NCBI RefSeq assembly: GCF_900116145.1
Contig: NZ_FPAB01000005.1
Span: 1-64,000 of the forward strand
Direction: 5' to 3'
Length of the DNA stretch: 64,000 nt
Origin: Streptomyces harbinensis
GTDB taxonomy: Bacteria > Actinomycetota > Actinomycetes > Streptomycetales > Streptomycetaceae
The notes under the pieces are model-generated. The model saw only the letters and a program-made list of their open reading frames with translations, was not told the DNA's origin and made no database searches. Position numbers and translations under genes: made by a program. How positions within the stretch are numbered: the first letter of the stretch is position 1; each line of letters opens with the position of its first letter. Positions 1 to 64,000 of this stretch are shown piece after piece.

Positions 1-72
1 GACGTACTCTGGGCGATGCTGCGTGACAAGAGACTGTTCACCTCCGCCCCGCCAGCCACGCAGACGGCTTGA
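1..72 (+). pseudogene. C-terminal end of an IS110-type transposase (cut by window edge)
   Basis: Frame 1 reads 23 codons (DVLWAMLRDKRLF followed by a short Ser/Pro/Thr tail) and stops with TGA at 70-72. The 'DVLWAMLRD' ending resembles the C-terminus of IS110/IS116/IS902-type (Transposase_20) transposases as I remember them. Only the tail lies in the window, so whether the element is intact cannot be judged. IS110 elements lack classical terminal inverted repeats and none is visible downstream. A strong terminator follows at 119-148. The family call is from memory on a short stretch. Confidence 0.5.
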
Positions 73-118
73 CACGGTCATTGAGATTCTCCTCACGCGA
101 AGCGAGTGACCGCACGGC

Positions 119-148
119 GAAGCCCCGGGGCACTCGCCCCGGGGCTTC
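119..148. terminator. Strong rho-independent-type hairpin
   Basis: A perfect 13-bp stem (GAAGCCCCGGGGC, 119-131, with its complement at 136-148) closes a 4-nt loop. There is no T-run, as is usual in Streptomyces. It separates the transposase end from the convergent gene at 225-725 and could serve both directions. Confidence 0.75.
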
Positions 149-224
149 GGACTAGGACATCGGTCAGCGCGCCGGGACTCTCTCCGGCGTCGTCGTGTTC
201 GCGGCACGCTGCATGGCCGTGACG

Positions 225-725
225 TTAGCAGAGCGGGTCGCCCCGGTGCAGGCTGAATTCCCGGCGCACCGGATCGACCACGGCCGCCAGCCGGGAGCCG
301 ACCACCAGCCCGGGGAAGCGGTCGTCCGGCTCGGTGGTGCGGGCCTCGAACGGGGCCAAGCCGGGCCCGGTGAGCCGGAGCAGCAGTTCGTGCTGGGTGC
401 TGAGCCCGTCCGGGGTCACCTCCTCGGGGCCGATGGCGATCACCTCGGCGGCGGCGTCGACGCCGGTGGCGGCCAGCCGGCGGGTGGCCGCGCGTACGTC
501 CCGGTTGTGGATCAGCGTGCCGAGCCCCACCCAGCCGACGAGCGCCGCGAACAGGGCGACGGCGCCGAAGACCACCGCGTCCACCGTGGTCTCGGCCCCG
601 GTGGCCGCGCCGACCGTGAAGAGCACGGCACCGGTTGCGCCGCCGGCCAGCAGGACCGCGCCGACGGTGTTCGCGAGGACGGCGTGGACGCGGCCCATCG
701 GCTCCACCCGCTCGGCGTCGCCCAT
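225..725 (-). CDS. Two-TM membrane protein of unknown function
   Basis: 166 aa. Two hydrophobic segments (about residues 17-37 and 46-67) are followed by a soluble C-terminal domain ending in LHRGDPLC. The layout, two N-terminal helices and then a small beta-rich domain with the conserved-looking stretch GVDAAAEVIAIGP, resembles actinobacterial DUF3592-like membrane proteins; this is a weak resemblance. Its ATG shares one base with the TGA of the upstream gene (TGATG at 727-723), so the two are translationally coupled and probably work together at the membrane. No catalytic motif is visible. Confidence 0.7.
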   Translation of the reverse strand: MGDAERVEPMGRVHAVLANTVGAVLLAGGATGAVLFTVGAATGAETTVDAVVFGAVALFAALVGWVGLGTLIHNRDVRAATRRLAATGVDAAAEVIAIGPEEVTPDGLSTQHELLLRLTGPGLAPFEARTTEPDDRFPGLVVGSRLAAVVDPVRREFSLHRGDPLC

Positions 726-2161
726 CAGTAGTAGCTCGTCTCGATGAAGTAGCAGTCCGAGTAGGCCGTGCCCGAGGACAGCTCCCAGGTGCCGTGGAAG
801 GGGGTGACCGAGGAGTCGCCCGGGGTGCGGACCACGAACTCGTACGTCCCGGCCGGGAGGCGGATCGTCGTGGTGGGGCGGTCGATGCCGGCCTGGCAGG
901 CGCTGCCCGACCAGCCGGACAGCAGATCGCTCTGGGTGGTGCAGCCGCCGCAGGCGTCCACCGTCCCGGTGCCGGTCTCGGTGCCGGTCTCGGTGCCCGT
1001 GTACAGGATCTCCAGCGCCTCGGGTGAGTCGTTGACGATCTCCACGGTCGCGGTGCCGCCGGGAGCGCTGCCCGCCGGCGTGGGGTCGGGGAGGTCGCCG
1101 GTGGAGCCGCTGCCGATCTGGGCGATCTCGATGGCGATGAGGGTGTCGTCGACCTGTCCGCTGCGCGCGTCATCCGGGTACAGGGACCGGAACTCCTCCA
1201 GGGTGGTGCGGGCGTCGGTGTAGTGCTCGTCGCGGTAGTCGTCCATGCCGCACGCGTACAGCGCGTCCGGGAGCGCGTCGCGGGCGCGGCCGGCGAGGTC
1301 TTCGGCGAGCGGGTCGTCGCGGTGTTCGCCGGCCAGCTCCAGGAAGGGCCGCAGTTCGTCGACCGCCGGGCAGTGGTCCCCGGCGGCGAGCGCGGTCGTC
1401 CGGGCCTCGTACAGCGCGTCGAGCCGGTCGGGTACGGCCGCCGCCGGTGCCGAGCCGGGGAAGCCGGCCGGGATCGCGGCGTAGGCGGCGTAGGCGGCTT
1501 CCACGGTGCCGTCCGCCGCGAGGGAGTCGGCCTGGTCGAGGTGGAGCCCGGCCAGCCGGTCCTCGGCTCCCGGCCACGGCGGGGTGCCGTCGTACCGGGC
1601 GAGGTAGTCGCCGTAGCCGTTGATGGCGCCGGGGTAGTCGGCTTCCCCGGCCGCCGCTTCCGCGGTGAGGACGATGCGGCAGCCGGCCCGGCCGTCGGCG
1701 GCCCGGTCCAGGGCCGGCGAGAAGGTGAGTTCGTTGCGGGTGGCGGTCGCCGCGTCGTAGTGCTCGACGGCCGTGGCGCAGTCACCGGCCGCGTGGGCGG
1801 TGTCGCCGCGCTCCAGGGCGTCCTGCGGGCCGCCCCGGTACTGCACGGCGCCCGCGATCACCAGGGCGAGCAGGGCCGCGCCCGCGGTCAGCGGAAGCCA
1901 GGGAGCGCGGCGGCCGGGCGGGCCGGCGCTGCCGTGTTTCCAGCCGCTGTACACCTGGTGGGCCAGCCAGAGCGCGAACAGCGTGATCCAGAACCACGGG
2001 GTGCCCGAGGCGTGGAGGCCCAGGGCGGCGAGGACGAGCAGCGCGGTGACGAGCCAGGAGCCCACCGCCCGGCCCCACAGCCGCAGATACAGGTAACCGG
2101 CACCCAGGCCACTGGCGTTGAGCAGTGCGGCGGCGGCGCCGCGTGAGGACGAACCGGCCAT
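725..2161 (-). CDS. Membrane protein with a TPR-like extracytoplasmic region
   Basis: 478 aa. Hydrophobic segments near residues 14-33, 36-52 and 54-70 (LVTALLVLAALGLHA, FWITLFALWLAHQVY) and another near 90-108 precede a long Ala/Asp/Tyr-rich helical region of about 110-340, whose repeating 'A..Y..AL..Y' pattern suggests TPR-type repeats. The C-terminal 110 residues contain a Gly/Thr/Glu micro-repeat (GTETGTETGTGT) and four cysteines (ACGGC, SAC, DCYF), suggesting a disulfide-stabilised external domain. No enzyme signature is seen. It is coupled by a one-base overlap to the 166-aa membrane protein downstream. Function is unknown. Confidence 0.75.
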   Translation of the reverse strand: MAGSSSRGAAAALLNASGLGAGYLYLRLWGRAVGSWLVTALLVLAALGLHASGTPWFWITLFALWLAHQVYSGWKHGSAGPPGRRAPWLPLTAGAALLALVIAGAVQYRGGPQDALERGDTAHAAGDCATAVEHYDAATATRNELTFSPALDRAADGRAGCRIVLTAEAAAGEADYPGAINGYGDYLARYDGTPPWPGAEDRLAGLHLDQADSLAADGTVEAAYAAYAAIPAGFPGSAPAAAVPDRLDALYEARTTALAAGDHCPAVDELRPFLELAGEHRDDPLAEDLAGRARDALPDALYACGMDDYRDEHYTDARTTLEEFRSLYPDDARSGQVDDTLIAIEIAQIGSGSTGDLPDPTPAGSAPGGTATVEIVNDSPEALEILYTGTETGTETGTGTVDACGGCTTQSDLLSGWSGSACQAGIDRPTTTIRLPAGTYEFVVRTPGDSSVTPFHGTWELSSGTAYSDCYFIETSYY

Positions 2162-2254
2162 CGAAGCCCCCGGAGGAGAGGTGTGTGGCCTCTATCACGT
2201 TCCGGGGGGTGCGACGGTTCCGGCCGTGCGGGGTGCCTCCGGGGTGTCCGGGGC

Positions 2255-3541
2255 TCAGGCCAGGGCTGCCGCGCGCCGTCGTACGACCCGGGCGCGTCCG
2301 GTGGCGTACAGGGTGATGCCCGCGGTGGTGAGCAGGGCGGCGAGGCCGAAGGCGACGACGCCCTGCCAGCCGGCGCGGTGGAAGATGACCGCGCCGAGGG
2401 TGCCGCCGGCGCTGTTGCCGAGGTAGTAGGCGACCTGGTAGAGCGCGGACGCCTGGGCCCGGCCATGGGTGACGGCCCGGCTGACCGAGCCGGAGGCGAC
2501 GGCGTGGCCGAAGAAGAAGCCGCCGGTGATGAGCACGAGGGAGAGCAGGACGGTCGCCAGGTGGTCGGCCAGGCTGAGCAGCAGACCGCCGGTCACGGTG
2601 GTGATGGCCAGGTAGAGCGCGCCGCGCCGGCCGAGGCGTTCGACCAGGGGGCCGGTCACCGAGGAGGAGCAGGTGCCCACCAGGTAGATGACGAAGACGG
2701 AGCCGATCAGTCCGGCCGACAGCCCGAAGGGTTCGGCCACCAGCCGGAAGCCGATCACCGTGTACACGGCGCTGAAGGCCGACATCAGCAGCAGGCCGAT
2801 GGCGAACAGCCGCAGCAGCAGCGGTTCGGACAGGTGGGTGCGGACGGTGCCGAGCAGGGCGCGGGGCCGCAGCGGGGCGGGGCGGAAGTTGCGGGCCCGG
2901 GGCACCAGCAGCCGGTAGGCGACGGCGGCGGCGAGCGCGAGGACCGCGACGGCGGCCAGCGCGGCCCGCCAGCCCCAGCCCTCGGCGACCCAGCCGGTGA
3001 GGATGCGGCCGAGCATGCCGCCCACGCTGTTGCCGGCGATGAACAGGCCGACCGAGCCGACCGTGGAGCGGGCGTCCAGTTCCTCCGACAGATAGGCGAC
3101 GGCGGAGGCCGGGATGCCGGCGATGGCGGCGCCCTGGAGGGTGCGCAGCACGATCAGGGTGGTGAGGTCGGGCGCGAACGGGATGACCAGGGCGAGGGCC
3201 ACCGCGACGGTCACGGAGGCGGTCATCAGCTGCCGGCGGCCGAAGCGTTCGCTGAGGGCGCTCAGCGGGAGGACGGCGGCGGCCAGCGCGATGGTGGTGG
3301 CGGAGATGGTCCAGCTGGCCTGGCCGGGGGCGACGGCGAAGGCGGTGGCGAGGTCGGGGAGGAGGGCCTGGGTGGAGAACAGCAGCGCGAAGGTGGCCAC
3401 ACCGAGGGCGAAGAGTGCCAGGTTGACGCGGGCACGGGAGATCGGGGCCGGGCGGGTGGCGGTCGGGGCCGGGGGAGTCGGGGGTGTGGCTGGGGCGGGG
3501 TCGGCGGTGGCCGACGCCTTCGGGGCTGCTGTGGTGGGCAT
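2255..3541 (-). CDS. MFS efflux transporter (YnfM/AraJ-like)
   Basis: 428 aa from ATG at 3541. About 12 hydrophobic helices follow a Pro/Ala-rich cytoplasmic N-terminus. The loop LSALSERFGRRQLM matches the MFS motif between TM2 and TM3, and a second copy (PLVERLGRRGALY) lies in the second half. This fits the major facilitator superfamily, drug or sugar efflux type. I chose the 3541 start because a -10 hexamer TAATTT (3554-3549) lies 7 nt upstream, giving a leaderless mRNA; a longer ORF to 3571 would put that promoter inside the gene. It is divergent from a LysR regulator with a dyad between them, so it is probably LysR-activated. The substrate cannot be read from sequence. Confidence 0.85.
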   Translation of the reverse strand: MPTTAAPKASATADPAPATPPTPPAPTATRPAPISRARVNLALFALGVATFALLFSTQALLPDLATAFAVAPGQASWTISATTIALAAAVLPLSALSERFGRRQLMTASVTVAVALALVIPFAPDLTTLIVLRTLQGAAIAGIPASAVAYLSEELDARSTVGSVGLFIAGNSVGGMLGRILTGWVAEGWGWRAALAAVAVLALAAAVAYRLLVPRARNFRPAPLRPRALLGTVRTHLSEPLLLRLFAIGLLLMSAFSAVYTVIGFRLVAEPFGLSAGLIGSVFVIYLVGTCSSSVTGPLVERLGRRGALYLAITTVTGGLLLSLADHLATVLLSLVLITGGFFFGHAVASGSVSRAVTHGRAQASALYQVAYYLGNSAGGTLGAVIFHRAGWQGVVAFGLAALLTTAGITLYATGRARVVRRRAAALA

Positions 3542-3548
3542 GTCGTCA

Positions 3549-3554
3549 AAATTA
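3549..3554 (-). promoter_or_regulatory. -10 hexamer of the MFS gene (leaderless)
   Basis: TAATTT on the minus strand, 7 nt before ATG 3541. It implies transcription starting at or next to the start codon. Confidence 0.5.
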
Positions 3555-3589
3555 GGACCGTCCGGTTTCATGCGTCCAATGCACAGAAC

Positions 3590-3613
3590 TGCGATGATTC
3601 ATGCAGGATCGCA
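3590..3613. promoter_or_regulatory. Candidate LysR-type operator between MFS and lysR genes
   Basis: Inverted repeat TGCGAT-N12-ATCGCA. Its outer T and A fit the dyad style of LysR-family recognition sites. The centre lies about 60 bp upstream of the proposed MFS start point, the usual position for a LysR activating site, and close to the lysR start, allowing autoregulation. Inferred from symmetry and position. Confidence 0.55.
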
Positions 3614-3635
3614 TCAACGGAGGTGGCGGGGGTCC

Positions 3636-4625
3636 ATGTCATACCCGGGCAACGGAAAAGACATCCGTGTAACAAGCGGCCCCGGCTCCGGTGAGCTGCC
3701 CGCCGAGGAGTGGGCCGCGCTGCTCAGTCCCCGGCTGGCCCAGTTCGCCGCCGTCGCCCGCCATGAGCACATCACCCAGGCCGCCCGCGATCTCGGGGTG
3801 CCGCAGTCCACCCTCAGCCGCGCCATGGCCCGGCTGGAGGCCGATCTGGGCGTGGCGCTGCTGGCCCGGCACGGCCGCAACGTCAGCCTGACCCCGGCCG
3901 GCCGGGCGTTCGCCCGCTCGGTGGAGCGCTCGCTCGGCGAGATCGGCCGCGCGGCCGAGGCGGTACGGGCGGACGCGGACCCGGCGGCCGGCAAGGTGGC
4001 GTTCGGGTTCCTGCACACCATGGGGCCCGAGACCGTACCGGCGCTGATCCGGGAGTTCCGCGAGGACCACCCCCGGGTGCGGTTCGCGCTGGTGCAGAGC
4101 TACGGCGAGGACATGATCGAGCGGATGCGGCTCGGTGAGCTGGATCTGTGTCTCACCTCCCCGATCCCGGAGGCGCCCGATCTGGTGACCCGGCGGCTGG
4201 ACGAGCAGCGGCTGTTCCTGGTCGTCCCGGCCGGCCACCGGCTGGCGGAGCGCAAGCGGGTGCGGCTCGCGGAGGCGGCGGACGAGCCGTTCGTCACCCT
4301 CGAACCCGGGTACGGGCTGCGGAAGCTGACGGATGTGCTGTGCGCCCGAGCCGGGTTCATACCGAAGATCGCGTTCGAGGGGGAGGAGCCGGAGACGCTG
4401 CGCGGGCTGGTGGCCGCCGGGCTCGGGGTGGCGCTGCTCCCGCCGCCCATGGTGCCCCGGCCCGGTGCCCGGGATCTGGCGGTGACGGCGCCGCGCGCGG
4501 TGCGAGAGATCGGGGTCGCCTGGCTGGCCGGGCACCCGGACACCCGGCCGGTCGCCGACTTCAAGCGGTTCCTGCTGGGCCGGCGCGGCCGGTTCGCCGG
4601 AACGGGCCGCGCGGCGGCCAGGTGA
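3636..4625 (+). CDS. LysR-family transcriptional regulator
   Basis: 329 aa. The N-terminal winged HTH (about residues 27-85) contains [27 protein letters not shown], the LysR signature, followed by a linker helix. The two-lobed substrate-binding domain runs from about 110 to 315 ([34 protein letters not shown]). The start is set by ATG 3636 preceded by GGAGG at 3619-3623. It most likely controls the divergent MFS gene through the dyad at 3590-3613. The effector is unknown. Confidence 0.9.
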
Positions 4626-4658
4626 CGGCGGCCGGTACGGCTCGTTCCAGTCGGCCGT

Positions 4659-4680
4659 CTACGCGCGTAGGCGCTACAGT
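4659..4680 (+). promoter_or_regulatory. Nucleoside-regulon palindrome plus leaderless promoter of add
   Basis: Perfect palindrome CTACGCGCGTAG at 4659-4670, then -10 hexamer TACAGT at 4675-4680, then exactly 6 nt to ATG 4687. The operator lies between the -35 and -10 positions, so a bound repressor would block polymerase. The same palindrome occurs before deoC and PNP. Confidence 0.75.
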
Positions 4681-4686
4681 GCCGGG

Positions 4687-5826
4687 ATGACTCAGACCTC
4701 TCCGCCCCCGGACCGGGAACAGATCCTGCGCGCCCCCAAGGTGCTGCTCCACGACCATCTGGACGGCGGGCTGCGTCCGGCCACGATCGTCGAACTGGCC
4801 GCCGAGCAGGGGTACGACCTGCTGCCGGCCACCGACCCCGGCAAGCTGGGCCTGTGGTTCCGCGAGGCCGCCGACTCCGGTTCGCTGCCCCGCTATCTGG
4901 AGACGTTCGCGCACACCTGCGCCGTGATGCAGCGCCGGGACGCGCTGGTGCGGGTGGCCGCCGAGTGCGTGGAGGACCTGGCGGCAGACGGTGTGGTGTA
5001 CGCGGAGATCCGGTACGCCCCCGAGCAGCACCTGGAGGACGGGCTGACCCTGGAGCAGGTGGTCGAGGCGGTCAACGAGGGCTTCCGGGAGGGCGAGCGG
5101 CGGGCGGCGGCGGCCGGGCGCCGGATCCGTACCGGGGCGCTGCTCACCGCGATGCGGCACGCGGCCCGGGCGTTCGAGATCGCCGAACTCGCCAACCGCT
5201 ACCGCGACCGGGGTGTCGTCGGCTTCGACATCGCGGGGGCCGAGGCGGGTTTCCCGCCCACCCGGCATCTGGACGCGTTCGAGTACCTCAAGCGCGAGAA
5301 CAACCACTTCACCATCCACGCGGGTGAGGCGTTCGGGCTGCCGTCGATCTGGCAGGCGCTCCAGTGGTGCGGGGCCGACCGGCTCGGCCACGGGGTGCGG
5401 ATCATCGACGACATCGAGGTGGCGGCGGACGGGTCGGGTGCGGTACGGCTCGGGCGGCTGGCCGCGTACGTGCGCGACAAGCGGGTGCCGCTGGAGATGT
5501 GCCCGACCTCCAACCTCCAGACGGGTGCGGCGTCCTCGTACGCGGAGCACCCCATCGGGCTGCTGAAGCGGCTGCGGTTCCGGGTCACGGTGAACACCGA
5601 CAACCGGCTCATGAGCGGCACCAGTATGAGCCGTGAATTCGAGCATCTCGTACGGGCGTTCCGCTATTCACTCGACGACCTCCAGTGGTTCACCGTTAAT
5701 GCGATGAAGTCGGCGTTCATTCCTTTTGATGAACGTCTCGCGATGATCAATGAGGTGATCAAGCCGGGATATGCGGCACTACGCTCCGAGTGGTTGTTCC
5801 CATCCGTGGCTGAAAACCCGTCCTGA
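4687..5826 (+). CDS. add: Adenosine deaminase
   Basis: 379 aa, cytoplasmic purine-salvage enzyme that hydrolyses (deoxy)adenosine to (deoxy)inosine and ammonia. Zinc-ligand motif HDHLDG at residues 22-27 (HxHLDG in most members), FTIHAGEA for the third His and catalytic Glu region, RLGHGVRI, and NTDNRLMSG near the C-terminus, where many homologues have two Asp in a row; here the second is Asn. The product inosine feeds PNP (18256-19062), controlled by the same palindrome. No Shine-Dalgarno precedes ATG 4687; a -10 box 6 nt upstream indicates a leaderless transcript. Confidence 0.95.
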
Positions 5827-5920
5827 CCTGGCCGGATGGGAGCGGGGTCGGGCGGAGGGAACGGCGTTGAAAGGCAGTTGATCCGACCGGCGGGCGGGAC
5901 GCGCGAGACATTTCGATCCT

Positions 5921-5949
5921 TTGCGGCGCCGGACTTCCACGGCTACGTT
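5921..5949 (+). promoter_or_regulatory. Promoter of the small secreted protein gene
   Basis: TTGCGG (5921-5926), 17-bp spacer, TACGTT (5944-5949): a good housekeeping-type promoter. It gives a 5' leader of about 50 nt ending in AAGGA before ATG 6004. Nothing else is recognised in the 5827-6003 gap. Confidence 0.6.
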
Positions 5950-6003
5950 CGCCTCGGGCTTTCGCCGCTCACATCCCCACCCCACACAAGGACGTAGTGA
6001 CTC

Positions 6004-6330
6004 ATGAAGCACACAACCGTGAAGACCCTGGGTGCCGTCGCCGCCGGTGCTGCGCTCGCCGCCACCGGTGCCGGTTCTGCCCACGCGCTGGGCGAGGAGC
6101 TGGTGGCCGGCACCACCGGCCAGGTCGTGAAGGCGGTGCCGCTGGGCGATGTGGCCGGTGGTCTCACTGGTGACAACGCCGCCGCCGGCCTCCAGGAGGT
6201 CACCAAGCCGCTGAACGGCGCCACGGACGCCAGCAGCCTGCTCGGCGGCAACAACGACGTGCTGAACCAGGCCACCAGCGGCCTCCTGGGCGGTCTGCCC
6301 GCCGGCGCCCTCGGTGGCGGGCTGCTGTAA
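6004..6330 (+). CDS. Small secreted Gly/Ala-rich protein
   Basis: 108 aa. A classic signal peptide (MKHTTVKTLGAVAAGAALAA ... SAHA) gives likely cleavage after AHA at about residue 28. The mature protein of about 80 aa is rich in Gly, Ala, Leu and Asn, with repeating short Leu-Gly turns (LLGG, LLGGLPAGALGGG). There is no cysteine in the mature part, so it is not chaplin-like, and no enzyme motif. It is monocistronic, with its own promoter at 5921-5949 and a terminator at 6358-6392. Probably an abundant surface or extracellular structural peptide; function unknown. Confidence 0.8.
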   Translation: MKHTTVKTLGAVAAGAALAATGAGSAHALGEELVAGTTGQVVKAVPLGDVAGGLTGDNAAAGLQEVTKPLNGATDASSLLGGNNDVLNQATSGLLGGLPAGALGGGLL

Positions 6331-6357
6331 TCGGCTGCCCCGCGCAGGCGGACGAAG

Positions 6358-6392
6358 AAGGGCCGTACCCCCAGCCGTGGGGTGCGGCCCTT
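6358..6392. terminator. Bidirectional terminator
   Basis: 14-bp stem (AAGGGCCGTACCCC, 6358-6371, pairing with 6379-6392 with G-T tolerance) and a 7-nt loop. It lies between the convergent genes ending at 6330 and 6462. Confidence 0.75.
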
Positions 6393-6461
6393 CCGGCTCG
6401 GACGCCGCCGCTCCCGGTCCGCTCGCGGTCCGCTTCCGCTGTCCTCCCGGAGCGGCGCGGA

Positions 6462-6839
6462 CTACATCGGCTCCACGTAGGCGGCCCGCCACCGCGGGGC
6501 CTCGTCGGAGCCCGGCACGCTCCAGTACTCCCGGCCGCGGACGATGCGTCCGTCCCGGACCGTCCAGAACGACGCCACCCGGTGCAGGCCCGACTCCTCG
6601 TGCGGGACCTCCACCTCGGAGACCACCTCCTCGCCGTCCGCCACCAGGCGCAGCACCCGGATCGTCCAGCCCTCCGGGTACTCGGCGTTGAGCCGCACAT
6701 AGTTGTCCCGGCCGACGATCCGCTCACCGCTGACCGGCCACTCCACCACCGCGTCCTCGGCCAGAAGCGCCCCGACCCCGTCCCAGTCCCGCTGCTGTGT
6801 GCGCTCCCAGAGCGCGCGTACTGTCTCCTCCGGCTTCAT
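6462..6839 (-). CDS. NTF2-like / SnoaL-like domain protein
   Basis: 125 aa from ATG 6839 (MKPEETVRALWER). The cone-shaped NTF2 fold is suggested by the N-terminal helix pair with Trp and Asp (QQRDWDGVGALLAEDAVVEWPV), GERIVGRDNYVRLN, and the beta-strand end ASFWTVRDGRIVRGREYWS. Members include small isomerases, cyclases and ligand-binding proteins; no residue fixes a reaction here. A weak -10 (CACGAT) lies 6 nt upstream, so it may be leaderless. The ORF is open further upstream but lacks a credible start there. Confidence 0.8.
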   Translation of the reverse strand: MKPEETVRALWERTQQRDWDGVGALLAEDAVVEWPVSGERIVGRDNYVRLNAEYPEGWTIRVLRLVADGEEVVSEVEVPHEESGLHRVASFWTVRDGRIVRGREYWSVPGSDEAPRWRAAYVEPM

Positions 6840-6913
6840 GGGTCCATCGTGACAGGCACCACTGACAACGGCGGTGCGCCGGCGCGGCGGTGGCCGGAGA
6901 CCGGGCCCGGGCG

Positions 6914-7591
6914 CTACCGGGCGGCGGCCGACGCGCCGCCCGGGGCGAGCCCCGCCCGGTGCGCGGCGCGGCGCGCCTGCGGCGGCCGGACCGGCGCCGC
7001 CGAGCCCAGCGGCGCGGGCACCGCGTCCGGCCCCGGTCCGGGCTCCGGCCGGGAGGACGGCGAGGGCGAGGACGGACTGGCCTCGCGCAGCAACCGGTCC
7101 CGCAGCTGCGCGTAGCACAGCAGGTGGGTGACCGTGACGCCGCACGTGTTCAGCAGCAGCGAGTCCACATCGGCGACCCGGGTGGGCTCCAGGGACTGCA
7201 GTACCTCGATGCCGAGCGAGATCATCGCGGCGCCGAACACCGTGCGGAAGAGCGAGACGAACCGGGTCCCGCCCAGCCGCTGCCCCAGCAGCGGCAGCAG
7301 CACCCCCAGCGGGGCGAAGGCGGCCAGGCCGGTGCCGATGGTGCGCAGCGCCTGCGCCGGGCCGGCGGCCAGATCGGCGCGGATGGTGGCGAACGGCTCC
7401 AGGTTGGGCGGGGAGACCCACATCACCGAGCGCGGGCGCAGCATCAGCCACCCCACCACGGCCAGGTAGACGGTGAGCAGAACGAAGGCCACCACCCGAA
7501 CCCTCGGGTCTACCCTCCGATCGCGGACCGCGCCACGATGACCGCTTGCGCGCTGGGCGGGCCCTGCCGGGCCGCCGTGATGACGGTGCAC
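6914..7591 (-). CDS. VanZ-like membrane protein
   Basis: 225 aa. Hydrophobic segments AFVLLTVYLAVVGWLML, GTGLAAFAPLGVLLPLL, a third around FGAAMISLGIEVLQS, and the VanZ-type core 'EVLQSLEPTRVADVDSLLLNTCGV' (consensus E..Q.......D..D...N..G). The C-terminal 50 residues are a Pro/Ala/Arg-rich disordered tail. VanZ-family proteins are linked to low-level teicoplanin tolerance and envelope functions; no other glycopeptide-resistance gene is present. The true start may be GTG 7495, preceded by GAGGG, which removes 32 Arg/His-rich residues. Confidence 0.8.
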   Translation of the reverse strand: MHRHHGGPAGPAQRASGHRGAVRDRRVDPRVRVVAFVLLTVYLAVVGWLMLRPRSVMWVSPPNLEPFATIRADLAAGPAQALRTIGTGLAAFAPLGVLLPLLGQRLGGTRFVSLFRTVFGAAMISLGIEVLQSLEPTRVADVDSLLLNTCGVTVTHLLCYAQLRDRLLREASPSSPSPSSRPEPGPGPDAVPAPLGSAAPVRPPQARRAAHRAGLAPGGASAAAR

Positions 7592-7672
7592 GGATTCCAG
7601 GACGCCGCTGCCCCTGGGCGCGGTTCCGTTTTCCGCCGATGTGATGTGCCGCTCACGCCCGCGGTGCCGGGT

Positions 7673-8293
7673 TCACAGCGAACGGCCCACCGACGGCGCG
7701 GACTCGGGGCTGTGCCGCATCGCCGCGCTGCACGGGTACGTCTGCGGGCGCGGGTCGGGGGAGTCGGCGGGGCCGCCCAGCACCACCGCGTGGCCGTTGC
7801 CGAGCTGCTCGACCCGGGAGAAGGTGCAGATGATCTGGGCGAGGGCGAAGGCCGGGAGATCGCTGGGGCGTTCGCTCAGCCGCAGCACCGTGTCCGGGTC
7901 GTCCCCGACCGGGCCGGTGACCGCCAGGTCCAGCGGTACCGCGCTGGTGAAACCGGCGGCCTGCTCCTCCTCGTCCGGGTCGTTCTGGAGTTCGGTGAGC
8001 AGCGCGGCGGCCAGCGCGACCCGGTCGGTGCCGGCCGTGGTGACATCCACCGGGCGCGGTACGGCCTCCACGCGGGTGCCGCACACCAGGTACACCTCGG
8101 TGGCGGCGGCGACCGCCGTGCCGGGTACGGTGCCCGCGCCGGTCTCCATCGCCGTGTCGCAGCTGGCCCGGGACGGGGCGGGGCCGGCGTCCACCGGCAC
8201 ATTGGTGGAGCGGATGCCGCAGCCGGCGGTGGCCGCGAGCGCCAGGCAGGCCGCCAGGAGGGCGGGGCCGGTGCGCAGGGTTCCTCGGGTCAT
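7673..8293 (-). CDS. Lipoprotein of the afsQ operon
   Basis: 206 aa from ATG 8293. Lipoprotein signal peptide with lipobox (ALAATAGC, Cys at about residue 26), then a secreted domain with three further cysteines (SCDTAM, LVCGTR, YPCSAAM). The ATG overlaps the TGA of afsQ2 by 4 bp (ATGA), so it is translationally coupled to the sensor kinase. Its place in the operon suggests an extracytoplasmic partner that modulates AfsQ2 or is a conserved accessory of the system; that role is inference. The matching S. coelicolor neighbour is also a lipoprotein, as I recall. Confidence 0.85.
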   Translation of the reverse strand: MTRGTLRTGPALLAACLALAATAGCGIRSTNVPVDAGPAPSRASCDTAMETGAGTVPGTAVAAATEVYLVCGTRVEAVPRPVDVTTAGTDRVALAAALLTELQNDPDEEEQAAGFTSAVPLDLAVTGPVGDDPDTVLRLSERPSDLPAFALAQIICTFSRVEQLGNGHAVVLGGPADSPDPRPQTYPCSAAMRHSPESAPSVGRSL

Positions 8294-9921
8294 GTGTCGC
8301 GCTCCTTCCCCGGGCCGTCCGGCTTCCCCGGACGGTCCCGCTCGCCGCTGCTGTCGCCGTTCCCGCCGTCGCCCTCGGTGCCGTCGCACCCGTCGCTCTC
8401 GCCGTCGCCGTCGCCGTCGCCGTCCCCCGGCGCCTCGCGCGGCAGCCGCAGCGTGAACACCGCGCCGCCCTCCGGCGCGTTGGCGGCCGAGATCTCGCCG
8501 CCGTGCAGATGGGCGTTCTCCAGCGCGATCGACAGACCGAGCCCGCTGCCGTCGGAGCGCGGGCGCGACGCGCTCGCCTTGTAGAACCGGTCGAAGACGT
8601 GCGGCAGGACGTCCTCGGGGATGCCGGGCCCCTGGTCGGCGACCTCCACCACCACGTCGTCCCGCCCGGCCGCCGGGTCGATCTCCTCGCGCACCGAGAC
8701 CCGTACCGACCGGCCGCCGCCGTGCTTGAGGGCGTTGCCGATCAGATTGGCCAGGATGACGTCCAGGCGGCGCGGGTCGAGCCGGGCGGTGATCGTCCGG
8801 TCGGCGTCCAGCTCGACCGCGTCCAGCCAGGCGCGGGCGTCGATGCAGTGGGTGACCTGGTCGGCGATGTTGACGTCGTCCAGGACCATCTTGGCGGTGC
8901 CCGCGTCGAAGCGGGTGACCTCCATCAGGTTCTCCACCAGGCTGTTGAGCCGGCGGGTCTCGCTCACCACCAGCTGCACGGCCGGCGCGATCATCGGGTC
9001 GAGGCTGTCGACCTCTTCCTCCAGCACATCGGTGACGGCGGTGATGGCGGTCATCGGGGTGCGCAGCTCGTGCGACATGTCGGCGACGAACCGGCGGCTG
9101 GCCGCCTCCCGGGCGCGCAGATCGGTCACCCGCTGCTCCAGGGAGGCGGCGGCGGCGTTGAACGTGCGCGACAACTCGGCCAGCTCGTCCGCGCCCCGCT
9201 CCTCCAGCCGGGTGTCCAGCTTGCCCTCGCCGAGCCGCTGCGCGGCGTTGCTGAGCCGGGCGACGGGCCGCAGCACCATGGTGGCGGCGGCCTGGGCGAG
9301 CAGCGCCGAGCCGATCACCGCGAGCGCGGTGGCGATGCCGAGCGACCAGGCGAGCGAGTTGAGGTCGTCGCGCTCCGGTGCGAGGGAGGCGAGCATGTAG
9401 CCGGTGGGGCCGCCGTCGATGACCTGGGCGCCGCCGAGGAGGTACGGGTCGCCGTCGATCTCCACCCGCTGCCAGTACAGGTGGTACGGCGCGTCGGTGT
9501 CGTCGCGTTCCTGGTGCACCGCGTCGGCGAGCGAGGCGGGGACCATGTCCAGCCGGAACGCCGCCGGGTCGGTCTCGACGACGCAGTCGCCCTCGGGTCC
9601 TTCCCGGTCGACCAGCACCACCTGGTACGTCTGGTTGCCGCTGGTCATGATCGTGCCCATGTCGCGCAGCATCTCGCAGGACGCCTGCTCGGGCAGTCCG
9701 CCCGCTCCGTCGCCGAGGGCCTGGCTGAAGTCCTTCAGGGCCGAGTTCTGCGCGCGGGTGAGGACGGCGTCGCGGTTGAGCCAGTACGCGATGCCCGACA
9801 CCGAGACGGCGGCGACCAGCGCCACCAGCGCGAACACGGTGACCAGGCGCAGCCGCAGCGAGGTGAGCCGCAGGGCGCCGCGTATGAGCCGGCCCCGGCT
9901 CCGGGTGGGGGAGTCGGTCAC
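8290..9921 (-). CDS. afsQ2: AfsQ2 sensor histidine kinase
   Basis: 543 aa from GTG 9921, which overlaps the afsQ1 stop (GTGA). TM1 about residues 27-47, extracytoplasmic sensor about 50-188 with paired cysteines (SCEM, GDCVV), TM2 about 190-215, HAMP about 215-268, HisKA with phospho-acceptor His284 in DMSHELRTPM, and HATPase_c with NALKHGG, DQGPGIP and GSGLGLSI. An Asp/Gly-rich acidic tail ends the protein. It phosphorylates AfsQ1. In S. coelicolor AfsQ1/Q2 respond to nitrogen excess (glutamate medium) and control antibiotic genes and sigQ. Identification rests on the operon layout plus divergent sigQ. Confidence 0.92.
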   Translation of the reverse strand: MTDSPTRSRGRLIRGALRLTSLRLRLVTVFALVALVAAVSVSGIAYWLNRDAVLTRAQNSALKDFSQALGDGAGGLPEQASCEMLRDMGTIMTSGNQTYQVVLVDREGPEGDCVVETDPAAFRLDMVPASLADAVHQERDDTDAPYHLYWQRVEIDGDPYLLGGAQVIDGGPTGYMLASLAPERDDLNSLAWSLGIATALAVIGSALLAQAAATMVLRPVARLSNAAQRLGEGKLDTRLEERGADELAELSRTFNAAAASLEQRVTDLRAREAASRRFVADMSHELRTPMTAITAVTDVLEEEVDSLDPMIAPAVQLVVSETRRLNSLVENLMEVTRFDAGTAKMVLDDVNIADQVTHCIDARAWLDAVELDADRTITARLDPRRLDVILANLIGNALKHGGGRSVRVSVREEIDPAAGRDDVVVEVADQGPGIPEDVLPHVFDRFYKASASRPRSDGSGLGLSIALENAHLHGGEISAANAPEGGAVFTLRLPREAPGDGDGDGDGESDGCDGTEGDGGNGDSSGERDRPGKPDGPGKERDT

Positions 9922-10604
9922 GAAGGCGCGTCCAGCCGGTAGCCCACGCCGCGCACCGTACGGATCAGCTTCGGGGAGGACGGCACGTCCTCCACCTTGG
10001 CGCGCAGCCGCTGGACGCAGGCGTCCACCAGGCGGGAGTCGCCGAGGTAGTCGTGCTCCCACACCAGGCGCAGCAGTTGCTGCCGGGAGAGCGCCTGGCC
10101 GGGGCGGCGGCTGAGTTCCAGGAGGAGGCGCAGCTCGGTGGGGGTGAGCTGGAGGTCCTCGCCGTTCTTGGTGACGGTCATGGCGGCGCGGTCGATGACG
10201 ATGGAGCCGAAGGTGGCCGCGTCGTGCGACTCGCGTTCGCCGCGCCGCATGACGGCGCGGATGCGGGCGTCCAGGACGCGGCCCTGCACGGGTTTGACCA
10301 CGTAGTCGTCGGCGCCGGACTCCAGGCCGACGACGACGTCGATGTCGTCGCTGCGCGCGGTGAGCAGGATGATCGGCAGCTGATCGGTGCGACGAATGCG
10401 ACGGCAGACCTCAAAACCGTCGATTCCGGGCAGGTTGACGTCCAGCACGATGAGATCGGGCCGCTGTTCCCGCAGCAGCGTGAGGCCGTCCTCACCCGTC
10501 GCGGCGGTCACCACACGGTGCCCCTGGCGAGACAGGCTCATCTCCAGGGCCGTACGTACCGCCTCGTCGTCCTCGATCAGCAACAGGAAAGCCACGCGGC
10601 TCAT
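9918..10604 (-). CDS. afsQ1: AfsQ1 response regulator (OmpR family)
   Basis: 228 aa. The receiver domain (about 7-120) has the acidic pair E11-D12-D13, phosphorylation site Asp55 in LIVLDVNLPGIDG, the Thr of LLTARSDD and the Lys of DDYVVKP. The C-terminal winged HTH (about 132-225) has LTPTELRLLLELSRRPG and RTVRGVGYRLD. First gene of the afsQ1-afsQ2-lipoprotein operon, divergent from sigQ. A GTnAC-N6-GTnAC site lies 63 bp upstream and fits AfsQ1 self-regulation and control of sigQ. Confidence 0.93.
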   Translation of the reverse strand: MSRVAFLLLIEDDEAVRTALEMSLSRQGHRVVTAATGEDGLTLLREQRPDLIVLDVNLPGIDGFEVCRRIRRTDQLPIILLTARSDDIDVVVGLESGADDYVVKPVQGRVLDARIRAVMRRGERESHDAATFGSIVIDRAAMTVTKNGEDLQLTPTELRLLLELSRRPGQALSRQQLLRLVWEHDYLGDSRLVDACVQRLRAKVEDVPSSPKLIRTVRGVGYRLDAPS

Positions 10605-10666
10605 TGTGGCCTATGGACCCCGGAGAGTTCGACCGTGCGTTCCCGGGACAAGGGGGCGCGGCCCCT

Positions 10667-10682
10667 GTGACACCGCTGTGAC
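10667..10682. promoter_or_regulatory. AfsQ1 binding site between afsQ1 and sigQ
   Basis: GTGAC-ACCGCT-GTGAC is an exact match to the AfsQ1 consensus I know from S. coelicolor (GTnAC-n6-GTnAC). It is 63 bp from the afsQ1 start and 88 bp from the proposed sigQ start, placed to act on both divergent genes. Confidence 0.8.
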
Positions 10683-10769
10683 AGTTGGGGGACGGGCCCA
10701 TGAAACTGGCCGGGCAATGTATTCCCCGACGCACAGAGCACAGCACGGCGAGACGATGGGGGCAGCGGG

Positions 10770-11555
10770 ATGAGCGCACTGCACAGCATCAGCACCACGG
10801 CAGTCGGTACGACGCGCACTCGCACCTGCCTGGTTCCCGCCCGGTGCGACGTGACGGGGAACACAGCGTCCGGCGCCGCGAACCGGCTGGGGAGCCACCG
10901 CGGCATCGGTCACCCGCGCCCGGCGCACCTCAGTGCGGTGGACGCGTCGGGGGGGAAGACGGGGGAAAGCGGGGGGACCCGGGGGAACGGGGGAACGGGG
11001 GAGGCCGTGCGGGGAGCGCGGCGCGAGGGGGTCACGGAGGCGGAGTTCACCGCCTACGTGCGAGAGCGCCGCGCCTCCCTGTACGCGACCGCGTACCACC
11101 TCACCGGTGACCGCCACGAGGCGGAGGACCTGCTCCAGAGCGCGCTGCTGTCCACGTACCGCGCCTGGGAGCGGATCACCGACAAGGCGGCGGTCGGCGG
11201 CTATCTGCGGCGCACCATGACCAATCTGCACATCAGCGCGTGGCGCCGCCGCAAGCTGAACGAGTACCCGACCGAGGAACTGCCCGAGGCCCCCGGCGAG
11301 TACGACACGATGCGCGGCACCGAACTGCGCACCGTGCTGTGGCAGGCCCTGGCCCGGCTGCCCGAGCAGCAGCGCACGATGCTGGTGCTGCGGTACTACG
11401 AGGGCCAGACCGACCCGGAGATCGCGGCCACGCTGAACATCAGCGTCGGCACGGTGAAGAGCAGCATCTGGCGCACCCTGCGCCGGCTGCGCGAGGACCG
11501 CTCGCTGAGCATGGGGCGGGACGTGGAGGAGTCCTTCGGCGAACTGGTCGCCTGA
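10770..11555 (+). CDS. sigQ: SigQ, ECF-type (SigE subfamily) RNA polymerase sigma factor
   Basis: 261 aa from ATG 10770. The conserved part begins at about residue 92 (EFTAYVRERRASLYATAYHLTGDRHEAEDLLQ, region 2) and ends with region 4 (LPEQQRTMLVLRYYEGQTDPEIAATLNISVGTVKSSIWRTL). The first 90 residues are low-complexity and include the translation of a G-rich repeat (10949-11004). An alternative start, GTG 11007 just after the repeat, would give a 182-aa protein of normal ECF length. In S. coelicolor sigQ is an AfsQ1 target and antagonises its outputs. No anti-sigma factor follows. Confidence 0.88.
   Translation: MSALHSISTTAVGTTRTRTCLVPARCDVTGNTASGAANRLGSHRGIGHPRPAHLSAVDASGGKTGESGGTRGNGGTGEAVRGARREGVTEAEFTAYVRERRASLYATAYHLTGDRHEAEDLLQSALLSTYRAWERITDKAAVGGYLRRTMTNLHISAWRRRKLNEYPTEELPEAPGEYDTMRGTELRTVLWQALARLPEQQRTMLVLRYYEGQTDPEIAATLNISVGTVKSSIWRTLRRLREDRSLSMGRDVEESFGELVA
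10949..11004 (+). repeat. G-rich GGGGGAA-type repeat at the sigQ 5' end
   Basis: Runs of 5-7 G alternate with AA/AAA/AC (for example CGGGGGAACGGGGGAACGGGGGA). The tract is inside the sigQ frame if translation starts at 10770, or in the leader if it starts at GTG 11007. A related tract follows the gene at 11561-11640. It could form a G-quadruplex. Confidence 0.8.
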
Positions 11556-11560
11556 GGATC

Positions 11561-11640
11561 GGGGGAACGGGGAAAAGCGGGGGACCGAGGGAAAGGGGAA
11601 CGGGGGAAACAGGGGAAAACGGGGGACAACGGGGGAAAGA
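11561..11640 (+). repeat. G-rich GGGGGAAA-type repeat after sigQ
   Basis: About ten G4-G5 runs separated by AA, AAA, AAC or AACA, starting a few bases after the sigQ stop and ending at the terminator. Same unit family as the tract at the gene's 5' end. Confidence 0.85.
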
Positions 11641-11675
11641 GCGGGGTCCGGTGCCTGGGGGGCGCCGGACCCCGC
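11641..11675. terminator. Bidirectional terminator after sigQ
   Basis: Stem GCGGGGTCCGG (11641-11651) with its perfect complement at 11665-11675. The loop of 13 nt can pair further (TGCC with GGCG). It lies between the convergent sigQ and kinase-like gene. Confidence 0.75.
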
Positions 11676-11711
11676 TGAGTTGTGCACGGGGGCGTCGCCG
11701 GTCCCGTCCCG

Positions 11712-12380
11712 CTACTTCGCCACCGTCACCGCCCCCGTCAGCCGCGCGATGCGGGCCCGTGCCTCGTCCCGGCCGCAGGCGTGTGCGCCCAGTGCCTCGT
11801 GGCGGGCCACGATCCCGCGCTCCGCGCGCATCAGCTTCCAGCCGCGCCGCAGCAGGAACGCCAGGGACTTGCGCGACTCCCGCACATCGCGCACCAGCCG
11901 GCGGCGGAACGTGGTCAGCGGCCGGTTGCGCAGGCACAGGGTGTCCGCCGCCAGGCCCTCGCGCCGGCAGGCGGCGCTGATCTCCGCCGCGAAGATGCCC
12001 TCCGCCACGAACAGCGGCGCCCCGCCCAGCTCCAGCCGACCCGCTCCGGTGATCGAGCTGGAGGAGATGTCGTACACCGGGACCGGCGCCGCGCCCTCGC
12101 CGCACAGCAGGCGGACGGCGGCCAGCGCCGCGTCCGCGTTCCACGACGCCGGGTCGTCCCAGTCGGTGCCCGACCCGTCCGGCAGCGGCGGGAGGGTCGG
12201 GTCCGTGCCTTCCTTGTAGAAGTCGTCGAGCCGCAGCACCGGCAGCCCGGTGCGTGCGGCGAGCCGGGACTTCCCGGAACCGGAGGGCCCGGTCAGCAGG
12301 ACGACCCGGGCCCGGGGGCCGGGCTCGGGTTCCGCCTGCGACGTGGGGGGTATCGGCGGCGTCTGCGGCGTAACGGTCAC
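11712..12380 (-). CDS. Uridine-kinase-like P-loop protein
   Basis: 222 aa, GTG start at 12380. Walker A GPSGSGKS at residues 31-38, then VLRLDDFYK, the 'DDFY' acceptor motif of uridine/phosphoribulokinase-like enzymes, DWDDPASWN, and VAEGIFA (the strand leading to the Walker-B-like Glu). A basic C-terminal half (RRRLVRDVRESRKSLAFLLRRGW) probably forms the lid. Likely an NMP- or nucleoside-type kinase acting in pyrimidine salvage, fitting the nucleoside genes nearby, though it lacks the shared palindrome. The exact substrate is not certain. Confidence 0.8.
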   Translation of the reverse strand: MTVTPQTPPIPPTSQAEPEPGPRARVVLLTGPSGSGKSRLAARTGLPVLRLDDFYKEGTDPTLPPLPDGSGTDWDDPASWNADAALAAVRLLCGEGAAPVPVYDISSSSITGAGRLELGGAPLFVAEGIFAAEISAACRREGLAADTLCLRNRPLTTFRRRLVRDVRESRKSLAFLLRRGWKLMRAERGIVARHEALGAHACGRDEARARIARLTGAVTVAK

Positions 12381-12409
12381 GGGACCCCATTGTCCCGGAT
12401 GCGCGCCGT

Positions 12410-13291
12410 TCAGATACCGATGGGGTGCCAGACGGTCTTCGTTTCCACGAAGGACAGCAGCCGCCCGGTGCCCGGGTCCGCCGACCAGTCCTCGGCGGCG
12501 GCCGGACGCCGTACCCGCTTGAGGTTGCCGGCCGCGGCCGTCTCCAGCTCGGTGGCCAGCGCCGCGTCACCGGCGGCGCCGGTCAGGTCGATCGCGTTGA
12601 CGTCCTGGTGCGCGGCCAGCGGCGCGCCCAGCTCGGCGGTCCTCCCGGACAGGATGTTGACCACCCCGCCCGGCACGTCGGAGGTGGCCAGCACCTCGGC
12701 CAGCGACAGCGCGGGCAGCGGCGCCCGCTCACTGGTGACCACCACCGCCGTGTTGCCGCTCACCACGACCGGCGCCAGCACCGAGACCAGGCCGAGCAGC
12801 GAGGAGTCCTGCGGCGCCAGCACCGCCACCACACCGGTCGGCTCGGGCACCGAGAGATTGAAGAACGGGCCCGCCACCGGGTTGGCGCCGCCCGCGACCT
12901 GGGCGATCTTGTCCGACCAGCCCGCGTACCAGACCCAGCGGCCGATGGCCGTGTCCACCGCCGCCAGCGCCGCCTCCCGGTCCAGCCCTTCGGCGGCGGC
13001 CACCTCGTCCGCGAACTGCTCGCGCCGCCCGGTCAGCATCTCGGCGACCCGGTACAGCACCTGCCCCCGGTTGTACGCCGTCGCCCCCGACCAGCCGGGG
13101 AACGCCTTGCGGGCCGCGACCACCGCGTCGCGCGCGTCCTTGCGGGAGGACAGCGGGGCGTTGGCCAGCCAGCCGCCCTGGGAGTCGGTCACCTGGTACA
13201 CCCGTCCGCTCTCGGAGCGGGGGAACTTCCCCCCGACGAACAGCTTGTAGGTCTTGAACACGCTCAGCCGCGCGCCGGACTTCTCAGACAT
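12410..13291 (-). CDS. Truncated aldehyde-dehydrogenase-fold protein lacking the catalytic domain
   Basis: 293 aa against about 480 for a full ALDH. It has the N-terminal oligomerisation strand (YKLFVGGKFPRSESGR), the helical region and the Rossmann NAD-binding part (EPTGVVAVLAPQDSSLLGLVSVLAPVVVSGNTAVV, DVPGGVVNILSG), then breaks off after DLTGAAGD where the catalytic-Cys domain should begin, ending with TKTVWHPIGI. No catalytic Cys or Glu is present. Its start overlaps the upstream full-length ALDH by 8 bp. Most likely a non-catalytic partner subunit, in the manner of the second, Cys-less ALDH domain of ALDH16 enzymes (inference). Confidence 0.82.
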   Translation of the reverse strand: MSEKSGARLSVFKTYKLFVGGKFPRSESGRVYQVTDSQGGWLANAPLSSRKDARDAVVAARKAFPGWSGATAYNRGQVLYRVAEMLTGRREQFADEVAAAEGLDREAALAAVDTAIGRWVWYAGWSDKIAQVAGGANPVAGPFFNLSVPEPTGVVAVLAPQDSSLLGLVSVLAPVVVSGNTAVVVTSERAPLPALSLAEVLATSDVPGGVVNILSGRTAELGAPLAAHQDVNAIDLTGAAGDAALATELETAAAGNLKRVRRPAAAEDWSADPGTGRLLSFVETKTVWHPIGI

Positions 13292-14720
13292 CGAGGTACG
13301 CCTCCAGACCGTGCCGGCCGCCCTCGCGCCCGAAGCCGGACTCCTTGTAGCCGCCGAACGGCGACGAGGGATCGAACTTGTTGAACGTGTTGGCCCACAC
13401 CACGCCCGCGCGCAGCTTGTCGGCCATCCACAGGATCCGCGAACCCTTCTCCGTCCAGATCCCGGCGGAGAGTCCGTACGCGGTGTTGTTGGCCTTGGCG
13501 ACCGCTTCCTCCGGGGTGCGGAATGTCAGCACCGACAGCACCGGGCCGAAGATCTCCTCCCGGGCGATGCGGTGCGACTGGGCCACGCCCGTGAACAGGG
13601 TCGGCGCGAACCAGTACCCCTGGCCGGGCAGTTCGCAGCCCGCCGGGGACCAGCGCTCGGCGCCCTCGGCCTCGCCCGCGGCGGCCAGCTCCTGGATGCG
13701 GGCCAGCTGCTCGGCGGAGTTGATGGCGCCGATGTCGGTGTTCTTGTCCAGCGGGTCGCCGACGCGCAGCGTCTCCATCCGCCGCTTCAGGGCCTCCAGC
13801 AGCTCCTCGCGCACCGACTCCTGGACCAGCAGCCGGGACCCGGCGCAGCACACATGGCCCTGGTTGAAGAAGATGCCGTTGACTATCCCCTCGACGGCCT
13901 GGTCGATCGGCGCGTCGTCGAAGACGATGTTCGCCGCCTTGCCGCCCAGTTCGAGGGTGAGCCGCTTGCGGGTGCCGGCCACCGTACGGGCGATGGACCG
14001 GCCGACCTCCGTCGAACCGGTGAACGCCACCTTGTCGATCCCGGGATGGGCGACCAGCTCGGCGCCGGTGGAGCCGTCACCGGTGAGGATGTTGACGACA
14101 CCGGGCGGCAGCTGGGCCTGGCGGCAGACGTCGGCGAAGAACAGCGCCGACAGCGGGGTCGTCTCGGCCGGCTTGAGGACCACCGTGTTGCCGGTGGCCA
14201 GCGCGGGGGCGACCTTCCAGGCGAGCATCAGCAGCGGGAAGTTCCACGGGATGACCTGCCCGGCCACCCCCAGCGGGCGCGGGTCGGGGCCGAAACCGGC
14301 GTGGGCGAGCTTGTCGGCCCAGCCGGCGTAGTAGAAGAAGTGCGCGGCGGCCAGCGGCAGATCGACGTCGCGCGACTCACGGATGGGCTTGCCGTTGTCG
14401 AGCGATTCGAGGACGGCCAGCTCCCGCGAGCGCTCCTGGAGGATGCGCGCGATGCGGAACAGGTACGTGGCGCGCTCGGAACCCGGCAGGGCCGACCAGG
14501 GGCCGAAGGCGGCACGGGCGGCCCGGACGGCCGCGTCCACGTCCGCCGCCCCGGCGTGGGCGACCTCCGAGAGCTGTTCCTCGGTGGCGGGGGAGTGGGT
14601 GGGGAAGACCTTGTCCTCGGCGGCGGGCCGGAACTCGCCGTCGATGAACAGGCCGTAGGAGGAGGCGATGTCGACGACGGCGCGCGACTCGGGCGCCGGT
14701 GCGTACGCGAAGATGCTCAT
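13284..14720 (-). CDS. NAD(P)-dependent aldehyde dehydrogenase
   Basis: 478 aa, full-length ALDH. NAD-binding segment PLGVAGQVIPWNFPLLMLAWKVAPALATGNTVVLKPAE, FTGSTEVGR, catalytic Glu in LELGGKAANIVFDDA, catalytic Cys in FFNQGHVCCAGSRL, and the C-terminal motif EIFGPVLSVLTF. In an operon between deoC (28 bp upstream) and the truncated ALDH. Since DeoC releases acetaldehyde from deoxyribose-5-phosphate, this enzyme probably oxidises acetaldehyde to acetate or a related short aldehyde (inference from the operon). Confidence 0.9.
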   Translation of the reverse strand: MSIFAYAPAPESRAVVDIASSYGLFIDGEFRPAAEDKVFPTHSPATEEQLSEVAHAGAADVDAAVRAARAAFGPWSALPGSERATYLFRIARILQERSRELAVLESLDNGKPIRESRDVDLPLAAAHFFYYAGWADKLAHAGFGPDPRPLGVAGQVIPWNFPLLMLAWKVAPALATGNTVVLKPAETTPLSALFFADVCRQAQLPPGVVNILTGDGSTGAELVAHPGIDKVAFTGSTEVGRSIARTVAGTRKRLTLELGGKAANIVFDDAPIDQAVEGIVNGIFFNQGHVCCAGSRLLVQESVREELLEALKRRMETLRVGDPLDKNTDIGAINSAEQLARIQELAAAGEAEGAERWSPAGCELPGQGYWFAPTLFTGVAQSHRIAREEIFGPVLSVLTFRTPEEAVAKANNTAYGLSAGIWTEKGSRILWMADKLRAGVVWANTFNKFDPSSPFGGYKESGFGREGGRHGLEAYLDV

Positions 14721-14748
14721 CAGTTCGTGGTGTCCTTAGCGTCCTCGG

Positions 14749-15708
14749 TCAGTCGACGGTCACGTAGTCGGGGCCGCTGTAGCGGCCGGTGGCCAGCTTC
14801 TGGCGCTGCATCAGCAGGTCGTTCAGCAGGCTGGAGGCGCCCAGCCGGAACCAGTCCGGGGAGAGCCAGTCGGCACCGGCCGTCTCGTTGACCAGGACCA
14901 GGTACTTGATGGCGTCCTTGGTGGTGCGGATGCCGCCGGCCGGCTTGACCCCGACCTGCCGGCCGGTGGCGGCACGGAAGTCGCGCACCGCCTCCAGCAT
15001 CAGGAGGGTGTTGGGGAGCGTCGCGTTGACGGATACCTTCCCCGTCGAGGTCTTGATGAAGTCCGCCCCGGCGAGCATCGCCAGCCAGGAGGCGCGGCGG
15101 ATGTTGTCGTACGTCGACAACTCGCCGTTCTCCAGGATGACCTTGAGGTGGGCCGGCCCCGCCGCCTCCCGCACGGCGGCGATCTCCTCGAAAACCTGCA
15201 GGTAGCGGCCGGAGAGAAACGCGCCCCTGTCGATGACCATGTCCACCTCGTCCGCGCCGGCGGCCACCGCGTCCCGGGTGTCCGCGAGCTTGACGGGACG
15301 GGCCGCGCGGCCCGCCGGGAAGGCGGTGGCGACGGAGGCGACCCGCACCGGGCTGCCGGCCAGCGCGTCCTTGGCGATTGCCGCCATATCCGGGTAGACG
15401 CAGATGGCGGCGACATGAGGCACGCCGGGGTCGCCCGGATCCGGCCGCACGCCCTTGGCGCACAGCGAGCGCACCTTCCCGGGGGTGTCCGCGCCCTCCA
15501 GGGTGGTCAGGTCGATCATCGAGATGGCCAGATCGATGGCCTCGGCCTTGGCGGTGGTCTTGATCGAACGGGTGCCGAGGACGGCGGCACGGGCGTCGAG
15601 GCCGACCGCGTCGACGCCGGGGAGGCCGTGGAGGTAGCGGCGCAGGGCCGCGTCGGAGGCGGTGACATCCGCGAGAGCGGCTGGGGGTGCGGTGGGTGGC
15701 ATGCTCAC
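14749..15708 (-). CDS. deoC: Deoxyribose-phosphate aldolase
   Basis: 319 aa, class I aldolase splitting 2-deoxyribose-5-phosphate into acetaldehyde and glyceraldehyde-3-phosphate. Schiff-base Lys in ADFIKTSTGK, second conserved Lys in GVKPAGGIRT, and DEVDMVIDRGAFLSG. It is longer than E. coli DeoC and of the usual actinobacterial size. The GTG start at 15708 is chosen because a -10 hexamer (TATGCT) ends exactly 6 nt before it, as in add and PNP; ATG 15702 two codons later is the alternative. First gene of deoC-ALDH-ALDH', under the palindrome at 15722-15733. Confidence 0.93.
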   Translation of the reverse strand: MSMPPTAPPAALADVTASDAALRRYLHGLPGVDAVGLDARAAVLGTRSIKTTAKAEAIDLAISMIDLTTLEGADTPGKVRSLCAKGVRPDPGDPGVPHVAAICVYPDMAAIAKDALAGSPVRVASVATAFPAGRAARPVKLADTRDAVAAGADEVDMVIDRGAFLSGRYLQVFEEIAAVREAAGPAHLKVILENGELSTYDNIRRASWLAMLAGADFIKTSTGKVSVNATLPNTLLMLEAVRDFRAATGRQVGVKPAGGIRTTKDAIKYLVLVNETAGADWLSPDWFRLGASSLLNDLLMQRQKLATGRYSGPDYVTVD

Positions 15709-15714
15709 CAGACG

Positions 15715-15733
15715 AGCATATCTACGCGCGTAG
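15715..15733 (-). promoter_or_regulatory. Nucleoside-regulon palindrome plus leaderless promoter of deoC
   Basis: Minus strand: CTACGCGCGTAG (15733-15722), one base, then -10 TATGCT (15720-15715), then 6 nt to GTG 15708. The operator abuts the -10 box. Confidence 0.75.
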
Positions 15734-15863
15734 TGGGAGGCCAGTCCCCCGCGTCCGCGCATTGCCCCCGCCCGCCGGGCCCCGATACGACGCGGCGGGT
15801 GAGCTGGTCTACGACTCCCGTACCGACGACCCCCGGTTCTGAGCCATCCGGCAGAATCGGGGC

Positions 15864-16499
15864 ATGACGAGTGAGCCCCCGAAGTACGCGGACCGCGTCT
15901 ACCGCTCCGGCTCGGCGCTCGCGGCCGGTGTGCTGCTGATCGGCCTGGCCGCCTGGCTGGGCGGCGACGCCATGCTGCGCGGCGAGGGCCGGACCCCGGT
16001 CACCGCCGCCGCCGCGCTGCTGCTGGCGGTGCCGCTGGTCACCGCGTTCACCTTCCGCCCGGCGGTCTTCGCCGGGGACGAGCGGCTGCGGGTGCGCAAC
16101 CCGTTCCGTACCATCGTCGCGCCCTGGGCCACGGTGGAGAGCGTGAAGGCGGCCTACTCGTGCGAGGTGCGGGCCGGCGGCGCCACCTACCAGCTGTGGG
16201 CCATCCCGGTCTCGCTGCGCGCCCGCGGCAAGGCGACCCGGCACAACGAGCGTCTCGCCGCGGGCGAGTCGCCGCGCGGTGTGTTCGGTCTCGGCGGCCG
16301 GGACCGGATCGGCCAGGACGCGGACCGGCCGCGCACCGCGCCGTCCGACGCGGCGGTGGGCGAGCTGCGCGAGCTGGCCGAGCGACACGCGGACGCCCCC
16401 GGCGCGCAGGGCGAGGTCAGCGTGCGCTGGAGTTACGAGATCATCGCCCCGGCGGCGGTGGGCGCGGTGGCGCTCCTCGTCCTGTGGATCACCGGCTGA
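15864..16499 (+). CDS. PH-domain-type membrane protein
   Basis: 211 aa. Two N-terminal TMs (about 16-35 and 45-64), a small beta domain like bacterial PH domains (VFAGDERLRVRNPFRTIVAPWATVESVKAAYSCEVRAGGATYQLWAIPV), a charged linker, and a C-terminal TM (IIAPAAVGAVALLVLWITG). A -10-like CAGAAT lies 6 nt before ATG 15864 with no ribosome site, so it is probably leaderless. Function unknown. It lies between two nucleoside operons but lacks their palindrome. Confidence 0.78.
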   Translation: MTSEPPKYADRVYRSGSALAAGVLLIGLAAWLGGDAMLRGEGRTPVTAAAALLLAVPLVTAFTFRPAVFAGDERLRVRNPFRTIVAPWATVESVKAAYSCEVRAGGATYQLWAIPVSLRARGKATRHNERLAAGESPRGVFGLGGRDRIGQDADRPRTAPSDAAVGELRELAERHADAPGAQGEVSVRWSYEIIAPAAVGAVALLVLWITG

Positions 16500-16572
16500 C
16501 CGGACCCCCGGCTTCCCGCGCGCCCGCGGTACCGGGTCCCGGGGCGCGGAGCCGATCCGCGCCCCCGTCCGC

Positions 16573-18240
16573 TCACAGCCCGGCGTGCTCGGCCACCGCC
16601 TGCTTCAGGTGGGCCAGGACCGTGGTCGCCGTTTCGCGGACGCCGGGGAGGGTCGCCAGGTCCGGGACCGGCAGGACGGTCTCCAGGTAGATCTTCAGCT
16701 TGGGTTCGGTACCGCTGGGGCGCACGATCACCCGCGCCGAGCGCACCGGGCCGCTGCCGGTGCCGCCGAGCGTGTAGCGCAGACCGTCGGTCGGCGGCAG
16801 GGTGTCGGTACCCCGGGTGAGGTCCTCGGCCGAGGTGACCGGCAGGCCGGCCAGTTCGGTGGGCGGGGTGGCCCGCAGCCGCCGCATCGCCGCCGTGATC
16901 AGCGACAGATCGGTGACCCGTACCGACAGCTGGTCGGTGGCGTGCAGGCCGTGTTCGACGGCGAGGTCGTCCAGGACGTCCAGGACGGTACGCCCGTGCT
17001 CCTTCTCGGCCGCCGCCAGTTCCGCGATCAGCAGGGCGGCGGTGATGCCGTCCTTGTCGCGTACGCCCCGGGGGTCCACGCAGTAGCCCAGGGCCTCCTC
17101 GTAGCCGTACCCCAGATCCTCGACCCGGCCCAGCCACTTGAAGCCGGTCAGGGTCTCCTCGTACCGCAGCCCCGCGGCCGTCGCGATCCGGCCGGTCAGT
17201 GACGAGGACACGATCGAGGCGGCGAAGGTGCCGCCGCGCCCGCCGCGTACCAGATGGGTGGCCAGCAGCGCGCCGACCTCGTCGCCGCGCAGCATGCGCC
17301 AGCCGCCCTCGGCGAAGGCGTCGGGGACGCCGACCGCGCACCGGTCGGCGTCGGGGTCGTTGGCGATCACGAGGTCGGGGCGGACGGAGCGGGCCACCTC
17401 GAAGGCCAGGTCCATGGCGCCCGGCTCCTCCGGGTTGGGGAAGGCGACCGTGGGGAAGTCCGGGTCGGGCTCGGCCTGCGCGGGCACCTCGGCGGGCGCA
17501 GGGAACCCGGCCCGCTCGAACGCGGCCGTGAGCACGGACTGCCCGACACCGTGCAGCGGGGTGTAGACGACCCGGGTGGTGCGCGGCGAGCCCGGCGTGA
17601 GCGGGGCCATGGCGCGCGCCAGATAGTCGGTGACCAGCTCCTCGCCGAGCACGTCCCAGCCGCCCTCGGCCAGGGGGACGTCCGCCAGCGCGCCGACCGC
17701 GCCGATCTGGGCGGCGATGTCGGTGTCGGCCGGGGGCACGATCTGGCTGCCGTCGCCGAGGTAGACCTTGTAGCCGTTGTCCCGGGGCGGGTTGTGGCTG
17801 GCGGTGACCGCGACGCCGGCCACCGCGCCCAGGTGGGTGATGGCGTAGGCCAGGACGGGCGTGGGCAGCGGACGCGGCAGCAGCGCGGCGCGCAGCCCGG
17901 CGCCGACCATGACGGCGGCGGTGTCGCGGGCGAAGTCGGCGCTGCGGTGCCGGGCGTCGTACCCGATGACGACCAGGCCGCCGCCGTGGCCCCGGTCCCG
18001 CAGATAGGCGGCCAGCCCGGTCGCGGCGCGGATGACCACGGCCCGGTTCATGCGCATCGGGCCGGCGCCCATCTCGCCGCGCAGGCCCGCGGTGCCGAAC
18101 TGGAGGGTGCCGGCGAACCGCTCCGCCAGGGCCGCCTCGTCACCGGCCGCCAGCAGGGCGGCCAGCTCGGCGCGGGTCTCCGGGTCGGGGTCCTCGGCCA
18201 GCCACGCCTCGGCCGCCGCCCTCAGCTCCTGCGTCGTCAT
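16573..18240 (-). CDS. Phosphopentomutase-type alpha-D-phosphohexomutase (phosphoglucomutase/phosphomannomutase family)
   Basis: 555 aa. Active-site serine in GVAVTASHNPPRDNGYKVY, metal-binding loop NDPDADRCAVGVPD, GDEVGALL, sugar-binding GYEEALGYCVDP, and the phosphate loop RPSGTEPKLKIY. The size and 'FGTAGLRG' N-terminus match the long bacterial group that includes PgcA and PGM2-type phosphopentomutases. It starts 15 bp after the PNP stop and shares PNP's promoter, so converting ribose-1-P or deoxyribose-1-P to the 5-phosphate for DeoC is the most sensible role; phosphomannomutase is the alternative. Confidence 0.88.
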   Translation of the reverse strand: MTTQELRAAAEAWLAEDPDPETRAELAALLAAGDEAALAERFAGTLQFGTAGLRGEMGAGPMRMNRAVVIRAATGLAAYLRDRGHGGGLVVIGYDARHRSADFARDTAAVMVGAGLRAALLPRPLPTPVLAYAITHLGAVAGVAVTASHNPPRDNGYKVYLGDGSQIVPPADTDIAAQIGAVGALADVPLAEGGWDVLGEELVTDYLARAMAPLTPGSPRTTRVVYTPLHGVGQSVLTAAFERAGFPAPAEVPAQAEPDPDFPTVAFPNPEEPGAMDLAFEVARSVRPDLVIANDPDADRCAVGVPDAFAEGGWRMLRGDEVGALLATHLVRGGRGGTFAASIVSSSLTGRIATAAGLRYEETLTGFKWLGRVEDLGYGYEEALGYCVDPRGVRDKDGITAALLIAELAAAEKEHGRTVLDVLDDLAVEHGLHATDQLSVRVTDLSLITAAMRRLRATPPTELAGLPVTSAEDLTRGTDTLPPTDGLRYTLGGTGSGPVRSARVIVRPSGTEPKLKIYLETVLPVPDLATLPGVRETATTVLAHLKQAVAEHAGL

Positions 18241-18255
18241 TGCTTCTCCCGCTTC

Positions 18256-19062
18256 TCAGATGCGCCCGAGTACCTGCGACAGCAGTGTGCCCATGCGTAC
18301 CGCGGAGTCACGGCCCGCCTGGAGGACTTCCTCGTGGTTCAGCGGTTCGCCGGTGATTCCGGCGGCCAGATTGGTGACCAGGGAGATACCCAGCACCTCG
18401 GCGCCGGCCTCGCGGGCGGCGATCGCCTCCAGCACGGTGGACATGCCGACCAGGTCGCCGCCGATGGCGCGCACCATGCCGATCTCGGCGGGGGTCTCGT
18501 AGTGCGGCCCGGGGAACTGGACGTACACGCCCTCCTCCAGGCTCGGGTCGACCTCCTTGCACAGCGCCCGCAGCCGGGGCGAGTACAGGTCGGTGAGGTC
18601 GACGAAGTGGGGCCCGGTGATGGGGGAGGTGGCGGTGAGGTTGATGTGGTCGCTGATGAGGACGGGCTGGCCGGGGCGCATGCCCTCGCGCAGGCCGCCG
18701 CACCCGTTGGTCAGCACGATCACCTTGCAGCCGGCCGCGACCGCCGTGCGCACCCCGTGGACGACGGCGCCGACGCCGCGGCCCTCGTACAGGTGGGTGC
18801 GGCCCAGGAAGACGAGGACGTGCTTGTCGCCGAGCCGGTAGGAGCGGATGGTCCCGGCGTGGCCGGCGACGGCCGGGGGCGGGAAGCCGGGCAGCTCGGT
18901 GACCGGGAATTCGGCGACCGCCTCGCCCAGCGCGTCGGCCGCGGGGAGCCAGCCCGAGCCCATCACCAGGGCCACGTCATGGCTGTCCACACCGGTCAAC
19001 TCGCGCAGCCGGGCCGCCGCGTCGTCCGCCGACGCCTTGCCCGCAATCTCTGAAGCAGTCAC
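18256..19062 (-). CDS. Purine nucleoside phosphorylase
   Basis: 268 aa, trimeric-type PNP, cleaving (deoxy)inosine and (deoxy)guanosine with phosphate to base plus (deoxy)ribose-1-phosphate. Phosphate-binding [32 protein letters not shown], the base-site region [33 protein letters not shown], and [13 protein letters not shown] 19062 sits 6 nt after a -10 TAGGCT with no ribosome site, hence leaderless. Promoter-proximal to the sugar-phosphate mutase and controlled by the palindrome at 19087-19098. Confidence 0.92.
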
Positions 19063-19068
19063 GGGGGG

Positions 19069-19098
19069 AGCCTAGCCGAGTTTGGCCTACGCGCGTAG
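19069..19098 (-). promoter_or_regulatory. Nucleoside-regulon palindrome plus leaderless promoter of PNP
   Basis: Minus strand: CTACGCGCGTAG (19098-19087), 12 nt, -10 TAGGCT (19074-19069), 6 nt, GTG 19062. The operator here covers the -35 position. Confidence 0.75.
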
Positions 19099-19140
19099 AC
19101 GAGCAGCTGATCCGACCTGGGTGACCGGCCCCGCGGGCGG

Positions 19141-19593
19141 TCAGCAGGGGCGCTTGCGCAGTTCCATCACATAGTCGTGCGGGGCCCCGGCCGACTCGGC
19201 GGCGTCCGCGACCTCGCCGAGGTAGCGGGCGGAGGGCAGCCCGCCCTCGTACCCGTTCAGCACGTAGACCCACGCCTGGGCGTCGCCGTCCAGGGTGTGC
19301 ACCCGGATCCGCATCCGCCGGTAGATGCCCAGACCCACCCCCTCCCAGCGGTCCATGGCGTCCTCGTCCATCGGCGCGATGTCGTACAGCGCGACGAAGA
19401 CCCCGGCGCCCGGGCCGTCGTCGGGGACCGCCTCCACGATGGTGGCGAGCGCCCCCTCCCAGCCCATGTGCTCACCGCCGAAGGTGAGCCGCCAGCCCGT
19501 GATCCAGCCGGTGCCGCGCAGGGGGGAGTGCTTGGCGCGGCGGGCCATCAGCCGGGCATCGAGGTTTCCGGCGTATGCGGCGTAGAGCGACAT
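19141..19593 (-). CDS. Gamma-glutamylcyclotransferase-like (AIG2/BtrG) protein
   Basis: 150 aa from ATG 19593. Opens with MSLYAAYAGNLDARLM, a variant of the YGSN-type phosphate/gamma-glutamyl binding loop of the GGCT fold; the probable catalytic acid lies in the region MDEDAMDRWEGVGLGIYRR. ALYDIAPMD and WVYVLNGYEGGLPS fit the fold. It could cyclise gamma-glutamyl amines or peptides to 5-oxoproline. -10 TACGCT (19606-19601) lies 7 nt upstream, so it is probably leaderless. Divergent from the flavoprotein gene. Confidence 0.82.
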   Translation of the reverse strand: MSLYAAYAGNLDARLMARRAKHSPLRGTGWITGWRLTFGGEHMGWEGALATIVEAVPDDGPGAGVFVALYDIAPMDEDAMDRWEGVGLGIYRRMRIRVHTLDGDAQAWVYVLNGYEGGLPSARYLGEVADAAESAGAPHDYVMELRKRPC

Positions 19594-19600
19594 GGAACCG

Positions 19601-19606
19601 AGCGTA
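19601..19606 (-). promoter_or_regulatory. -10 of the cyclotransferase gene (leaderless)
   Basis: TACGCT on the minus strand, 7 nt before ATG 19593. Confidence 0.5.
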
Positions 19607-19743
19607 CGGGAGTGGTGCGGGTCATCGGCTGAGCCGTACGTTCCTGTCCGCCTTCGCACGGGCTTCGCAACGCCCCGGTCTGACAGGTCACAGTCAGGGG
19701 GTCGCACGTTCCCCGCGCGGTGCCATAAGGGACACTGGGGTAT

Positions 19744-21165
19744 GTGACTCGGATCGTGATCATCGGTGGCGGACCTGGCGGCTACGAGGCGGCACTGGTG
19801 GCCGCGCAGCTCGGCGCGGAGGTGACCGTGGTCGACCGGGACGGTCTGGGCGGCGCCTCGGTGCTCACCGACTGCGTGCCGTCCAAGACGCTGATCGCCA
19901 CCGCCGAGGTCATGACCAGCTTCGACTCCTCCCACGACGAGCTGGGCATCCTGCTGCCCGGCGGGGAGGGCCCGGCTCTCGCCGTGGACCTCGGGAAGGT
20001 CAACCGGCGGGTCAAGCGGCTCGCGCTGGCCCAGTCGCAGGACATCACCGCCTCCGTCACCCGCACCGGGGTCACCGTGCTGCCGGGCCGGGGCCGGCTG
20101 GCCCCGCAGCAGGCGCCGGACGGTTCGCGCCGGGTGTCGGTCACGCACCCGGACGGCAGCGAGGTGGAGCTGGTCGCCGACGCCGTGCTGATCGCCACCG
20201 GCGGGCACCCGCGCGAGATCCCGGACGCCCGCCCGGACGGGGAGCGCATCCTCAACTGGACGCAGGTGTACGACCTCGCCGAGCTGCCCGAGGAGCTGAT
20301 CGTGGTGGGCTCGGGCGTCACCGGCGCCGAGTTCGCCGGCGCGTACCAGGCGCTGGGCTCCCGGGTCACGCTGGTCTCCTCGCGGGACCGGGTGCTGCCG
20401 GGCGAGGACCCGGACGCCGCCGCCGTGCTGGAGGACGTGTTCCGGCGGCGCGGCATGAACGTGATGGCGCGCTCGCGGGCGGCGGCGGCCAAGCGGGTCG
20501 GGGACCGGGTGGAGGTCACGCTCGCCGACGGCCGGGTCATCTCCGGCACGCACTGCCTGATGGCGGTCGGCGCGATCCCGAACACCGCGGGCATGGGCCT
20601 GGAGGAGGCCGGGGTCCGGCTGAAGGAGTCGGGCCACATCTGGACGGACCGGGTCTCGCGCACCTCGGCGCCCGGGGTGTACGCGGCGGGCGATGTGACC
20701 GGGGTGCTGGCGCTGGCGTCGGTGGCCGCGATGCAGGGCCGGATCGCGATGTACCACTTCCTCGGGGACGCGGTGGCCCCGCTGAACCTCAAGACGGTCT
20801 CGGCGAACATCTTCACCGACCCGGAGATCGCCACCGTCGGTTACACCCAGGCGGACGTGGACGAGGGCCGGATCGACGCGCGGGTGGTGAAGCTGCCGCT
20901 GCTGCGCAACGCGCGCGCCAAGATGCAGGGGGTGCGGGACGGTTTCGTGAAGCTGTTCTGCCGTCCCGGGACCGGGATCGTGGTCGGCGGCGTCGTGGTG
21001 TCTCCGCGGGCGAGCGAGCTGATTCATCCTATTTCGATCGCCGTTGACAACAGTCTGACCGTAGAACAGATCGCAAAAGCGTTCACCGTGTACCCGTCCC
21101 TGTCGGGTTCGCTCGCCGAAACGGCGCGGCAGTTGCAGACGAGCAAGGTCGCCGAGGAACAGTAG
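19744..21165 (+). CDS. lpdA: NAD(P)H-quinone dehydrogenase of the flavoprotein disulfide reductase family
   Basis: 473 aa. FAD-binding GGGPGGYEAALVAAQLGAEVTVV at the N-terminus, NAD(P)-binding VVGSGVTGAEFAGAYQALGSRVTLV, second FAD motif GVYAAGDVTGV, and a C-terminal dimerisation domain. At the redox site the sequence is GGASVLTDCVPSK: the first Cys of the CxxxxC pair is Ser39 and only Cys44 remains. This matches mycobacterial LpdA (Rv3303c), which reduces quinones rather than lipoamide. GTG start with GACACT 7 nt upstream and no ribosome site, so leaderless. Next gene is the DeoR regulator. Confidence 0.88.
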   Translation: MTRIVIIGGGPGGYEAALVAAQLGAEVTVVDRDGLGGASVLTDCVPSKTLIATAEVMTSFDSSHDELGILLPGGEGPALAVDLGKVNRRVKRLALAQSQDITASVTRTGVTVLPGRGRLAPQQAPDGSRRVSVTHPDGSEVELVADAVLIATGGHPREIPDARPDGERILNWTQVYDLAELPEELIVVGSGVTGAEFAGAYQALGSRVTLVSSRDRVLPGEDPDAAAVLEDVFRRRGMNVMARSRAAAAKRVGDRVEVTLADGRVISGTHCLMAVGAIPNTAGMGLEEAGVRLKESGHIWTDRVSRTSAPGVYAAGDVTGVLALASVAAMQGRIAMYHFLGDAVAPLNLKTVSANIFTDPEIATVGYTQADVDEGRIDARVVKLPLLRNARAKMQGVRDGFVKLFCRPGTGIVVGGVVVSPRASELIHPISIAVDNSLTVEQIAKAFTVYPSLSGSLAETARQLQTSKVAEEQ

Positions 21166-21285
21166 ACACTGGTCAGCGCGGGTTGCGCGAAGCAGGCGCC
21201 TCTGGCATATATCACGCCGGGGGCGCACGTACAGACAACTTCGGTAATTCCCCGCAACCTGGTGAAACCAGACGGTCGTTAGGGT

Positions 21286-21291
21286 TACTGT
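21286..21291 (+). promoter_or_regulatory. -10 of the DeoR-family gene (leaderless)
   Basis: TACTGT, 7 nt before GTG 21299; no Shine-Dalgarno between. Confidence 0.5.
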
Positions 21292-21298
21292 CGGTTCC

Positions 21299-22237
21299 GT
21301 GTTCGCTGCAGAACGTCGTCAGATGATTCTCGAAATGGTGCGAGCCAACGGGGCCGTGTCGCTCCGCGAGCTCGCCCGCGTCGTCCAGACCTCCGAAGTG
21401 ACCGTGCGGCGCGATGTGCGCGCCTTGGAGGCCGAAGGACTGCTGGACCGCAGACACGGTGGTGCGGTCCTGCCCGGCGGCTTCGCCCGGGAGTCCGGGT
21501 TCCCGCAACGCTCGCTGGCCGTCACCGCCGAGAAGGCCGCCATCGCCGAACTCGCCGCCTCCATGGTGACGGAGGGTGAGGCCATCGTGGTCGGTGCCGG
21601 CACCACCACGCAGGAACTGGCCCGCCGGCTCGCCCGGGTCCCGGGGCTGACGGTGGTCACCAACTCCCTGCTGGTGGCCCAGGCGCTGGCCCACGCCAAC
21701 CGGGTCGAGGTGGTCATGACCGGCGGCACCCTGCGCGGCTCCAGCTACGCGCTGGTCGGCAGCGGCGCCGAACAGTCGCTGCAAGGGCTGCGCGTCACCC
21801 GGGCGTTCCTCTCCGGGGCCGGGCTCACCGCCGAACGCGGCCTGTCCACCTCGAACATGCTCTCCGCGAGCGTGGACCGGGCGCTGGCCAGGGCCGCTTC
21901 GGATGTCGTGGTGCTCGCCGACCACTCCAAGATCGGCGCGGACACCATGCTCCAGACGGTGCCCACCGAGATGATCACCCACCTGGTCACCGACCAGCCG
22001 CCGCCGGACTGTTCACGGGCCGGTACGGAGCTGGAGGCGCTCGCCGACCAGGGCGTACGCATCTCGGTGGCGGGCGGCACCGGCCGGGCCCAGCCGGGCG
22101 AGCGGGAGCGCACGCTCCCCGGCCCCCGTGGCGCCCAGCCGCCGCACGGCAAGCCACCGCTGTCCGGCCCGCCGCCCATCACACCGCCCTCCGCCCAGCA
22201 GCGCCTGTCCGACCTGGCGGCCCAGCGCCGCCGCTGA
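21299..22237 (+). CDS. DeoR-family transcriptional regulator
   Basis: 312 aa. The N-terminal HTH (MILEMVRANGAVSLRELARVVQTSEVTVRRDVRALEAEGLLDRRHGGAV in pattern, residues about 8-58) is the DeoR signature. The sensor domain (about 75-240) has VGAGTTTQELARRL, VVTNSLLVAQAL and VVLADHSKIG, typical of sugar-phosphate-sensing DeoR proteins. The last 70 residues are Pro/Arg/Gly-rich and disordered. It is a candidate controller of the nucleoside palindrome because deoxyribose-5-P is a classic DeoR-type ligand, but its own promoter carries no copy. GTG 21299 is preceded by -10 TACTGT at 7 nt. Confidence 0.88.
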   Translation: MFAAERRQMILEMVRANGAVSLRELARVVQTSEVTVRRDVRALEAEGLLDRRHGGAVLPGGFARESGFPQRSLAVTAEKAAIAELAASMVTEGEAIVVGAGTTTQELARRLARVPGLTVVTNSLLVAQALAHANRVEVVMTGGTLRGSSYALVGSGAEQSLQGLRVTRAFLSGAGLTAERGLSTSNMLSASVDRALARAASDVVVLADHSKIGADTMLQTVPTEMITHLVTDQPPPDCSRAGTELEALADQGVRISVAGGTGRAQPGERERTLPGPRGAQPPHGKPPLSGPPPITPPSAQQRLSDLAAQRRR

Positions 22238-23223
22238 CCCCCCCGGGGCCACGGCGGCGCAGGCGCAGGCGCCGGCGTCGGCACGGGCGCGCGGGGACCG
22301 GCGGAGCGTGGCGCCGGCCGGCCGGCCGCGGGTGACGAGGAACCGTACGCGGGGGCGATCCCGCCCGGCTCACCGAGCCGGCGCGGCAGGGTGTTCCGGC
22401 GGTGCCGCGCGAGAGCGGCCTACCGCCCCTCGGCGGACCGGCACGCCCCGGGGTGGAGTCGCCGGTGCCGGCGGGTCACGCCGACACGTACCGGCCGACG
22501 GCCGGACCGTCGCCGCAGCCTTTCGACGGCCGCGTTGGCGGACGGCGCGGACCGGCGTGAACGCGGGCGGACGCGCGCCGTGAGGGCACCGGCCATGCGC
22601 GCGGGTGAACCGCCGCACAGCGGCAGCGGTGTGCCGCGCGGCGTGGAACCGCCCCGGACTCCCCGGAAACGAACCGGCCTTCCGCCTCCCGCACACGCAC
22701 CTCCCGCAGCGGGCCGCCCGATCGTCGGCGGCCGTGGTGCCACGGACGAACCCCTCCGGGGGTCGGGGGCGGAGAAGACGGCCAGAGACGCGTCGTCGGT
22801 GACGTCCGCACGTCCGCACGTTCGCCGTCCGCCGCCCCCGTCCGCACGTCCGGGCCGCCCGGCGGCCGTCCGGCCGCGCCGGGTTGGTGGCAGCCGGGAC
22901 GCTCGCCCGTCCGCCGCTTCCGGGCGGTGCTCCGCGCACGCCGATCCCGGGCGCCGCCGTCCGGTACGACGGTCCGTCCCCCCGGCCGGTGCCCTGGGCA
23001 TGCGGGCGGTGTCCCGCGCACCGCCGTCCGTCACGCGGGTCCGTCCGCCGGTTCCCCGGGCACGCGGGCGGCGTCCCGCGCACCCCCGCCCGTCCCGCGC
23101 GGACCGGCCGCACGGCCCGCGCGCCCCGGCACGCTCACTTCCCGCAGCGGGCGGCAAGGCCACCGCACGGCCCCCGCGCCCCGGCACGCTCACGTCCCGC
23201 AGTGGGCGGCAAGGCCACCGCAC
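22238..23223. other. About 1-kb non-coding stretch, G+C-extreme, with degenerate repeats
   Basis: Open frames here on both strands are Arg/Pro/Gly/Ala strings without any recognisable domain, start site or normal third-position pattern, so I call none. The right half is built of short repeated blocks (CCCGCGCACC, GTCCGCCG, TCCCGCAGCGGG). It separates the DeoR gene from the convergent accA2. Confidence 0.65.
22988..23111. repeat. Two imperfect 62-bp direct repeats
   Basis: Units 22988-23049 and 23050-23111, in tandem, sharing blocks such as GCGGGCGG, GTCCCGCGCACC and CGCGGG. Roughly four-fifths identical by eye. Confidence 0.65.
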
Positions 23224-23230
23224 GGAGCCC
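23121..23230. repeat. Two near-identical 55-bp direct repeats
   Basis: Units 23121-23175 and 23176-23230, differing at only a few positions (CACTTCCCGCAGCGGG in one, CACGTCCCGCAGTGGG in the other). They end at the accA2 terminator. Confidence 0.8.
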
Positions 23231-23261
23231 CCGGCCGCCGGGCGAGGCGGCCGGGGGCTCC
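23224..23261. terminator. Terminator of accA2
   Basis: A perfect 16-bp stem (GGAGCCCCCGGCCGCC, 23224-23239, with 23246-23261) and 6-nt loop, just downstream of the minus-strand accA2 stop at 23280. Confidence 0.85.
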
Positions 23262-23279
23262 GGCAGGGGCGGGGCGCCC

Positions 23280-25058
23280 TCAGTCCTTGATGTCGCAGAT
23301 CGCCGCGCCCGACGACAGCGCGCCGCCGACCTCCGCCTTCAGGTCCGTGACGGTGCCGGCCCGGTGGGCATTGATGGGCTGCTCCATCTTCATCGCCTCC
23401 AGCACCAGGATCAGCTCGCCCTCGGCGACCTGCTGGCCCTCCTCCACCGCGACCTTCACCACGGTGCCCTGCATCGGCGAGGCCAGCGTGTCCCCCGAGG
23501 CCGCGCTCGCCGCGCGCCGGCCGGCCTTGCGCCGGGCCGGCTTCGCGCCGCCCGCCACCGCCGCCCGCGCCAGCGGCATCGCCAGCGTGGCCGGCAGCGA
23601 CACCTCAAGGCGCTTGCCGCCGACCTCGACGACCACCGTCTCGCGGGTGTCGCTCTCCTCCTCGGCCGTGGCGGCGGCGCCGAAGGGCTCGATGGTGTTT
23701 TTGAACTCGGTCTCGATCCACCGGGTGTGCACCGCGAACGGCTTCCCGGCCGTCTCCTCGGACACCTCCGGCGCGAACGCCGGATCGGCCACCACCGCGC
23801 GGTGGAACGGGATCGCGGTGGCCATCCCCTCCACCTGGAACTCGGCCAGCGCGCGCGCCGCCCGCTGGAGCGCCTGCTCCCGCGTCGCACCGCTCACGAT
23901 CAGCTTCGCCAGCAACGAGTCCCACGCCGGACCGATCACCGAACCCGACTCGACCCCCGCGTCCAGACGGACCCCGGGACCGCTCGGCGGCACGAAGGCC
24001 GTCACGGTGCCCGGCGCGGGCAGGAAGTTGCGGCCCGGGTCCTCGCCGTTGATGCGGAACTCGAAGGAGTGCCCGCGCAGCGGCGGGTCGTCGTACCCCA
24101 GCTCCTCGCCGTCCGCGATCCGGAACTGCTCGCGCACCAGGTCGATCCCGGTGACCTCCTCGGTCACCGGGTGCTCCACCTGGAGCCGGGTGTTGACCTC
24201 AAGGAAGGAGATGGTGCCGTCCTGGCCCACCAGGAACTCGCAGGTGCCGGCGCCCACATAGCCGGCCTCCTTGAGGATGGCCTTCGACGCGCGGTACAGC
24301 TCGGCGTTCTGCGCCTCGCTCAGGTACGGGGCCGGGGCCTCCTCCACCAGCTTCTGGTGCCGCCGCTGGAGGGAGCAGTCACGGGTGGAGACCACGACCA
24401 CATTGCCGTGCGTGTCGGCCAGGCACTGCGTCTCCACGTGGCGCGGCCGGTCCAGGTAGCGCTCCACGAAGCACTCACCGCGCCCGAACGCCGCCTGGGC
24501 CTCGCGGACGGCCGACTCGTACAGCTCGGGGACCTCTTCCAGCGTGCGCGCCACCTTCAGGCCGCGCCCGCCGCCGCCGAAGGCCGCCTTGATGGCGATG
24601 GGCAGCCCGTGCTGTTCGGCGAAGGCCACCACCTCGTCCGCGCCGTTCACCGGGTCGGGGGTGCCGGCCACCAGCGGCGCGCCGGCCCGCTGCGCGATGT
24701 GCCGGGCCGCCACCTTGTCGCCCAGGTCGCGGATCGCCGCCGGGGGCGGGCCGATCCAGGTCAGCCCGGCGTCCAGCACCGCCTGCGCGAACTCCGCGTT
24801 CTCAGAGAGGAATCCGTAGCCGGGGTGGATGGCGTCGGCGCCGGAGTCGGCGGCTGCCTTGAGGACCTTGTCGATGTCCAGATAGCTGGTGGCCGGGGTG
24901 TCACCACCCAGGGCGAACGCTTCGTCGGTGGCGCGCACATGGACGGCCTCCCGGTCCGGCTCGGCGTAGACGGCAACGCTGGCGATGCCGGCGTCACGGC
25001 ACGCCCGGGCGACGCGGACGGCGATTTCGCCGCGGTTGGCGATGAGCACCTTACGCAC
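23280..25058 (-). CDS. accA2: Acyl-CoA carboxylase alpha chain (biotin carboxylase + biotin carrier)
   Basis: 592 aa from GTG 25058, preceded by AAGGAGGGAG. Biotin carboxylase: [18 protein letters not shown] at the N-terminus, ATP-grasp loop [11 protein letters not shown], and biotin-site residues in [23 protein letters not shown]. The biotin carrier domain at the C-terminus has biotinyl Lys in [11 protein letters not shown]. It makes carboxybiotin for carboxyltransferase beta chains such as pccB (29971-31578), giving malonyl- and methylmalonyl-CoA for fatty acids and polyketides. Biotin is attached by BirA (31727-32584). In S. coelicolor near-identical AccA1/AccA2 serve several complexes. 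Confidence 0.95.
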
Positions 25059-25084
25059 GATGGCTCCCTCCTTGGAACAAGCCG

Positions 25085-25090
25085 AGTTTA
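25085..25090 (-). promoter_or_regulatory. -10 of accA2
   Basis: TAAACT on the minus strand, giving a leader of about 20 nt that contains the strong ribosome site AAGGAGGGAG. Confidence 0.5.
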
Positions 25091-25318
25091 GGTACTGACG
25101 ACACCCCGCGCCGAGTCGCCCGGATGAGTGAGCTTTTCCGCACGGTGGGTGAGGGAGCGTGGAACGAGGTGCCTGCTGCCCTGCGATACCACGGTACGCG
25201 CCCGGCTCGGCGCCACCTCGTGCGGTGCTCGGCTGAGGCCCGGATGGGGGCGGACAGCGCACCCGGATTGTTGGGACTCCATAAACGCGGCCCGGATTCT
25301 TTTTCGCGGGCGGCCGGG

Positions 25319-25340
25319 CCCGCGCCCCCGTGGGCGCGGG
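25319..25340. terminator. Candidate terminator of maf
   Basis: CCCGCGCCC / GGGCGCGGG, a perfect 9-bp stem with a 4-nt loop, 126 bp past the maf stop on the minus strand. Confidence 0.5.
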
Positions 25341-25465
25341 AGGTGCGCGGGAGCCCGCCCGCCGCGCCGCCCGGCCGGTGCGATGTGCTCCGCTCCGTGT
25401 CCCGGCGCGGACGAAACGTGGCGGCCGGCCGCGTGGCGGTGCTCACCGGTGCACCGGCGCCCCTC

Positions 25466-26101
25466 TCAGTCCCGGTCCCACAGCTCGTCGACCCGGACGC
25501 CGAGCCGCCCGAGCAGGGTACGCAGCAGGGGCATCGACAGCCCGATCACATTGCCCGGGTCGCCGTCGATGCCGTCGATGAACGGCGCGGAGCGGCCCTG
25601 GAGGGTGAAGGCGCCCGCCACGTGCAGCGGTTCACCGGTGGCGACGTACGCGGCGATCTCCGCGTCGTCGGGTGTGCCGAAGCGGACGGTGGTGGCCGCC
25701 ACCGCCGACTCCGCCCGGCCGGTGACGGTGTCGATCACCCGGTGGCCGGTGAGCAGGTCGGCGGACCGGCCGCGCATCGCCTTCCAGCGAATGACGGCCT
25801 CCTCGGCGGAGCCCGGCTTGCCCAGGGCCTCCCCGTCCAGGTCCAGGACCGAGTCGCAGCCGATGACCAGCGCCCCGGCGGCCCGCGGCAGCGCGGCGAC
25901 GGCCGCGGCCTTGGCCTCTGCCAGCACCTGGGCGAGCGCGCGCGGGGACGGGGCGCTCAGCGCGTCCTCGTCCACGCCGCTGACGATCACCTCGGGGGCG
26001 AATCCGGCCTGCCGCAGCAGCCCGAGCCGGGCCGGTGACTGCGAGGCGAGCACCAGGCGGCGCCGGGTGCCGGGGGCGGGGGTGCGGGGCGCGGTGTCCA
26101 T
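25466..26101 (-). CDS. maf: Maf/HAM1-like nucleoside triphosphate pyrophosphatase
   Basis: 211 aa from ATG 26101. [19 protein letters not shown] is the Maf signature (S.SPRR..LL), [17 protein letters not shown] the second motif with catalytic Asp, then [11 protein letters not shown] and [18 protein letters not shown]. It hydrolyses non-canonical or regulatory NTPs to NMP and pyrophosphate; Maf proteins are associated with cell-division arrest. -10 TACGCT (26114-26109) lies 7 nt upstream, so leaderless. Sits beside acyl-CoA carboxylase genes as in other streptomycetes. Confidence 0.93.
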
Positions 26102-26108
26102 GCCGGCC

Positions 26109-26114
26109 AGCGTA
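26109..26114 (-). promoter_or_regulatory. -10 of maf (leaderless)
   Basis: TACGCT on the minus strand, 7 nt before ATG 26101. Confidence 0.5.
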
Positions 26115-26167
26115 TCCAGCGGGGGCACCGGCCCGGTCCCGGCCGGTCGCGAACGGCGCCGGATGCC

Positions 26168-26222
26168 GTTCATCCCAACGCTTCAGACCGTTCACAGGCG
26201 GTTCTTATTCGTTTCTCATCTC
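26168..26222 (+). promoter_or_regulatory. Candidate PHO box upstream of the VTC/DUF4956/CotH operon
   Basis: 11-nt units like the Streptomyces PhoP direct repeats (consensus G[G/T]TCAYYYR[G/C]G as I recall): GTTCACAGGCG (26190-26200, 9 of 11), GTTCTTATTCG (26201-26211, 8 of 11) and TTTCTCATCTC (26212-26222, weak), with GTTCATCCCAA (26168-26178, 8 of 11) exactly two units upstream in phase. It ends 44 bp before ATG 26267. Control by phosphate starvation is inferred. Confidence 0.55.
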
Positions 26223-26266
26223 GGCCTTGTTGGTTGGCCCTTCGGATTCGATCGAACGGAGGATGG

Positions 26267-27091
26267 ATGGCCGCCGACGACGACGAGACCGGGCTCGCCC
26301 GGGGCGTGGCCAGCAGGCTGCACGCGTTCAACCGCTACGAGATCAAGTACCTGGTGGCGAACGAGGACGTGCCCGCGATCCGCTCGGAGCTGGCCCGCCG
26401 CATGGACCGGGACGAACACAGCCCGCCGGGTGGGTACGGGGTGTGGAGTCTCTACTACGACACCCCGGCGCTCCGCTTCTACTGGGAGAAGATCGAGGGC
26501 CTGAAGTTCCGGCGCAAGCTGCGGATCCGGCACTACGGCGAGCTGGACGCGGTCACCGACGACTGCCAGGTCTTCGTTGAGATCAAACAGCGCGTGAACC
26601 GGGTGACCCAGAAGCGCCGGGTCCGGCTGCCGTACGGGGCGGCCCGTCGGCTGTGCGACGGCCGCGAACTCGTCGATCCCGGCCCGTTCGGCCACGAGGT
26701 GGTCGATCTGCTCGTCCGGCTCGATCTGCGGCCCACCGTCATCACCGGCTACCGCCGTGAAGCGCTCAAGGGCCGCGACCAGGACGTGGGCCTGCGGGTG
26801 ACGTTCGACAGCCGGATCCGGGGACGCGACCGCGACTTCCACTTCGGCGCGGCGGCGGAGAACCGTTACATCATCCCGCCCCGGCTGACCGTGATGGAGG
26901 TCAAGGTCAACGAGCGCGTCCCGTACTGGATCACCGACCTGATGGCGCGGCGCAGCCTCAGCGTGGTCCGCGTCTCCAAGTACGTCCAGAGCGTGGAGGC
27001 CCACGGCAAGGCCCCGCGCTCCGTCTTCCACGTCCGTGAGGAAGCCCTCCCGGACCCCGCCCTCCAGAAGGAAAACGCCCGTGTTCTCTGA
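26267..27091 (+). CDS. VTC-domain polyphosphate polymerase-like protein
   Basis: 274 aa from ATG 26267, with GGAGG at 26258-26262. The whole protein is a VTC (triphosphate-tunnel) domain: AFNRYEIKYLVANED, SLYYDTPALRFYWEKIEGLKF, RKLRIRHYG, VFVEIKQRVNRVTQKRRV, YRREALKG, RVTFDSRIRGRDRD, and VMEVKVNERVPYWITDLM. Alternating Arg/Lys and Glu residues on strands line the tunnel that in yeast Vtc4 builds polyphosphate from ATP. No SPX or membrane domain is present. Overlaps the DUF4956 gene by 11 bp, in an operon with CotH behind a PHO-box-like element. Confidence 0.88.
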   Translation: MAADDDETGLARGVASRLHAFNRYEIKYLVANEDVPAIRSELARRMDRDEHSPPGGYGVWSLYYDTPALRFYWEKIEGLKFRRKLRIRHYGELDAVTDDCQVFVEIKQRVNRVTQKRRVRLPYGAARRLCDGRELVDPGPFGHEVVDLLVRLDLRPTVITGYRREALKGRDQDVGLRVTFDSRIRGRDRDFHFGAAAENRYIIPPRLTVMEVKVNERVPYWITDLMARRSLSVVRVSKYVQSVEAHGKAPRSVFHVREEALPDPALQKENARVL

Positions 27092-27758
27092 ACTCCAGGA
27101 CCTCAGCGGTACGTTCAGTGTCGCCGACATCGTGCTCTCGCTGGTGATCTCGTTCGCGCTGAGCATGATGGTCGGCTACGTCTACCGCGCCACCCACCGC
27201 AATGTGTCCTACAGCCAGTCGTATGTGCAGACGCTGGTGATCATCGGCGTCATCGTGGCGATGATCCTGCTGGTCGTCGGCTCCAACCTGGCCCGGGCGT
27301 TCTCGCTGGTCGGCGCGTTGTCGGTGGTGCGGTTCCGCAACGCCATCAAGGAAACCCGGGATGTCGGCTTCATCTTCCTGGTGATGGGCCTGGGCATGGC
27401 CTGCGGCGCCCGGTTCTACGCGCTGGCCGTCATCGCCGGCATCACCATCTGCGTGATCATCCTGGTGATGCACAAGTTCAACATGTTCCAGCTGAACGTG
27501 CAGCGCCAGGTCGTCAAGGTGCAGGTGCCGGCCGGTGAGGACTACACCCAGCGCATCCAGGACGTCCTGATCGACTTCACCACCGAGTTCGAGCTGGTCA
27601 GCACCGAGTCGATACGCGGCGGGGCGCTCAGCGAGGTCTTCTACACCGTGCGGATGAAGAAGGGCCGGCAGCCGGGCGCCCTGGTGGCGGCGCTGACGGA
27701 GCGCACCATGGGCCAGCGGGTGACCGTCCTGACCGGCTACGACCAGACGGACCTCTGA
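27081..27758 (+). CDS. DUF4956 integral membrane protein
   Basis: 225 aa from GTG 27081, inside the end of the VTC gene, with AAGGA upstream. Four hydrophobic segments in the first half (about 12-32, 48-68, 70-90 and 103-125), with the strongly conserved-looking stretch GALSVVRFRNAIKETRDVGFIFLVMGLGMACG between TM3 and TM4. The C-terminal cytoplasmic domain of about 90 residues (VKVQVPAGEDYTQRIQDVLIDF) has a ferredoxin-like pattern. DUF4956 proteins are habitually encoded beside VTC proteins. It may anchor the polymerase or move its product across the membrane (inference). Confidence 0.88.
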   Translation: MFSELQDLSGTFSVADIVLSLVISFALSMMVGYVYRATHRNVSYSQSYVQTLVIIGVIVAMILLVVGSNLARAFSLVGALSVVRFRNAIKETRDVGFIFLVMGLGMACGARFYALAVIAGITICVIILVMHKFNMFQLNVQRQVVKVQVPAGEDYTQRIQDVLIDFTTEFELVSTESIRGGALSEVFYTVRMKKGRQPGALVAALTERTMGQRVTVLTGYDQTDL

Positions 27759-29476
27759 TGACGGGCGACGGCGGGCGGGCCCGGCTCGTCCACCGGTTGC
27801 CGGTGCCGCTGCGGCAGCACTGGAAGCCGGTGGCGGCGCTGGCGGTGACGCTGGCCCTGCTGCTGGTGTACTTCGGCGACACCCGGGTCTCGGCGCTGGT
27901 GACCAGCGCCTCGGACGGCGACGGCGAGCAGATCACCCAGAACATCGCGGGCATCACCGACCTCTACGACAGTGCCGCCGAGCACACCGTCTCGCTGGAG
28001 TACGACGAGGCCGACTACCAGCGGCTGATCACCGCCTTCCAGGAGGACGGCGACAAGGAGTGGATGGAGGCCGATCTCACCATCGACGGCACGTTCATCG
28101 AGTCCGTCGGCGTCCGGCTGAAGGGCAACTCCACGCTCAGCTCGCTGGGCGGCGAGGGCATGGGCGTCTCGGGGCTGCGGATCGTGGGACCGGACGGCGA
28201 GGAGCTCGACCCGGCGGACATCGCCCTGCCCGAGGAGGGGGTCGCGGGCGGCGGGGGGATGAACATGATCGAACTCTCCCCCGATGAGCCCGAGAACCTG
28301 CCCTGGCTGATCAAGATCGACCAGTACATCGAGGGCCGCGCTTACCAGGGGCACACCGAGATCTCGGTGCGGCCCGGCACGGACGAGAGCCTGGCGCTGA
28401 ACGAAGCGCTCATGCTGTCGCTGATGGACGACTCGGGGCAGGTCGCGGAGCGGTACGCGTTCTCCACCTTCACCGTCAACAACCGCCCGGCCGCCACCCG
28501 GTTGCTGGTGGAGAACCCGAGCACCGGGTACGCCACCGAGCAGATCGACGGCAACGGGGTGCTGTACAAGGCGCGGGCGTCCAGCAGTTTCGCGTACGTC
28601 GGGGACGATCCGACCGACTACCAGGACCAGTTCAAGCAGATCACCAAGAAGGGCAGCCAGGACCTCCAGCCGCTGATCAATCTGATCAAGTGGGCCGAGG
28701 AGGCGAGCGACGAGGAGTTCGCGGCGGGGCTGGGCGACCGGGTCGACCTGGATTCGTTCGCGGCGTACGTGGCGACCCAGAACCTGCTCATGAACTTCGA
28801 CGACATGAGCGGTCCCGGGCAGAACTATCTGCTCTGGTACGACCTGGACACCAAGAAATTCTCGGTGCTGGGCTGGGACTTCAACCTGTCGCTGAGCGGG
28901 GACGCCACCGCGGGCCCGCACGACCAGGCGTCGATGGGCGGATTCGCCAGGGGGACGCTGCCGGAAGGTGCTCTCCCGGAGGACGGCGCGTTCCCGGAGG
29001 GCGCCTTCCCGGAGGACGGCGCGTTCCCGGACGGGGTCGAGATCCCGGAGGGCGCCTTCCCGGACGGTGCGTTCCCCGACGGCGGCGGCCCGGGCGGCGG
29101 CGGCCGGATGCCGCCGGGCGGCGACCGCGGCGGCGAGGACGGCGGCGCGGGTGGTGGCCCGCGGTTCGTCGGCCCGGACGGCGAGGAAATCGCACCGGAC
29201 GGCGACGGGGAGATGCGCGGGATGGGCGGCAACATCCTCAAGGAACGCTTCCTGGAGCTGGACGCCTTCGACGACGTCTACCTCGACGCCTACCACGACC
29301 TCTACCAGCAGTGGTTCGCCTCCGGCAGCGCGCTGGAGGCCCTGGACGCGGTACTGGAGGCGGCCGGGGCCAACGGCGCCGACCCGGACGCCCTGGCGGC
29401 CACGGCCGACCAGCTGCGCGCCACGCTCACCGAGCGGGCCACCGCACTGGCCGCCGACGAGACGGTCACCGGCTGA
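27758..29476 (+). CDS. CotH-family kinase-like surface protein
   Basis: 572 aa. ATG 27758 overlaps the DUF4956 stop (TGATG). One TM or uncleaved signal at residues 24-40 places the rest outside. CotH motifs: GVRLKGNSTLSS, a family R-x-K-G-N-S element; ERYAFSTFTVNNRPAATRLLVENP; NFDDMSGPGQNYLLWYDLDTKKFSVLGWDFNLSLSG, with the Asp and Asn of the WDxN metal site. CotH proteins of spore formers are Fam20-like kinases phosphorylating coat proteins. Residues about 403-450 carry a repeated 5-residue unit (GAFPE/GAFPD with Asp-Gly) and a Gly-rich linker. With VTC and DUF4956 it forms a three-gene operon. Confidence 0.88.
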   Translation: MTGDGGRARLVHRLPVPLRQHWKPVAALAVTLALLLVYFGDTRVSALVTSASDGDGEQITQNIAGITDLYDSAAEHTVSLEYDEADYQRLITAFQEDGDKEWMEADLTIDGTFIESVGVRLKGNSTLSSLGGEGMGVSGLRIVGPDGEELDPADIALPEEGVAGGGGMNMIELSPDEPENLPWLIKIDQYIEGRAYQGHTEISVRPGTDESLALNEALMLSLMDDSGQVAERYAFSTFTVNNRPAATRLLVENPSTGYATEQIDGNGVLYKARASSSFAYVGDDPTDYQDQFKQITKKGSQDLQPLINLIKWAEEASDEEFAAGLGDRVDLDSFAAYVATQNLLMNFDDMSGPGQNYLLWYDLDTKKFSVLGWDFNLSLSGDATAGPHDQASMGGFARGTLPEGALPEDGAFPEGAFPEDGAFPDGVEIPEGAFPDGAFPDGGGPGGGGRMPPGGDRGGEDGGAGGGPRFVGPDGEEIAPDGDGEMRGMGGNILKERFLELDAFDDVYLDAYHDLYQQWFASGSALEALDAVLEAAGANGADPDALAATADQLRATLTERATALAADETVTG

Positions 29477-29499
29477 CCCCCGGCCGGACGACCGATGAC

Positions 29500-29527
29500 G
29501 CAGCCGCCGGCCTACGCCGGCGGCTGC
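29500..29527. terminator. Terminator after cotH, shared with the opposite small gene
   Basis: Perfect 12-bp stem (GCAGCCGCCGGC / GCCGGCGGCTGC) with a 4-nt loop (29512-29515). The loop contains the stop codon (29512-29514) of the minus-strand small gene, so the two convergent genes overlap in the hairpin. Confidence 0.75.
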
Positions 29528-29655
29528 GCCAGCATCACCAGCGAGGTGCCGATCAGCCCGGCCAGGGCGATCACCCAGCCCACCCGGCGCAGCATCGCCC
29601 GGGTGGTCCTGGCTTCCCGGGAGGGCTCCTCGCGGCGCATGTCGGACCACAGCAT
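29512..29655 (-). CDS. 47-aa single-TM small membrane protein
   Basis: Reads MLWSDMRREEPSREARTTR, then ML..VGWVIALAGLIGTSLVMLA, ending QPPA and TAG. A basic/acidic cytoplasmic head, one TM (about residues 25-43) and a 4-residue tail. It lies on the same strand as, and upstream of, nothing co-directional closer than accE's 3' end (57 bp). Size, shape and position beside pccB/accE recall the tiny streptomycete proteins annotated as morphogenic membrane protein MmpA; that link is from memory. No good ribosome site (AAGG touches the ATG). Confidence 0.62.
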   Translation of the reverse strand: MLWSDMRREEPSREARTTRAMLRRVGWVIALAGLIGTSLVMLAQPPA

Positions 29656-29710
29656 CCTTCGATGGTCCCGCGCGAGCGGCCCGGCCGCCTGAGTACGGCT
29701 ACTCAGATCG

Positions 29711-29917
29711 TCACCCGCGCGGCCCGAACGCGGCCTGCCACGCGCCGGGCCCCGGCGCCGGCAGCGGGCGGCGCACCGCCTGCCGCGGGCCGGCCCACCG
29801 CTGGCGCGGTGCCTCGGCGGCGGTGGTGCCGGCCGCGGCCGAGGCCCGCGCCTGCATCACCGCGACCGCCGCGGCCAGTTCCTCGGGGGTCGGATTGCCC
29901 CGCACGACACGGATCAT
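29711..29917 (-). CDS. accE: Acyl-CoA carboxylase epsilon subunit
   Basis: 68 aa from ATG 29917, with GGAGGAG upstream. MIRVVRGNPTPEELAAAVAVM is the family hallmark (R.G.P..EE.AAL.AV), followed by an Ala-rich linker and a Trp-containing C-terminus (QRWAGPRQAVRRPLP). These small proteins are specific to actinobacteria and stimulate assembly and activity of the alpha6-beta6 carboxylase. It follows pccB by 53 bp on the same strand, as a unit with it. Confidence 0.9.
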   Translation of the reverse strand: MIRVVRGNPTPEELAAAVAVMQARASAAAGTTAAEAPRQRWAGPRQAVRRPLPAPGPGAWQAAFGPRG

Positions 29918-29970
29918 GAGCGACTCCTCCTTCGGTTCCCCGCCTGTCTCCCGGCTTCCCGGCTCCCGGT

Positions 29971-31578
29971 CTACAGCGGGATGTTGCCGTGCTTCTTCGG
30001 CGGCAGCTGCTCCCGCTTGGTCCGCAGCGCCCGCAGCCCGCGCACGATGTGCCGCCGGGTGTCGGCCGGCATGATCACCGCGTCCACGTAGCCGCGCTCG
30101 GCGGCGACGTACGGGTTCAGCAGCGTGTTCTCGTACTCGGCGGTCAGCCGGGCCCGTTCCGCCTCCCGCTCGCCCTCGTCCTCCAGCGCGGCCAGCGTGC
30201 GCCGGTGCAGGATGTTCACCGCGCCCTGCGCGCCCATCACCGCCACCTGGGCGGTGGGCCAGGCCAGGTTGAGGTCGGCGCCCAGGTGCTTGGAGCCCAT
30301 GACGTCGTAGGCGCCGCCGAACGCCTTGCGGGTGATCACGGTGATCAGCGGGACGGTGGCCTCGGCGTACGCGTAGATCAGCTTGGCGCCGCGCCGGATG
30401 ATGCCGCCGTACTCCTGGTCGGTGCCGGGCAGGAAGCCGGGCACGTCCACGAACGTCAGCACGGGGATGTTGAACGCGTCGCAGGTGCGGACGAAGCGGG
30501 CCGCCTTCTCGGAGGCGTTGATGTCCAGGCAGCCGGCGAACTGGAGCGGCTGGTTGGCGACGACCCCGACCGGCCGGCCCTCGACGCGGCCGAAGCCGGT
30601 GATGATGTTGGGCGCGAAGAGCGGCTGCGTCTCCAGGAACTCCCGGTCGTCCAGCACCCCTTCGACGACCTGGTGCATGTCGTAGGGCTGGTTGGCGGAG
30701 TCCGGGACGAGCGTGTTGAGCTGCCGGTCGTCCTCGTCCGGCTCCAGGTCCGCCTCCTCCTCGGGGAAGGCGGGCGGCTCGGCGAGATTGTTGGACGGCA
30801 GGTACGACAGCAGCGCCTTGACGTACTCGATGGCGTCCTTCTCGTCGCCCGCCAGATGGTGCGCGACGCCCGAGACGGCGTTGTGGGTGCGGGCGCCGCC
30901 CAGTTCCTCGAAGCCGACGTCCTCCCCGGTGACCGTCTTGATCACATCCGGTCCGGTGATGAACATGTGCGAGGTCTGATCGACCATCACCGTAAAGTCG
31001 GTGATCGCGGGGGAGTAGACGGCACCGCCCGCGCACGGGCCCATGATGAGCGAGATCTGCGGGACGACGCCCGAGCCGTGCACGTTACGGCGGAAGATCT
31101 CGGCGAACAGGCCGAGCGCCGTGACGCCCTCCTGGATCCGGGCCCCGCCGCCGTCGTTGATGCCGATGATCGGGCAGCCGGTCTTCAGCGCCCAGTCCAT
31201 GACCTTGACGATCTTCTCGCCGTACACCTCGCCCAGCGAGCCACCGAAGACCGTGAAGTCCTGCGAGTAGACGGCCACCGGGCGGCCGTCGACGGTTCCG
31301 TAGCCGGTCACCACCCCGTCCCCGTACGGGCGGTTGCGCTCGATGCCGAAGGAGGTGGAACGGTGCCGGGCGAACTCGTCCAGCTCGGTGAACGACCCCT
31401 CGTCCAGCAGCGCCAGCACCCGCTCGCGCGCCGTCCCCTTCCCCTTGGCGTGCTGTTTGGCCACCGCCCGGTCGGAGCCGGCGCGCACCGCCTCCGCCAC
31501 CCGCAGCCGGAAGTCCTCGATCTTGCCCGCCGTGGTGTGCAGGTCGGGGCTGGTGTCCTGGGGCGACAATTCGGGCAC
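29971..31578 (-). CDS. pccB: Acyl-CoA (propionyl-CoA) carboxylase beta chain, carboxyltransferase
   Basis: 535 aa. Crotonase-fold carboxyltransferase: [19 protein letters not shown] at the N-terminus, [32 protein letters not shown], the first oxyanion hole [33 protein letters not shown], and the second oxyanion region [36 protein letters not shown]. It transfers CO2 from carboxybiotin on the alpha chain to propionyl- and/or acetyl-CoA. The residue setting substrate choice cannot be assigned without an alignment; the pccB name follows position and N-terminal similarity to the streptomycete PccB as remembered. Confidence 0.92.
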
Positions 31579-31714
31579 GGTACGCGGCTCCTACTCGTCC
31601 TCGGGTGGGCTACCGGAAAGTAGCGTATCCAGGGCACGGCCGGGCCGGCGGTGCGGCGTGGATCACAGCGCGAACCGGCCAAAGATCGCGCGCCTCGCCG
31701 GGGCACGCACGGCC

Positions 31715-31720
31715 TAGGGT
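31715..31720 (+). promoter_or_regulatory. -10 of birA (leaderless)
   Basis: TAGGGT, exactly 6 nt before ATG 31727; no ribosome site. Confidence 0.6.
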
Positions 31721-31726
31721 GAGCCC

Positions 31727-32584
31727 ATGACCCCTCCCCCCGGCCGCTGGTCCGACCTGGACCGGCCCCCGCTCAACGCCCGGGCCCTGCGCACCGCCCT
31801 GGTCCGTCCCGCCGCCCTGTGGACCGGCCTCACGGTGGTCGAGTCCACCGGCTCCACCAACGCCGACCTGGCGGCAGCGGCGACCTCCGGCGCGGCGGCA
31901 CCCGGCACCGTTCTCGTCGCCGAGGAGCAGCTGAGCGGACGCGGCCGGCTGGACCGGCGGTGGAACGCCCCGGCCCGCTCCGGTCTGTTCGTCTCCGTGC
32001 TGCTCACCCCCGGCCACGACGTACCGGCCGAACGCTGGGGCTGGCTGCCGCTGCTGGCCGGCGTCGCCGCCGTCACCGCGCTCAGCCCGGTCGCCGAGGT
32101 GGAGACCGCCCTGAAGTGGCCCAACGATCTGCTGGTGACGGTGGACGGCACCGAACGCAAGCTCGGCGGCATCCTCGCCGAACGGGTGACCCTGCCGGAC
32201 GGCACGGCCGCCGTCGTCCTCGGCATGGGCGTGAACGTCTCGCTGCGCGCCGACGAGCTGCCGGTACCGACCGCCGGCTCACTGCTGCTCGCGGGCGCCC
32301 GCACCACCGACCGCGACCCCCTGCTGCGCGCCCTGCTGCGCTCCCTCGCCGACTGGTACGGCCGCTGGACGGCGGCCGGCGGCGACGCGAGCGCCGCCGG
32401 ACTGCTCCCGGCGTACGCGGCCTGCTGCGCGACGCTCGGCCGCACCGTGCGCGCCCTGCTGCCCGGCGGCGCCGAGGTACGCGGCGAGGCGGTGGCCCTG
32501 GACGGCACCGGCCGGCTGGTGATCGCCGACGCCGACGCCGTACAGCGCCCCGTCGACGCGGCCGACATCGTGCACCTGCGGTGA
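31727..32584 (+). CDS. birA: Biotin-protein ligase
   Basis: 285 aa. Central BPL/LplA catalytic domain: VVESTGSTNADLAAAA, LVAEEQLSGRGRLDRRWNAP (the GRGR biotinyl-AMP loop), LKWPNDLLV, and RKLGGILAER with the catalytic Lys. A C-terminal SH3-like domain follows (LGRTVRALLPGGAEVRGEAVALDGTGRLVIAD). There is no N-terminal HTH, so it is a class I ligase without repressor function. It biotinylates AccA-type carriers and is divergent from pccB. Leaderless by its -10 at 31715-31720. Confidence 0.95.
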   Translation: MTPPPGRWSDLDRPPLNARALRTALVRPAALWTGLTVVESTGSTNADLAAAATSGAAAPGTVLVAEEQLSGRGRLDRRWNAPARSGLFVSVLLTPGHDVPAERWGWLPLLAGVAAVTALSPVAEVETALKWPNDLLVTVDGTERKLGGILAERVTLPDGTAAVVLGMGVNVSLRADELPVPTAGSLLLAGARTTDRDPLLRALLRSLADWYGRWTAAGGDASAAGLLPAYAACCATLGRTVRALLPGGAEVRGEAVALDGTGRLVIADADAVQRPVDAADIVHLR

Positions 32585-32625
32585 TCGCCCGGCAACGCCC
32601 CGCGTGACTTAGGGCACACCTGCCG

Positions 32626-32661
32626 TAGGGTTGTGCGATGGACAGCACGCGATGGGCGTGA
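32626..32661 (+). promoter_or_regulatory. cya promoter and leaderless 7-codon upstream ORF
   Basis: -10 TAGGGT at 32626-32631, exactly 6 nt, then ATG 32638 opening MDSTRWA and TGA at 32659-32661. Because the spacing equals that of the window's leaderless genes, the transcript should begin with this short ORF. The cya start follows 88 nt later. Confidence 0.5.
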
Positions 32662-32749
32662 GCGAGCAGGAACGGTAGGGCGGCGGCAGTGCGCAGCGGA
32701 GGGAACCCCACCCCGGTGGCGTTCGCGTGGGCGTGGGCGAGGGCGGGCA

Positions 32750-33817
32750 GTGACCGTGGCTGATGCGGATGGCGCCCCGCCCGACGGAACCGGTGACGAT
32801 ACCATCGCGCTGCGCATCGAGCAGCTGATCATCGGATCCGAGCGGCAGTACACCCCGTTCCAGGCGGCGCGTGCCGCCGGGGTCTCGCTGGACCTGGGCA
32901 CCCGCTTCTGGCGGGCGATGGGCTTCCCGGATGTGGGGCAGGCCAAGGTGCTCACCGAGGCGGACGTGCTGGCGCTGCGCCGGCTCGGCGGTCTGGTGGA
33001 GGCCGGGCTGCTGAGCGAGTCGATGGCGATCCAGGTGGCCAGGTCCACCGGGCAGACCACGGCCCGGCTGGCGGACTGGCAGATCGACTCCTTCCTGGAG
33101 GGCCTGATCGAGCCGCCGGAGCCGGGCATGACCCGCACCGAGGTGGCGTACCCGCTGGTGGAGCTGCTGCTGCCGGAACTGGAGGAGTTCCTGGTGTACG
33201 TGTGGCGCCGCCAGCTGGCGGCGGCCACCGGCCGGGTGGTCCAGGCGCAGGACGACGCCGAGATGGTGGACCGGCGGCTGGCGGTGGGCTTCGCCGACCT
33301 GGTGGGCTTCACCCGGCTGACCCGGCGTCTGGAGGAGGAGGAGCTGGGCGAGCTGGTGGAGGCGTTCGAGACGACCGCCGCCGACCAGGTCGCGGCGCAG
33401 GGCGGGCGGCTCATCAAGACGCTGGGCGACGAGGTGCTGTTCGCGGCGGACGACGCGGGCACGGCGGCCGACATCGGGCTGCGGCTGGTGGAGACCCTGG
33501 GCGACGACCCGATGATGCCGGAGCTGCGGGTCGGTATCGCGTTCGGCACCGTGACGACGCGGATGGGCGACGTCTTCGGCAACACCGTGAATCTGGCGAG
33601 CCGGCTCACCTCGATAGCGCCCAAGGACATGGTGCTGGTGGACGGCGCCCTGCGGGACGAGCTGACCTCGGCCGGGCTCGCCCCGGAGTCGGAGAAGACG
33701 GTGAGCGCGCGGGACGCGCGCGCCTACCGGTTCGCGCTCCAGCCGCTGTACCAGCGGCCGGTGCGCGGGCTGGGGATAGTGGAACCGTGGCTGCTGTCGA
33801 GACGAGGCGGGGAGTGA
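32750..33817 (+). CDS. cya: Class III adenylate cyclase
   Basis: 355 aa from GTG 32750 (a second GTG is two codons on). The N-terminal region of about 170 residues includes an HTH-like/helical segment (YTPFQAARAAGVSLDLGTRFWRAMGFP, LTEADVLALRRLGGLVEAGLLS). The catalytic domain (about 175-345) has metal-Asp motif VGFADLVGFTRLTRRL, KTLGDEVLFAADD with the second metal Asp, GIAFGTVTTRMGDVFGNTVNLASRL for the transition-state Asn/Arg, and a PKDMVLVD edge strand. It is soluble. In S. coelicolor Cya/cAMP affects germination and development. Four bases separate it from the hydratase gene, so probably an operon. Confidence 0.92.
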   Translation: MTVADADGAPPDGTGDDTIALRIEQLIIGSERQYTPFQAARAAGVSLDLGTRFWRAMGFPDVGQAKVLTEADVLALRRLGGLVEAGLLSESMAIQVARSTGQTTARLADWQIDSFLEGLIEPPEPGMTRTEVAYPLVELLLPELEEFLVYVWRRQLAAATGRVVQAQDDAEMVDRRLAVGFADLVGFTRLTRRLEEEELGELVEAFETTAADQVAAQGGRLIKTLGDEVLFAADDAGTAADIGLRLVETLGDDPMMPELRVGIAFGTVTTRMGDVFGNTVNLASRLTSIAPKDMVLVDGALRDELTSAGLAPESEKTVSARDARAYRFALQPLYQRPVRGLGIVEPWLLSRRGGE

Positions 33818-33821
33818 GCCG

Positions 33822-34619
33822 GTGAGGTACGGCGAGTGGGTGGAGGTCCGCCGGGACGCGGACACCGGCGTGGCGGAGCTGGTGCTGGACCGCGTCCCGG
33901 CGATGAACGCCGTCTCGACGGCGATGGCGCGCGGTATCGCGGAGGCGTGCGCGGCGCTGGCGGCGGCACCGGCCCGGGAGGTCCGGGCGGTGGTGCTCAG
34001 CTCCACCCACGAGCGGGCGTTTTGCGTCGGCGCGGACCTCAAGGAGCGCAACGCGCTGAGCGACGCCGAACTCGGCCGCCAGCGCCCGCTGGCGCGGGCC
34101 GCGTACACCGGTGTCCTCACCCTGCCGGTGCCGGTGATCGCAGCGGTGCACGGGTACGCGCTCGGCGGCGGCTTCGAACTGGCGCTCTCCTGCGATCTGA
34201 TCGTGGCCGACCCGACGGCGGTGGTCGGGCTGCCGGAGGTGACGGTCGGCGTGATCCCGGGCGGCGGTGGCACCCAGCTGCTGCCGCGCCGGGTGGGCGC
34301 GGCGCGGGCGGCGGAGCTGGTGTTCACCGGCCGCCGGGTGGCGGCGCAGGAGGCGCTGTCGCTGGGCCTGATCGACCGGCTGACGGGGGAGGGCGAGGAC
34401 CGTACCGAGGCGCTGGCGCTGGCGTCCCGGATCGCGGCCAACTCCCCGGTCGGGCTGCGGGCGGCCAAGCGGGCGCTGCGCTCCGGGTTCGGGCTCGACC
34501 TGCCGACCGGTCTTGAGGTGGAGGACGCGGCCTGGCGCACGGTGGCCTTCTCGGGGGACCGGGCGGAGGGTGTGGCGGCGTTCAACGAGAAGCGCACCCC
34601 GGACTGGCCGGGGGAGTAG
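33822..34619 (+). CDS. Enoyl-CoA hydratase/isomerase family protein
   Basis: 265 aa, GTG start, ribosome site within the cya end. Crotonase fold: NAVSTAMARGIAEA, AFCVGADLKERN (first oxyanion hole), HGYALGGGFELALSCDLIVADPTAVVGLPEVTVGVIPGGGGTQLLPRRVG with the hydratase catalytic Glu pair region (LPEVTVG), and AAQEALSLGLIDRL. Probably acts on fatty-acyl or branched-chain acyl-CoA; substrate not fixed. Co-transcribed with cya. Confidence 0.9.
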   Translation: MRYGEWVEVRRDADTGVAELVLDRVPAMNAVSTAMARGIAEACAALAAAPAREVRAVVLSSTHERAFCVGADLKERNALSDAELGRQRPLARAAYTGVLTLPVPVIAAVHGYALGGGFELALSCDLIVADPTAVVGLPEVTVGVIPGGGGTQLLPRRVGAARAAELVFTGRRVAAQEALSLGLIDRLTGEGEDRTEALALASRIAANSPVGLRAAKRALRSGFGLDLPTGLEVEDAAWRTVAFSGDRAEGVAAFNEKRTPDWPGE

Positions 34620-34662
34620 CCGGGTAGACCTGTCCGTGACCCGACACAGCACGGAGGGCGGG

Positions 34663-34860
34663 GTGGTGGGCGTGGAGCGGCAGCCGGCCGTCAGATGGCG
34701 CAGGAGTTCGTACTCGCTGAAGGGCAACTCCGAGTGCGCGGAAGTGGCCAGGTTCCCCGGCGGTGCGGTCGGGGTCCGGGACTCCAAGCGGGGCGACGGC
34801 CCGGTGCTGCGGTTTCCGCGCCCGGCGTGGACGGCGTTCCTGGCCACGGTCACCGGCTGA
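34663..34860 (+). CDS. DUF397 domain protein
   Basis: 65 aa from GTG 34663, with GGAGG at 34653-34657 (nearby GTGs at 34666 and 34672 are alternatives). RWRRSSYSLKGNSECAEVARFPGGAVGVRDSKRG is the DUF397 hallmark (W.KSS.S...G.CVEVA, VRDSK), ending in the domain's typical W-x-x-F-L. Streptomyces DUF397 proteins (WhiJ/SapM-like sets) are normally encoded beside an XRE regulator, and often an anti-sigma-like kinase; neither is adjacent here. Confidence 0.88.
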   Translation: MVGVERQPAVRWRRSSYSLKGNSECAEVARFPGGAVGVRDSKRGDGPVLRFPRPAWTAFLATVTG

Positions 34861-34958
34861 GGCGGCCGGCCCGTCCTTCGCTCCGTCCGCCGCACCGTCC
34901 GCCGCCCCGCGTCCGCCGGGGTGGAGCAGGCCGCCGGGCGGTGCCCGCGCGGCGCGCA

Positions 34959-34964
34959 TAGCCT
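34959..34964 (+). promoter_or_regulatory. -10 of the GGDEF gene (leaderless)
   Basis: TAGCCT, 7 nt before ATG 34972. Confidence 0.5.
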
Positions 34965-34971
34965 GAGGCGC

Positions 34972-36072
34972 ATGGACGCTTCCAGGGTGCGGGCCGTCGC
35001 CGCGCTGGTGGCCGCGATGGCCGGGGCGGTGCGCCTGCCGGAGGTGGCGCGGGCGGCGGCGGAGGGCGCCCGGACGGCGCTCGGCGGGTCGTTCGCGGCG
35101 CTGTCGGTCTGGGAGCGCGAACGCGGCCGGCTGCGGGTGCTGGTGAACACCGGCCGGCTGGTGGCCGGCGAGGAGGAGTTCCCGGCGGACGAGTCGTACG
35201 CGGTGCGGGACTTCCCGGAGATCGCGCTCGCCTCCCCGCACGAACCCCGGGCCTGGGTGGAGCGGGCCGACGGCCCCCGGCGCGGGGCGGCGCTGCGCCG
35301 GCAGGGGCGCGGCTGCTGTGTGGCGGCGCCGGTGGTGCTGGCCGACCGCGCCTGGGGCGAGCTGTATGTGGCGCGGGACGCGGGGGCTGCGGTGTTCACG
35401 CCGGACGAGGCGGAGTTCGCGGCGGTTCTGGCCTCGGTCACGGCCACCGGTCTGGCCCAGTACGAGCGGCTGGAGCGGGTGCGGCGGCTGGCGTTCACCG
35501 ATCCGCTGACCGGGCTCGGCAACCGCCGCGCGGTGGACGAGCGCCTGGCGGAGGCGGTGGCCGCGCACCGGTCGGGCGGCGAGCCGCTGACGCTGGTGGT
35601 CTGCGACGTCAACGGCCTGAAGAAGGTGAACGACACCTACGGGCACGCCGCCGGGGACCGGCTGCTGGAACGGTTCGGGCGGCTGCTGTCGCTGTGCGCC
35701 GCCGCGTTCCCCGGGGCGCTCGCGGCCCGGCTCGGCGGGGACGAGTTCGCGCTGGTCGTCACCGGCCACCCGGACACCGAGGTGGAGGCGGCGGTCGACG
35801 GGCTGTGCCGCGGGGCGGCGGGGCTCGCGCTGGGCGAGGGGGTGGCCTGCGGCATCGCCGGTACGGGTGAGGGGGTCGGCCCGCCGCCCACCGCGCGACG
35901 GCTGTTCCGGCTGGCGGACGCCGCCCAGTACCGGGCGAAGGCCACCCACGCGCCGGGCCCGGTGGTGGCCGGGCGCGGCGCCGAGGGCCGGGCGGCGCTG
36001 CGGATGGCGGACGCGCCGGCCGTGTACGCCCCCGGTGAGCCCGAACGGCGCAGGTTCCGGGGGCGGGAGTGA
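34972..36072 (+). CDS. GAF-GGDEF protein, probable diguanylate cyclase
   Basis: 366 aa. A GAF-like domain at about 20-165 (ARTALGGSFAALSVWERE, VAAPVVLADRAWGELYVARD) is followed by a GGDEF domain from about 178 (LAFTDPLTGLGNRRAVDERL, VCDVNGLKKVNDTYGHAAGDRLL) with an intact A-site LGGDEFALVV at about residues 254-263. So c-di-GMP synthesis is possible. No EAL domain and no membrane segment. In Streptomyces c-di-GMP acts through BldD and WhiG/RsiG in development; this position matches the S. coelicolor GGDEF gene just before hutH. The C-terminal 45 residues are Arg/Pro-rich and disordered. Confidence 0.88.
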   Translation: MDASRVRAVAALVAAMAGAVRLPEVARAAAEGARTALGGSFAALSVWERERGRLRVLVNTGRLVAGEEEFPADESYAVRDFPEIALASPHEPRAWVERADGPRRGAALRRQGRGCCVAAPVVLADRAWGELYVARDAGAAVFTPDEAEFAAVLASVTATGLAQYERLERVRRLAFTDPLTGLGNRRAVDERLAEAVAAHRSGGEPLTLVVCDVNGLKKVNDTYGHAAGDRLLERFGRLLSLCAAAFPGALAARLGGDEFALVVTGHPDTEVEAAVDGLCRGAAGLALGEGVACGIAGTGEGVGPPPTARRLFRLADAAQYRAKATHAPGPVVAGRGAEGRAALRMADAPAVYAPGEPERRRFRGRE

Positions 36073-36128
36073 CCCGGCGCCGTACGTCCGGTTCCGGCCC
36101 CCTCTGTGACGGTTATCGATTCACTCTT

Positions 36129-36134
36129 TAGGCT
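36129..36134 (+). promoter_or_regulatory. -10 of hutH
   Basis: TAGGCT; a start point 7 nt on falls at about 36141, next to ATG 36143. Confidence 0.45.
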
Positions 36135-36142
36135 CTGTGAAT

Positions 36143-37717
36143 ATGGCTATGCACTCCCTCGTGGTCGGCCCCTCCGGCACCACCCCCGCCGATGTCGTCG
36201 CCGTCGCCCGGCACGGCGCCCGCGTCGAACTCTCCCCCGCCGCCCGGACCGCGATGGCCGCCGCCCGCGCCGCCGTGGAGGACCTCGCGGCCCGCCCCGA
36301 ACCCGTCTACGGCGTCTCCACCGGCTTCGGCGCCCTCGCCGTCCGCCACATCAGCCCCGAACTGCGCGCCCGCCTCCAGCGCAACATCGTCCGCTCGCAC
36401 GCCGCCGGGATGGGCCCGCGCGTGGAGCGCGAGGTGGTCAGGGCGCTGATGTTCCTGCGGCTGAAAACCCTCGCCTCCGGCCACACCGGGGTACGGCCCG
36501 AGGTCGCCGACACCATGGCCGCCGTCCTCAACGCCGGCATCACCCCCGTCGTCCACGAGTACGGATCGCTCGGCTGCTCCGGCGACCTGGCGCCGCTGTC
36601 GCACTGCGCCCTCACCCTCATGGGCGAGGGCGAGGCCGAGGGCCCCGACGGCCGGATCCGCCCCGCCGCCGAACTCCTCGCCGAACACGGCATCAGCCCC
36701 GTCGTGCTGCGCGAGAAGGAAGGTCTTGCGCTCCTCAACGGCACCGACGGCATGCTCGGCATGCTGCTGATGGCCTGCGCCGACCTGGCCGGCCTCTTCA
36801 CCGCCGCCGACATCACCGCGGCCCTCACCCTGGAGGCGCTGCTCGGCACCGACCGGGTGCTCGCCCCCGAACTCCACGCCATCCGCCCGCACCCCGGACA
36901 GGCCGTCAGCGCCGCCAACATGCTGCGCGTCCTGGCCGGCTCCGGCCTCACCGGCCACCACCAGGACGACGCCCCGCGCGTCCAGGACGCCTACTCGGTG
37001 CGCTGCGCCCCGCAGGTCACCGGCGCCGGCCGGGACACCCTGGAGCACGCCCGGCGGGTGGCCGGGTACGAACTGGCCGCCGCCGTCGACAACCCGGTGG
37101 TCGTCCCGGCGGCCGGCGGCCGGCCCGCGCGGGTGGAGTCCAACGGCAACTTCCACGGCGCGCCGCTCGGCTACGTCCTGGACTTCCTGGCCATCGCCGT
37201 CGCCGATCTCGCCTCCATCACCGAACGCCGCACCGACCGGCTGCTGGACAAGAACCGCTCGCACGGCCTGCCGCCGTTCCTCGCCGGCGACGCGGGCGTG
37301 GACTCCGGACTGATGATCGCCCAGTACACGCAGGCCGCGCTCGTCAGCGAACTGAAGCGGCTGGCCGTACCCGCCTCGGTGGACTCGATCCCGTCCTCCG
37401 CGATGCAGGAGGACCACGTCTCGATGGGCTGGTCGGCGGCCCGCAAACTGCGGACGGCGGTGGCCGGGCTGACCCGGGTGATCGCGGTGGAGCTGTGCGC
37501 GGCGACCCGGGCCCTGGAACTGCGCGACGGGCTGGCCGCCCAGGGCCTGCGCCCGGGTCCTGCCGCCCGCGCCGTGCTGGAGGCGGTCCGGGCGGCGGGG
37601 GTCGGCGGGGCGGGCGAGGACCGCTATCTGGCGCCCGATCTGGCGGCGGCGGAGGAGTTCGTCCGCGCCGGCTCACTGGTGGCGGCCACCGAGGCGGTCA
37701 CCGGACCGCTCGGCTGA
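36143..37717 (+). CDS. hutH: Histidine ammonia-lyase
   Basis: 524 aa from ATG 36143 (GTG 36137 and ATG 36149 are possible). Histidine to urocanate plus ammonia. VYGVSTGFGALAV holds the catalytic Tyr, QRNIVRSHAAGMG follows, and the MIO prosthetic group triad is Cys145-Ser-Gly in GSLGCSGDLAPLSH where most HALs have Ala-Ser-Gly. DAYSVRCAPQVTGA, ESNGNFHGAPLGY and SIPSSAMQEDHVSMG are all intact. No other hut gene is adjacent, as in S. coelicolor where hutH stands alone. A -10 TAGGCT at 36129-36134 puts the mRNA start at or next to the ATG. Confidence 0.94.
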   Translation: MAMHSLVVGPSGTTPADVVAVARHGARVELSPAARTAMAAARAAVEDLAARPEPVYGVSTGFGALAVRHISPELRARLQRNIVRSHAAGMGPRVEREVVRALMFLRLKTLASGHTGVRPEVADTMAAVLNAGITPVVHEYGSLGCSGDLAPLSHCALTLMGEGEAEGPDGRIRPAAELLAEHGISPVVLREKEGLALLNGTDGMLGMLLMACADLAGLFTAADITAALTLEALLGTDRVLAPELHAIRPHPGQAVSAANMLRVLAGSGLTGHHQDDAPRVQDAYSVRCAPQVTGAGRDTLEHARRVAGYELAAAVDNPVVVPAAGGRPARVESNGNFHGAPLGYVLDFLAIAVADLASITERRTDRLLDKNRSHGLPPFLAGDAGVDSGLMIAQYTQAALVSELKRLAVPASVDSIPSSAMQEDHVSMGWSAARKLRTAVAGLTRVIAVELCAATRALELRDGLAAQGLRPGPAARAVLEAVRAAGVGGAGEDRYLAPDLAAAEEFVRAGSLVAATEAVTGPLG

Positions 37718-37731
37718 CCCGCCCCCTGCCG

Positions 37732-37908
37732 CTACTCCTCGGCGGGCACCTGGTGCTCGCTGACGGCGTCGTTGCCCACCGCGTCCTCGCCGCCGGCCTC
37801 GCTCCCGGCGTGCGCGGTGGGCATCAGCCAGACCAGACCCAGTACGGCCGCGGCGACGAGGCCGGTGATCAGCGGCTGGTTGTTCGGGGTAGCACGGTGC
37901 TCGGCCAC
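37732..37908 (-). CDS. 58-aa single-TM small membrane protein
   Basis: GTG 37908 preceded by AGGAGG with ideal spacing. N-terminal MAEHRATPNNQPLITG, one TM (LVAAAVLGLVWLMP, about residues 17-30, ending THA), then an acidic external tail (GSEAGGEDAVGNDAVSEHQV...). Convergent with hutH, whose stop is 15 bp away. Coding is supported by the strong ribosome site and the clean Nin-TM-acidic layout. Function unknown. Confidence 0.75.
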   Translation of the reverse strand: MAEHRATPNNQPLITGLVAAAVLGLVWLMPTAHAGSEAGGEDAVGNDAVSEHQVPAEE

Positions 37909-38045
37909 GGGGGCCTCCTGGGGACGGAGCGGGGGGAGCGGGGGGTGGGGGTGTAGCGGTGGCTGGGGTGGTGCCGAGAGCGATGTTAGGCGCCCATGCG
38001 GGTCGCGGGGAAGAGCTGTCCGAGGCGGCGGTTACTCTCCGTGTC

Positions 38046-38372
38046 ATGAGTAGCAGCGAAGAGATGTACCCGATCGCGGCCGAGGCGGCGCGCCATGTCC
38101 GGGTCCGGGTGGACATGGTGCTGGAGCTGACGGACGCGGACGAGGTGATCCGGGCCGCCTGGGCGCGGATCCACGGGGACGAGCAGATGCCGGAGCTGGA
38201 GCGCCGGCAGGCGGCGGACGCGGTCGCGCAGGACCCGGCGGAGGCGATCGCGTACCTGCTCGACCCGGTGGATCTGGTGGCCGAGGTGCCGGGGGTGGAG
38301 CTGGCGCAGGCGTCCTGGAGCAGCGAGCTGGCGGAGTACGATCCGGAGGAGACGTGGGACAGTGACGACTAA
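38046..38372 (+). CDS. Conserved-type hypothetical acidic protein
   Basis: 108 aa from ATG 38046. Soluble, acidic, helical: MSSSEEMYPIAAEAARHVRVRVDMVLELTDADEVIRAAWARI, then ELERRQAADAVAQDPAEAIAYLLDPVDLVAEVPGVELAQASWSSE and an Asp/Glu tail (YDPEETWDSDD). TACTCT 7 nt upstream suggests a leaderless mRNA. I do not recognise the family; no catalytic or binding motif seen. Confidence 0.75.
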   Translation: MSSSEEMYPIAAEAARHVRVRVDMVLELTDADEVIRAAWARIHGDEQMPELERRQAADAVAQDPAEAIAYLLDPVDLVAEVPGVELAQASWSSELAEYDPEETWDSDD

Positions 38373-38541
38373 TAGGACAAAGATTCCCTAAAAGGGGGAA
38401 CGGTTCGAACGCCGCCCGCGTTGTCACGCGAGATGCCCGGACGAATGATCCCAAGGGCGTCTTTTCCGCGCGAAGCAGAGCAACGCAATGCCGCCGGGGC
38501 CGCCGTCACCGGGAGCCCCGGCGGGGATGGAGTGGCTGACG

Positions 38542-39801
38542 ATGAGGGACGGCATGCGGCGCAGGGGCGCCGCCGGTGTGGCGGTGCTGCTGTCCGGAGT
38601 GCTCACTCTGGGCGCCTGCGGTCTGCGGGGCGGCGACGGCGACGGGGCGGACGACGCCAAGGCCGGCCGGCCGACGGCGTCGGAGAGCGACGCCGCCTCG
38701 GCCGACATCTCGGACGCGGACATCTCCATCACCCCCGGTGACATGGCGGACAACGTCGGCATCACCGACAGTGTCGCCGTCCATGTGACAAACGGCACAC
38801 TCGACACCGTCACCATGCGGGCCATCGACAGCGACACCGAGGTGCCCGGCACCATATCCGCCGACGGCACCGGCTGGAGCCCCGACGGCCAGCTCTCGCG
38901 GGCCACCCGCTACGAGCTGGTCGTCCAGGCCGGCGACGGCCAGGGCCGCAAGGCGCACGAGAGCGCCACCTTCACCACCGTCTCCCCGGACAACAGCTTC
39001 ATCGGCAACTTCACCCCCGAGGACAACTCCACGGTGGGCGTCGGCATGCCCATCTCGCTGAACTTCGACAAGGAGATCACCAACAAGGCCGCCGTCGAAG
39101 CCGCCGTGGAGATCAACACCAGCAGCGGCCAGGACGTCGTCGGACACTGGTTCGGCGACAAGCGCCTCGACTTCCGCCCGCAGAACTACTGGCAGGCCGA
39201 CACCCACGTCACCGTCACCCTGGACTTCAACGGCCTCGAAGGCGCCCCCGGCATCACCGGCGTCCAGGACCGCACCTTCAGCTTCGACGTCGGCCGCTCC
39301 CAGATCAGCACCGTCGACGCCAGAACCCACCAGATGACGGTGGTCCGCGACGGCCGCACCCTGCGCACCGTGCCGATCTCCGCCGGCAGCGAGGAGAACC
39401 CCACCTACAACGGCGCCATGGTGATCTCCGAGAAGTTCGAGGAGACCCGCATGAACGGCGCCACCGTCGGGTTCACCGACGACGACGGCAAGGGCGAGTA
39501 CGACATCCCGGACGTGCCGCACGCCATGCGGCTCTCCACCTCCGGCACCTTCATCCACGGCAACTACTGGAGCGCGCCGGAGATCTTCGGCTCCACCAAC
39601 ACCAGCCACGGCTGCGTCGGCCTCGCCGACGTCCAGGGCGCGGGCGACCCCGAGCAGGACGCCGCCTGGTTCTACGACGAGTCCCTGCTCGGCGACGTGG
39701 TCATCGTCGTCAACTCGCCCGACGAGACCATCCAGCCCGACAACGGCCTCAACGGCTGGAACATGGACTGGAACGAGTGGCAGGCCGGCAGCGCCCTGTA
39801 A
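38542..39801 (+). CDS. L,D-transpeptidase lipoprotein with Ig-like domains
   Basis: 419 aa from ATG 38542 (ATG 38527 possible). Lipoprotein signal with lipobox LTLGAC; an acidic linker; two Ig-like domains (about 60-135, and 140-235 with TPEDNSTVGVGMPISLNFDKEI and NGLEGAPGITGVQDRTFSFDV); then a YkuD catalytic domain (about 240-385) with the family's HGNYWSAPEIFGSTNTSHGCVGLADV, including the nucleophile Cys in SHGCVG. Forms 3-3 cross-links in peptidoglycan, the main type in Streptomyces. The Trp-rich C-terminus (GLNGWNMDWNEWQAG) is typical of mycobacterial/streptomycete Ldts. Terminator at 39827-39862. Confidence 0.93.
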   Translation: MRDGMRRRGAAGVAVLLSGVLTLGACGLRGGDGDGADDAKAGRPTASESDAASADISDADISITPGDMADNVGITDSVAVHVTNGTLDTVTMRAIDSDTEVPGTISADGTGWSPDGQLSRATRYELVVQAGDGQGRKAHESATFTTVSPDNSFIGNFTPEDNSTVGVGMPISLNFDKEITNKAAVEAAVEINTSSGQDVVGHWFGDKRLDFRPQNYWQADTHVTVTLDFNGLEGAPGITGVQDRTFSFDVGRSQISTVDARTHQMTVVRDGRTLRTVPISAGSEENPTYNGAMVISEKFEETRMNGATVGFTDDDGKGEYDIPDVPHAMRLSTSGTFIHGNYWSAPEIFGSTNTSHGCVGLADVQGAGDPEQDAAWFYDESLLGDVVIVVNSPDETIQPDNGLNGWNMDWNEWQAGSAL

Positions 39802-39826
39802 CACCCCTCGGCGGCGGCGGATTTCG

Positions 39827-39862
39827 CGCCGGGCGAAACCCCACGGGGGTCCCCGCCCGGCG
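39827..39862. terminator. Terminator of the L,D-transpeptidase gene
   Basis: Outer stem CGCCGGGCG / CGCCCGGCG (39827-39835 with 39854-39862) enclosing an inner ACCCC / GGGGT stem. Confidence 0.65.
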
Positions 39863-39871
39863 TTCGCCTTC

Positions 39872-39877
39872 TACGCT
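39872..39877 (+). promoter_or_regulatory. -10 of popR (leaderless)
   Basis: TACGCT, 6 nt before ATG 39884. The GAGGAG that follows touches the ATG and is too close to act as a ribosome site. Confidence 0.55.
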
Positions 39878-39883
39878 GAGGAG

Positions 39884-40219
39884 ATGACCAGCCACCCGTA
39901 CCAGCCGGCCGGCGAGCCCCTGTGGCGGCACCTCATCGGCGAGGTCCTGCGCCGTGAGCGGCTGGCCCAGGGCCGTACCCTCAAGGACGTGGCCGAGGCC
40001 GCCCGGATCTCCATGCCCTACCTCTCCGAGCTGGAACGCGGGCGCAAGGAGGCCTCCTCCGAGATCCTCGCCGCCGCGGCCCGCGCCCTCGGCCTCACCC
40101 TCGCCGACCTGCTGGCCCTCGCCCACCGGGAACTGGCCGGCCCGGCCCGGGTCACCTCCCTCACCCGGCCGGCCGCCCCCGTACGGCAGGCCGGTCAGAC
40201 CCTGCTGCTGGCCGCCTGA
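39884..40219 (+). CDS. popR: PopR-like XRE-family activator of clpP3-clpP4
   Basis: 111 aa. HTH_3 domain at about 17-75: LIGEVLRRERLAQGRTLKDVAEAARISMPYLSELERGRKEASSEIL, the ClgR/PopR type. The C-terminus ends ...TLLLAA; in S. lividans PopR the terminal alanines target it for ClpP1/P2 degradation, and clpP3-clpP4 is expressed only when that protease fails. Convergent with the adjacent clpP4/clpP3 genes. PopR-type boxes lie before clpP3 at 41573-41604. Called PopR rather than ClgR by this context. Confidence 0.85.
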   Translation: MTSHPYQPAGEPLWRHLIGEVLRRERLAQGRTLKDVAEAARISMPYLSELERGRKEASSEILAAAARALGLTLADLLALAHRELAGPARVTSLTRPAAPVRQAGQTLLLAA

Positions 40220-40232
40220 ACCCTTCCGGTGC

Positions 40233-40850
40233 TCAGGTGGCGGTCACCATCGCCGCCGCATCCCGCCGGGACAGCACCTGGTCGGCCAGCCCGTACGCGA
40301 CCGCCTCCTGCGCCGTGAACACCCGGTCCCGGTCCAGGTCCGCCCGCAACTGCGCCACCCCGCGACCGGTGTGGCGGGCCAGCACCTCCTCCACCTGCGC
40401 CCGGATCCGCGCCAACTCCTTCGCCTCCAGGCTCAGATCGGAGATCGTGCCCCGCCGCCCCCCACTGGCCGGCTGCCCCAGCAGCACCCGCGCGTGCTCC
40501 AGCACCACCCGCCGCCCCGGCTCCCCGCCCGCCAGCAGCACCGCCGCCGTCGAGGCCGCCTGCCCCACGCAGAACGTGGACACCGGCGCGGTGATGAAGC
40601 TCATCGTGTCGTAGATGGCCATCAGCGACGTGAACGAGCCACCCGGCGAATTGATGTACAGCGAGATCTCCTGCTCCGGCGCCGCCGCCTCCAGATGGAA
40701 CAGCTGCGCGATCACCACATTGGCGACCCCGTCGTCGATCTCGGTCCCCAGGAAGATGACCCGCTCGGACAGCAGCCGGCTGTAGACGTCGTACGCCCGC
40801 TCCCCGTTCGGCGTCCGCTCCACCACGGTCGGAATCGTGTACTGCGCCAT
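40233..40850 (-). CDS. clpP4: ClpP4-like protease subunit lacking the catalytic histidine
   Basis: 205 aa. ClpP fold with [19 protein letters not shown] and nucleophile Ser100 in [12 protein letters not shown]. Where ClpP has R-V-M-I-H-Q-P the sequence reads RVLLGQP, so the triad His is Gly125. The Asp region [18 protein letters not shown] is intact. One base separates it from clpP3, so they are co-translated. Probably a structural partner in a ClpP3/ClpP4 hetero-tetradecamer, with ClpP3 supplying the active sites (inference). Confidence 0.88.
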
Positions 40851-40851
40851 C

Positions 40852-41490
40852 TCAGAACCCCGCCTTCCGCGCCCCGCCGGCCGGCCGCACCTCGTCCAGC
40901 GAGGTCACCACCCGGTCCACCATCCCGTACTCCAGCGCCTCCTGCGCCGTGAACCACCGGTCCCGGTCCCCGTCCCGGCGGATGGTCTCCTCGCTCTGCC
41001 CGGTGTGCTCGGCGATGATCCGCTCCATGGTCCGCTGGGTGTGCTCCAGGTTCTCCGCCTGGATCGCGACATCGGCGGCGGTCCCCCCGATACCCGCCGA
41101 CCCCTGATGCATCATGATCCGCGTGTGCGGCAGCGCGTACCGCTTCCCGGGCGTGCCGACGGTCAGCAGCACCTGCCCCATGCTGGCGGCGAACCCAACG
41201 GCCAGGGTGGCCACATCATTGGGGATCATCCGCATCGTGTCGTAGATCCCGAGCCCCGCGTGGACCGAGCCGCCCGGGCTGTGGATGTACAGCAGAATCC
41301 CGGCCCGCGGATCCTCGGCGGCCAGCAGCAGCAACTGCGCGCACACCCGGTTCGCGGACGTCTCGTCCACCTGGGTCCCCAGCATGACGATCCGCTGGTC
41401 CAGCAGCCGGTCGGCCAGCTGATCATCGAACCGGGACGGCGCCGTATCACCCTCCCCGGCCCACGGCCCCCTCGTACGCACCACGGACAT
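40852..41490 (-). CDS. clpP3: ClpP3-like protease subunit
   Basis: 212 aa. Complete ClpP triad: Ser103 in [12 protein letters not shown], His128 in [10 protein letters not shown], and Asp in [18 protein letters not shown]. The oligomerisation strand [20 protein letters not shown] is intact. First gene of clpP3-clpP4, preceded by tandem PopR-type boxes. A secondary ATP-dependent protease core used with Clp ATPases, which are not encoded in this window. Confidence 0.92.
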
Positions 41491-41572
41491 CGCACCCTCC
41501 TCAGCGACAAGCGGCGCCCTTCGCCGCCCTCACCCCCCACCATCGGCGCCCCCACCCCGGAACGGGACCCTT

Positions 41573-41604
41573 CTCTGCCTGCCGCAGATTCGCCGATGGC
41601 AGAG
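41573..41604 (-). promoter_or_regulatory. Two overlapping PopR-type boxes upstream of clpP3
   Basis: Consensus as I recall: TTCTGCC-N3-GGCAGAA. Box 1, 41573-41589: CTCTGCC-TGC-CGCAGAT (11 of 14). Box 2, 41588-41604: ATTCGCC-GAT-GGCAGAG (10 of 14). They lie 83-114 bp before the clpP3 start, where an activator would bind. The rest of 41491-41846 shows only the msrA terminator. Confidence 0.65.
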
Positions 41605-41730
41605 GGCCCCTGTCGGCCGGACACCCGGTTCGCGGATCAGGGTCGGAGCGTCGCCGTCGCGGTGCGGTGTGAGGTTCCCCGGGTGGTGTCCGGTGAGGCG
41701 TTCCACGACGCTCGACGGGGGTGAGGTGCA

Positions 41731-41755
41731 GTCCCCCGGACCGGCGCCGGGGGAC
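41731..41755. terminator. Terminator of msrA
   Basis: Perfect 9-bp stem GTCCCCCGG / CCGGGGGAC with 7-nt loop, 92 bp past the msrA stop on the minus strand. Confidence 0.65.
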
Positions 41756-41846
41756 GGAGTCGTCAGCTGTCTGCCGGGCGATGCCCGTGGGCCGGGGGCG
41801 CTCCGTTGGTTTCGAACGAATTCCCCGGCCCGCGTGTGGCGGGCCG

Positions 41847-42509
41847 TCAGCCGGCCTTGGCCACGCCGATCGGGCAGGACAGGCCCGTGCCGCCGAGGCC
41901 GCAGTAGCCGGCGGGGTTCTTGTCCAGGTACTGCTGGTGGTACAGCTCCGCCACGTAGAACGGGCGGTCGGCCGCCGGGAGGATCTCGGTGGTGATCGTG
42001 CCGTAGCCCGAGGACTCCAGGACCTTCTGGTACGCCGCCCGCGACTCCTCGGCGGCCTGCTGCTGCTCCGGCGAGTGGGTGTGGATCGCCGAGCGGTACT
42101 GGGTGCCCACGTCGTTGCCCTGGCGGAAGCCCTGGGTGGGGTCGTGCGACTCCCAGAACACCTTCAGCAGCTCCGCGTACGACACCCGCGAGGGGTCGAA
42201 GACGACCCGCACCGTCTCGGTGTGCCCGGTCAGCCCGCTGCACACCTCCTCGTACGTCGGGTTCGGGGTGATACCGCCCTGGTAGCCGACCAGCGTCGTC
42301 CACACGCCCTCGGTCTGCCAGAAGCGCCGCTCGGCGCCCCAGAAGCAGCCCAGCGCGAAGTCCGCCACCTCCAGGTGCTCCGGGTACGGGCCGGCCAGCG
42401 GGGTGTCCAGCACCGTGTGCCGGCCCGGGTCGGCAAGTATCGGCTCGGAGCGGCCGGGGAGGGCGTCCTCGGGGCCCGGCAGCCGGGTCTTGAAAGCGTT
42501 CAGCATCAT
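41847..42509 (-). CDS. msrA: Peptide methionine-S-sulfoxide reductase A
   Basis: 220 aa. Catalytic Cys55 in [44 protein letters not shown] (with a possible resolving Cys in EEVCSG), [21 protein letters not shown], and the C-terminal [13 protein letters not shown] with two further cysteines that relay to thioredoxin. Repairs oxidised methionine. AGGAG precedes the double ATG at 42509/42506. It sits 14 bp after the TPR-like gene, likely the same transcript. Confidence 0.95.
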
Positions 42510-42523
42510 CTTTCTTCTCTCTC

Positions 42524-43729
42524 CTACTGACGGGTGATCGCCAGCGCGCGGTACGCCGCGTACTCCTGTGCCGGGTGCTGCCCGTCCACCCAGGGGATCG
42601 CCCCCACATAACCGTCGACGGCCCGCACCTGTTCCGCCGCCTCCGCGTACCTCTCGGCGCGCACCAGGAAACACAGCAGCAGATGGCGCACGTGCGCCTC
42701 CACCGGGTGACCGGGCCGCACGTTGTTCACGGCGTACTGCGCCGCCTCGATCGCGTCGCCGATCACCGCACCCTGGTACATGCCCGAGGACAGCTGCACC
42801 TCGGGCAGGTGCTCGTACACGGCGAACAGCGGCAGCGCCGGCAGCAGGCTGCCCGCCGGGGCCGCGCCCGCCGCCGAGCGGGCGAAGCCCTCGGCGTCCT
42901 GGCGGGAGCCGTGCCACTTCTCCGCGAAGTACGGCAGGGCCGCCAGATGCGCGCCCATGTGCTGCCGGTCGCGCTGGGTGACCTTCGCCCACAGGGCCTC
43001 GAAATCCGGCCGCCGGTAGCTGAGGCCCCGGGCGATGAACAACTCCGTGATGTACGGGATCGGGTCGTCCGGCGCCAGCCGCGCCGCCTCGCCCGCGACC
43101 GTACGGGCCTCCTCCAGCACGATCCGGTGGTCCGCCGAACCGGTGTCGGACATCGCCTGCCAGACCAGGAACTGCGCGTACACCTGCGCACCGCCCACGT
43201 CCGCCGGCTCCTCCTGCCGCCAGCGGCGCAGCCAGCCCGCGTCGTGCCGGGGGGCCTCCTTGGACAGCGACAGCCGGCCGTCGCCGGGTGCCGGAGCGTC
43301 CTCGGTGGGCTGCCCGGAGGCGCGCCAGTGCGCCAGCTCCATGGCGGCGGCGCCCGCCAGGGACTGCACGCGCTGCCAGCGCAGCTCGTTGTCGTCCGTC
43401 ATGGCCAGCAGATGCCCCGCCGGACGCCAGTTCTGGGTGCGCCGGACCTCCTCCAGGGTGGTCACCAGCTCCGGGTCGGGGCCCGGCAGCCGCAGATCCA
43501 GCTGATCGACGGGGACGAGGCCGGTGTCGTGGTACGGCTCGTCGTCCCCGCCGCGCCCGCCGAAGGCCGGACCCGGACCCGGACCCGGGCCGGGGCCCTG
43601 GGCGGGGCCGCCCGCCGTCCGCCGGGCGGCGGCTTCCAGCTCCTGGCGCTCCTTGCGCCGGCGCAGGGCGGGCATCACCACCACGCCGAAGATGGCGGTG
43701 ATGGCGACGAGAAACAGAAGGACTTCCAT
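42524..43729 (-). CDS. Membrane-anchored hypothetical protein with helical repeats
   Basis: 401 aa from ATG 43729. One N-terminal TM ([21 protein letters not shown]), a basic stretch ([15 protein letters not shown]), a Pro/Gly linker ([14 protein letters not shown]), then about 300 cytoplasmic residues of helical, TPR/Sel1-like character ([65 protein letters not shown]). No catalytic motif. Divergent from metB; probably co-transcribed with msrA downstream. Confidence 0.8.
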
Positions 43730-43816
43730 GGCGGGCGGCTCCCCCGGACAGGATTTCGACGGTGCGGACAGCCTATGGCCCTTGTTGTGGCGGGCTGTCT
43801 CCACCGTACGGCCCAT

Positions 43817-43822
43817 TACGGT
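43817..43822 (+). promoter_or_regulatory. -10 of metB (leaderless)
   Basis: TACGGT, exactly 6 nt before ATG 43829. Confidence 0.6.
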
Positions 43823-43828
43823 GTACTC

Positions 43829-44983
43829 ATGACTGAGCACGGGAGCAGGCAGCACTTCGAGACGCTTGCCATCCACGCGGGGCAGGAGCCCGACGCGGCC
43901 ACCGGCGCGGTGGTGCCGCCCATCCACCAGGTGTCCACCTACAAGCAGGACGGGGTGGGCGGACTGCGCGGCGGCTACGAGTACAGCCGGTCGGCCAACC
44001 CGACCCGTACCGCCCTGGAGGAGAACCTCGCCGCCCTGGAGGGCGGCCGGCGCGGGCTCGCCTTCGCCTCGGGCCTGGCCGCCGAGGACTGCCTGCTGCG
44101 CACCCTGCTCAAGCCGGGCGACCACCTGGTGATCCCGGACGACGCGTACGGCGGCACGTTCCGGCTGATCGCCAAGGTCGTGGAGCGCTGGGGCGTGGCG
44201 TGGTCGGTGGCCAACACCTCGGACCCGGCGGCGGTGCGGGAGGCCGTGCGCCCCGAGACGAAGCTGATCTGGGTGGAGACGCCGTCCAACCCGCTGCTCG
44301 GCATCACCGACATCGCGCTGATCGCGGACATCGCCCGCTCGGCGGGCGCGCGGCTTGCGGTGGACAACACCTTCGCGAGCCCCTACCTCCAGCAGCCGCT
44401 GGCGCTGGGCGCGGACGTGGTGGTGCACTCCACCACCAAGTACATGGGCGGCCACTCGGACGTGGTCGGCGGCGCGCTGGTGACGGCGGACGAGGAGCTG
44501 GGCGGCGAGCTGGCGTTCCACCAGAACGCCATGGGCGCGATCGCGGGCCCGTTCGACTCCTGGCTGGTGCTGCGCGGCATCAAGACGCTGGCGGTGCGGA
44601 TGGACCGGCACAGCGCGAACGCGGCGCGGATCGTGGAGGCGCTGGCGGCGCACCCGAAGGTCACCCAGGTGTACTACCCGGGTCTGGCCTCGCACCCGGG
44701 GCACGAGGTCGCGGCCAAGCAGATGCGGGACTTCGGCGGAATGGTGTCCTTCCGGGTCGCGGGCGGCGAGGAGGAGGCCGTGGCGGTGTGTGACCGCACG
44801 CGGGTCTTCACGCTGGGCGAGTCGCTGGGCGGCGTCGAGTCGCTGATCGAGCACCCGGGGCGGATGACGCATGCCTCGGTGGCCGGCTCCGCGCTGGAGG
44901 TGCCGGCCGATCTGGTGCGGCTGTCGGTGGGGATCGAGGCGGTCGACGACCTGCTGGCGGATCTGCGGCAGGCCCTGGGCTAG
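43829..44983 (+). CDS. metB: Cystathionine gamma-synthase / gamma-lyase
   Basis: 384 aa, fold-type I PLP enzyme. YEYSRSANPTRTALEENLAALEGG, SGLAAEDCLLRTLLKPGDHLVIPDDAYGGTFRL, WVETPSNPLLGITDI, and the PLP-binding Lys in VVHSTTKYMGGHSDVVGG. The C-terminal LGESLGGVESLIEHPGRMTHAS is the substrate-site region. Family members both synthesise cystathionine from O-succinyl/acetyl-homoserine and split it to cysteine; sequence alone does not decide. Beside msrA and ilvA in the sulfur/threonine group. Leaderless by its -10 at 43817-43822. Confidence 0.92.
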   Translation: MTEHGSRQHFETLAIHAGQEPDAATGAVVPPIHQVSTYKQDGVGGLRGGYEYSRSANPTRTALEENLAALEGGRRGLAFASGLAAEDCLLRTLLKPGDHLVIPDDAYGGTFRLIAKVVERWGVAWSVANTSDPAAVREAVRPETKLIWVETPSNPLLGITDIALIADIARSAGARLAVDNTFASPYLQQPLALGADVVVHSTTKYMGGHSDVVGGALVTADEELGGELAFHQNAMGAIAGPFDSWLVLRGIKTLAVRMDRHSANAARIVEALAAHPKVTQVYYPGLASHPGHEVAAKQMRDFGGMVSFRVAGGEEEAVAVCDRTRVFTLGESLGGVESLIEHPGRMTHASVAGSALEVPADLVRLSVGIEAVDDLLADLRQALG

Positions 44984-44997
44984 AGCCGGGGCCGGGC

Positions 44998-45024
44998 GGC
45001 GGGCCGTCAGGTGGCCGGCCCGCC
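44998..45024. terminator. Terminator between convergent metB and marR-type genes
   Basis: 9-bp stem GGCGGGCCG / CGGCCCGCC (44998-45006 with 45016-45024), overlapping the marR stop codon at 45007. Confidence 0.5.
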
Positions 45025-45501
45025 GCCTCCCGTGTGCAGGTGGGCCATGGCGGCGTTGAAGCGGTGCAGCAGGGAGTGGATCTGCTCACGTTCCCCCTCG
45101 GTCCACTCCTCGGTGAGCAGCGCCATCAGTTCGCGGCGGGAGGAGCGGATCTCCTCCAGCCGGGCGCTGCCGCGCGGGGTGAGCTGGAGGACCACGGCCC
45201 GTCCGTCGTCGGGGTCGGCGGCGCGGCGGACCAGGGCGGCCTCCACCAGGGGCGCCGCCTGCCGGGTGACGGTGGAGGAGTCGATGCCCATGCCGTGGGC
45301 GAGGGCCTTCACTCCGGTGGGCCCTTCCTGGTCGAGCCGGCTGAGCAGCAGGTAGGCGGCGCGGTCCATGGAGTTGCGGGCCGGGCCGAGGGCGCCGAGG
45401 CGGCTCTGTTCGGCGCGGCGGGCGAAGACGGCCACCTCGTGCTGGAGCCCGTCGAACAGTTCGCGGCCCTCGGCCGTCGGTGGTGTCGATTCAGACGTCA
45501 T
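45007..45501 (-). CDS. MarR-family transcriptional regulator
   Basis: 164 aa from ATG 45501. Winged HTH: YLLLSRLDQEGPTGVKALAHGMGIDSSTVTRQAAPLVEAALVRRAADPDDGRAVVLQLTPRGSARL, with the DxRxxxxxLT wing pattern (DPDDGRAVVLQLT). Dimerisation helices at both ends. Divergent from ilvA with 183 bp between; it may regulate itself or ilvA. No dyad clear enough to name was seen in the gap. Ligand unknown. Confidence 0.9.
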   Translation of the reverse strand: MTSESTPPTAEGRELFDGLQHEVAVFARRAEQSRLGALGPARNSMDRAAYLLLSRLDQEGPTGVKALAHGMGIDSSTVTRQAAPLVEAALVRRAADPDDGRAVVLQLTPRGSARLEEIRSSRRELMALLTEEWTEGEREQIHSLLHRFNAAMAHLHTGGGGPAT

Positions 45502-45672
45502 GTCTCGCGGGAGGTAGGGCGGGCAACGGCGGTACGGCGTAGGGGTGCCGGCGTACGGGGGATGGCTCGCGGCACAGCGTACGCGGCCGTACGCACTGCG
45601 CGGAGACCCGTGGCCGAGACCCGTCGTCCGATCCGGTACGGCACCGGGCGCGCCGGGCCGCCAAACGCCTGC

Positions 45673-45678
45673 CAGACT
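45673..45678 (+). promoter_or_regulatory. -10 of ilvA (leaderless)
   Basis: CAGACT, 6 nt before ATG 45685; no ribosome site. Confidence 0.45.
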
Positions 45679-45684
45679 GGCGCT

Positions 45685-46908
45685 ATGGCCACAAATCCCC
45701 CGGCCGGCGCGCCGAGTCCGGATGACATACGCGCCGCGCAGAAGGTGCTCACGGGAGTTTCGCGGGTGACCGCGATGGAGGGCAGCCGCTATCTGACCCA
45801 GCTGGTGGGCGCCCCCGTCCACTTCAAGTGCGAGAACCTCCAGCGCACCGGGTCCTTCAAGGTGCGCGGCGCCTATGTGCGCATCGCGGCGCTGTCGGAG
45901 GAGGAGCGGGCGCGCGGCGTGGTGGCGGCGAGTGCCGGGAACCATGCGCAGGGCGTGGCGCTCGCGGCGACGCTGCTGGGGGTGCGGTCGACGGTGTTCA
46001 TGCCGGCGGGTGCGCCGCTGCCGAAGGTGGCGGCCACCCGGGAGTACGGGGCGGAGGTGCGGACGGCGGGGCAGGTGGTGGACGAGACGCTGGCGGCGGC
46101 GCGCGAGTACGCGGAGGCCACCGGCGCGGTGTTCATCCATCCCTTCGACCATCCGGACGTGGTGGCGGGGCAGGGCACGATCGGCCTGGAGATCCTGGAG
46201 CAGTGTCCCGAGGTGCGCACCGTGGTGGTGGGGATCGGCGGCGGGGGGCTGGCGGCGGGGGTGGCGCTGGCGGTGAAGTCGCTGCGGCCGGACGTACGGG
46301 TGGTGGGCGTGCAGGCGGCCGGGGCGGCGGCGTATCCGCCGTCGCTGGCGGCCGGGCGGCCGGTGGCGCTGGAGTCGGTGGCGACGATGGCGGACGGGAT
46401 GAAGGTGGGGCGGCCGGGGGAGGTGCCGTTCCGGATCATCGCGGAGCTGGTGGACGAGGTGCGCACCGTCTCCGAGGACGCGCTCTCCAGCGCGCTGCTG
46501 CTGTGTCTGGAGCGGGCGAAGCTGGTGGTGGAGCCGGCGGGGGCGGCGCCGGTGGCGGCGCTGCTGACGGACCCGGAGGCGTTCGAGGGTCCGGTGGTGG
46601 CGGTGCTGTCGGGCGGGAACGTGGATCCGCTGGTGCTCCAGCGGACGCTTCAGCACGGGATGGCGGCGGCGGGGCGGTATCTGTCGCTGCGGGTGCGGCT
46701 GCCGGACCGGCCGGGGGTGCTGGCGCGGCTGCTGGGGGAGTTGTCGGAGGCGGACGCCAATGTGCTGGCGGTCAACCACACCCGGACGGATCCGCGGCTG
46801 GGGGTGAGCGAGGCCGAGGTGGAGCTGCATCTGGAGACACAGGGACCGCGGCACTGCGCGGCGGTGGCGGCGGGGATGCGGGACGCGGGGTACCGGATTC
46901 TGGACTGA
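45685..46908 (+). CDS. ilvA: Threonine ammonia-lyase (dehydratase)
   Basis: 407 aa. PLP fold-type II: LQRTGSFKVRGAYVRIA with the PLP Lys, SAGNHAQGVALAA, the phosphate loop GIGGGGLAAGVALAV, and VEPAGAAPVAALL. The C-terminal 75 residues form one ACT-like domain (RYLSLRVRLPDRPGVLARLLGELSEADANVLAVNHTR), the layout of TdcB-like/one-ACT enzymes rather than the two-ACT biosynthetic E. coli IlvA. Threonine to 2-oxobutanoate, feeding isoleucine and propionyl-CoA, which pccB uses. Leaderless by -10 CAGACT 6 nt upstream. Confidence 0.92.
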   Translation: MATNPPAGAPSPDDIRAAQKVLTGVSRVTAMEGSRYLTQLVGAPVHFKCENLQRTGSFKVRGAYVRIAALSEEERARGVVAASAGNHAQGVALAATLLGVRSTVFMPAGAPLPKVAATREYGAEVRTAGQVVDETLAAAREYAEATGAVFIHPFDHPDVVAGQGTIGLEILEQCPEVRTVVVGIGGGGLAAGVALAVKSLRPDVRVVGVQAAGAAAYPPSLAAGRPVALESVATMADGMKVGRPGEVPFRIIAELVDEVRTVSEDALSSALLLCLERAKLVVEPAGAAPVAALLTDPEAFEGPVVAVLSGGNVDPLVLQRTLQHGMAAAGRYLSLRVRLPDRPGVLARLLGELSEADANVLAVNHTRTDPRLGVSEAEVELHLETQGPRHCAAVAAGMRDAGYRILD

Positions 46909-46949
46909 GCCCGGGCGGGCTGAGCCCGGGCGGACGGTGGACGGTGGAC

Positions 46950-46983
46950 GGCGGACGGTCGCGATGTGACGCGACTGTCCGCC
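46950..46983. terminator. Terminator of ilvA
   Basis: 14-bp stem with one G-T pair (GGCGGACGGTCGCG / CGCGACTGTCCGCC) and a 6-nt loop. A short GGACGGT direct repeat and a doubled GAGCCCGGGCGG lie between it and the ilvA stop. Confidence 0.8.
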
Positions 46984-47050
46984 GTTGTGGTGTTTCGGCA
47001 GGTCAGCGCGGTGATGGTGGGAGTTGTCCACAGGGTGTCGCGTGGGGGTT

Positions 47051-47062
47051 GCGATATATCGC
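47051..47062. promoter_or_regulatory. 12-bp palindrome upstream of the ABC exporter
   Basis: GCGATATATCGC, perfect, AT-rich core in a very GC-rich region, 75 bp before ATG 47138. Typical of an operator for a PadR- or TetR-type repressor; no such gene is adjacent. A TTGTCCACA DnaA-box-like sequence lies just upstream (47024-47032). Confidence 0.6.
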
Positions 47063-47137
47063 GTTACCCGTAAAACTGGCGGAGTCGCCCGGCCGGGGCG
47101 ACGCTGAACGTCGGCCACCGAACACGGGGAGACCACA

Positions 47138-48252
<1,115 letters not shown>

Positions 48253-48256
<4 letters not shown>

Positions 48257-49122
48257 GCATCGACACCCGTCGCGCGCCGTCCCCGCCCCCGGCTCCCGCC
48301 GGCGGCCGGATCACCCTCCGGCAGAACCTCCGGGATTCCCTGGTCGTCGCCAAGCGCAATCTGCTGCGCATGCTGCGCATCCCCGAAACGGTCGTCTTCG
48401 GGCTCATCCAGCCGATCATGTTCGTGGTGCTGTTCGCCTACGTCTTCGGCGGCTCCATCAGCATCCCCGGGGCCGGGCTCAGCGCCAGCGCCTACCGCGA
48501 GTTCCTCATGGGCGGCATCTTCGCGCAGACCGTCACCTTCGCCACCGCGGGCGCCGCCGCCGGCATCGCCGAGGACATGCAGAAGGGCATCATCGACCGG
48601 TTCCGCTCGCTGCCCATGGCCCGCGGCGCCGTCCTCACCGGCCGCACCTTCGCCGACCTGGCGCAGACCGCCGTCATCCTCGTCGTCCTCGCCGTCGTCG
48701 CCTTCCTGGTCGGCTGGCGCATCCACGACGGGCCGCTGAGCGCCCTGGCCGCCTTCGGGCTGCTGCTCCTCCTCGGCTACGCGTTCACCTGGATCGGCGC
48801 CCTGATCGGGCTCTCGGTGCGCACCCCCGAAGCCGCCACCTCCGGCGGGCTGGTGTGGCTCTTCCCGCTGACCTTCATCTCGGTCGCCTTCGTCCCCTCC
48901 GAGAACATGCCCGGCTGGCTCCAGCCCGTCGCCGAGTGGAACCCGTTCAGCGCCACCGTGCTCGCCGTGCGTGATCTGTTCGGCAACCTGCCGCCCGACT
49001 ACCGGGCACCCGACGTCTGGCCCATGCAGCACCCGGCCCTCGCGTCCGTCCTGTGGTCCGTGCTGATCATTGCGATCTTCCGCACCCTCGCCGTCCGCAA
49101 ATACCAGCGCGCCACCGGCTGA
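48253..49122 (+). CDS. ABC-2 type permease, DrrB-like
   Basis: 289 aa. Six hydrophobic segments after a Pro-rich N-terminus, the first (IPETVVFGLIQPIMFVVLFAYVFGGSISIPG) with the ABC-2 'QP-x-x-x-x-x-x-F' start. FRSLPMARGAVLTGRTFADLAQTAVILVV is the conserved coupling loop and NPFSATVLAVRDLFGN the C-terminal motif. Forms the exporter with the preceding ATPase. Substrate unknown; hydrophobic antibiotic or lipid expected for the family. Confidence 0.92.
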
Positions 49123-49295
49123 CACCCCGGCCGGGCCGCGCCCGCGCGGCGGCGCCGCCCGGCCGGGCGGCGCACCGCTCCACCCCGCGCCCGTCGCCCA
49201 ACGGCACGGTTTGGCCAAGAACCGCGTGAGGCGGCGGGCTCGGGGAAGGCGTCTGAGGGTGTGTCTGGACGGCGGACACCACGGGAGGGGGACAC

Positions 49296-52200
49296 ATGGC
49301 GACACAGCTGGCACTGACCCAGGAACACCGGGAGGAGATCGACCGGCTGCTGGTACGGGCCGCGGAGGAAGAGGTACGCCGCTCCGACGGCCGCGTCGAC
49401 GGACGGCAACTGCTGCAACGGGCCCGCAGCACCATCGAGGAAATCCACCGGCCCGCCCTGGAGGAGTACGCCGTCTACCGGCGGGCCGCCGAGGAGTTCT
49501 CCCCCGGCAAGCTCAGCGACCGCTTCCGGCTCCAGGCCCTCGGCGGCGCCCTGGCGGCCACCATCGCCGCCTCCATCGCCGTCCTCATCCTGATCGGCGG
49601 CAGCGAGCTGGCCACCTCGGTGGCCTTCATCGACGCCGTCGTCGTCATCGCCGCCGGCATCCTCGGCTACGCCCTGTACGCGGTGTTCGCCCACCAGTGG
49701 GCCGTCCAGCGGCACGCCGGTGACCGGCACCAGCCCGGCGGCGTCGAAGCGCTGCGCCTGGAATGGCTCACCGCCGTCGAGGTGCGCGGCATCCGCCCCT
49801 ACCTCGACCAGCAGCGCGCCCTCGCCCCGCACCGCGACAGCGCCGTCCCCGAGCAGCGCGACCCGCGCCGCGCCCCGCAGCAGCAGCGCCGCCCCGACCG
49901 CAGCGCCGCCGCCAGGACCCGCGCCGTCCTCGCCAAGTCCTTCGGCCGGCTCCCCGAACCGGGCCACCCCTTCATCGGACGCCGCCGCCACCTCACCCAG
50001 ATCACCCAGTGGGTCAACCGCGACCGGGCCCGCACCGACACCCGGCCCACCGTCGTCGTGCTGCACGGCCCCTCCGGCTCCGGACGCACCATGCTCGCCC
50101 GCTGGGCCGCCCACGAACTGCGCGAACTCTTCCGCGGCGCCTGCCTGGTCGACCTGCGCGGCCAGAGCGTCGACCCGCTGCCCACCCGCGACGCCATCCT
50201 CCATCTGATGAACCGGCTCGGCGCCCCCCGCGACCAACTGCTCTTCCGCGAGGGAGCCGGCCGCGAGGCCGACGCCGGCCAGCTGCGCCGGCTCGCCGAG
50301 CGCTACCACCAGCACCTGGCAGGGCTCCCCGTCGTCATCATCCTCGACGACGCCACCGACGCCGAGCAGGTCGCCACCCTCATCCCCGAACGCTCCGACT
50401 CCCTCGTCCTGGTCACCGCCGCCGAGCCGCTCGACCTCGACCCCGAGCTGCCCGCCTCCGTCCACCAGCTGCCCCTCGAAGCGCTCGACCCCACCAGCGC
50501 CGAGGAACTGCTGCGCGCCACCGTCACCGACAACTCCACCCTCGCCACCGGCCCCGAGGCCCAGCACGACTGGCACCGGCTGGCCGACCTGTGCGACGGC
50601 CGCCCCCTGCTCCTCCAGCTCGCCGGCCCCACCCTCACCCGGCGCACCCCCGCGCAGCTCGTCGAGGCGCTGGAAGCCGCCACCCCCGAGGGCCCGGGCC
50701 CCGACCCCGCCGAACGCGTCCTGCGCAGCCGCTACACCGACCTGAGCGACCCGGCCCGCAAACTGCTGCGCCGCCTCGCCCTGGCCGGCCGCGCCAGCCT
50801 CGGCGCCCGCGCCGCCGCCGCCCTGCTCGACGTCGGCCAGAAGGAAGGCGCCCAGCAACTCGAAGAGCTGCACGAGGCCGGGTTCGTCAGCCATGTGCGC
50901 GGCAGCCGCTACCGCCTGCACGACCTGGTGCGGCGCTTCGCCCGGGTCCGGCTCTTCGACGAGGAGAGCCACGAGGAGCGCTCGGCCGCCCAGGAACGCC
51001 TCATCCGCAGCTACGCCGAGCTGGCCGACACCGTCATCCGGCTCGTCGACGGCAAGACCTCCACCCGCGCCGACCTGCTGCCCGCCGCCGCCGGCGGACA
51101 CGGCTTCTCCTCGCTGGACTCCGCGCTGCGCTGGCTGGACGACGAGACCAGCTTCATCACCGCCACCCTCCGCTACGCCGACGAACGCGTGGACCGGCAG
51201 GCCGTCCAGCACCTGCTCGGCGCGCTGTGCGACTACTGCCTGCTGCGCGGTGACCTCTACCGGCTCGGCGAGCTGAACGAGCTGACCCAGGCCGTCAACC
51301 AGGGCTTGCTGACCCGTTCCGTCCAGTGGCGCACCGGTGTCGCCGCCCGCCAGCTCGGTGAGCTGGACAAGGCCCGCTCCACCCTCTCCTCGGTGGTCTC
51401 CCTCTACCAGGAGGCGCAGAACAACGCCGGCACCGCCGCCGCCCTGCGCGACCTCGGCATCACCCTCCAGCACCAGGGGCAGCTGCCCGAGGCCCAGAGC
51501 AAGCTGCGCGAGGCGCTCGACCTCCAGCAGGCCCCGGAGCTGGCCGGCGACCGGGGCTGGACCCTGCACGCCCTGGCCGCCGTCGAACGCGAACGCGGCC
51601 GGCTCGGCTCCGCCCGGGGCATGCTCGCGGAAGCCCTGCGGCTGCACCAGGGCAGCGGCTCGGTGCACGGCGAGGCGTGGACCCGTTTCCAGCTCGGCCA
51701 GACCCTGCTGTGGGCGGGCCGCACCGCCGACGCGGAGCAGGAGCTGCGGACCGCCCTCGACCTGTACGAACGCTCGCAGGACGTGCGCGGCGTGGCGTTC
51801 GCGACCACCGAGCTGGGGCTGGCCCGGCTGCACGACGGTGACGCCACCTCCGCCCAGGAGCAGGTGCGCGCGGCCCTCGCGCAGCACCGGGAGACCGAGG
51901 ACGCCCGCGGTGAGGCATGGGGCCTGTACTACCTGGGGCAGGCCCAGGAGGAGGGCGGCGACCCGGAGGGCGCGCTGCGCTCGCTGGAGCAGGCGCGCAC
52001 CATGTTCAGCCGGATGCGTGACATCTACGGCCTCGCCTGGGCCCGGCACCACTCCGCGCGGCTGACCCGCGACATCCGGGCGCAGAGCACGGGTTCGCTG
52101 CGGAATTCCGGGTTCGCCCGGCAGCTGCTCACCGATGCCCGCCGCGACTTCCAGCGGGCCGGGGTGGTGCACGGCGAGGCCTGGTCGGCGCTGGAGCTGG

Positions 52201-52577
52201 CGGTGATCGACGCGGGCAACGAGCGGGCCGGGCAGGCGCTGGAGCTGGCCGACGAGGCACTGCGGCTGTTCACCGAGGGCTACGGGGACGGCGGCCCCGA
52301 CCGGCGCGGCGCGGACTGGGCGCAGTTCCTGCGCTGCACGCTGCTGCCGCTGGCCTCACCGGGCGGCTCGGAGATCGGCGAGGCGGTGGCGCGGGAGGAA
52401 CTGGACGAGCTGCTGCGCGCGGAGCATCCGCTGCGCGACCCGCGGCTGACGGACGCGGCGTCCAGCTACGTCCTGATGCTGGAGCGGGGCCAGGGCCCCG
52501 AGTCGGGCTGGCCGGCCTGGCGGATGGGCATGGTGCCCCGGCGCGGTGCCCGGGATGTGCTGGGCGTGCCGGCCTGA
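49296..52577 (+). CDS. Large membrane-anchored STAND ATPase with TPR repeats
   Basis: 1093 aa; GGGAGGGGG before ATG 49296. Coiled/helical head (1-80), two TMs (about 82-101 and 107-131), basic linker, then an NB-ARC-type NTPase: Walker A LHGPSGSGRT (257-266), Walker B VVIILDDATD (346-355), LVLVTAAEPLDL sensor, LPLEALDPTSAEELL, and a winged-helix part (LDVGQKEGAQQLEELHEAGFVSHVRGSRYRLHDLVRRFARVRL). The C-terminal 450 residues are TPR-like repeats (LGQTLLWAGRTADAEQELRTALDLYERSQD and similar). This is the AfsR/SARP-type C-terminal half without any DNA-binding domain. Probably a signal-sensing scaffold at the membrane; ligand unknown. Confidence 0.88.
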   Translation: MATQLALTQEHREEIDRLLVRAAEEEVRRSDGRVDGRQLLQRARSTIEEIHRPALEEYAVYRRAAEEFSPGKLSDRFRLQALGGALAATIAASIAVLILIGGSELATSVAFIDAVVVIAAGILGYALYAVFAHQWAVQRHAGDRHQPGGVEALRLEWLTAVEVRGIRPYLDQQRALAPHRDSAVPEQRDPRRAPQQQRRPDRSAAARTRAVLAKSFGRLPEPGHPFIGRRRHLTQITQWVNRDRARTDTRPTVVVLHGPSGSGRTMLARWAAHELRELFRGACLVDLRGQSVDPLPTRDAILHLMNRLGAPRDQLLFREGAGREADAGQLRRLAERYHQHLAGLPVVIILDDATDAEQVATLIPERSDSLVLVTAAEPLDLDPELPASVHQLPLEALDPTSAEELLRATVTDNSTLATGPEAQHDWHRLADLCDGRPLLLQLAGPTLTRRTPAQLVEALEAATPEGPGPDPAERVLRSRYTDLSDPARKLLRRLALAGRASLGARAAAALLDVGQKEGAQQLEELHEAGFVSHVRGSRYRLHDLVRRFARVRLFDEESHEERSAAQERLIRSYAELADTVIRLVDGKTSTRADLLPAAAGGHGFSSLDSALRWLDDETSFITATLRYADERVDRQAVQHLLGALCDYCLLRGDLYRLGELNELTQAVNQGLLTRSVQWRTGVAARQLGELDKARSTLSSVVSLYQEAQNNAGTAAALRDLGITLQHQGQLPEAQSKLREALDLQQAPELAGDRGWTLHALAAVERERGRLGSARGMLAEALRLHQGSGSVHGEAWTRFQLGQTLLWAGRTADAEQELRTALDLYERSQDVRGVAFATTELGLARLHDGDATSAQEQVRAALAQHRETEDARGEAWGLYYLGQAQEEGGDPEGALRSLEQARTMFSRMRDIYGLAWARHHSARLTRDIRAQSTGSLRNSGFARQLLTDARRDFQRAGVVHGEAWSALELAVIDAGNERAGQALELADEALRLFTEGYGDGGPDRRGADWAQFLRCTLLPLASPGGSEIGEAVAREELDELLRAEHPLRDPRLTDAASSYVLMLERGQGPESGWPAWRMGMVPRRGARDVLGVPA

Positions 52578-52597
52578 CCGCCCGGCGCGCCGGGCGG
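52578..52597. terminator. Palindromic hairpin between convergent genes
   Basis: 20-bp perfect palindrome (CCGCCCGGCG and its complement) immediately after the STAND gene stop, facing the convergent gene ending at 52663. Confidence 0.6.
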
Positions 52598-52662
52598 GCG
52601 GCGGGCGGTGTGCGGGGCGGGCGGGGAGGGAACGCCTCCCGGTCCGCGCCGGGCCCGGTGGG

Positions 52663-52971
52663 TCAGGCGGGGGAGGAGCTGCGGTCCCGGTCGCCCGCGG
52701 CCGGTTCCGAGCCCTGCGGTTCCCCCGTGCCGCTGCCGTCGCCGCCCTCGCGGGCCGCGCCGCCGTCCGGGTCGGCGGAGCCGCCCAGCCGCTCGGCGCG
52801 CTCCTGCTCCTTGAAGTCGATCCTGCCCAGCTGCCGGCTCATCGACTTCAGCAGCACCCAGACGGCGACCCCCAGGGCCGCGAACACGACGAAGCCCAGC
52901 ACGCCGGGCGTCACCGTGTACTCGGTGAGTTTCTTTTCGGCCTCTTCGGCCAGGGGAAGCAGCTCACTCAT
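52663..52971 (-). CDS. Small single-TM membrane protein downstream of mca
   Basis: 102 aa from ATG 52971 (ATG 52980 possible). MSELLPLAEEAEKKLTEYTVTPGVLGFVVFAALGVAVWVLLKSMSRQLGRIDFKEQERAERL: an external N-terminal helix, one TM (about 23-42), a basic segment, then an acidic Gly/Ser/Asp tail. Its start overlaps the mca stop by 8 bp, so it is coupled to mca. A conserved streptomycete partner of mca from memory; function unknown. Confidence 0.85.
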   Translation of the reverse strand: MSELLPLAEEAEKKLTEYTVTPGVLGFVVFAALGVAVWVLLKSMSRQLGRIDFKEQERAERLGGSADPDGGAAREGGDGSGTGEPQGSEPAAGDRDRSSSPA

Positions 52972-53848
52972 ACCCGTCATTGTCGCGGATGCCCGCGAAC
53001 AGGTCCGACTCGGGGATCGAGGTGGGCACCCGGGACTTCGCCAGCTCGTAGTCCTCGGTCGGCCACACCTCCTGCTGCACCTCCATCGGCACCCGGAACC
53101 AGCCGCCCTCCGGGTCGATCTGGGTGGCGTGGGCGATCAGCGCCTTGTCCCGCACCGGGAAGAACTCGGCACTCGGAACGAACGTGGTCAGGGTGCGCCC
53201 CTCCCGGTCCGACTCGTCCCAGCGCTCCAGCCACTCCCCGTACGGCGACTCCAGGCCGCGCGCCAGCAGCGCCTCGTGCAGGGCGACGGTGCGCGGCCGG
53301 TTGAAGCCCTGGTTGTAGTACAGCTTCAGCGGCGTCCACGGCTCACCCGTGCCCGGGTAGCGCTCCGGGTCGCCGGCCGCCTCGTACGCCACCATCGAGA
53401 TCTTGTGCGTCATGATGTGGTCGGGGTGCGGGTAGCCGCCGTTCTCGTCGTACGTCGTGATGACGTGCGGCCGGAACGACCGGATCAGCCGCACCAGCGG
53501 CTCGGCCGCCGCCTCCACGTCCTGGAGCGCGAAGCACCCCTCGGGCAGCGGCGGCAGCGGGTCGCCCTCGGGCAGCCCGGAGTCCACGAACCCCAGCCAC
53601 TCCTGCTTCACCCCCAGGATCTCCCGGGCTTCCGCCATCTCCTTGGCCCGTACCTCGTGGATGTGCTCCTCGATGTAGGTGTCACCCTGAAGCTTCGGGT
53701 TCAGGATGGAGCCCCGTTCTCCGCCGGTGCAGGTGGCGACGAGGACGTCGACCCCCTCCGACACATACTTCGCCATCGTCGCGGCGCCCTTGCTCGACTC
53801 GTCGTCGGGGTGGGCGTGCACGGCCATGAGCCGCAGCTGCTTGGTCAA
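52964..53848 (-). CDS. mca: Mycothiol S-conjugate amidase
   Basis: 294 aa, TTG start at 53848 with GAGGA upstream. LmbE/GlcNAc-PI deacetylase fold with zinc-ligand motif VHAHPDDESSKGAA near residues 10-15, TCTGGERGSILNP, LGFVDSGLPEGD, and the third ligand region YDENGGYPHPDHIMTHK. It cleaves mycothiol-toxin conjugates to a mercapturic acid plus GlcN-Ins, for detoxification. The family pair MshB differs at the HPHPDH region; length and the WGWLE-less C-terminus fit Mca. A firm marker of a mycothiol-making actinomycete. Confidence 0.93.
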   Translation of the reverse strand: MTKQLRLMAVHAHPDDESSKGAATMAKYVSEGVDVLVATCTGGERGSILNPKLQGDTYIEEHIHEVRAKEMAEAREILGVKQEWLGFVDSGLPEGDPLPPLPEGCFALQDVEAAAEPLVRLIRSFRPHVITTYDENGGYPHPDHIMTHKISMVAYEAAGDPERYPGTGEPWTPLKLYYNQGFNRPRTVALHEALLARGLESPYGEWLERWDESDREGRTLTTFVPSAEFFPVRDKALIAHATQIDPEGGWFRVPMEVQQEVWPTEDYELAKSRVPTSIPESDLFAGIRDNDGYE

Positions 53849-53884
53849 GACTGGTCCTCGTGTCTCGGTCCTGGAGTCGCCTTC

Positions 53885-53890
53885 TATAGT
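53885..53890 (+). promoter_or_regulatory. -10 in the mca/DUF4307 divergent promoter
   Basis: TATAGT, giving a leader of about 55 nt for the DUF4307 gene with GGAGG near its end. The minus strand of the same spot (TATAGA) could serve mca. Confidence 0.5.
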
Positions 53891-53950
53891 GACTGATGGA
53901 CCAGCGCGGGATATTCCCGTGCGTCACGCCCACCCGCCGGAGGACGCACC

Positions 53951-54361
53951 ATGGCTACCGTTCGTGACGGCGTGCCCGAGGGGCGGTACGGCAGGTCCGG
54001 CGCCGCCTCCGACGCGCGCACGGACCGGCGGCTGAAGATCACCGGCCTGGTGCTCGGTGTGCTGCTGCTGGCCTTCGTCGGCTGGGCGGGCGTCCACTAC
54101 ATCAGCGGGCAGAAGGTCACCGGAGAGGTCACCGGTTTCACGGTCACCTCCGACACCGAGGTTTCGGTGAATATCGCCGTGCGCAAGCCCGCCTCCGTCA
54201 CCGGCGTCTGTACGGTGCGGTCCCAGGCCGCCGACGGCCTGGAAGTCGGCCGGGCCGAGTTCCGCTTCGAGGAGGACGGCGACGCCCTCCACCGCACGGT
54301 GGTGCTGAAGACCACCGAGCGGGCCACCTCCGCCGAGCTGATGGGCTGCGCCGAAGGCTGA
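53951..54361 (+). CDS. DUF4307 single-TM membrane protein
   Basis: 136 aa; CCGGAGGACGCACC before ATG 53951. Cytoplasmic RYGR...RLK head, one TM (ITGLVLGVLLLAFVGWAGVHYI, about 32-53), then an external beta-rich domain (KVTGEVTGFTVTSDTEVSVNIAVRKPASVTGVCTVRSQAADGLEVGRAEFRF) with two cysteines (GVCTV, MGCAE). The pattern matches DUF4307, an actinobacterial family constantly found beside mca. Function unknown. Confidence 0.9.
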   Translation: MATVRDGVPEGRYGRSGAASDARTDRRLKITGLVLGVLLLAFVGWAGVHYISGQKVTGEVTGFTVTSDTEVSVNIAVRKPASVTGVCTVRSQAADGLEVGRAEFRFEEDGDALHRTVVLKTTERATSAELMGCAEG

Positions 54362-54463
54362 CCGGCGGCGGCGAACGCAGCCGGCGGCGGCCCCGCCCCC
54401 GGCCGGTGTGGGTTTGCTCACGTCGCCAGGGGGTAAATCCTTTCGCAAATCGATCGGCGTTGT

Positions 54464-54469
54464 TAGGGT
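54464..54469 (+). promoter_or_regulatory. -10 of greA
   Basis: TAGGGT with TTTCGC 17 bp upstream as a weak -35. Leads to a 5' leader of about 105 nt before GTG 54581. Confidence 0.45.
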
Positions 54470-54580
54470 CGACGTTTCGATCGCTGATTCGCCCACCCAG
54501 GAGCGCTGCCTTCCGGGCGGGCGATGTTTTTGTATCGACCCCACGTTGTATCCATCACCACCTGTACCCGAGGAGCACCT

Positions 54581-55078
54581 GTGACCCAGACCAGCGACAC
54601 TGTCACCTGGCTGACCCAGGAGGCGTATGACCAGCTGAAGACGGAGCTGGACTATCTGTCGGGTCCCGCGCGCATCGAGATCGCCAAGAAGATCGAGGCC
54701 GCCAGGGAAGAGGGCGACCTGAAGGAGAACGCCGGTTATCACGCGGCGAAGGAGGAGCAGGGCAAGCAGGAGGCGCGGGTGCGCCAGCTGACCCAGCTCC
54801 TCGAAAGCGCGCAGGTCGGGCAGGCTCCGGCGGACACCGGCGTGGTCGCGCCCGGCATGGTCGTCACGATCGCCTTCGACGGCGACGAGGACGACACGAT
54901 GACGTTTCTGCTCGCCTCCCGCGAATTCGCCACCTCCGACATCGACACCTATTCACCGAAGTCGCCGCTCGGCGCCGGTGTCAATGGCAAAAAGGTCGGC
55001 GAGGACGCGACGTACGAACTGCCGAACGGCACCGTCGCCAGTGTGCGGGTCCTGGAGGCCAAGCCCTATCAGGCGTGA
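54581..55078 (+). CDS. greA: Transcription elongation factor GreA
   Basis: 165 aa from GTG 54581, with GAGGAG upstream. The N-terminal coiled-coil finger (LTQEAYDQLKTELDYLSGPARIEIAKKIEAAREEGDLKENAGYHAAKEEQGKQEARVRQL) carries the tip acidic pair in EEGDLKENAGYHAA that enters the polymerase channel. The C-terminal FKBP-like domain has SPKSPLGAGVNGKKVGEDATYELPNG. Rescues backtracked RNA polymerase by transcript cleavage. Confidence 0.96.
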   Translation: MTQTSDTVTWLTQEAYDQLKTELDYLSGPARIEIAKKIEAAREEGDLKENAGYHAAKEEQGKQEARVRQLTQLLESAQVGQAPADTGVVAPGMVVTIAFDGDEDDTMTFLLASREFATSDIDTYSPKSPLGAGVNGKKVGEDATYELPNGTVASVRVLEAKPYQA

Positions 55079-55204
55079 GCAGGACCGGGCGGCCACCGCC
55101 GCCCGCTGAAACCCGTGGAATGCCTCCGCGCCGGACGCGCGGGGGCATATCTGCGCCGGGCGATCCCCAGCGCCGAGCCGCCCGGGACGGTGCAGGATGG
55201 GGAT

Positions 55205-57232
55205 ATGGCCAATCGACTCGCCGACGAGACATCGCCGTATCTCCTCCAGCACGCCGACAACCCCGTGGAATGGTGGCCGTGGTCACCCGGGGCATTCGAC
55301 GAGGCACGGCGCCGGGACGTACCCGTGCTGCTGAGCGTCGGATATGCGAGTTGTCACTGGTGTCATGTGATGGCACGCGAGAGTTTCGCGGATCAGGAGA
55401 CCGCGGACTATCTCAATGAGCATTTCGTCGCCGTCAAGGTCGACCGCGAGGAACGCCCGGACGTGGACTCCGTCTACATGGACGCGGTGCAGGCGGCGAC
55501 CGGTCAGGGCGGCTGGCCGATGACCGTGTTCATGACGGCCGACGGGGAGCCGTTCTACTTCGGGACGTATTTCCCACTGGAGCCCCGCGAGGGCCTGCCG
55601 TCGTTCAAGCAGCTGCTGGTGGGCGTGCACACCGCGTGGAGCGAGCGGCGCGGCGAGGTCACCGACGTGGCGGCCCGGATCGGGCGGGAGCTGGCCGGGC
55701 GCGATGTGGAGTACGCGGCCCCGCGCGCGCCCGGCGAGGCGGAACTGGCGATGGCGCTGGGCGGCATGCGCGGCGACTTCGACGCCGAGCGGGGCGGTTT
55801 CGGCGGCGCCCCGAAGTTCCCGCCGTCGATGGTGCTGGAGTTCCTGCTGCGCCACCACGCCCGTACCGGCGCCGAGGAGGCGCTGGAGATGGTGGAGCGC
55901 ACGGCGCAGGCGATGGCGCTGGGCGGGCTGTACGACCAGCTGGGCGGCGGCTTCGCCCGGTACGCGGTGGACGGCGCCTGGGCGGTGCCGCACTTCGAGA
56001 AGATGTGCTACGACAACGCGCTGCTGGCGCGGGTGTACGCCCACTGGTGGCGGGCCACGGCCTCTCCGCTGGCCCGCCGGATCGCGCTGGAGACGGCGGA
56101 TTTCCTGGTACGGGAGCTGCGCACGGCCGAGGGCGGCTTCGCCTCGGGCCTGGACGCCGACAGCGACGACGCGGACGGCCGGCACCGCGAGGGCGCCTAC
56201 TACGTGTGGACACCGGAGCAGCTGCGCGCCGCCCTGGGCGAGGCGGACGGGGCGCGGGCGGCCGGGCTGTACGGGGTGACCCCGGCGGGGAACTTCGAGG
56301 AGGGCGCCTCCGTGCTGCGGCTGCTGCCGGGCACCGACCACGATCCGCAGCTGCGGGCGCGGCTGCTGGCGGCGCGGGCGGAGCGCGCCCGGCCGGGCCG
56401 GGACGACAAGGTGGTGGCGGCCTGGTGCGGGCTGGCCGTGGCGGCGCTGGCCGAGATCGGGGCCTGTTTCGAGCGGCTCGATCTGGTGGACGCGGCCCGG
56501 GACGCGGCGCGGCTGCTCGCGCGGGTGCACACCCGGCGCGACGGGGACGGCGTGCGCCTGGTGCGGACCTCGCGGGACGGCCGGGCCGGGCCGAGCGCGG
56601 GGGTGCTGGAGGACTACGGGGATGTGGCCGAGGGGTTCCTGGCGCTGTACGCGGTGACCGGGGAGACCGAGTGGCTGACCCGGGCCGGGGAACTGCTGGA
56701 GACGGTGCTGAGCCGGTTCGCGAGCCCGCAGGGGGCGCTGTACGACACGGCGGACGACGCGGAGCGGCTGATCCGCCGCCCGCAGGACCCGAGTGACGGG
56801 GCGACCCCGGCGGGGTGGACGGCGGCGGCCGGCGCGCTGCTGTCGTACGCGGCGTACACCGGGAGCGCGCGGCACCGGGAGGCGGCCGGGCGGGCGCTGG
56901 GCATCGTGACGGCGCTGGCGGAGCGCGCCCCGCGCTTCATCGGCTGGGGTCTGGCGGTGGCGGAGGCGGCGCTGGACGGCCCGCGCGAGGTGGCGGTGGT
57001 GGGGACGCCGGGGGACCCGGCGACCGAGGAGCTGCACCGTACGGCGCTGCGCTCCACCGCGCCGGGCGCGGTGGTCTCGGTGGGCGCCCCGGACACCCCG
57101 GACGCGCCGCTGCTGCGGGACCGCGCGCTGCGGGACGGGCGGCCCACGGCGTATGTGTGCCGCGACTTCGTGTGCGGGCTGCCGACGACGGACCCGGTGG
57201 AACTGGCGCACCAGCTGCGCGCCACGCGCTGA
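55205..57232 (+). CDS. Thioredoxin-domain (DUF255, YyaL/spermatogenesis-associated 20-type) protein
   Basis: 675 aa from ATG 55205. [24 protein letters not shown] and [17 protein letters not shown], with the CxxC of a thioredoxin-like domain; [26 protein letters not shown]; then an (alpha/alpha)6-barrel, epimerase-like C-terminal part ([60 protein letters not shown]). Widespread single-copy proteins with redox or glycan-modifying roles not established. Leader between greA and this gene is 126 bp. Confidence 0.92.
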
Positions 57233-57277
57233 GCGGCGGCGGTGCGGGCCGGCGGTGACGGCCGGCCCCGGTCCGCG

Positions 57278-57317
57278 CCCGCGGGAGTCGCGGTCGAGCG
57301 GCGGTGACTCCCGCGGG
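57278..57317. terminator. Bidirectional terminator
   Basis: Perfect 12-bp stem CCCGCGGGAGTC / GACTCCCGCGGG with a 16-nt loop, between convergent genes ending at 57232 and 57332. Confidence 0.75.
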
Positions 57318-57331
57318 AGAGCGCTGTCCGG

Positions 57332-58033
57332 TTACGCGTGCTGGTAGGCGACGATCGAGATGCCCACGTAGTGCACGGCGAAGGCGGCCAGCGTCAGCGA
57401 GTGGAACACCTCGTGGAAGCCGAACCAGCGCGGCGACGGGTTGGGGCGCTTCATCCCGTAGATGACCCCGCCCACGCTGTACAGCAGCCCGCCGAGGACC
57501 ACCAGGGACATCACCACGACGCCGCCGGTGCGCAGGAAGTCCGGGAGGAAGAAGACCGCCGCCCAGCCCATCGCGATGTAGCACGGGGTGTACAGCCAGC
57601 GCGGCGCGCCGACCCAGAAGACCCGGAAGGCGATCCCGGCGACGGCCGCCGCCCAGATCCCCCAGAGCAGCAGCTGGCCGCGCGCGCCCTCCAGCAGCAG
57701 GATCGTCAGCGGTGTGTAGGTGCCGGCGATGATCAGGAAGATGTTGGCGTGATCGAGCCGGCGCAGCACGCCGGCGATCTTCGGCGGCCAGTTCCCCCGG
57801 TGGTAGAGCGCGCTCACTCCGAAGAGCAGGCACGCGGTGAGCGTGTACACGGCGCAGGCGATACGGCCCCGGGGGCTGCCGGCCAGCGCGGTCAGAAAGA
57901 CGCCGGCGATCAGCACCGCCGGGAACATCATCGCGTGCAGCCAGCCGCGCAGGCGGGGCTTGACCACGGACAGGGGCGGCGGTGATGCGGGCGCTTCGGC
58001 CTCCTCGGCGGCCTGGGCCGCGGCAGCAGTCAT
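57332..58033 (-). CDS. Hemolysin III family (PAQR/YqfA) membrane protein
   Basis: 233 aa. Seven TMs after a Pro/Glu-rich cytoplasmic N-terminus. Metal-site motifs of the CREST/PAQR superfamily: SALYHRGNW (S..YH) in TM2-3 and [16 protein letters not shown] (H...H) in the last helix; [17 protein letters not shown] is the family signature. Role may be lipid hydrolase-like or receptor-like; despite the name, haemolysis is not established. Leaderless: TAGCAT lies 6 nt before the ATG. Confidence 0.92.
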
Positions 58034-58039
58034 GCGCCG

Positions 58040-58045
58040 ATGCTA
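58040..58045 (-). promoter_or_regulatory. -10 of the hemolysin III gene (leaderless)
   Basis: TAGCAT on the minus strand, exactly 6 nt before ATG 58033. Confidence 0.55.
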
Positions 58046-58192
58046 CCGAGGTGGGCTCGGCGATTGGAGGGGCGCGGCCCGGGTGTGCCCGGGTGGTGCG
58101 TACCGGACCGGGCGTGCGCCTGCTCACTTGAGCTGCCCTGGACACAGACGAGAAGACGACGCAGAATCATAGAAACAGATGAGCGAGATGGC

Positions 58193-58224
58193 TCCCGGAT
58201 GAGCAGTTGGCGTACTCATCGGGA
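58193..58224 (+). promoter_or_regulatory. Inverted repeat in the pckA leader
   Basis: TCCCGGATGAG (58193-58203) can pair with CTCATCGGGA (58215-58224), ten pairs with one bulged G and an 11-nt loop. It ends 55 bp before the pckA start. It could be an RNA hairpin or a DNA operator; no T-run follows. Confidence 0.5.
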
Positions 58225-58279
58225 ACGCTCACCCGTCACCACCACCCTCACGACAGACCTCTCACCCTCAGGAGTGATC

Positions 58280-60148
58280 GTGACCCTGACATCAGCCGGT
58301 CCCGACACCACCGACAGCACGGATCCCGCGCCCACCCGTCACCGCGAGCTGCTCGCCTGGGTGACGGAGATCGCGGACCTCACCCAGCCCGACCGGGTCG
58401 TATGGTGCGACGGCTCCCAGGCCGAGTACGACCGGCTGTGCGCGGAACTGGTCCAGCGGGGCACGTTCACGGAACTCGACCCCGTGAAGAGGCCGCACTC
58501 CTACTACGCGGCCTCCGACCCCACCGATGTGGCCCGGGTCGAGGACCGCACCTTCATCTGCTCCGAGCGCGAGGTGGACGCCGGACCCACCAACCACTGG
58601 AAGGACCCCGCCGAGATGCGGGAGATCTTCAGCGGCGAGGACGGCCTCTTCCGCGGCTCGATGCGCGGACGCACCCTGTACGTCGTCCCGTTCTGCATGG
58701 GCCCGCTCGGCTCCCCGCTGTCCGCCCTCGGCGTCGAGCTGACCGACTCCGCTTACGTCGCGGTCGCCATGCGCACCATGACCCGGATGGGCAGCGCCGT
58801 CCTCGAACAGCTCGGCACCGACGGCGAGTTCGTCCGCGCCGTCCACTCGGTGGGCGCCCCGCTCGCACCCGGCGAGCAGGACGTGCCCTGGCCCTGCAAC
58901 ACCACCAAGTACATCTCGCACTTCCCCGAGACCCGCGAGATCTGGTCCTACGGCTCGGGGTACGGCGGCAACGCGCTGCTCGGCAAGAAGTGCTATGCCC
59001 TGCGCATCGCCTCCGTCATGGCCAGGGACGAGGGCTGGCTGGCCGAGCACATGCTCATCCTCAAGCTCACCCCGCCCACCGGCGAGGCCCGCTACATCGC
59101 CGCCGCCTTCCCCTCCGCCTGCGGCAAGACCAACCTCGCCATGCTCCAGCCCACCATCCCCGGCTGGACCGTGGAGACCATCGGTGACGACATCGCCTGG
59201 ATGCGGTTCGGCGCCGACGGCCGGCTGTACGCCATCAACCCGGAGGCCGGCTTCTTCGGCGTCGCGCCCGGCACCGGCGAGCAGACCAACGCCAACGCCA
59301 TGAAGACGCTGTGGGGCAACTCCGTCTTCACCAATGTCGCCCTCACCGACGACGGCGACGTGTGGTGGGAGGGCATGACGGAGGAGCCGCCCGCCCATCT
59401 GACGGACTGGCGCGGCAACGACTGGACGCCGCAGTCCGGGACCCCGGCCGCGCACCCCAACGCCCGCTTCACCGTGCCCGCCGCCCAGTGCCCGACCATC
59501 GCCCCGGAGTGGGAGGACCCGGCCGGGGTGCCGATCTCCGCGATCCTGTTCGGCGGACGCCGGGCCACCGCCGTTCCGCTGGTGACCGAGTCCTTCGACT
59601 GGCAGCACGGCGTCTTCCTGGGCGCCAACGTCGCCTCCGAGAAGACCGCGGCGGCCGAGGGCACGGTTGGGGAGCTGCGGCACGACCCGTTCGCGATGCT
59701 GCCGTTCTGCGGCTACAACATGGGCGACTACTTCGGGCACTGGCTGCGGATGGGGCAGCAGGCGGCCGACCCGGCGAAGCTGCCGAAGATCTACTACGTC
59801 AACTGGTTCAAGAAGGACGCCGAGGGCCGGTTCGTGTGGCCGGGCTTCGGCGAGAACAGCCGGGTGCTGAAGTGGATCGTCCAGCGGCTGGGCGGCGAGG
59901 CGGCCGGGGTGGACTCGCCGCTCGGCGTGCTGCCCGCCCCGGGTTCCCTGGACGTGGACGGGCTCGGCCTGAAGGACGGCGACCTGGAGTTCCTGCTGGA
60001 GGTCGACCGGGAGGTGTGGCGGCGCGAGGCCGCCCTGATCCCGGCCCACCTGGACACCTTCGGCGACCACACGCCGCGCGCGCTGTGGGACGAGTACCAC
60101 GCGCTGGTCGAGCGGCTGCGGCAGCTGCCCGCGCCCGACCGCGCCTGA
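58280..60148 (+). CDS. pckA: Phosphoenolpyruvate carboxykinase (GTP)
   Basis: 622 aa from GTG 58280, with GGAG just upstream (GTG 58274 is possible). Oxaloacetate + GTP to PEP + GDP + CO2. PEP-site [46 protein letters not shown]; kinase-1a P-loop [14 protein letters not shown] with the active-site Cys; kinase-2 [20 protein letters not shown]; and GTP-site WVNWFKKD-type NWFKKDAEG and [11 protein letters not shown]. The central anaplerotic/gluconeogenic enzyme for growth on acids. A hairpin in the leader and a strong terminator frame the gene. Confidence 0.96.
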
Positions 60149-60188
60149 CCCGGTGACCGAGGCGAACACCCTCCGTCACCGCCACGAC

Positions 60189-60226
60189 AAGCCGGCCCCC
60201 GCCCGACGGCGTGCGGGGGCCGGCTT
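60189..60226. terminator. Terminator of pckA
   Basis: Perfect 14-bp stem (AAGCCGGCCCCCGC / GCGGGGGCCGGCTT) with 10-nt loop, followed by TTTG. Confidence 0.85.
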
Positions 60227-60414
60227 TGTGCTGCCCGGCCCCGTGTCCCGCGCGGCGTCCCACAGCTGGAGAAAAGTGCAGGTCAGATGGTGTTCTGCGT
60301 CCCATCGTCCCGGAGCGGCGGCTGTGCGTTGACCGGTGGGGGAGGGCAGGGGGCACTCTTCTTCCGGACCGCGGCGCACGGCCGTGGTGACCACGCACAG
60401 TGGAGGGTGTCGGG

Positions 60415-60516
60415 ATGAAGAAGCGGACCAGGGTGCCGCACACGGGGGCCGGGAGCGCGGCGGGGGCCGCGGGACCGGCGAGGTCCGCGGGGCCGGCCCG
60501 CGACCGGTGGTGCTGA
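60415..60516 (+). CDS. Possible 33-aa leader peptide before the lipoprotein
   Basis: ATG 60415 has the best ribosome site in the area (GGAGGG, 7-9 nt upstream) and opens MKKRTRVPHTGAGSAAGAAG, an Ala/Gly/Arg stretch ending DRWWC and TGA at 60514-60516. It overlaps the lipoprotein start (GTG 60507/60510) in another frame, so it may couple translation. Alternatively a frameshift or sequencing error separates a single N-terminus. The remaining 60227-60414 shows nothing. Confidence 0.4.
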   Translation: MKKRTRVPHTGAGSAAGAAGPARSAGPARDRWC

Positions 60517-61415
60517 GCCCGTTCCGTCCCGCGCTGCTGCTGCTCGCCGGGGTGGTGATCCTCGTGGCCGGATGTACCGTGTCCGGCCGCGAGGCCCCGC
60601 CCGAGCCGCCCGATCCACGACCGCTGGGCGGCGCCGTCGACTTCTCCGCGGACCAGGCGAAGGCGCTGTGGGAGGCGGAGGAGGCGAAGGTGCGGGCCTG
60701 TATGCGGGAACGTGGCCACCGCTATCTCTCTCCCGGTCACCGGGAGGGTTCGCCGGCCGCCACGGCCAGTCCGTACGCACTGCTGCGGCCCGCAGGGGCG
60801 GAGAGCGACGGTTACGGCATGAGCGCGGAGTACCTGGCCGGTCCGCCGGCCGATCCCAACGAGGACCATCTGGCCGGGCTGAGCGAGGAGGAAGAGCAGA
60901 TCTGGCGGCGGGCGCTGCTGGGAGAGGAGGAGAACGACCACGAGGTGCTGTCGCGTGGGAGGGCCGTCGCCGGCTACGACGCGCAGTCCTGTGTGGGCGC
61001 CGCACGGGCCGAGCTGTACGGGCCCGAATGGCCGGATCTCTACTACGCGATGGCGGAGCTGAGCCACGAGGTCATCGAGCTGACCCGGGAGTCGGGGGGC
61101 TTCCGGGGGGCCGAGGCCCTGTGGGCGAGCTGCATGGCGGAGCGGGGGCTCGCCTACCGGTCGCTGGAGGATCCGCGCCGGGAGATCCGGGAGCTGCTGT
61201 CCGAGGGGGTGGCTCCGCAGGCCGCCGGGGAGCGGGAGCGGGAGCTGGCCCGCACGGACTTGGAATGCCAGCTGGAAACGGGGCTTCACGAGGAGGTGGA
61301 ACGTGCCCAACAAGAAGTCGAACAATCCATCGGAGCCGAAGCGCGGCTGGAGCTGGAACGCCTCGAACAAGCCAAACGGGGCGCTCTTGAACGATCCAAT
61401 GTTGGCCGAGAGTAA
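60507..61415 (+). CDS. Lipoprotein of unknown function
   Basis: 302 aa from GTG 60507 (GTG 60510 possible). Signal peptide VVLSPFRPALLLLAGVVILVAGC with lipobox VAGC (Cys about residue 23). The mature part is acidic and helical with spaced cysteines in 'RACMRERGH', 'QSCVGAARAELYG', 'WASCMAERGLAY' and 'DLECQLE': a repeated C-M-x-E-R-G motif. The last 60 residues are charged, coiled-coil-like (EEVERAQQEVEQSIGAEARLELERLEQAK). Family not recognised. It precedes the HTH/peptidoglycan-binding gene on the same strand and could be its functional partner. Confidence 0.78.
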   Translation: MVLSPFRPALLLLAGVVILVAGCTVSGREAPPEPPDPRPLGGAVDFSADQAKALWEAEEAKVRACMRERGHRYLSPGHREGSPAATASPYALLRPAGAESDGYGMSAEYLAGPPADPNEDHLAGLSEEEEQIWRRALLGEEENDHEVLSRGRAVAGYDAQSCVGAARAELYGPEWPDLYYAMAELSHEVIELTRESGGFRGAEALWASCMAERGLAYRSLEDPRREIRELLSEGVAPQAAGERERELARTDLECQLETGLHEEVERAQQEVEQSIGAEARLELERLEQAKRGALERSNVGRE

Positions 61416-61435
61416 TCGAATTCGTAACGGAGGGT

Positions 61436-61451
61436 AGCGGGATCCCCCGCT
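61436..61451. terminator. Short hairpin after the lipoprotein gene
   Basis: AGCGGG-ATCC-CCCGCT, 6-bp stem. A weak terminator or attenuator; TAAGCT at 61461-61466 region may be the next gene's -10. Confidence 0.4.
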
Positions 61452-61497
61452 GGTCACTAAGCTGCCGGTGACAGGCACGTGGATCACTGGGGGAGAG

Positions 61498-62715
61498 ATG
61501 CCCGAGGGGCGCGATGGTGCGGTCGCTATCGAGGCATTCGCCGAGCGACTGCGCCAGTTGAAGGACGGCACCAGCCACAGCTTCGAATCACTGGCCCGCC
61601 GCATCGGGGTGAGCCGTTCCACACTGCACCGCTACTGCACGGGAAAGGGGGTCCCGGGCGAGTTCGCGACCGTGGAACGCCTCGCGCGGGCCTGCAAGGC
61701 CGACCGGGCCGCCCTGACCGAGCTGCACCGGTTGTGGGTGCTGGCCGATGAGGCCTACCGGCGGGGAGACGGTCCCGGCCCGGCAGAGGTGACGACGGGG
61801 GAGGAAACGCACCCGTCACCCGAGCCGGCCACCGGGGCCGGGCCGGTGACCGAGCCGGCCGGCACCTCCGCAGCCGACCCCGCACCGACCGGGTCCCCCG
61901 ACCAGGGACCGGGGCCGGTACGGGGCCCGGCCGGGTCGTCCCGGTCCCGCCGCTGGCTGGTGGCGGGAGCGGCGGCGGCCGTCCTCGCCGTCACCGTCAC
62001 CTTCCTGCTGTGGGACAAGACCGCCCCCTCCGGCAGCGCCGCCTCCGAAGGACAGACCGACGACCGCGGGGACGACCGGATGCTCTTCCGCGACCCCTGC
62101 GCCGAGCCCATCACCATGGGCCAGCACGACGGCTGCGTCGAAGAACTCCAGACCCTGCTCGCCGACCGCGGCGTCTCCATCGACATCGACGCCCAGTTCG
62201 GCCCCGAGACCCTGCGCCGGGTCACCGCCTTCCAGGTCCTGGCCGGTCTGCCCGTCAACGGCGTGGTGGGCGACGGCACCAAAGAGGCGCTGTACGAATC
62301 CGACGTCAGCATGACCAGCTGGAGCGAGGAGCAGGTCGTCGAGCGCATCCGCGAGGTGTTCCCCGGCGAGGCCGGTGACCAGGCGGTCCGCATCTCCGGC
62401 TGCCAGTCCCTGCTCGACCCGCTCTACGTCCTCGCCAACGAGAACGGCACCCGCAACTGGGGCCTGTTCCAGATCTCCGACTCCCGGCTGCGCGACCTCG
62501 GCGGCACCCAGCGGGACGCCCTGGACCCCGAGTGGAACATCCAGAGCGCCTACCGGCTGTGGGCCCAGCACGAGGACTTCCGCGACTGGCCGTTCTGCCT
62601 CGCCGCCCTCGACGACCCGGACGACCTCACCGAGGGTGAGGCCGACGCCGCCGCCGAGGCGGGGGCCGATGTCGAGGACACCACCGGCGAGGAGCCCGAG
62701 GAGGGCCGGCCCTGA
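61498..62715 (+). CDS. Membrane-spanning HTH protein with external peptidoglycan-binding and inactive lysozyme-like domains
   Basis: 405 aa; GGGGGAGAG before ATG 61498. Cytoplasmic XRE-type HTH (about 15-75: FESLARRIGVSRSTLHRYCTGKGVPGEFATVERLARAC), Pro/Thr/Glu linker, one TM (153-172), then external PG_binding_1 (about 203-266: GCVEELQTLLADRGVSIDIDAQFGPETLRRVTAFQVLAGLPVNGVVGDGTKEAL) and a lysozyme-like domain (about 275-370) with LANENGTRNWGLFQIS. Where transglycosylase-like relatives have C-E-S the sequence is CQS, with Gln303 replacing the catalytic Glu. So it probably binds rather than cuts cell wall: a candidate one-component wall sensor. Acidic C-terminal tail. Ends one base before the convergent aminotransferase. 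Confidence 0.85.
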   Translation: MPEGRDGAVAIEAFAERLRQLKDGTSHSFESLARRIGVSRSTLHRYCTGKGVPGEFATVERLARACKADRAALTELHRLWVLADEAYRRGDGPGPAEVTTGEETHPSPEPATGAGPVTEPAGTSAADPAPTGSPDQGPGPVRGPAGSSRSRRWLVAGAAAAVLAVTVTFLLWDKTAPSGSAASEGQTDDRGDDRMLFRDPCAEPITMGQHDGCVEELQTLLADRGVSIDIDAQFGPETLRRVTAFQVLAGLPVNGVVGDGTKEALYESDVSMTSWSEEQVVERIREVFPGEAGDQAVRISGCQSLLDPLYVLANENGTRNWGLFQISDSRLRDLGGTQRDALDPEWNIQSAYRLWAQHEDFRDWPFCLAALDDPDDLTEGEADAAAEAGADVEDTTGEEPEEGRP

Positions 62716-63927
62716 TCAGTACTGCTGGTACCCGTCCAGGAAGGTGCCGATCCGGGTGATCGCGTCCGTCAGCTGGGTCACCGACGGCAGCGTCACGATC
62801 CGGAAGTGATCCGGCTCCGGCCAGTTGAAGCCCGTACCGTGCACGATCATGATCTTCTCGGCCCGCAGCAGATCCAGCACCATCTGCCGGTCGTCCTTGA
62901 TCTTGTACACCTTGGGGTCGAGCCGCGGGAACGCGTACAGCGCGCCCTTCGGCTTGACGCAGGTCACCCCGGGGATCTGGGTGAGCAGGTCGTACGTCAC
63001 ATCCCGCTGCGCCCCGATCCGGCCCTGCGGCAGCACCAACTGCTCGATCGACTGCCGCCCGAACAGCGCGGCGGCCACCGCGTGCTGCGCCGGCATGTTC
63101 GCGCACAGCCGCATGTTCGCGAGGATCGTCAGCCCTTCGATGTAGCTGCCCGCGTTCTCCTTCGGCCCGCACACCGCCAGCCAGCCGCTGCGGAACCCGG
63201 CCACCCGGTAGTTCTTCGACAGACCGTTGAACGTCAGCGTCAGCACATCCGGCGCGATCGCCGCCAGCGGGGTGTGGGTGGCACCGTCGTACAGGATCCG
63301 GTCGTAGATCTCGTCCGAACACAGCACCAGCCGGTGCCGCCGCGCCACATCCGCCAGCTGCCGCAGCATCTCCTCGCTGTATACGGCCCCGGTCGGGTTG
63401 TTCGGGTTGATCACCACCAGCGCCTTGGTGCGATCGGTGATCTTCCGCTCGATGTCCGCGATGTCGGGCATCCACTCGGACTGCTCGTCGCACCGGTAGT
63501 GCACCGCCGTGCCGCCGGCCAGCGACACCGACGCCGTCCACAGCGGATAGTCCGGGGCCGGCACCAGCACCTCGTCACCGTTGTCGAGCATCGCCTGCAT
63601 CGACATCTGGATCAGCTCGGAGACCCCGTTGCCCAGGTAGATGTCCTCCACCGACAGCTGGATGCCCTTGGTCTGGTAGTGCTGCATCACCGCGCGCCGC
63701 GCCGACAGCAGCCCCTTGGCGTCGCCGTACCCGTGGGCGCTGGAGACATTGCGCAGAATGTCCTCCAGGATCTCCGGCGGGCACTCGAAGTCGAACGCCG
63801 CCGGATTGCCCGTGTTCAGCTTGAGGATGCGGTGACCCGCCGCTTCGAGCCGCATGGCCTCCTCGAGAACGGGGCCGCGGATTTCATAACAGACATTGGC
63901 GAGCTTCGCCGATTGGGTCACCTGCAT
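62716..63927 (-). CDS. Pyridoxal-phosphate aminotransferase, AlaA-like
   Basis: 403 aa from ATG 63927, with AAGGTGG upstream. Fold-type I class I/II: KLNTGNPAAFDFECPPEIL, GNGVSELIQMSMQAMLDNGDEVLVPAPDYPLW, INPNNPTGAVYSEE, SDEIYDRILYDG, the PLP Lys in NGLSKNYRVAGFRSGW, and the C-terminal Arg in FRIVTLPS. Closest in pattern to AlaA/YfbQ glutamate-pyruvate transaminases, which make alanine. The next 73 bases to the window end hold no recognised feature beyond its upstream region. Confidence 0.93.
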   Translation of the reverse strand: MQVTQSAKLANVCYEIRGPVLEEAMRLEAAGHRILKLNTGNPAAFDFECPPEILEDILRNVSSAHGYGDAKGLLSARRAVMQHYQTKGIQLSVEDIYLGNGVSELIQMSMQAMLDNGDEVLVPAPDYPLWTASVSLAGGTAVHYRCDEQSEWMPDIADIERKITDRTKALVVINPNNPTGAVYSEEMLRQLADVARRHRLVLCSDEIYDRILYDGATHTPLAAIAPDVLTLTFNGLSKNYRVAGFRSGWLAVCGPKENAGSYIEGLTILANMRLCANMPAQHAVAAALFGRQSIEQLVLPQGRIGAQRDVTYDLLTQIPGVTCVKPKGALYAFPRLDPKVYKIKDDRQMVLDLLRAEKIMIVHGTGFNWPEPDHFRIVTLPSVTQLTDAITRIGTFLDGYQQY

Positions 63928-64000
63928 GTCCGCCACCTTACGACCGCGTACCGCGGGACGCCCTGTGTTTTCCCCCACCGGTGCGAGCCCCCATGGCCTC

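Follow-up and report, generated by a model that had tools for sequence, protein, structure and literature searches.

The VTC-DUF4956-CotH operon is a mobile three-gene unit in a Streptomyces-type bacterium, and the PHO-box-like repeat array that lies upstream of it, and that recurs across genera, appears to be a new element. The triad itself is not new, having been published already as a Pel-polysaccharide accessory cassette. We prefer, at slightly less than even chances, to read the operon as coding for a polyphosphate machine that is associated with the membrane, regulated by phosphate and similar in operation to the eukaryotic VTC complex, together with a partner protein that faces outward. 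The features of the locus in the window (the whole 64-kb stretch of DNA analysed) are as follows.

25466..26128, minus strand: maf (PF02545), left flank of the insertion site by empty-site comparison, outside the system
26168..26222, plus strand: phased 11-nt direct repeats, PHO-box-like (GTTCATCCCAA, CGCTTCAGACC, GTTCACAGGCG, GTTCTTATTCG, TTTCTCATCTC)
26227..26237, plus strand: TTGTTGGTTGG element 3' of the repeat array, a possible promoter element
26267..27091, plus strand: VTC gene, 274 aa; ATG at 26267 preceded by GGAG, stop at 27089-27091
27081..27758, plus strand: DUF4956 gene, 225 aa; GTG start at 27081, TGA at 27756-27758
27758..29476, plus strand: CotH gene, 572 aa; ATG at 27758
27821..27877, plus strand: predicted helix anchoring CotH in the membrane (residues 22-40), preceded by a basic N-terminus
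28799..28879, plus strand: CotH catalytic segment with D348 (B. subtilis D228), N356 and D374 (D251)
28925..29227, plus strand: CotH low-complexity disordered linker of P-E-G/P-D-G repeats, residues 390-490 (pLDDT <50)
29499..29528, no strand assigned: perfect 13-bp hairpin directly 3' of the CotH stop (z = -3.8)
29711..31578, minus strand: pccE-like small ORF and pccB carboxyltransferase (PF01039), right flank of the insertion site by empty-site comparison, outside the system

The coordinates, plus strand and overlaps given in an earlier sequence-only reading of this DNA are exact to the base: VTC and DUF4956 overlap by 11 bp, and the A of the DUF4956 TGA is the A of the CotH ATG. All three genes (3/3) show the codon-position GC pattern typical of real high-GC genes, and each is single copy in the genome. 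The family assignments made in that reading are likewise far above the Pfam cut-offs for VTC (PF09359, 152.5 bits against 23, E=1.8e-44, profile positions 1-232 of 235), DUF4956 (PF16316, 77 bits against 30.6, E=1.9e-21) and CotH (PF08757, 103.9 bits against 23.8, E=1.6e-29). The hairpin after CotH is terminator-like but lacks a T run, and no tRNAs or known RNA elements were found in the 64-kb window. An anti-phage role of the operon was checked and was unsupported, PADLOC giving no match.

The triad is a real unit. The order VTC, DUF4956, CotH was kept in all 79 actinomycete loci long enough to judge gene order, which excludes chance association; the flanks of these loci differ, and neighbouring triad genes mostly overlap by 4 bp across related loci. 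Surveying 397 genomes, we found DUF4956 in 43/43 genomes with VTC (Fisher 1e-55) and VTC in 26 of the 31 genomes with CotH (1e-24), as would be expected of the functional unit that had been proposed. CotH is dispensable for the VTC+DUF4956 core, which occurs without it in many genomes, and its place is often taken by Cthe_2159, annotated as carbohydrate-binding, or by a PAP2 phosphatase. Because a Cthe_2159 beta-helix or PAP2 replaces CotH in sister systems, VTC+DUF4956 form the core, with the third gene determining events outside the cell; the extracytoplasmic partner (CotH, Cthe_2159 or PAP2) is best read as exchangeable. Two-component systems adjoin 53 of 80 loci of type A, the divergent DUF4956 type found in the window.

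The array upstream of VTC has the periodicity of a PHO-type operator. Two-unit repeat scores of at least 11 occur in 51/79 related promoters against 17/685 control promoters, the array signal of the related promoters is present only at 11-nt spacing, and a de novo repeat analysis gave a signal at no lags other than 11 and 22. The array is seen in many genera and is followed in many relatives by GTTGGTTGC, similar to TTGTTGGTTGG; the sole GTTCAN6GKTC match in the 64-kb window is at 26190. This pattern, which upholds the suggested link to phosphate metabolism, makes 26168..26222 a likely operator, bound by PhoP or a different regulator of the OmpR/PhoB family. The Streptomyces Pho regulon (ppk, pstS, pitH2) also has 11-nt direct-repeat arrays close to GTTCACC, and both it and the operon touch polyphosphate metabolism, while the literature searched held no assignment of VTC, DUF4956 or CotH to that regulon. 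One genome-wide pattern search returned only two perfect PHO-box sites, which precede a phosphatase-like gene and pitH2; the latter is under PhoP control in S. coelicolor (PMC7866108). The array could be bound by the linked response regulator instead of PhoP. As a site of the linked regulator alone it did not hold up, being about equally frequent at loci without a linked two-component system (58%) and with one (68%), which favours PhoP without proof. An AfsQ1/Q2-like two-component system at 8290-10604 was also considered as regulator; it is unlinked, with no evidence connecting it to the operon.

The genes for VTC, DUF4956 and CotH adjoin pel in Streptococcus, Clostridium and Bifidobacterium, and cotH–PPP(VTC)–DUF4956 is known as an accessory cassette in the pel operons (pelDEADAFG) of Gram-positive bacteria (PMC7112168). 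The S. intermedius cassette is SIR_1592-1594, and a 2025 paper states that the triad arrangement was not found outside Pel loci (PMC12345266). PelG was not found over cut-off in any of 18 VTC-core genomes (16 with CotH, and the window genome included), so the triad does occur outside Pel loci, against that statement. The operon and the Pel cassette share the same three adjacent families, a secreted or outward-facing CotH, and a DUF4956 described as MgtC-TM plus ACT. They differ in that the operon stands alone without PelG, has the order VTC-DUF4956-CotH and a PHO-type operator, and often has a linked two-component system; no DUF4832 hydrolase was noticed. Deletion of DUF4956 in S. intermedius raised Pel and deletion of CotH lowered it, each more than halving aggregation in one medium, whereas no aggregation or Pel effect was reported on deleting the VTC homologue SIR_1593 (PMC12345266). 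Polyphosphate as the sole output fits these results poorly. They would suit a role in which the triad tunes how a secreted polysaccharide is produced, modified or anchored while polyphosphate is of secondary importance or stays internal, with CotH and Cthe_2159 acting on carbohydrate polymers and DUF4956 as a regulator. We regard this as a serious minority possibility. The carbohydrate-binding annotation of Cthe_2159 and the C. perfringens NELoc-2 locus, where a GT2 'chitin synthase' accompanies VTC and CotH (PMC2879425), also speak for it, but PelG is missing from the genomes above, no constant polysaccharide gene was found near the 80 type A loci, and a PHO-type operator is unexpected for a polysaccharide role alone.

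The window DUF4956 scores well below canonical members of its family (about 145-213 bits). Four membrane helices are predicted (residues 14-38, 46-66, 92-109 and 113-132), in agreement with the four-TM protein first described, together with a short re-entrant-like helix (residues 69-85) that ends in R84-x-R86 and a C-terminal ACT/ferredoxin-like domain (AlphaFold model, pLDDT 77). Y35, R84 and R86 are invariant in an alignment of 36 divergent members. A profile-profile comparison (hhalign) matched MgtC over 202 columns with a probability of 91.7%, against at most 1.4% for reversed and shuffled controls, and suggests that DUF4956 is a remote MgtC relative. In both, an ACT-like domain comes after the membrane helices, but DUF4956 falls below the Pfam MgtC cut-off (PF02308, 19.1 bits against 31.4), is obligately linked to VTC and carries the R-x-R motif. 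Foldseek of the DUF4956 model against the PDB gave no match at E<=0.001, the best being ferredoxin- or ACT-like domains only. MgtC is known as a regulator, not a channel. The operon might then serve phosphate homeostasis with nothing exported, DUF4956 being an MgtC-like ATP/phosphate regulator, VTC a polyphosphate sensor or sink and CotH a surface sensor. The profile match, the sub-threshold Pfam hit, the ACT-like domain, the PHO-type operator and the frequent two-component systems are all consistent with this; we nevertheless think it unlikely. The three CotH catalytic residues are conserved and the VTC tunnel is intact, which argues for catalysis in both proteins, and MgtC is not obligately VTC-linked, being found in control genomes without VTC such as E. 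coli and B. subtilis.

The CotH profile matches 5jd9/5jda at 1.6e-31 and the CotH model matches 5jda (Foldseek E=3.5e-13, TM-score 0.73 by target length). D348, N356 and D374 are conserved in 77/77 relatives, in line with the kinase-like assignment made earlier. Operon CotH thus has the same fold and the same catalytic residues (Asp, Asn and Asp) as the Bacillus spore-coat kinase, whereas membrane anchoring, the long P-E-G linker and the lack of an endospore tie set operon CotH apart, as does WDxN in place of WDYD (N376, just past the catalytic segment, is Asp in B. cereus CotH). CotH had been described as exported. An outward-facing extracytoplasmic domain is retained here as the likely topology, but plain export is not; since its N-terminus is basic and contains a single membrane helix, the protein is better described as membrane-anchored and facing out. 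On the extracellular side neither a phosphoryl donor nor a substrate for CotH is known, which counts against the favoured mechanism. Bacillus CotH is a Ser/Thr kinase, and the D228Q and D251A forms of the B. subtilis protein are inactive (PMC7821199). Together with the conserved catalytic residues, this could mean that CotH uses ATP or a comparable donor to phosphorylate envelope proteins, while VTC+DUF4956 recycle or supply phosphate. Such a CotH-centred role seems decidedly improbable: the core lacks CotH in many genomes, a non-systematic look noticed no Ser/Lys-rich CotB/CotG-like substrate beside CotH, and the linker is poor in Ser/Thr by composition across relatives.

VTC is a Vtc4-like, cytosolic triphosphate-tunnel protein without an SPX or membrane domain; no Pfam matches to SPX or DUF202-type membrane domains were found in VTC, DUF4956 or CotH. 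Its family profile (32 sequences) matches yeast Vtc4 (3g3q) at 3.4e-21 and Vtc2/Vtc3 less strongly. Each of the nine tunnel residues examined (Vtc4 K200, R264, R266, K281, K294, R361, R373, E426 and K458) is conserved in the window protein and the profile, and the K458 equivalent is invariant. The polymerase-like reading proposed from sequence is supported to this extent, and the conserved residues make the window VTC a putative polyphosphate polymerase. Positions equivalent to Vtc4 R196, K294 and K428 are basic (R23, K116 and K213), where TTM polyphosphatases have an acidic patch (PMC4641920); the AtTTM3 positions were mapped by motif spacing. That VTC is instead a hydrolase or other triphosphate-tunnel enzyme is very improbable, since these three discriminating positions and the K458 equivalent are as in Vtc4, although TTM folds have many activities (PMC4641920) and E25 (T198 in Vtc4) is acidic at a patch position, as in TTM hydrolases. 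All 11 genomes tested also carry PPK1, which means that polyphosphate does not come from VTC alone.

A spore- or hyphal-wall role had also been suggested. Such specificity is rejected on distribution, as groups that do not sporulate also have this core, which is tied genetically to Pel-dependent aggregation in Streptococcus (PMC12345266); a spore-specific role of the triad is unlikely.

The polyphosphate machine that we tentatively favour would be a membrane polyphosphate synthase, probably coupled to translocation. An OmpR/PhoB-family regulator, most likely PhoP, would bind the computationally identified operator and set expression by phosphate supply. Cytosolic VTC would turn ATP-derived phosphate into polyphosphate, DUF4956 would hold the polymerase at the membrane, and the chain would probably be passed outward through a basic path around the invariant R-x-R. 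Anchored CotH would act outside, on or with the polyphosphate product, and would most probably phosphorylate an envelope component, the least certain step. In yeast VTC, translocation runs through a channel with a lining of basic residues (PMC9911596). Like the eukaryotic VTC complex (Vtc1/3/4; 8i6v, 7ytj, 3g3q), the operon has a tunnel of the Vtc4 type whose catalytic residues are conserved, and a partner in the membrane with conserved basic residues; it lacks the SPX and DUF202-type membrane domains of that complex, uses a membrane partner of a different, MgtC-like family and adds an extracytoplasmic kinase-fold protein. The lack of a reported effect of SIR_1593 deletion, acidic E25 and the resemblance of DUF4956 to a regulator stand against this mechanism. 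A bolder version, in which VTC+DUF4956 are a plasma-membrane synthase-translocase induced by phosphate limitation and CotH phosphorylates the envelope from exported polyphosphate rather than ATP, is doubtful; if true, it would make DUF4956 the first member of the MgtC-like proteins for which polyphosphate conduction is shown.

The operon puts a Vtc4-like polymerase into one unit of phosphate-type control together with a membrane protein and an outward kinase fold, and is not confined to Pel loci. It bears on how bacteria could put polyphosphate outside the cell and on the donor for an extracytoplasmic kinase where ATP is absent. Its carriers are amenable to single-gene deletion, the three-way swap of the outside partner can separate core function from CotH function, and the phosphate-starvation-type promoter sites make the old guess of exported polyphosphate directly testable.

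The three genes of the operon were confirmed on the sequence at the positions and with the 11-base and 1-base overlaps claimed by the sequence-only reading, and each encoded domain scores far above its Pfam cut-off:

26267-27091, plus strand, VTC protein
27081-27758, plus strand, DUF4956 protein
27758-29476, plus strand, CotH protein

Each gene is present as a single copy in the 5.8 Mb genome, which is of Streptomyces type (species relation from a scan of named genomes). On both sides the operon is flanked by core genes of an ordinary kind: accBC and maf on the left, a pccE-like ORF, pccB, birA and a cyclase on the right. The maf-pccB spacing is 3843 bp in the window compared with about 430-650 bp (one 881) in relatives in which both genes could be placed, and VTC lies between maf and pccB in 0 of 29 relatives' loci compared. 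The cassette is an insertion between these two genes. The cassette occupies this site also in Streptomyces hainanensis (genome G120, loci L040/L123) and in S. hoynatensis (L125); at other loci it has different neighbours, and it therefore moves, or is lost, as a whole. Elsewhere in the window (40233-41490, minus strand) are two adjoining ORFs, of which the first resembles another ClpP and the second is a Clp protease (PF00574).

The association of the three domains was borne out when surveyed in 397 genomes of the phylum, where DUF4956 occurs in 43/43 VTC genomes and VTC in 26 of the 31 CotH genomes. Of 150 genomes of the genus, 32 have DUF4956 and 34 have VTC, with 31 having both, and in control genomes the VTC and DUF4956 matches fell in the same three, one an archaeon. 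A scan of named genomes gave 388 relatives of the window DUF4956, from Streptomyces, Micromonospora, Actinoplanes, Nonomuraea, Herbidospora, Mycolicibacterium and other genera. The 80 loci kept have the order VTC, DUF4956, CotH wherever they are of sufficient length (79/79), with a 4-bp overlap most frequent at both junctions; the triad is one inherited unit. In 53/80 loci a two-component system, with an OmpR-type response regulator and a histidine kinase, is encoded no more than three genes away. In some Streptomyces (L140, L145, L146, L153, which is S. scabiei, and L171) a GT2-type glycosyltransferase gene comes after the cassette and its two-component system.

The window operon belongs to the VTC-first form (type A), which has a divergent DUF4956 and carries CotH in 9/9 type A genomes of the genus. 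Within the genus the DUF4956-first form (type B) is more frequent. It is usually without CotH, in whose place there can be a Cthe_2159 beta-helix protein (PF14262), an exported phosphatase of PAP2 type (PF01569) or no recognised third gene. As type B carries other third genes or none, the constant core is VTC plus DUF4956, and the third gene is exchangeable and predicted to act outside the cell. In four genomes (L060-L063) the exported PAP2-type phosphatase directly follows DUF4956-VTC, replacing CotH or Cthe_2159. Three loci (L069-L071; genomes G064, G048 and G137) have VTC among the genes that usually surround type B, with no DUF4956 match, and the VTC match is only partial in two of the three; this is possibly decay of the module.

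A profile of 32 bacterial VTC members matches yeast Vtc4 (3g3q) at 3.4e-21; its matches to Vtc2/Vtc3, which are non-catalytic, are weaker. All nine Vtc4 tunnel residues checked, chosen partly from general background on Vtc4, are conserved (K200, R264, R266, K281, K294, R361, R373, E426 and K458); R264, R266 and E426 are mutated positions in PMC9911596, and K458 is termed catalytic (PMC4641920). Polyphosphatases have glutamates in place of four basic Vtc4 residues (PMC4641920), and at these positions the window VTC has three basic residues and one acidic (E25), so that the comparison is not clean. Judged by its residues, VTC likely synthesises polyphosphate. PPK1, another polyphosphate source, is present in 11/11 type A genomes tested, and VTC therefore has a role beyond ordinary polyphosphate storage.

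Only Y35, R84 and R86 are invariant over 36 divergent DUF4956 members. In the structural model (pLDDT 77, pTM 0.57), four long membrane helices are accompanied by a short one that ends in R-x-R and by a beta-alpha-beta-beta-alpha-beta domain. Profile-profile comparison with MgtC gives a probability of 91.7% over 202 columns, against <=1.4% for reversed and shuffled controls, and the S. intermedius homologue is likewise described as MgtC plus ACT (PMC12345266). In yeast VTC, polyphosphate translocation needs basic residues lining the channel (PMC9911596), to which the R-x-R of DUF4956 may be analogous. DUF4956 would likely couple VTC to the membrane, and polyphosphate translocation is plausible.

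Compared by structure, the CotH model and B. cereus CotH (5jda) match with E=3.5e-13 and a TM-score of 0.73 by target length. Asp348, Asn356 and Asp374 are found in 77/77 sequences, and the two aspartates are the equivalents of D228 and D251, mutants of which are inactive (PMC7821199). With a basic N-terminus and a single helix after it, the protein is probably anchored with its domain outside. The C-terminal part is broken by a disordered linker (28925-29227), rich in P-E-G and some 100 residues long; in the window and its relatives it consists of in-frame P-E-G/P-D-G repeats, Gly/Pro-rich with few Ser/Thr. All type A copies have WDxN (window 28877-28885) where B. cereus CotH has WDYD, possibly a marker of subfamily or activity. 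In the alignment, which includes L086, L088, L098 and L102-L105, nearly all VTC-linked copies have WDxN (exception L046), and the two VTC-unlinked copies have WDYD. Phosphorylation by CotH outside the cell, and its donor, are speculative.

Upstream of VTC (26168-26222) lies a probable operator of five units in 11-nt phase, with cores reading GTTCATC, GTTCACA, GTTCTTA and TTTCTCA. It has the same architecture as the Streptomyces PHO box, 11-nt direct repeats of GTTCACC (PMC4415409). The array was first spotted in the window and then tested on related loci, where a two-unit score >=11 was reached by 51/79 VTC promoters against 17/685 other upstream regions of the same loci (Fisher 3e-44) and by 8/25 type B promoters (Fisher 5e-7), p-values that overstate independence among loci sharing ancestry. 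The signal is confined to 11-nt spacing, and 65% of 48 sequence-distinct clusters pass. A consensus-free search found repeats at lags 11 and 22 only. Its de novo unit is (G/T)TTC(A/T)CA, not strictly GTTCACC, so PhoP or another OmpR-family protein could be the regulator. The array occurs in 68% of loci with a linked two-component system and 58% of those without. The relaxed pattern occurs once in the window, at 26190 (0.48 expected). The genome has only two perfect GTTCACNNNNNGKTCA sites (contig C17: 377380 and 751274; L203 and L204), followed by genes for a secreted Fn3-metallophosphoesterase-like protein (named by inspection) and a PiT-type transporter, which we read as pitH2-like; pitH2 of S. 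coelicolor is PhoP-dependent (PMC7866108). PhoP is the likely regulator of the operon. The window also encodes a histidine kinase and a response regulator of OmpR type at 8290-10604, which resemble AfsQ1/AfsQ2 by position; nothing ties them to the operon.

In the literature the triad is already described as a cassette accessory to pel operons (PMC7112168). S. intermedius makes more Pel and aggregates less when its DUF4956 homologue is lost; when CotH is lost both Pel and aggregation fall, and no effect is reported for loss of VTC (PMC12345266). The authors of that study write that they did not succeed in finding this arrangement away from Pel loci. Here it was found in many actinomycetes, and PelG was above cut-off in 0/18 genomes with the VTC core (16 with CotH), with one weak sub-threshold match. 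The observation is real and only partly known. As a whole, a phosphate-regulated membrane polyphosphate machine with an outward-facing partner stands somewhat short of an even chance. What is new is the Pel-independent, stand-alone actinomycete form of the triad, the swapping of its outside partner among members of a single genus, and the PHO-type operator conserved upstream of it.
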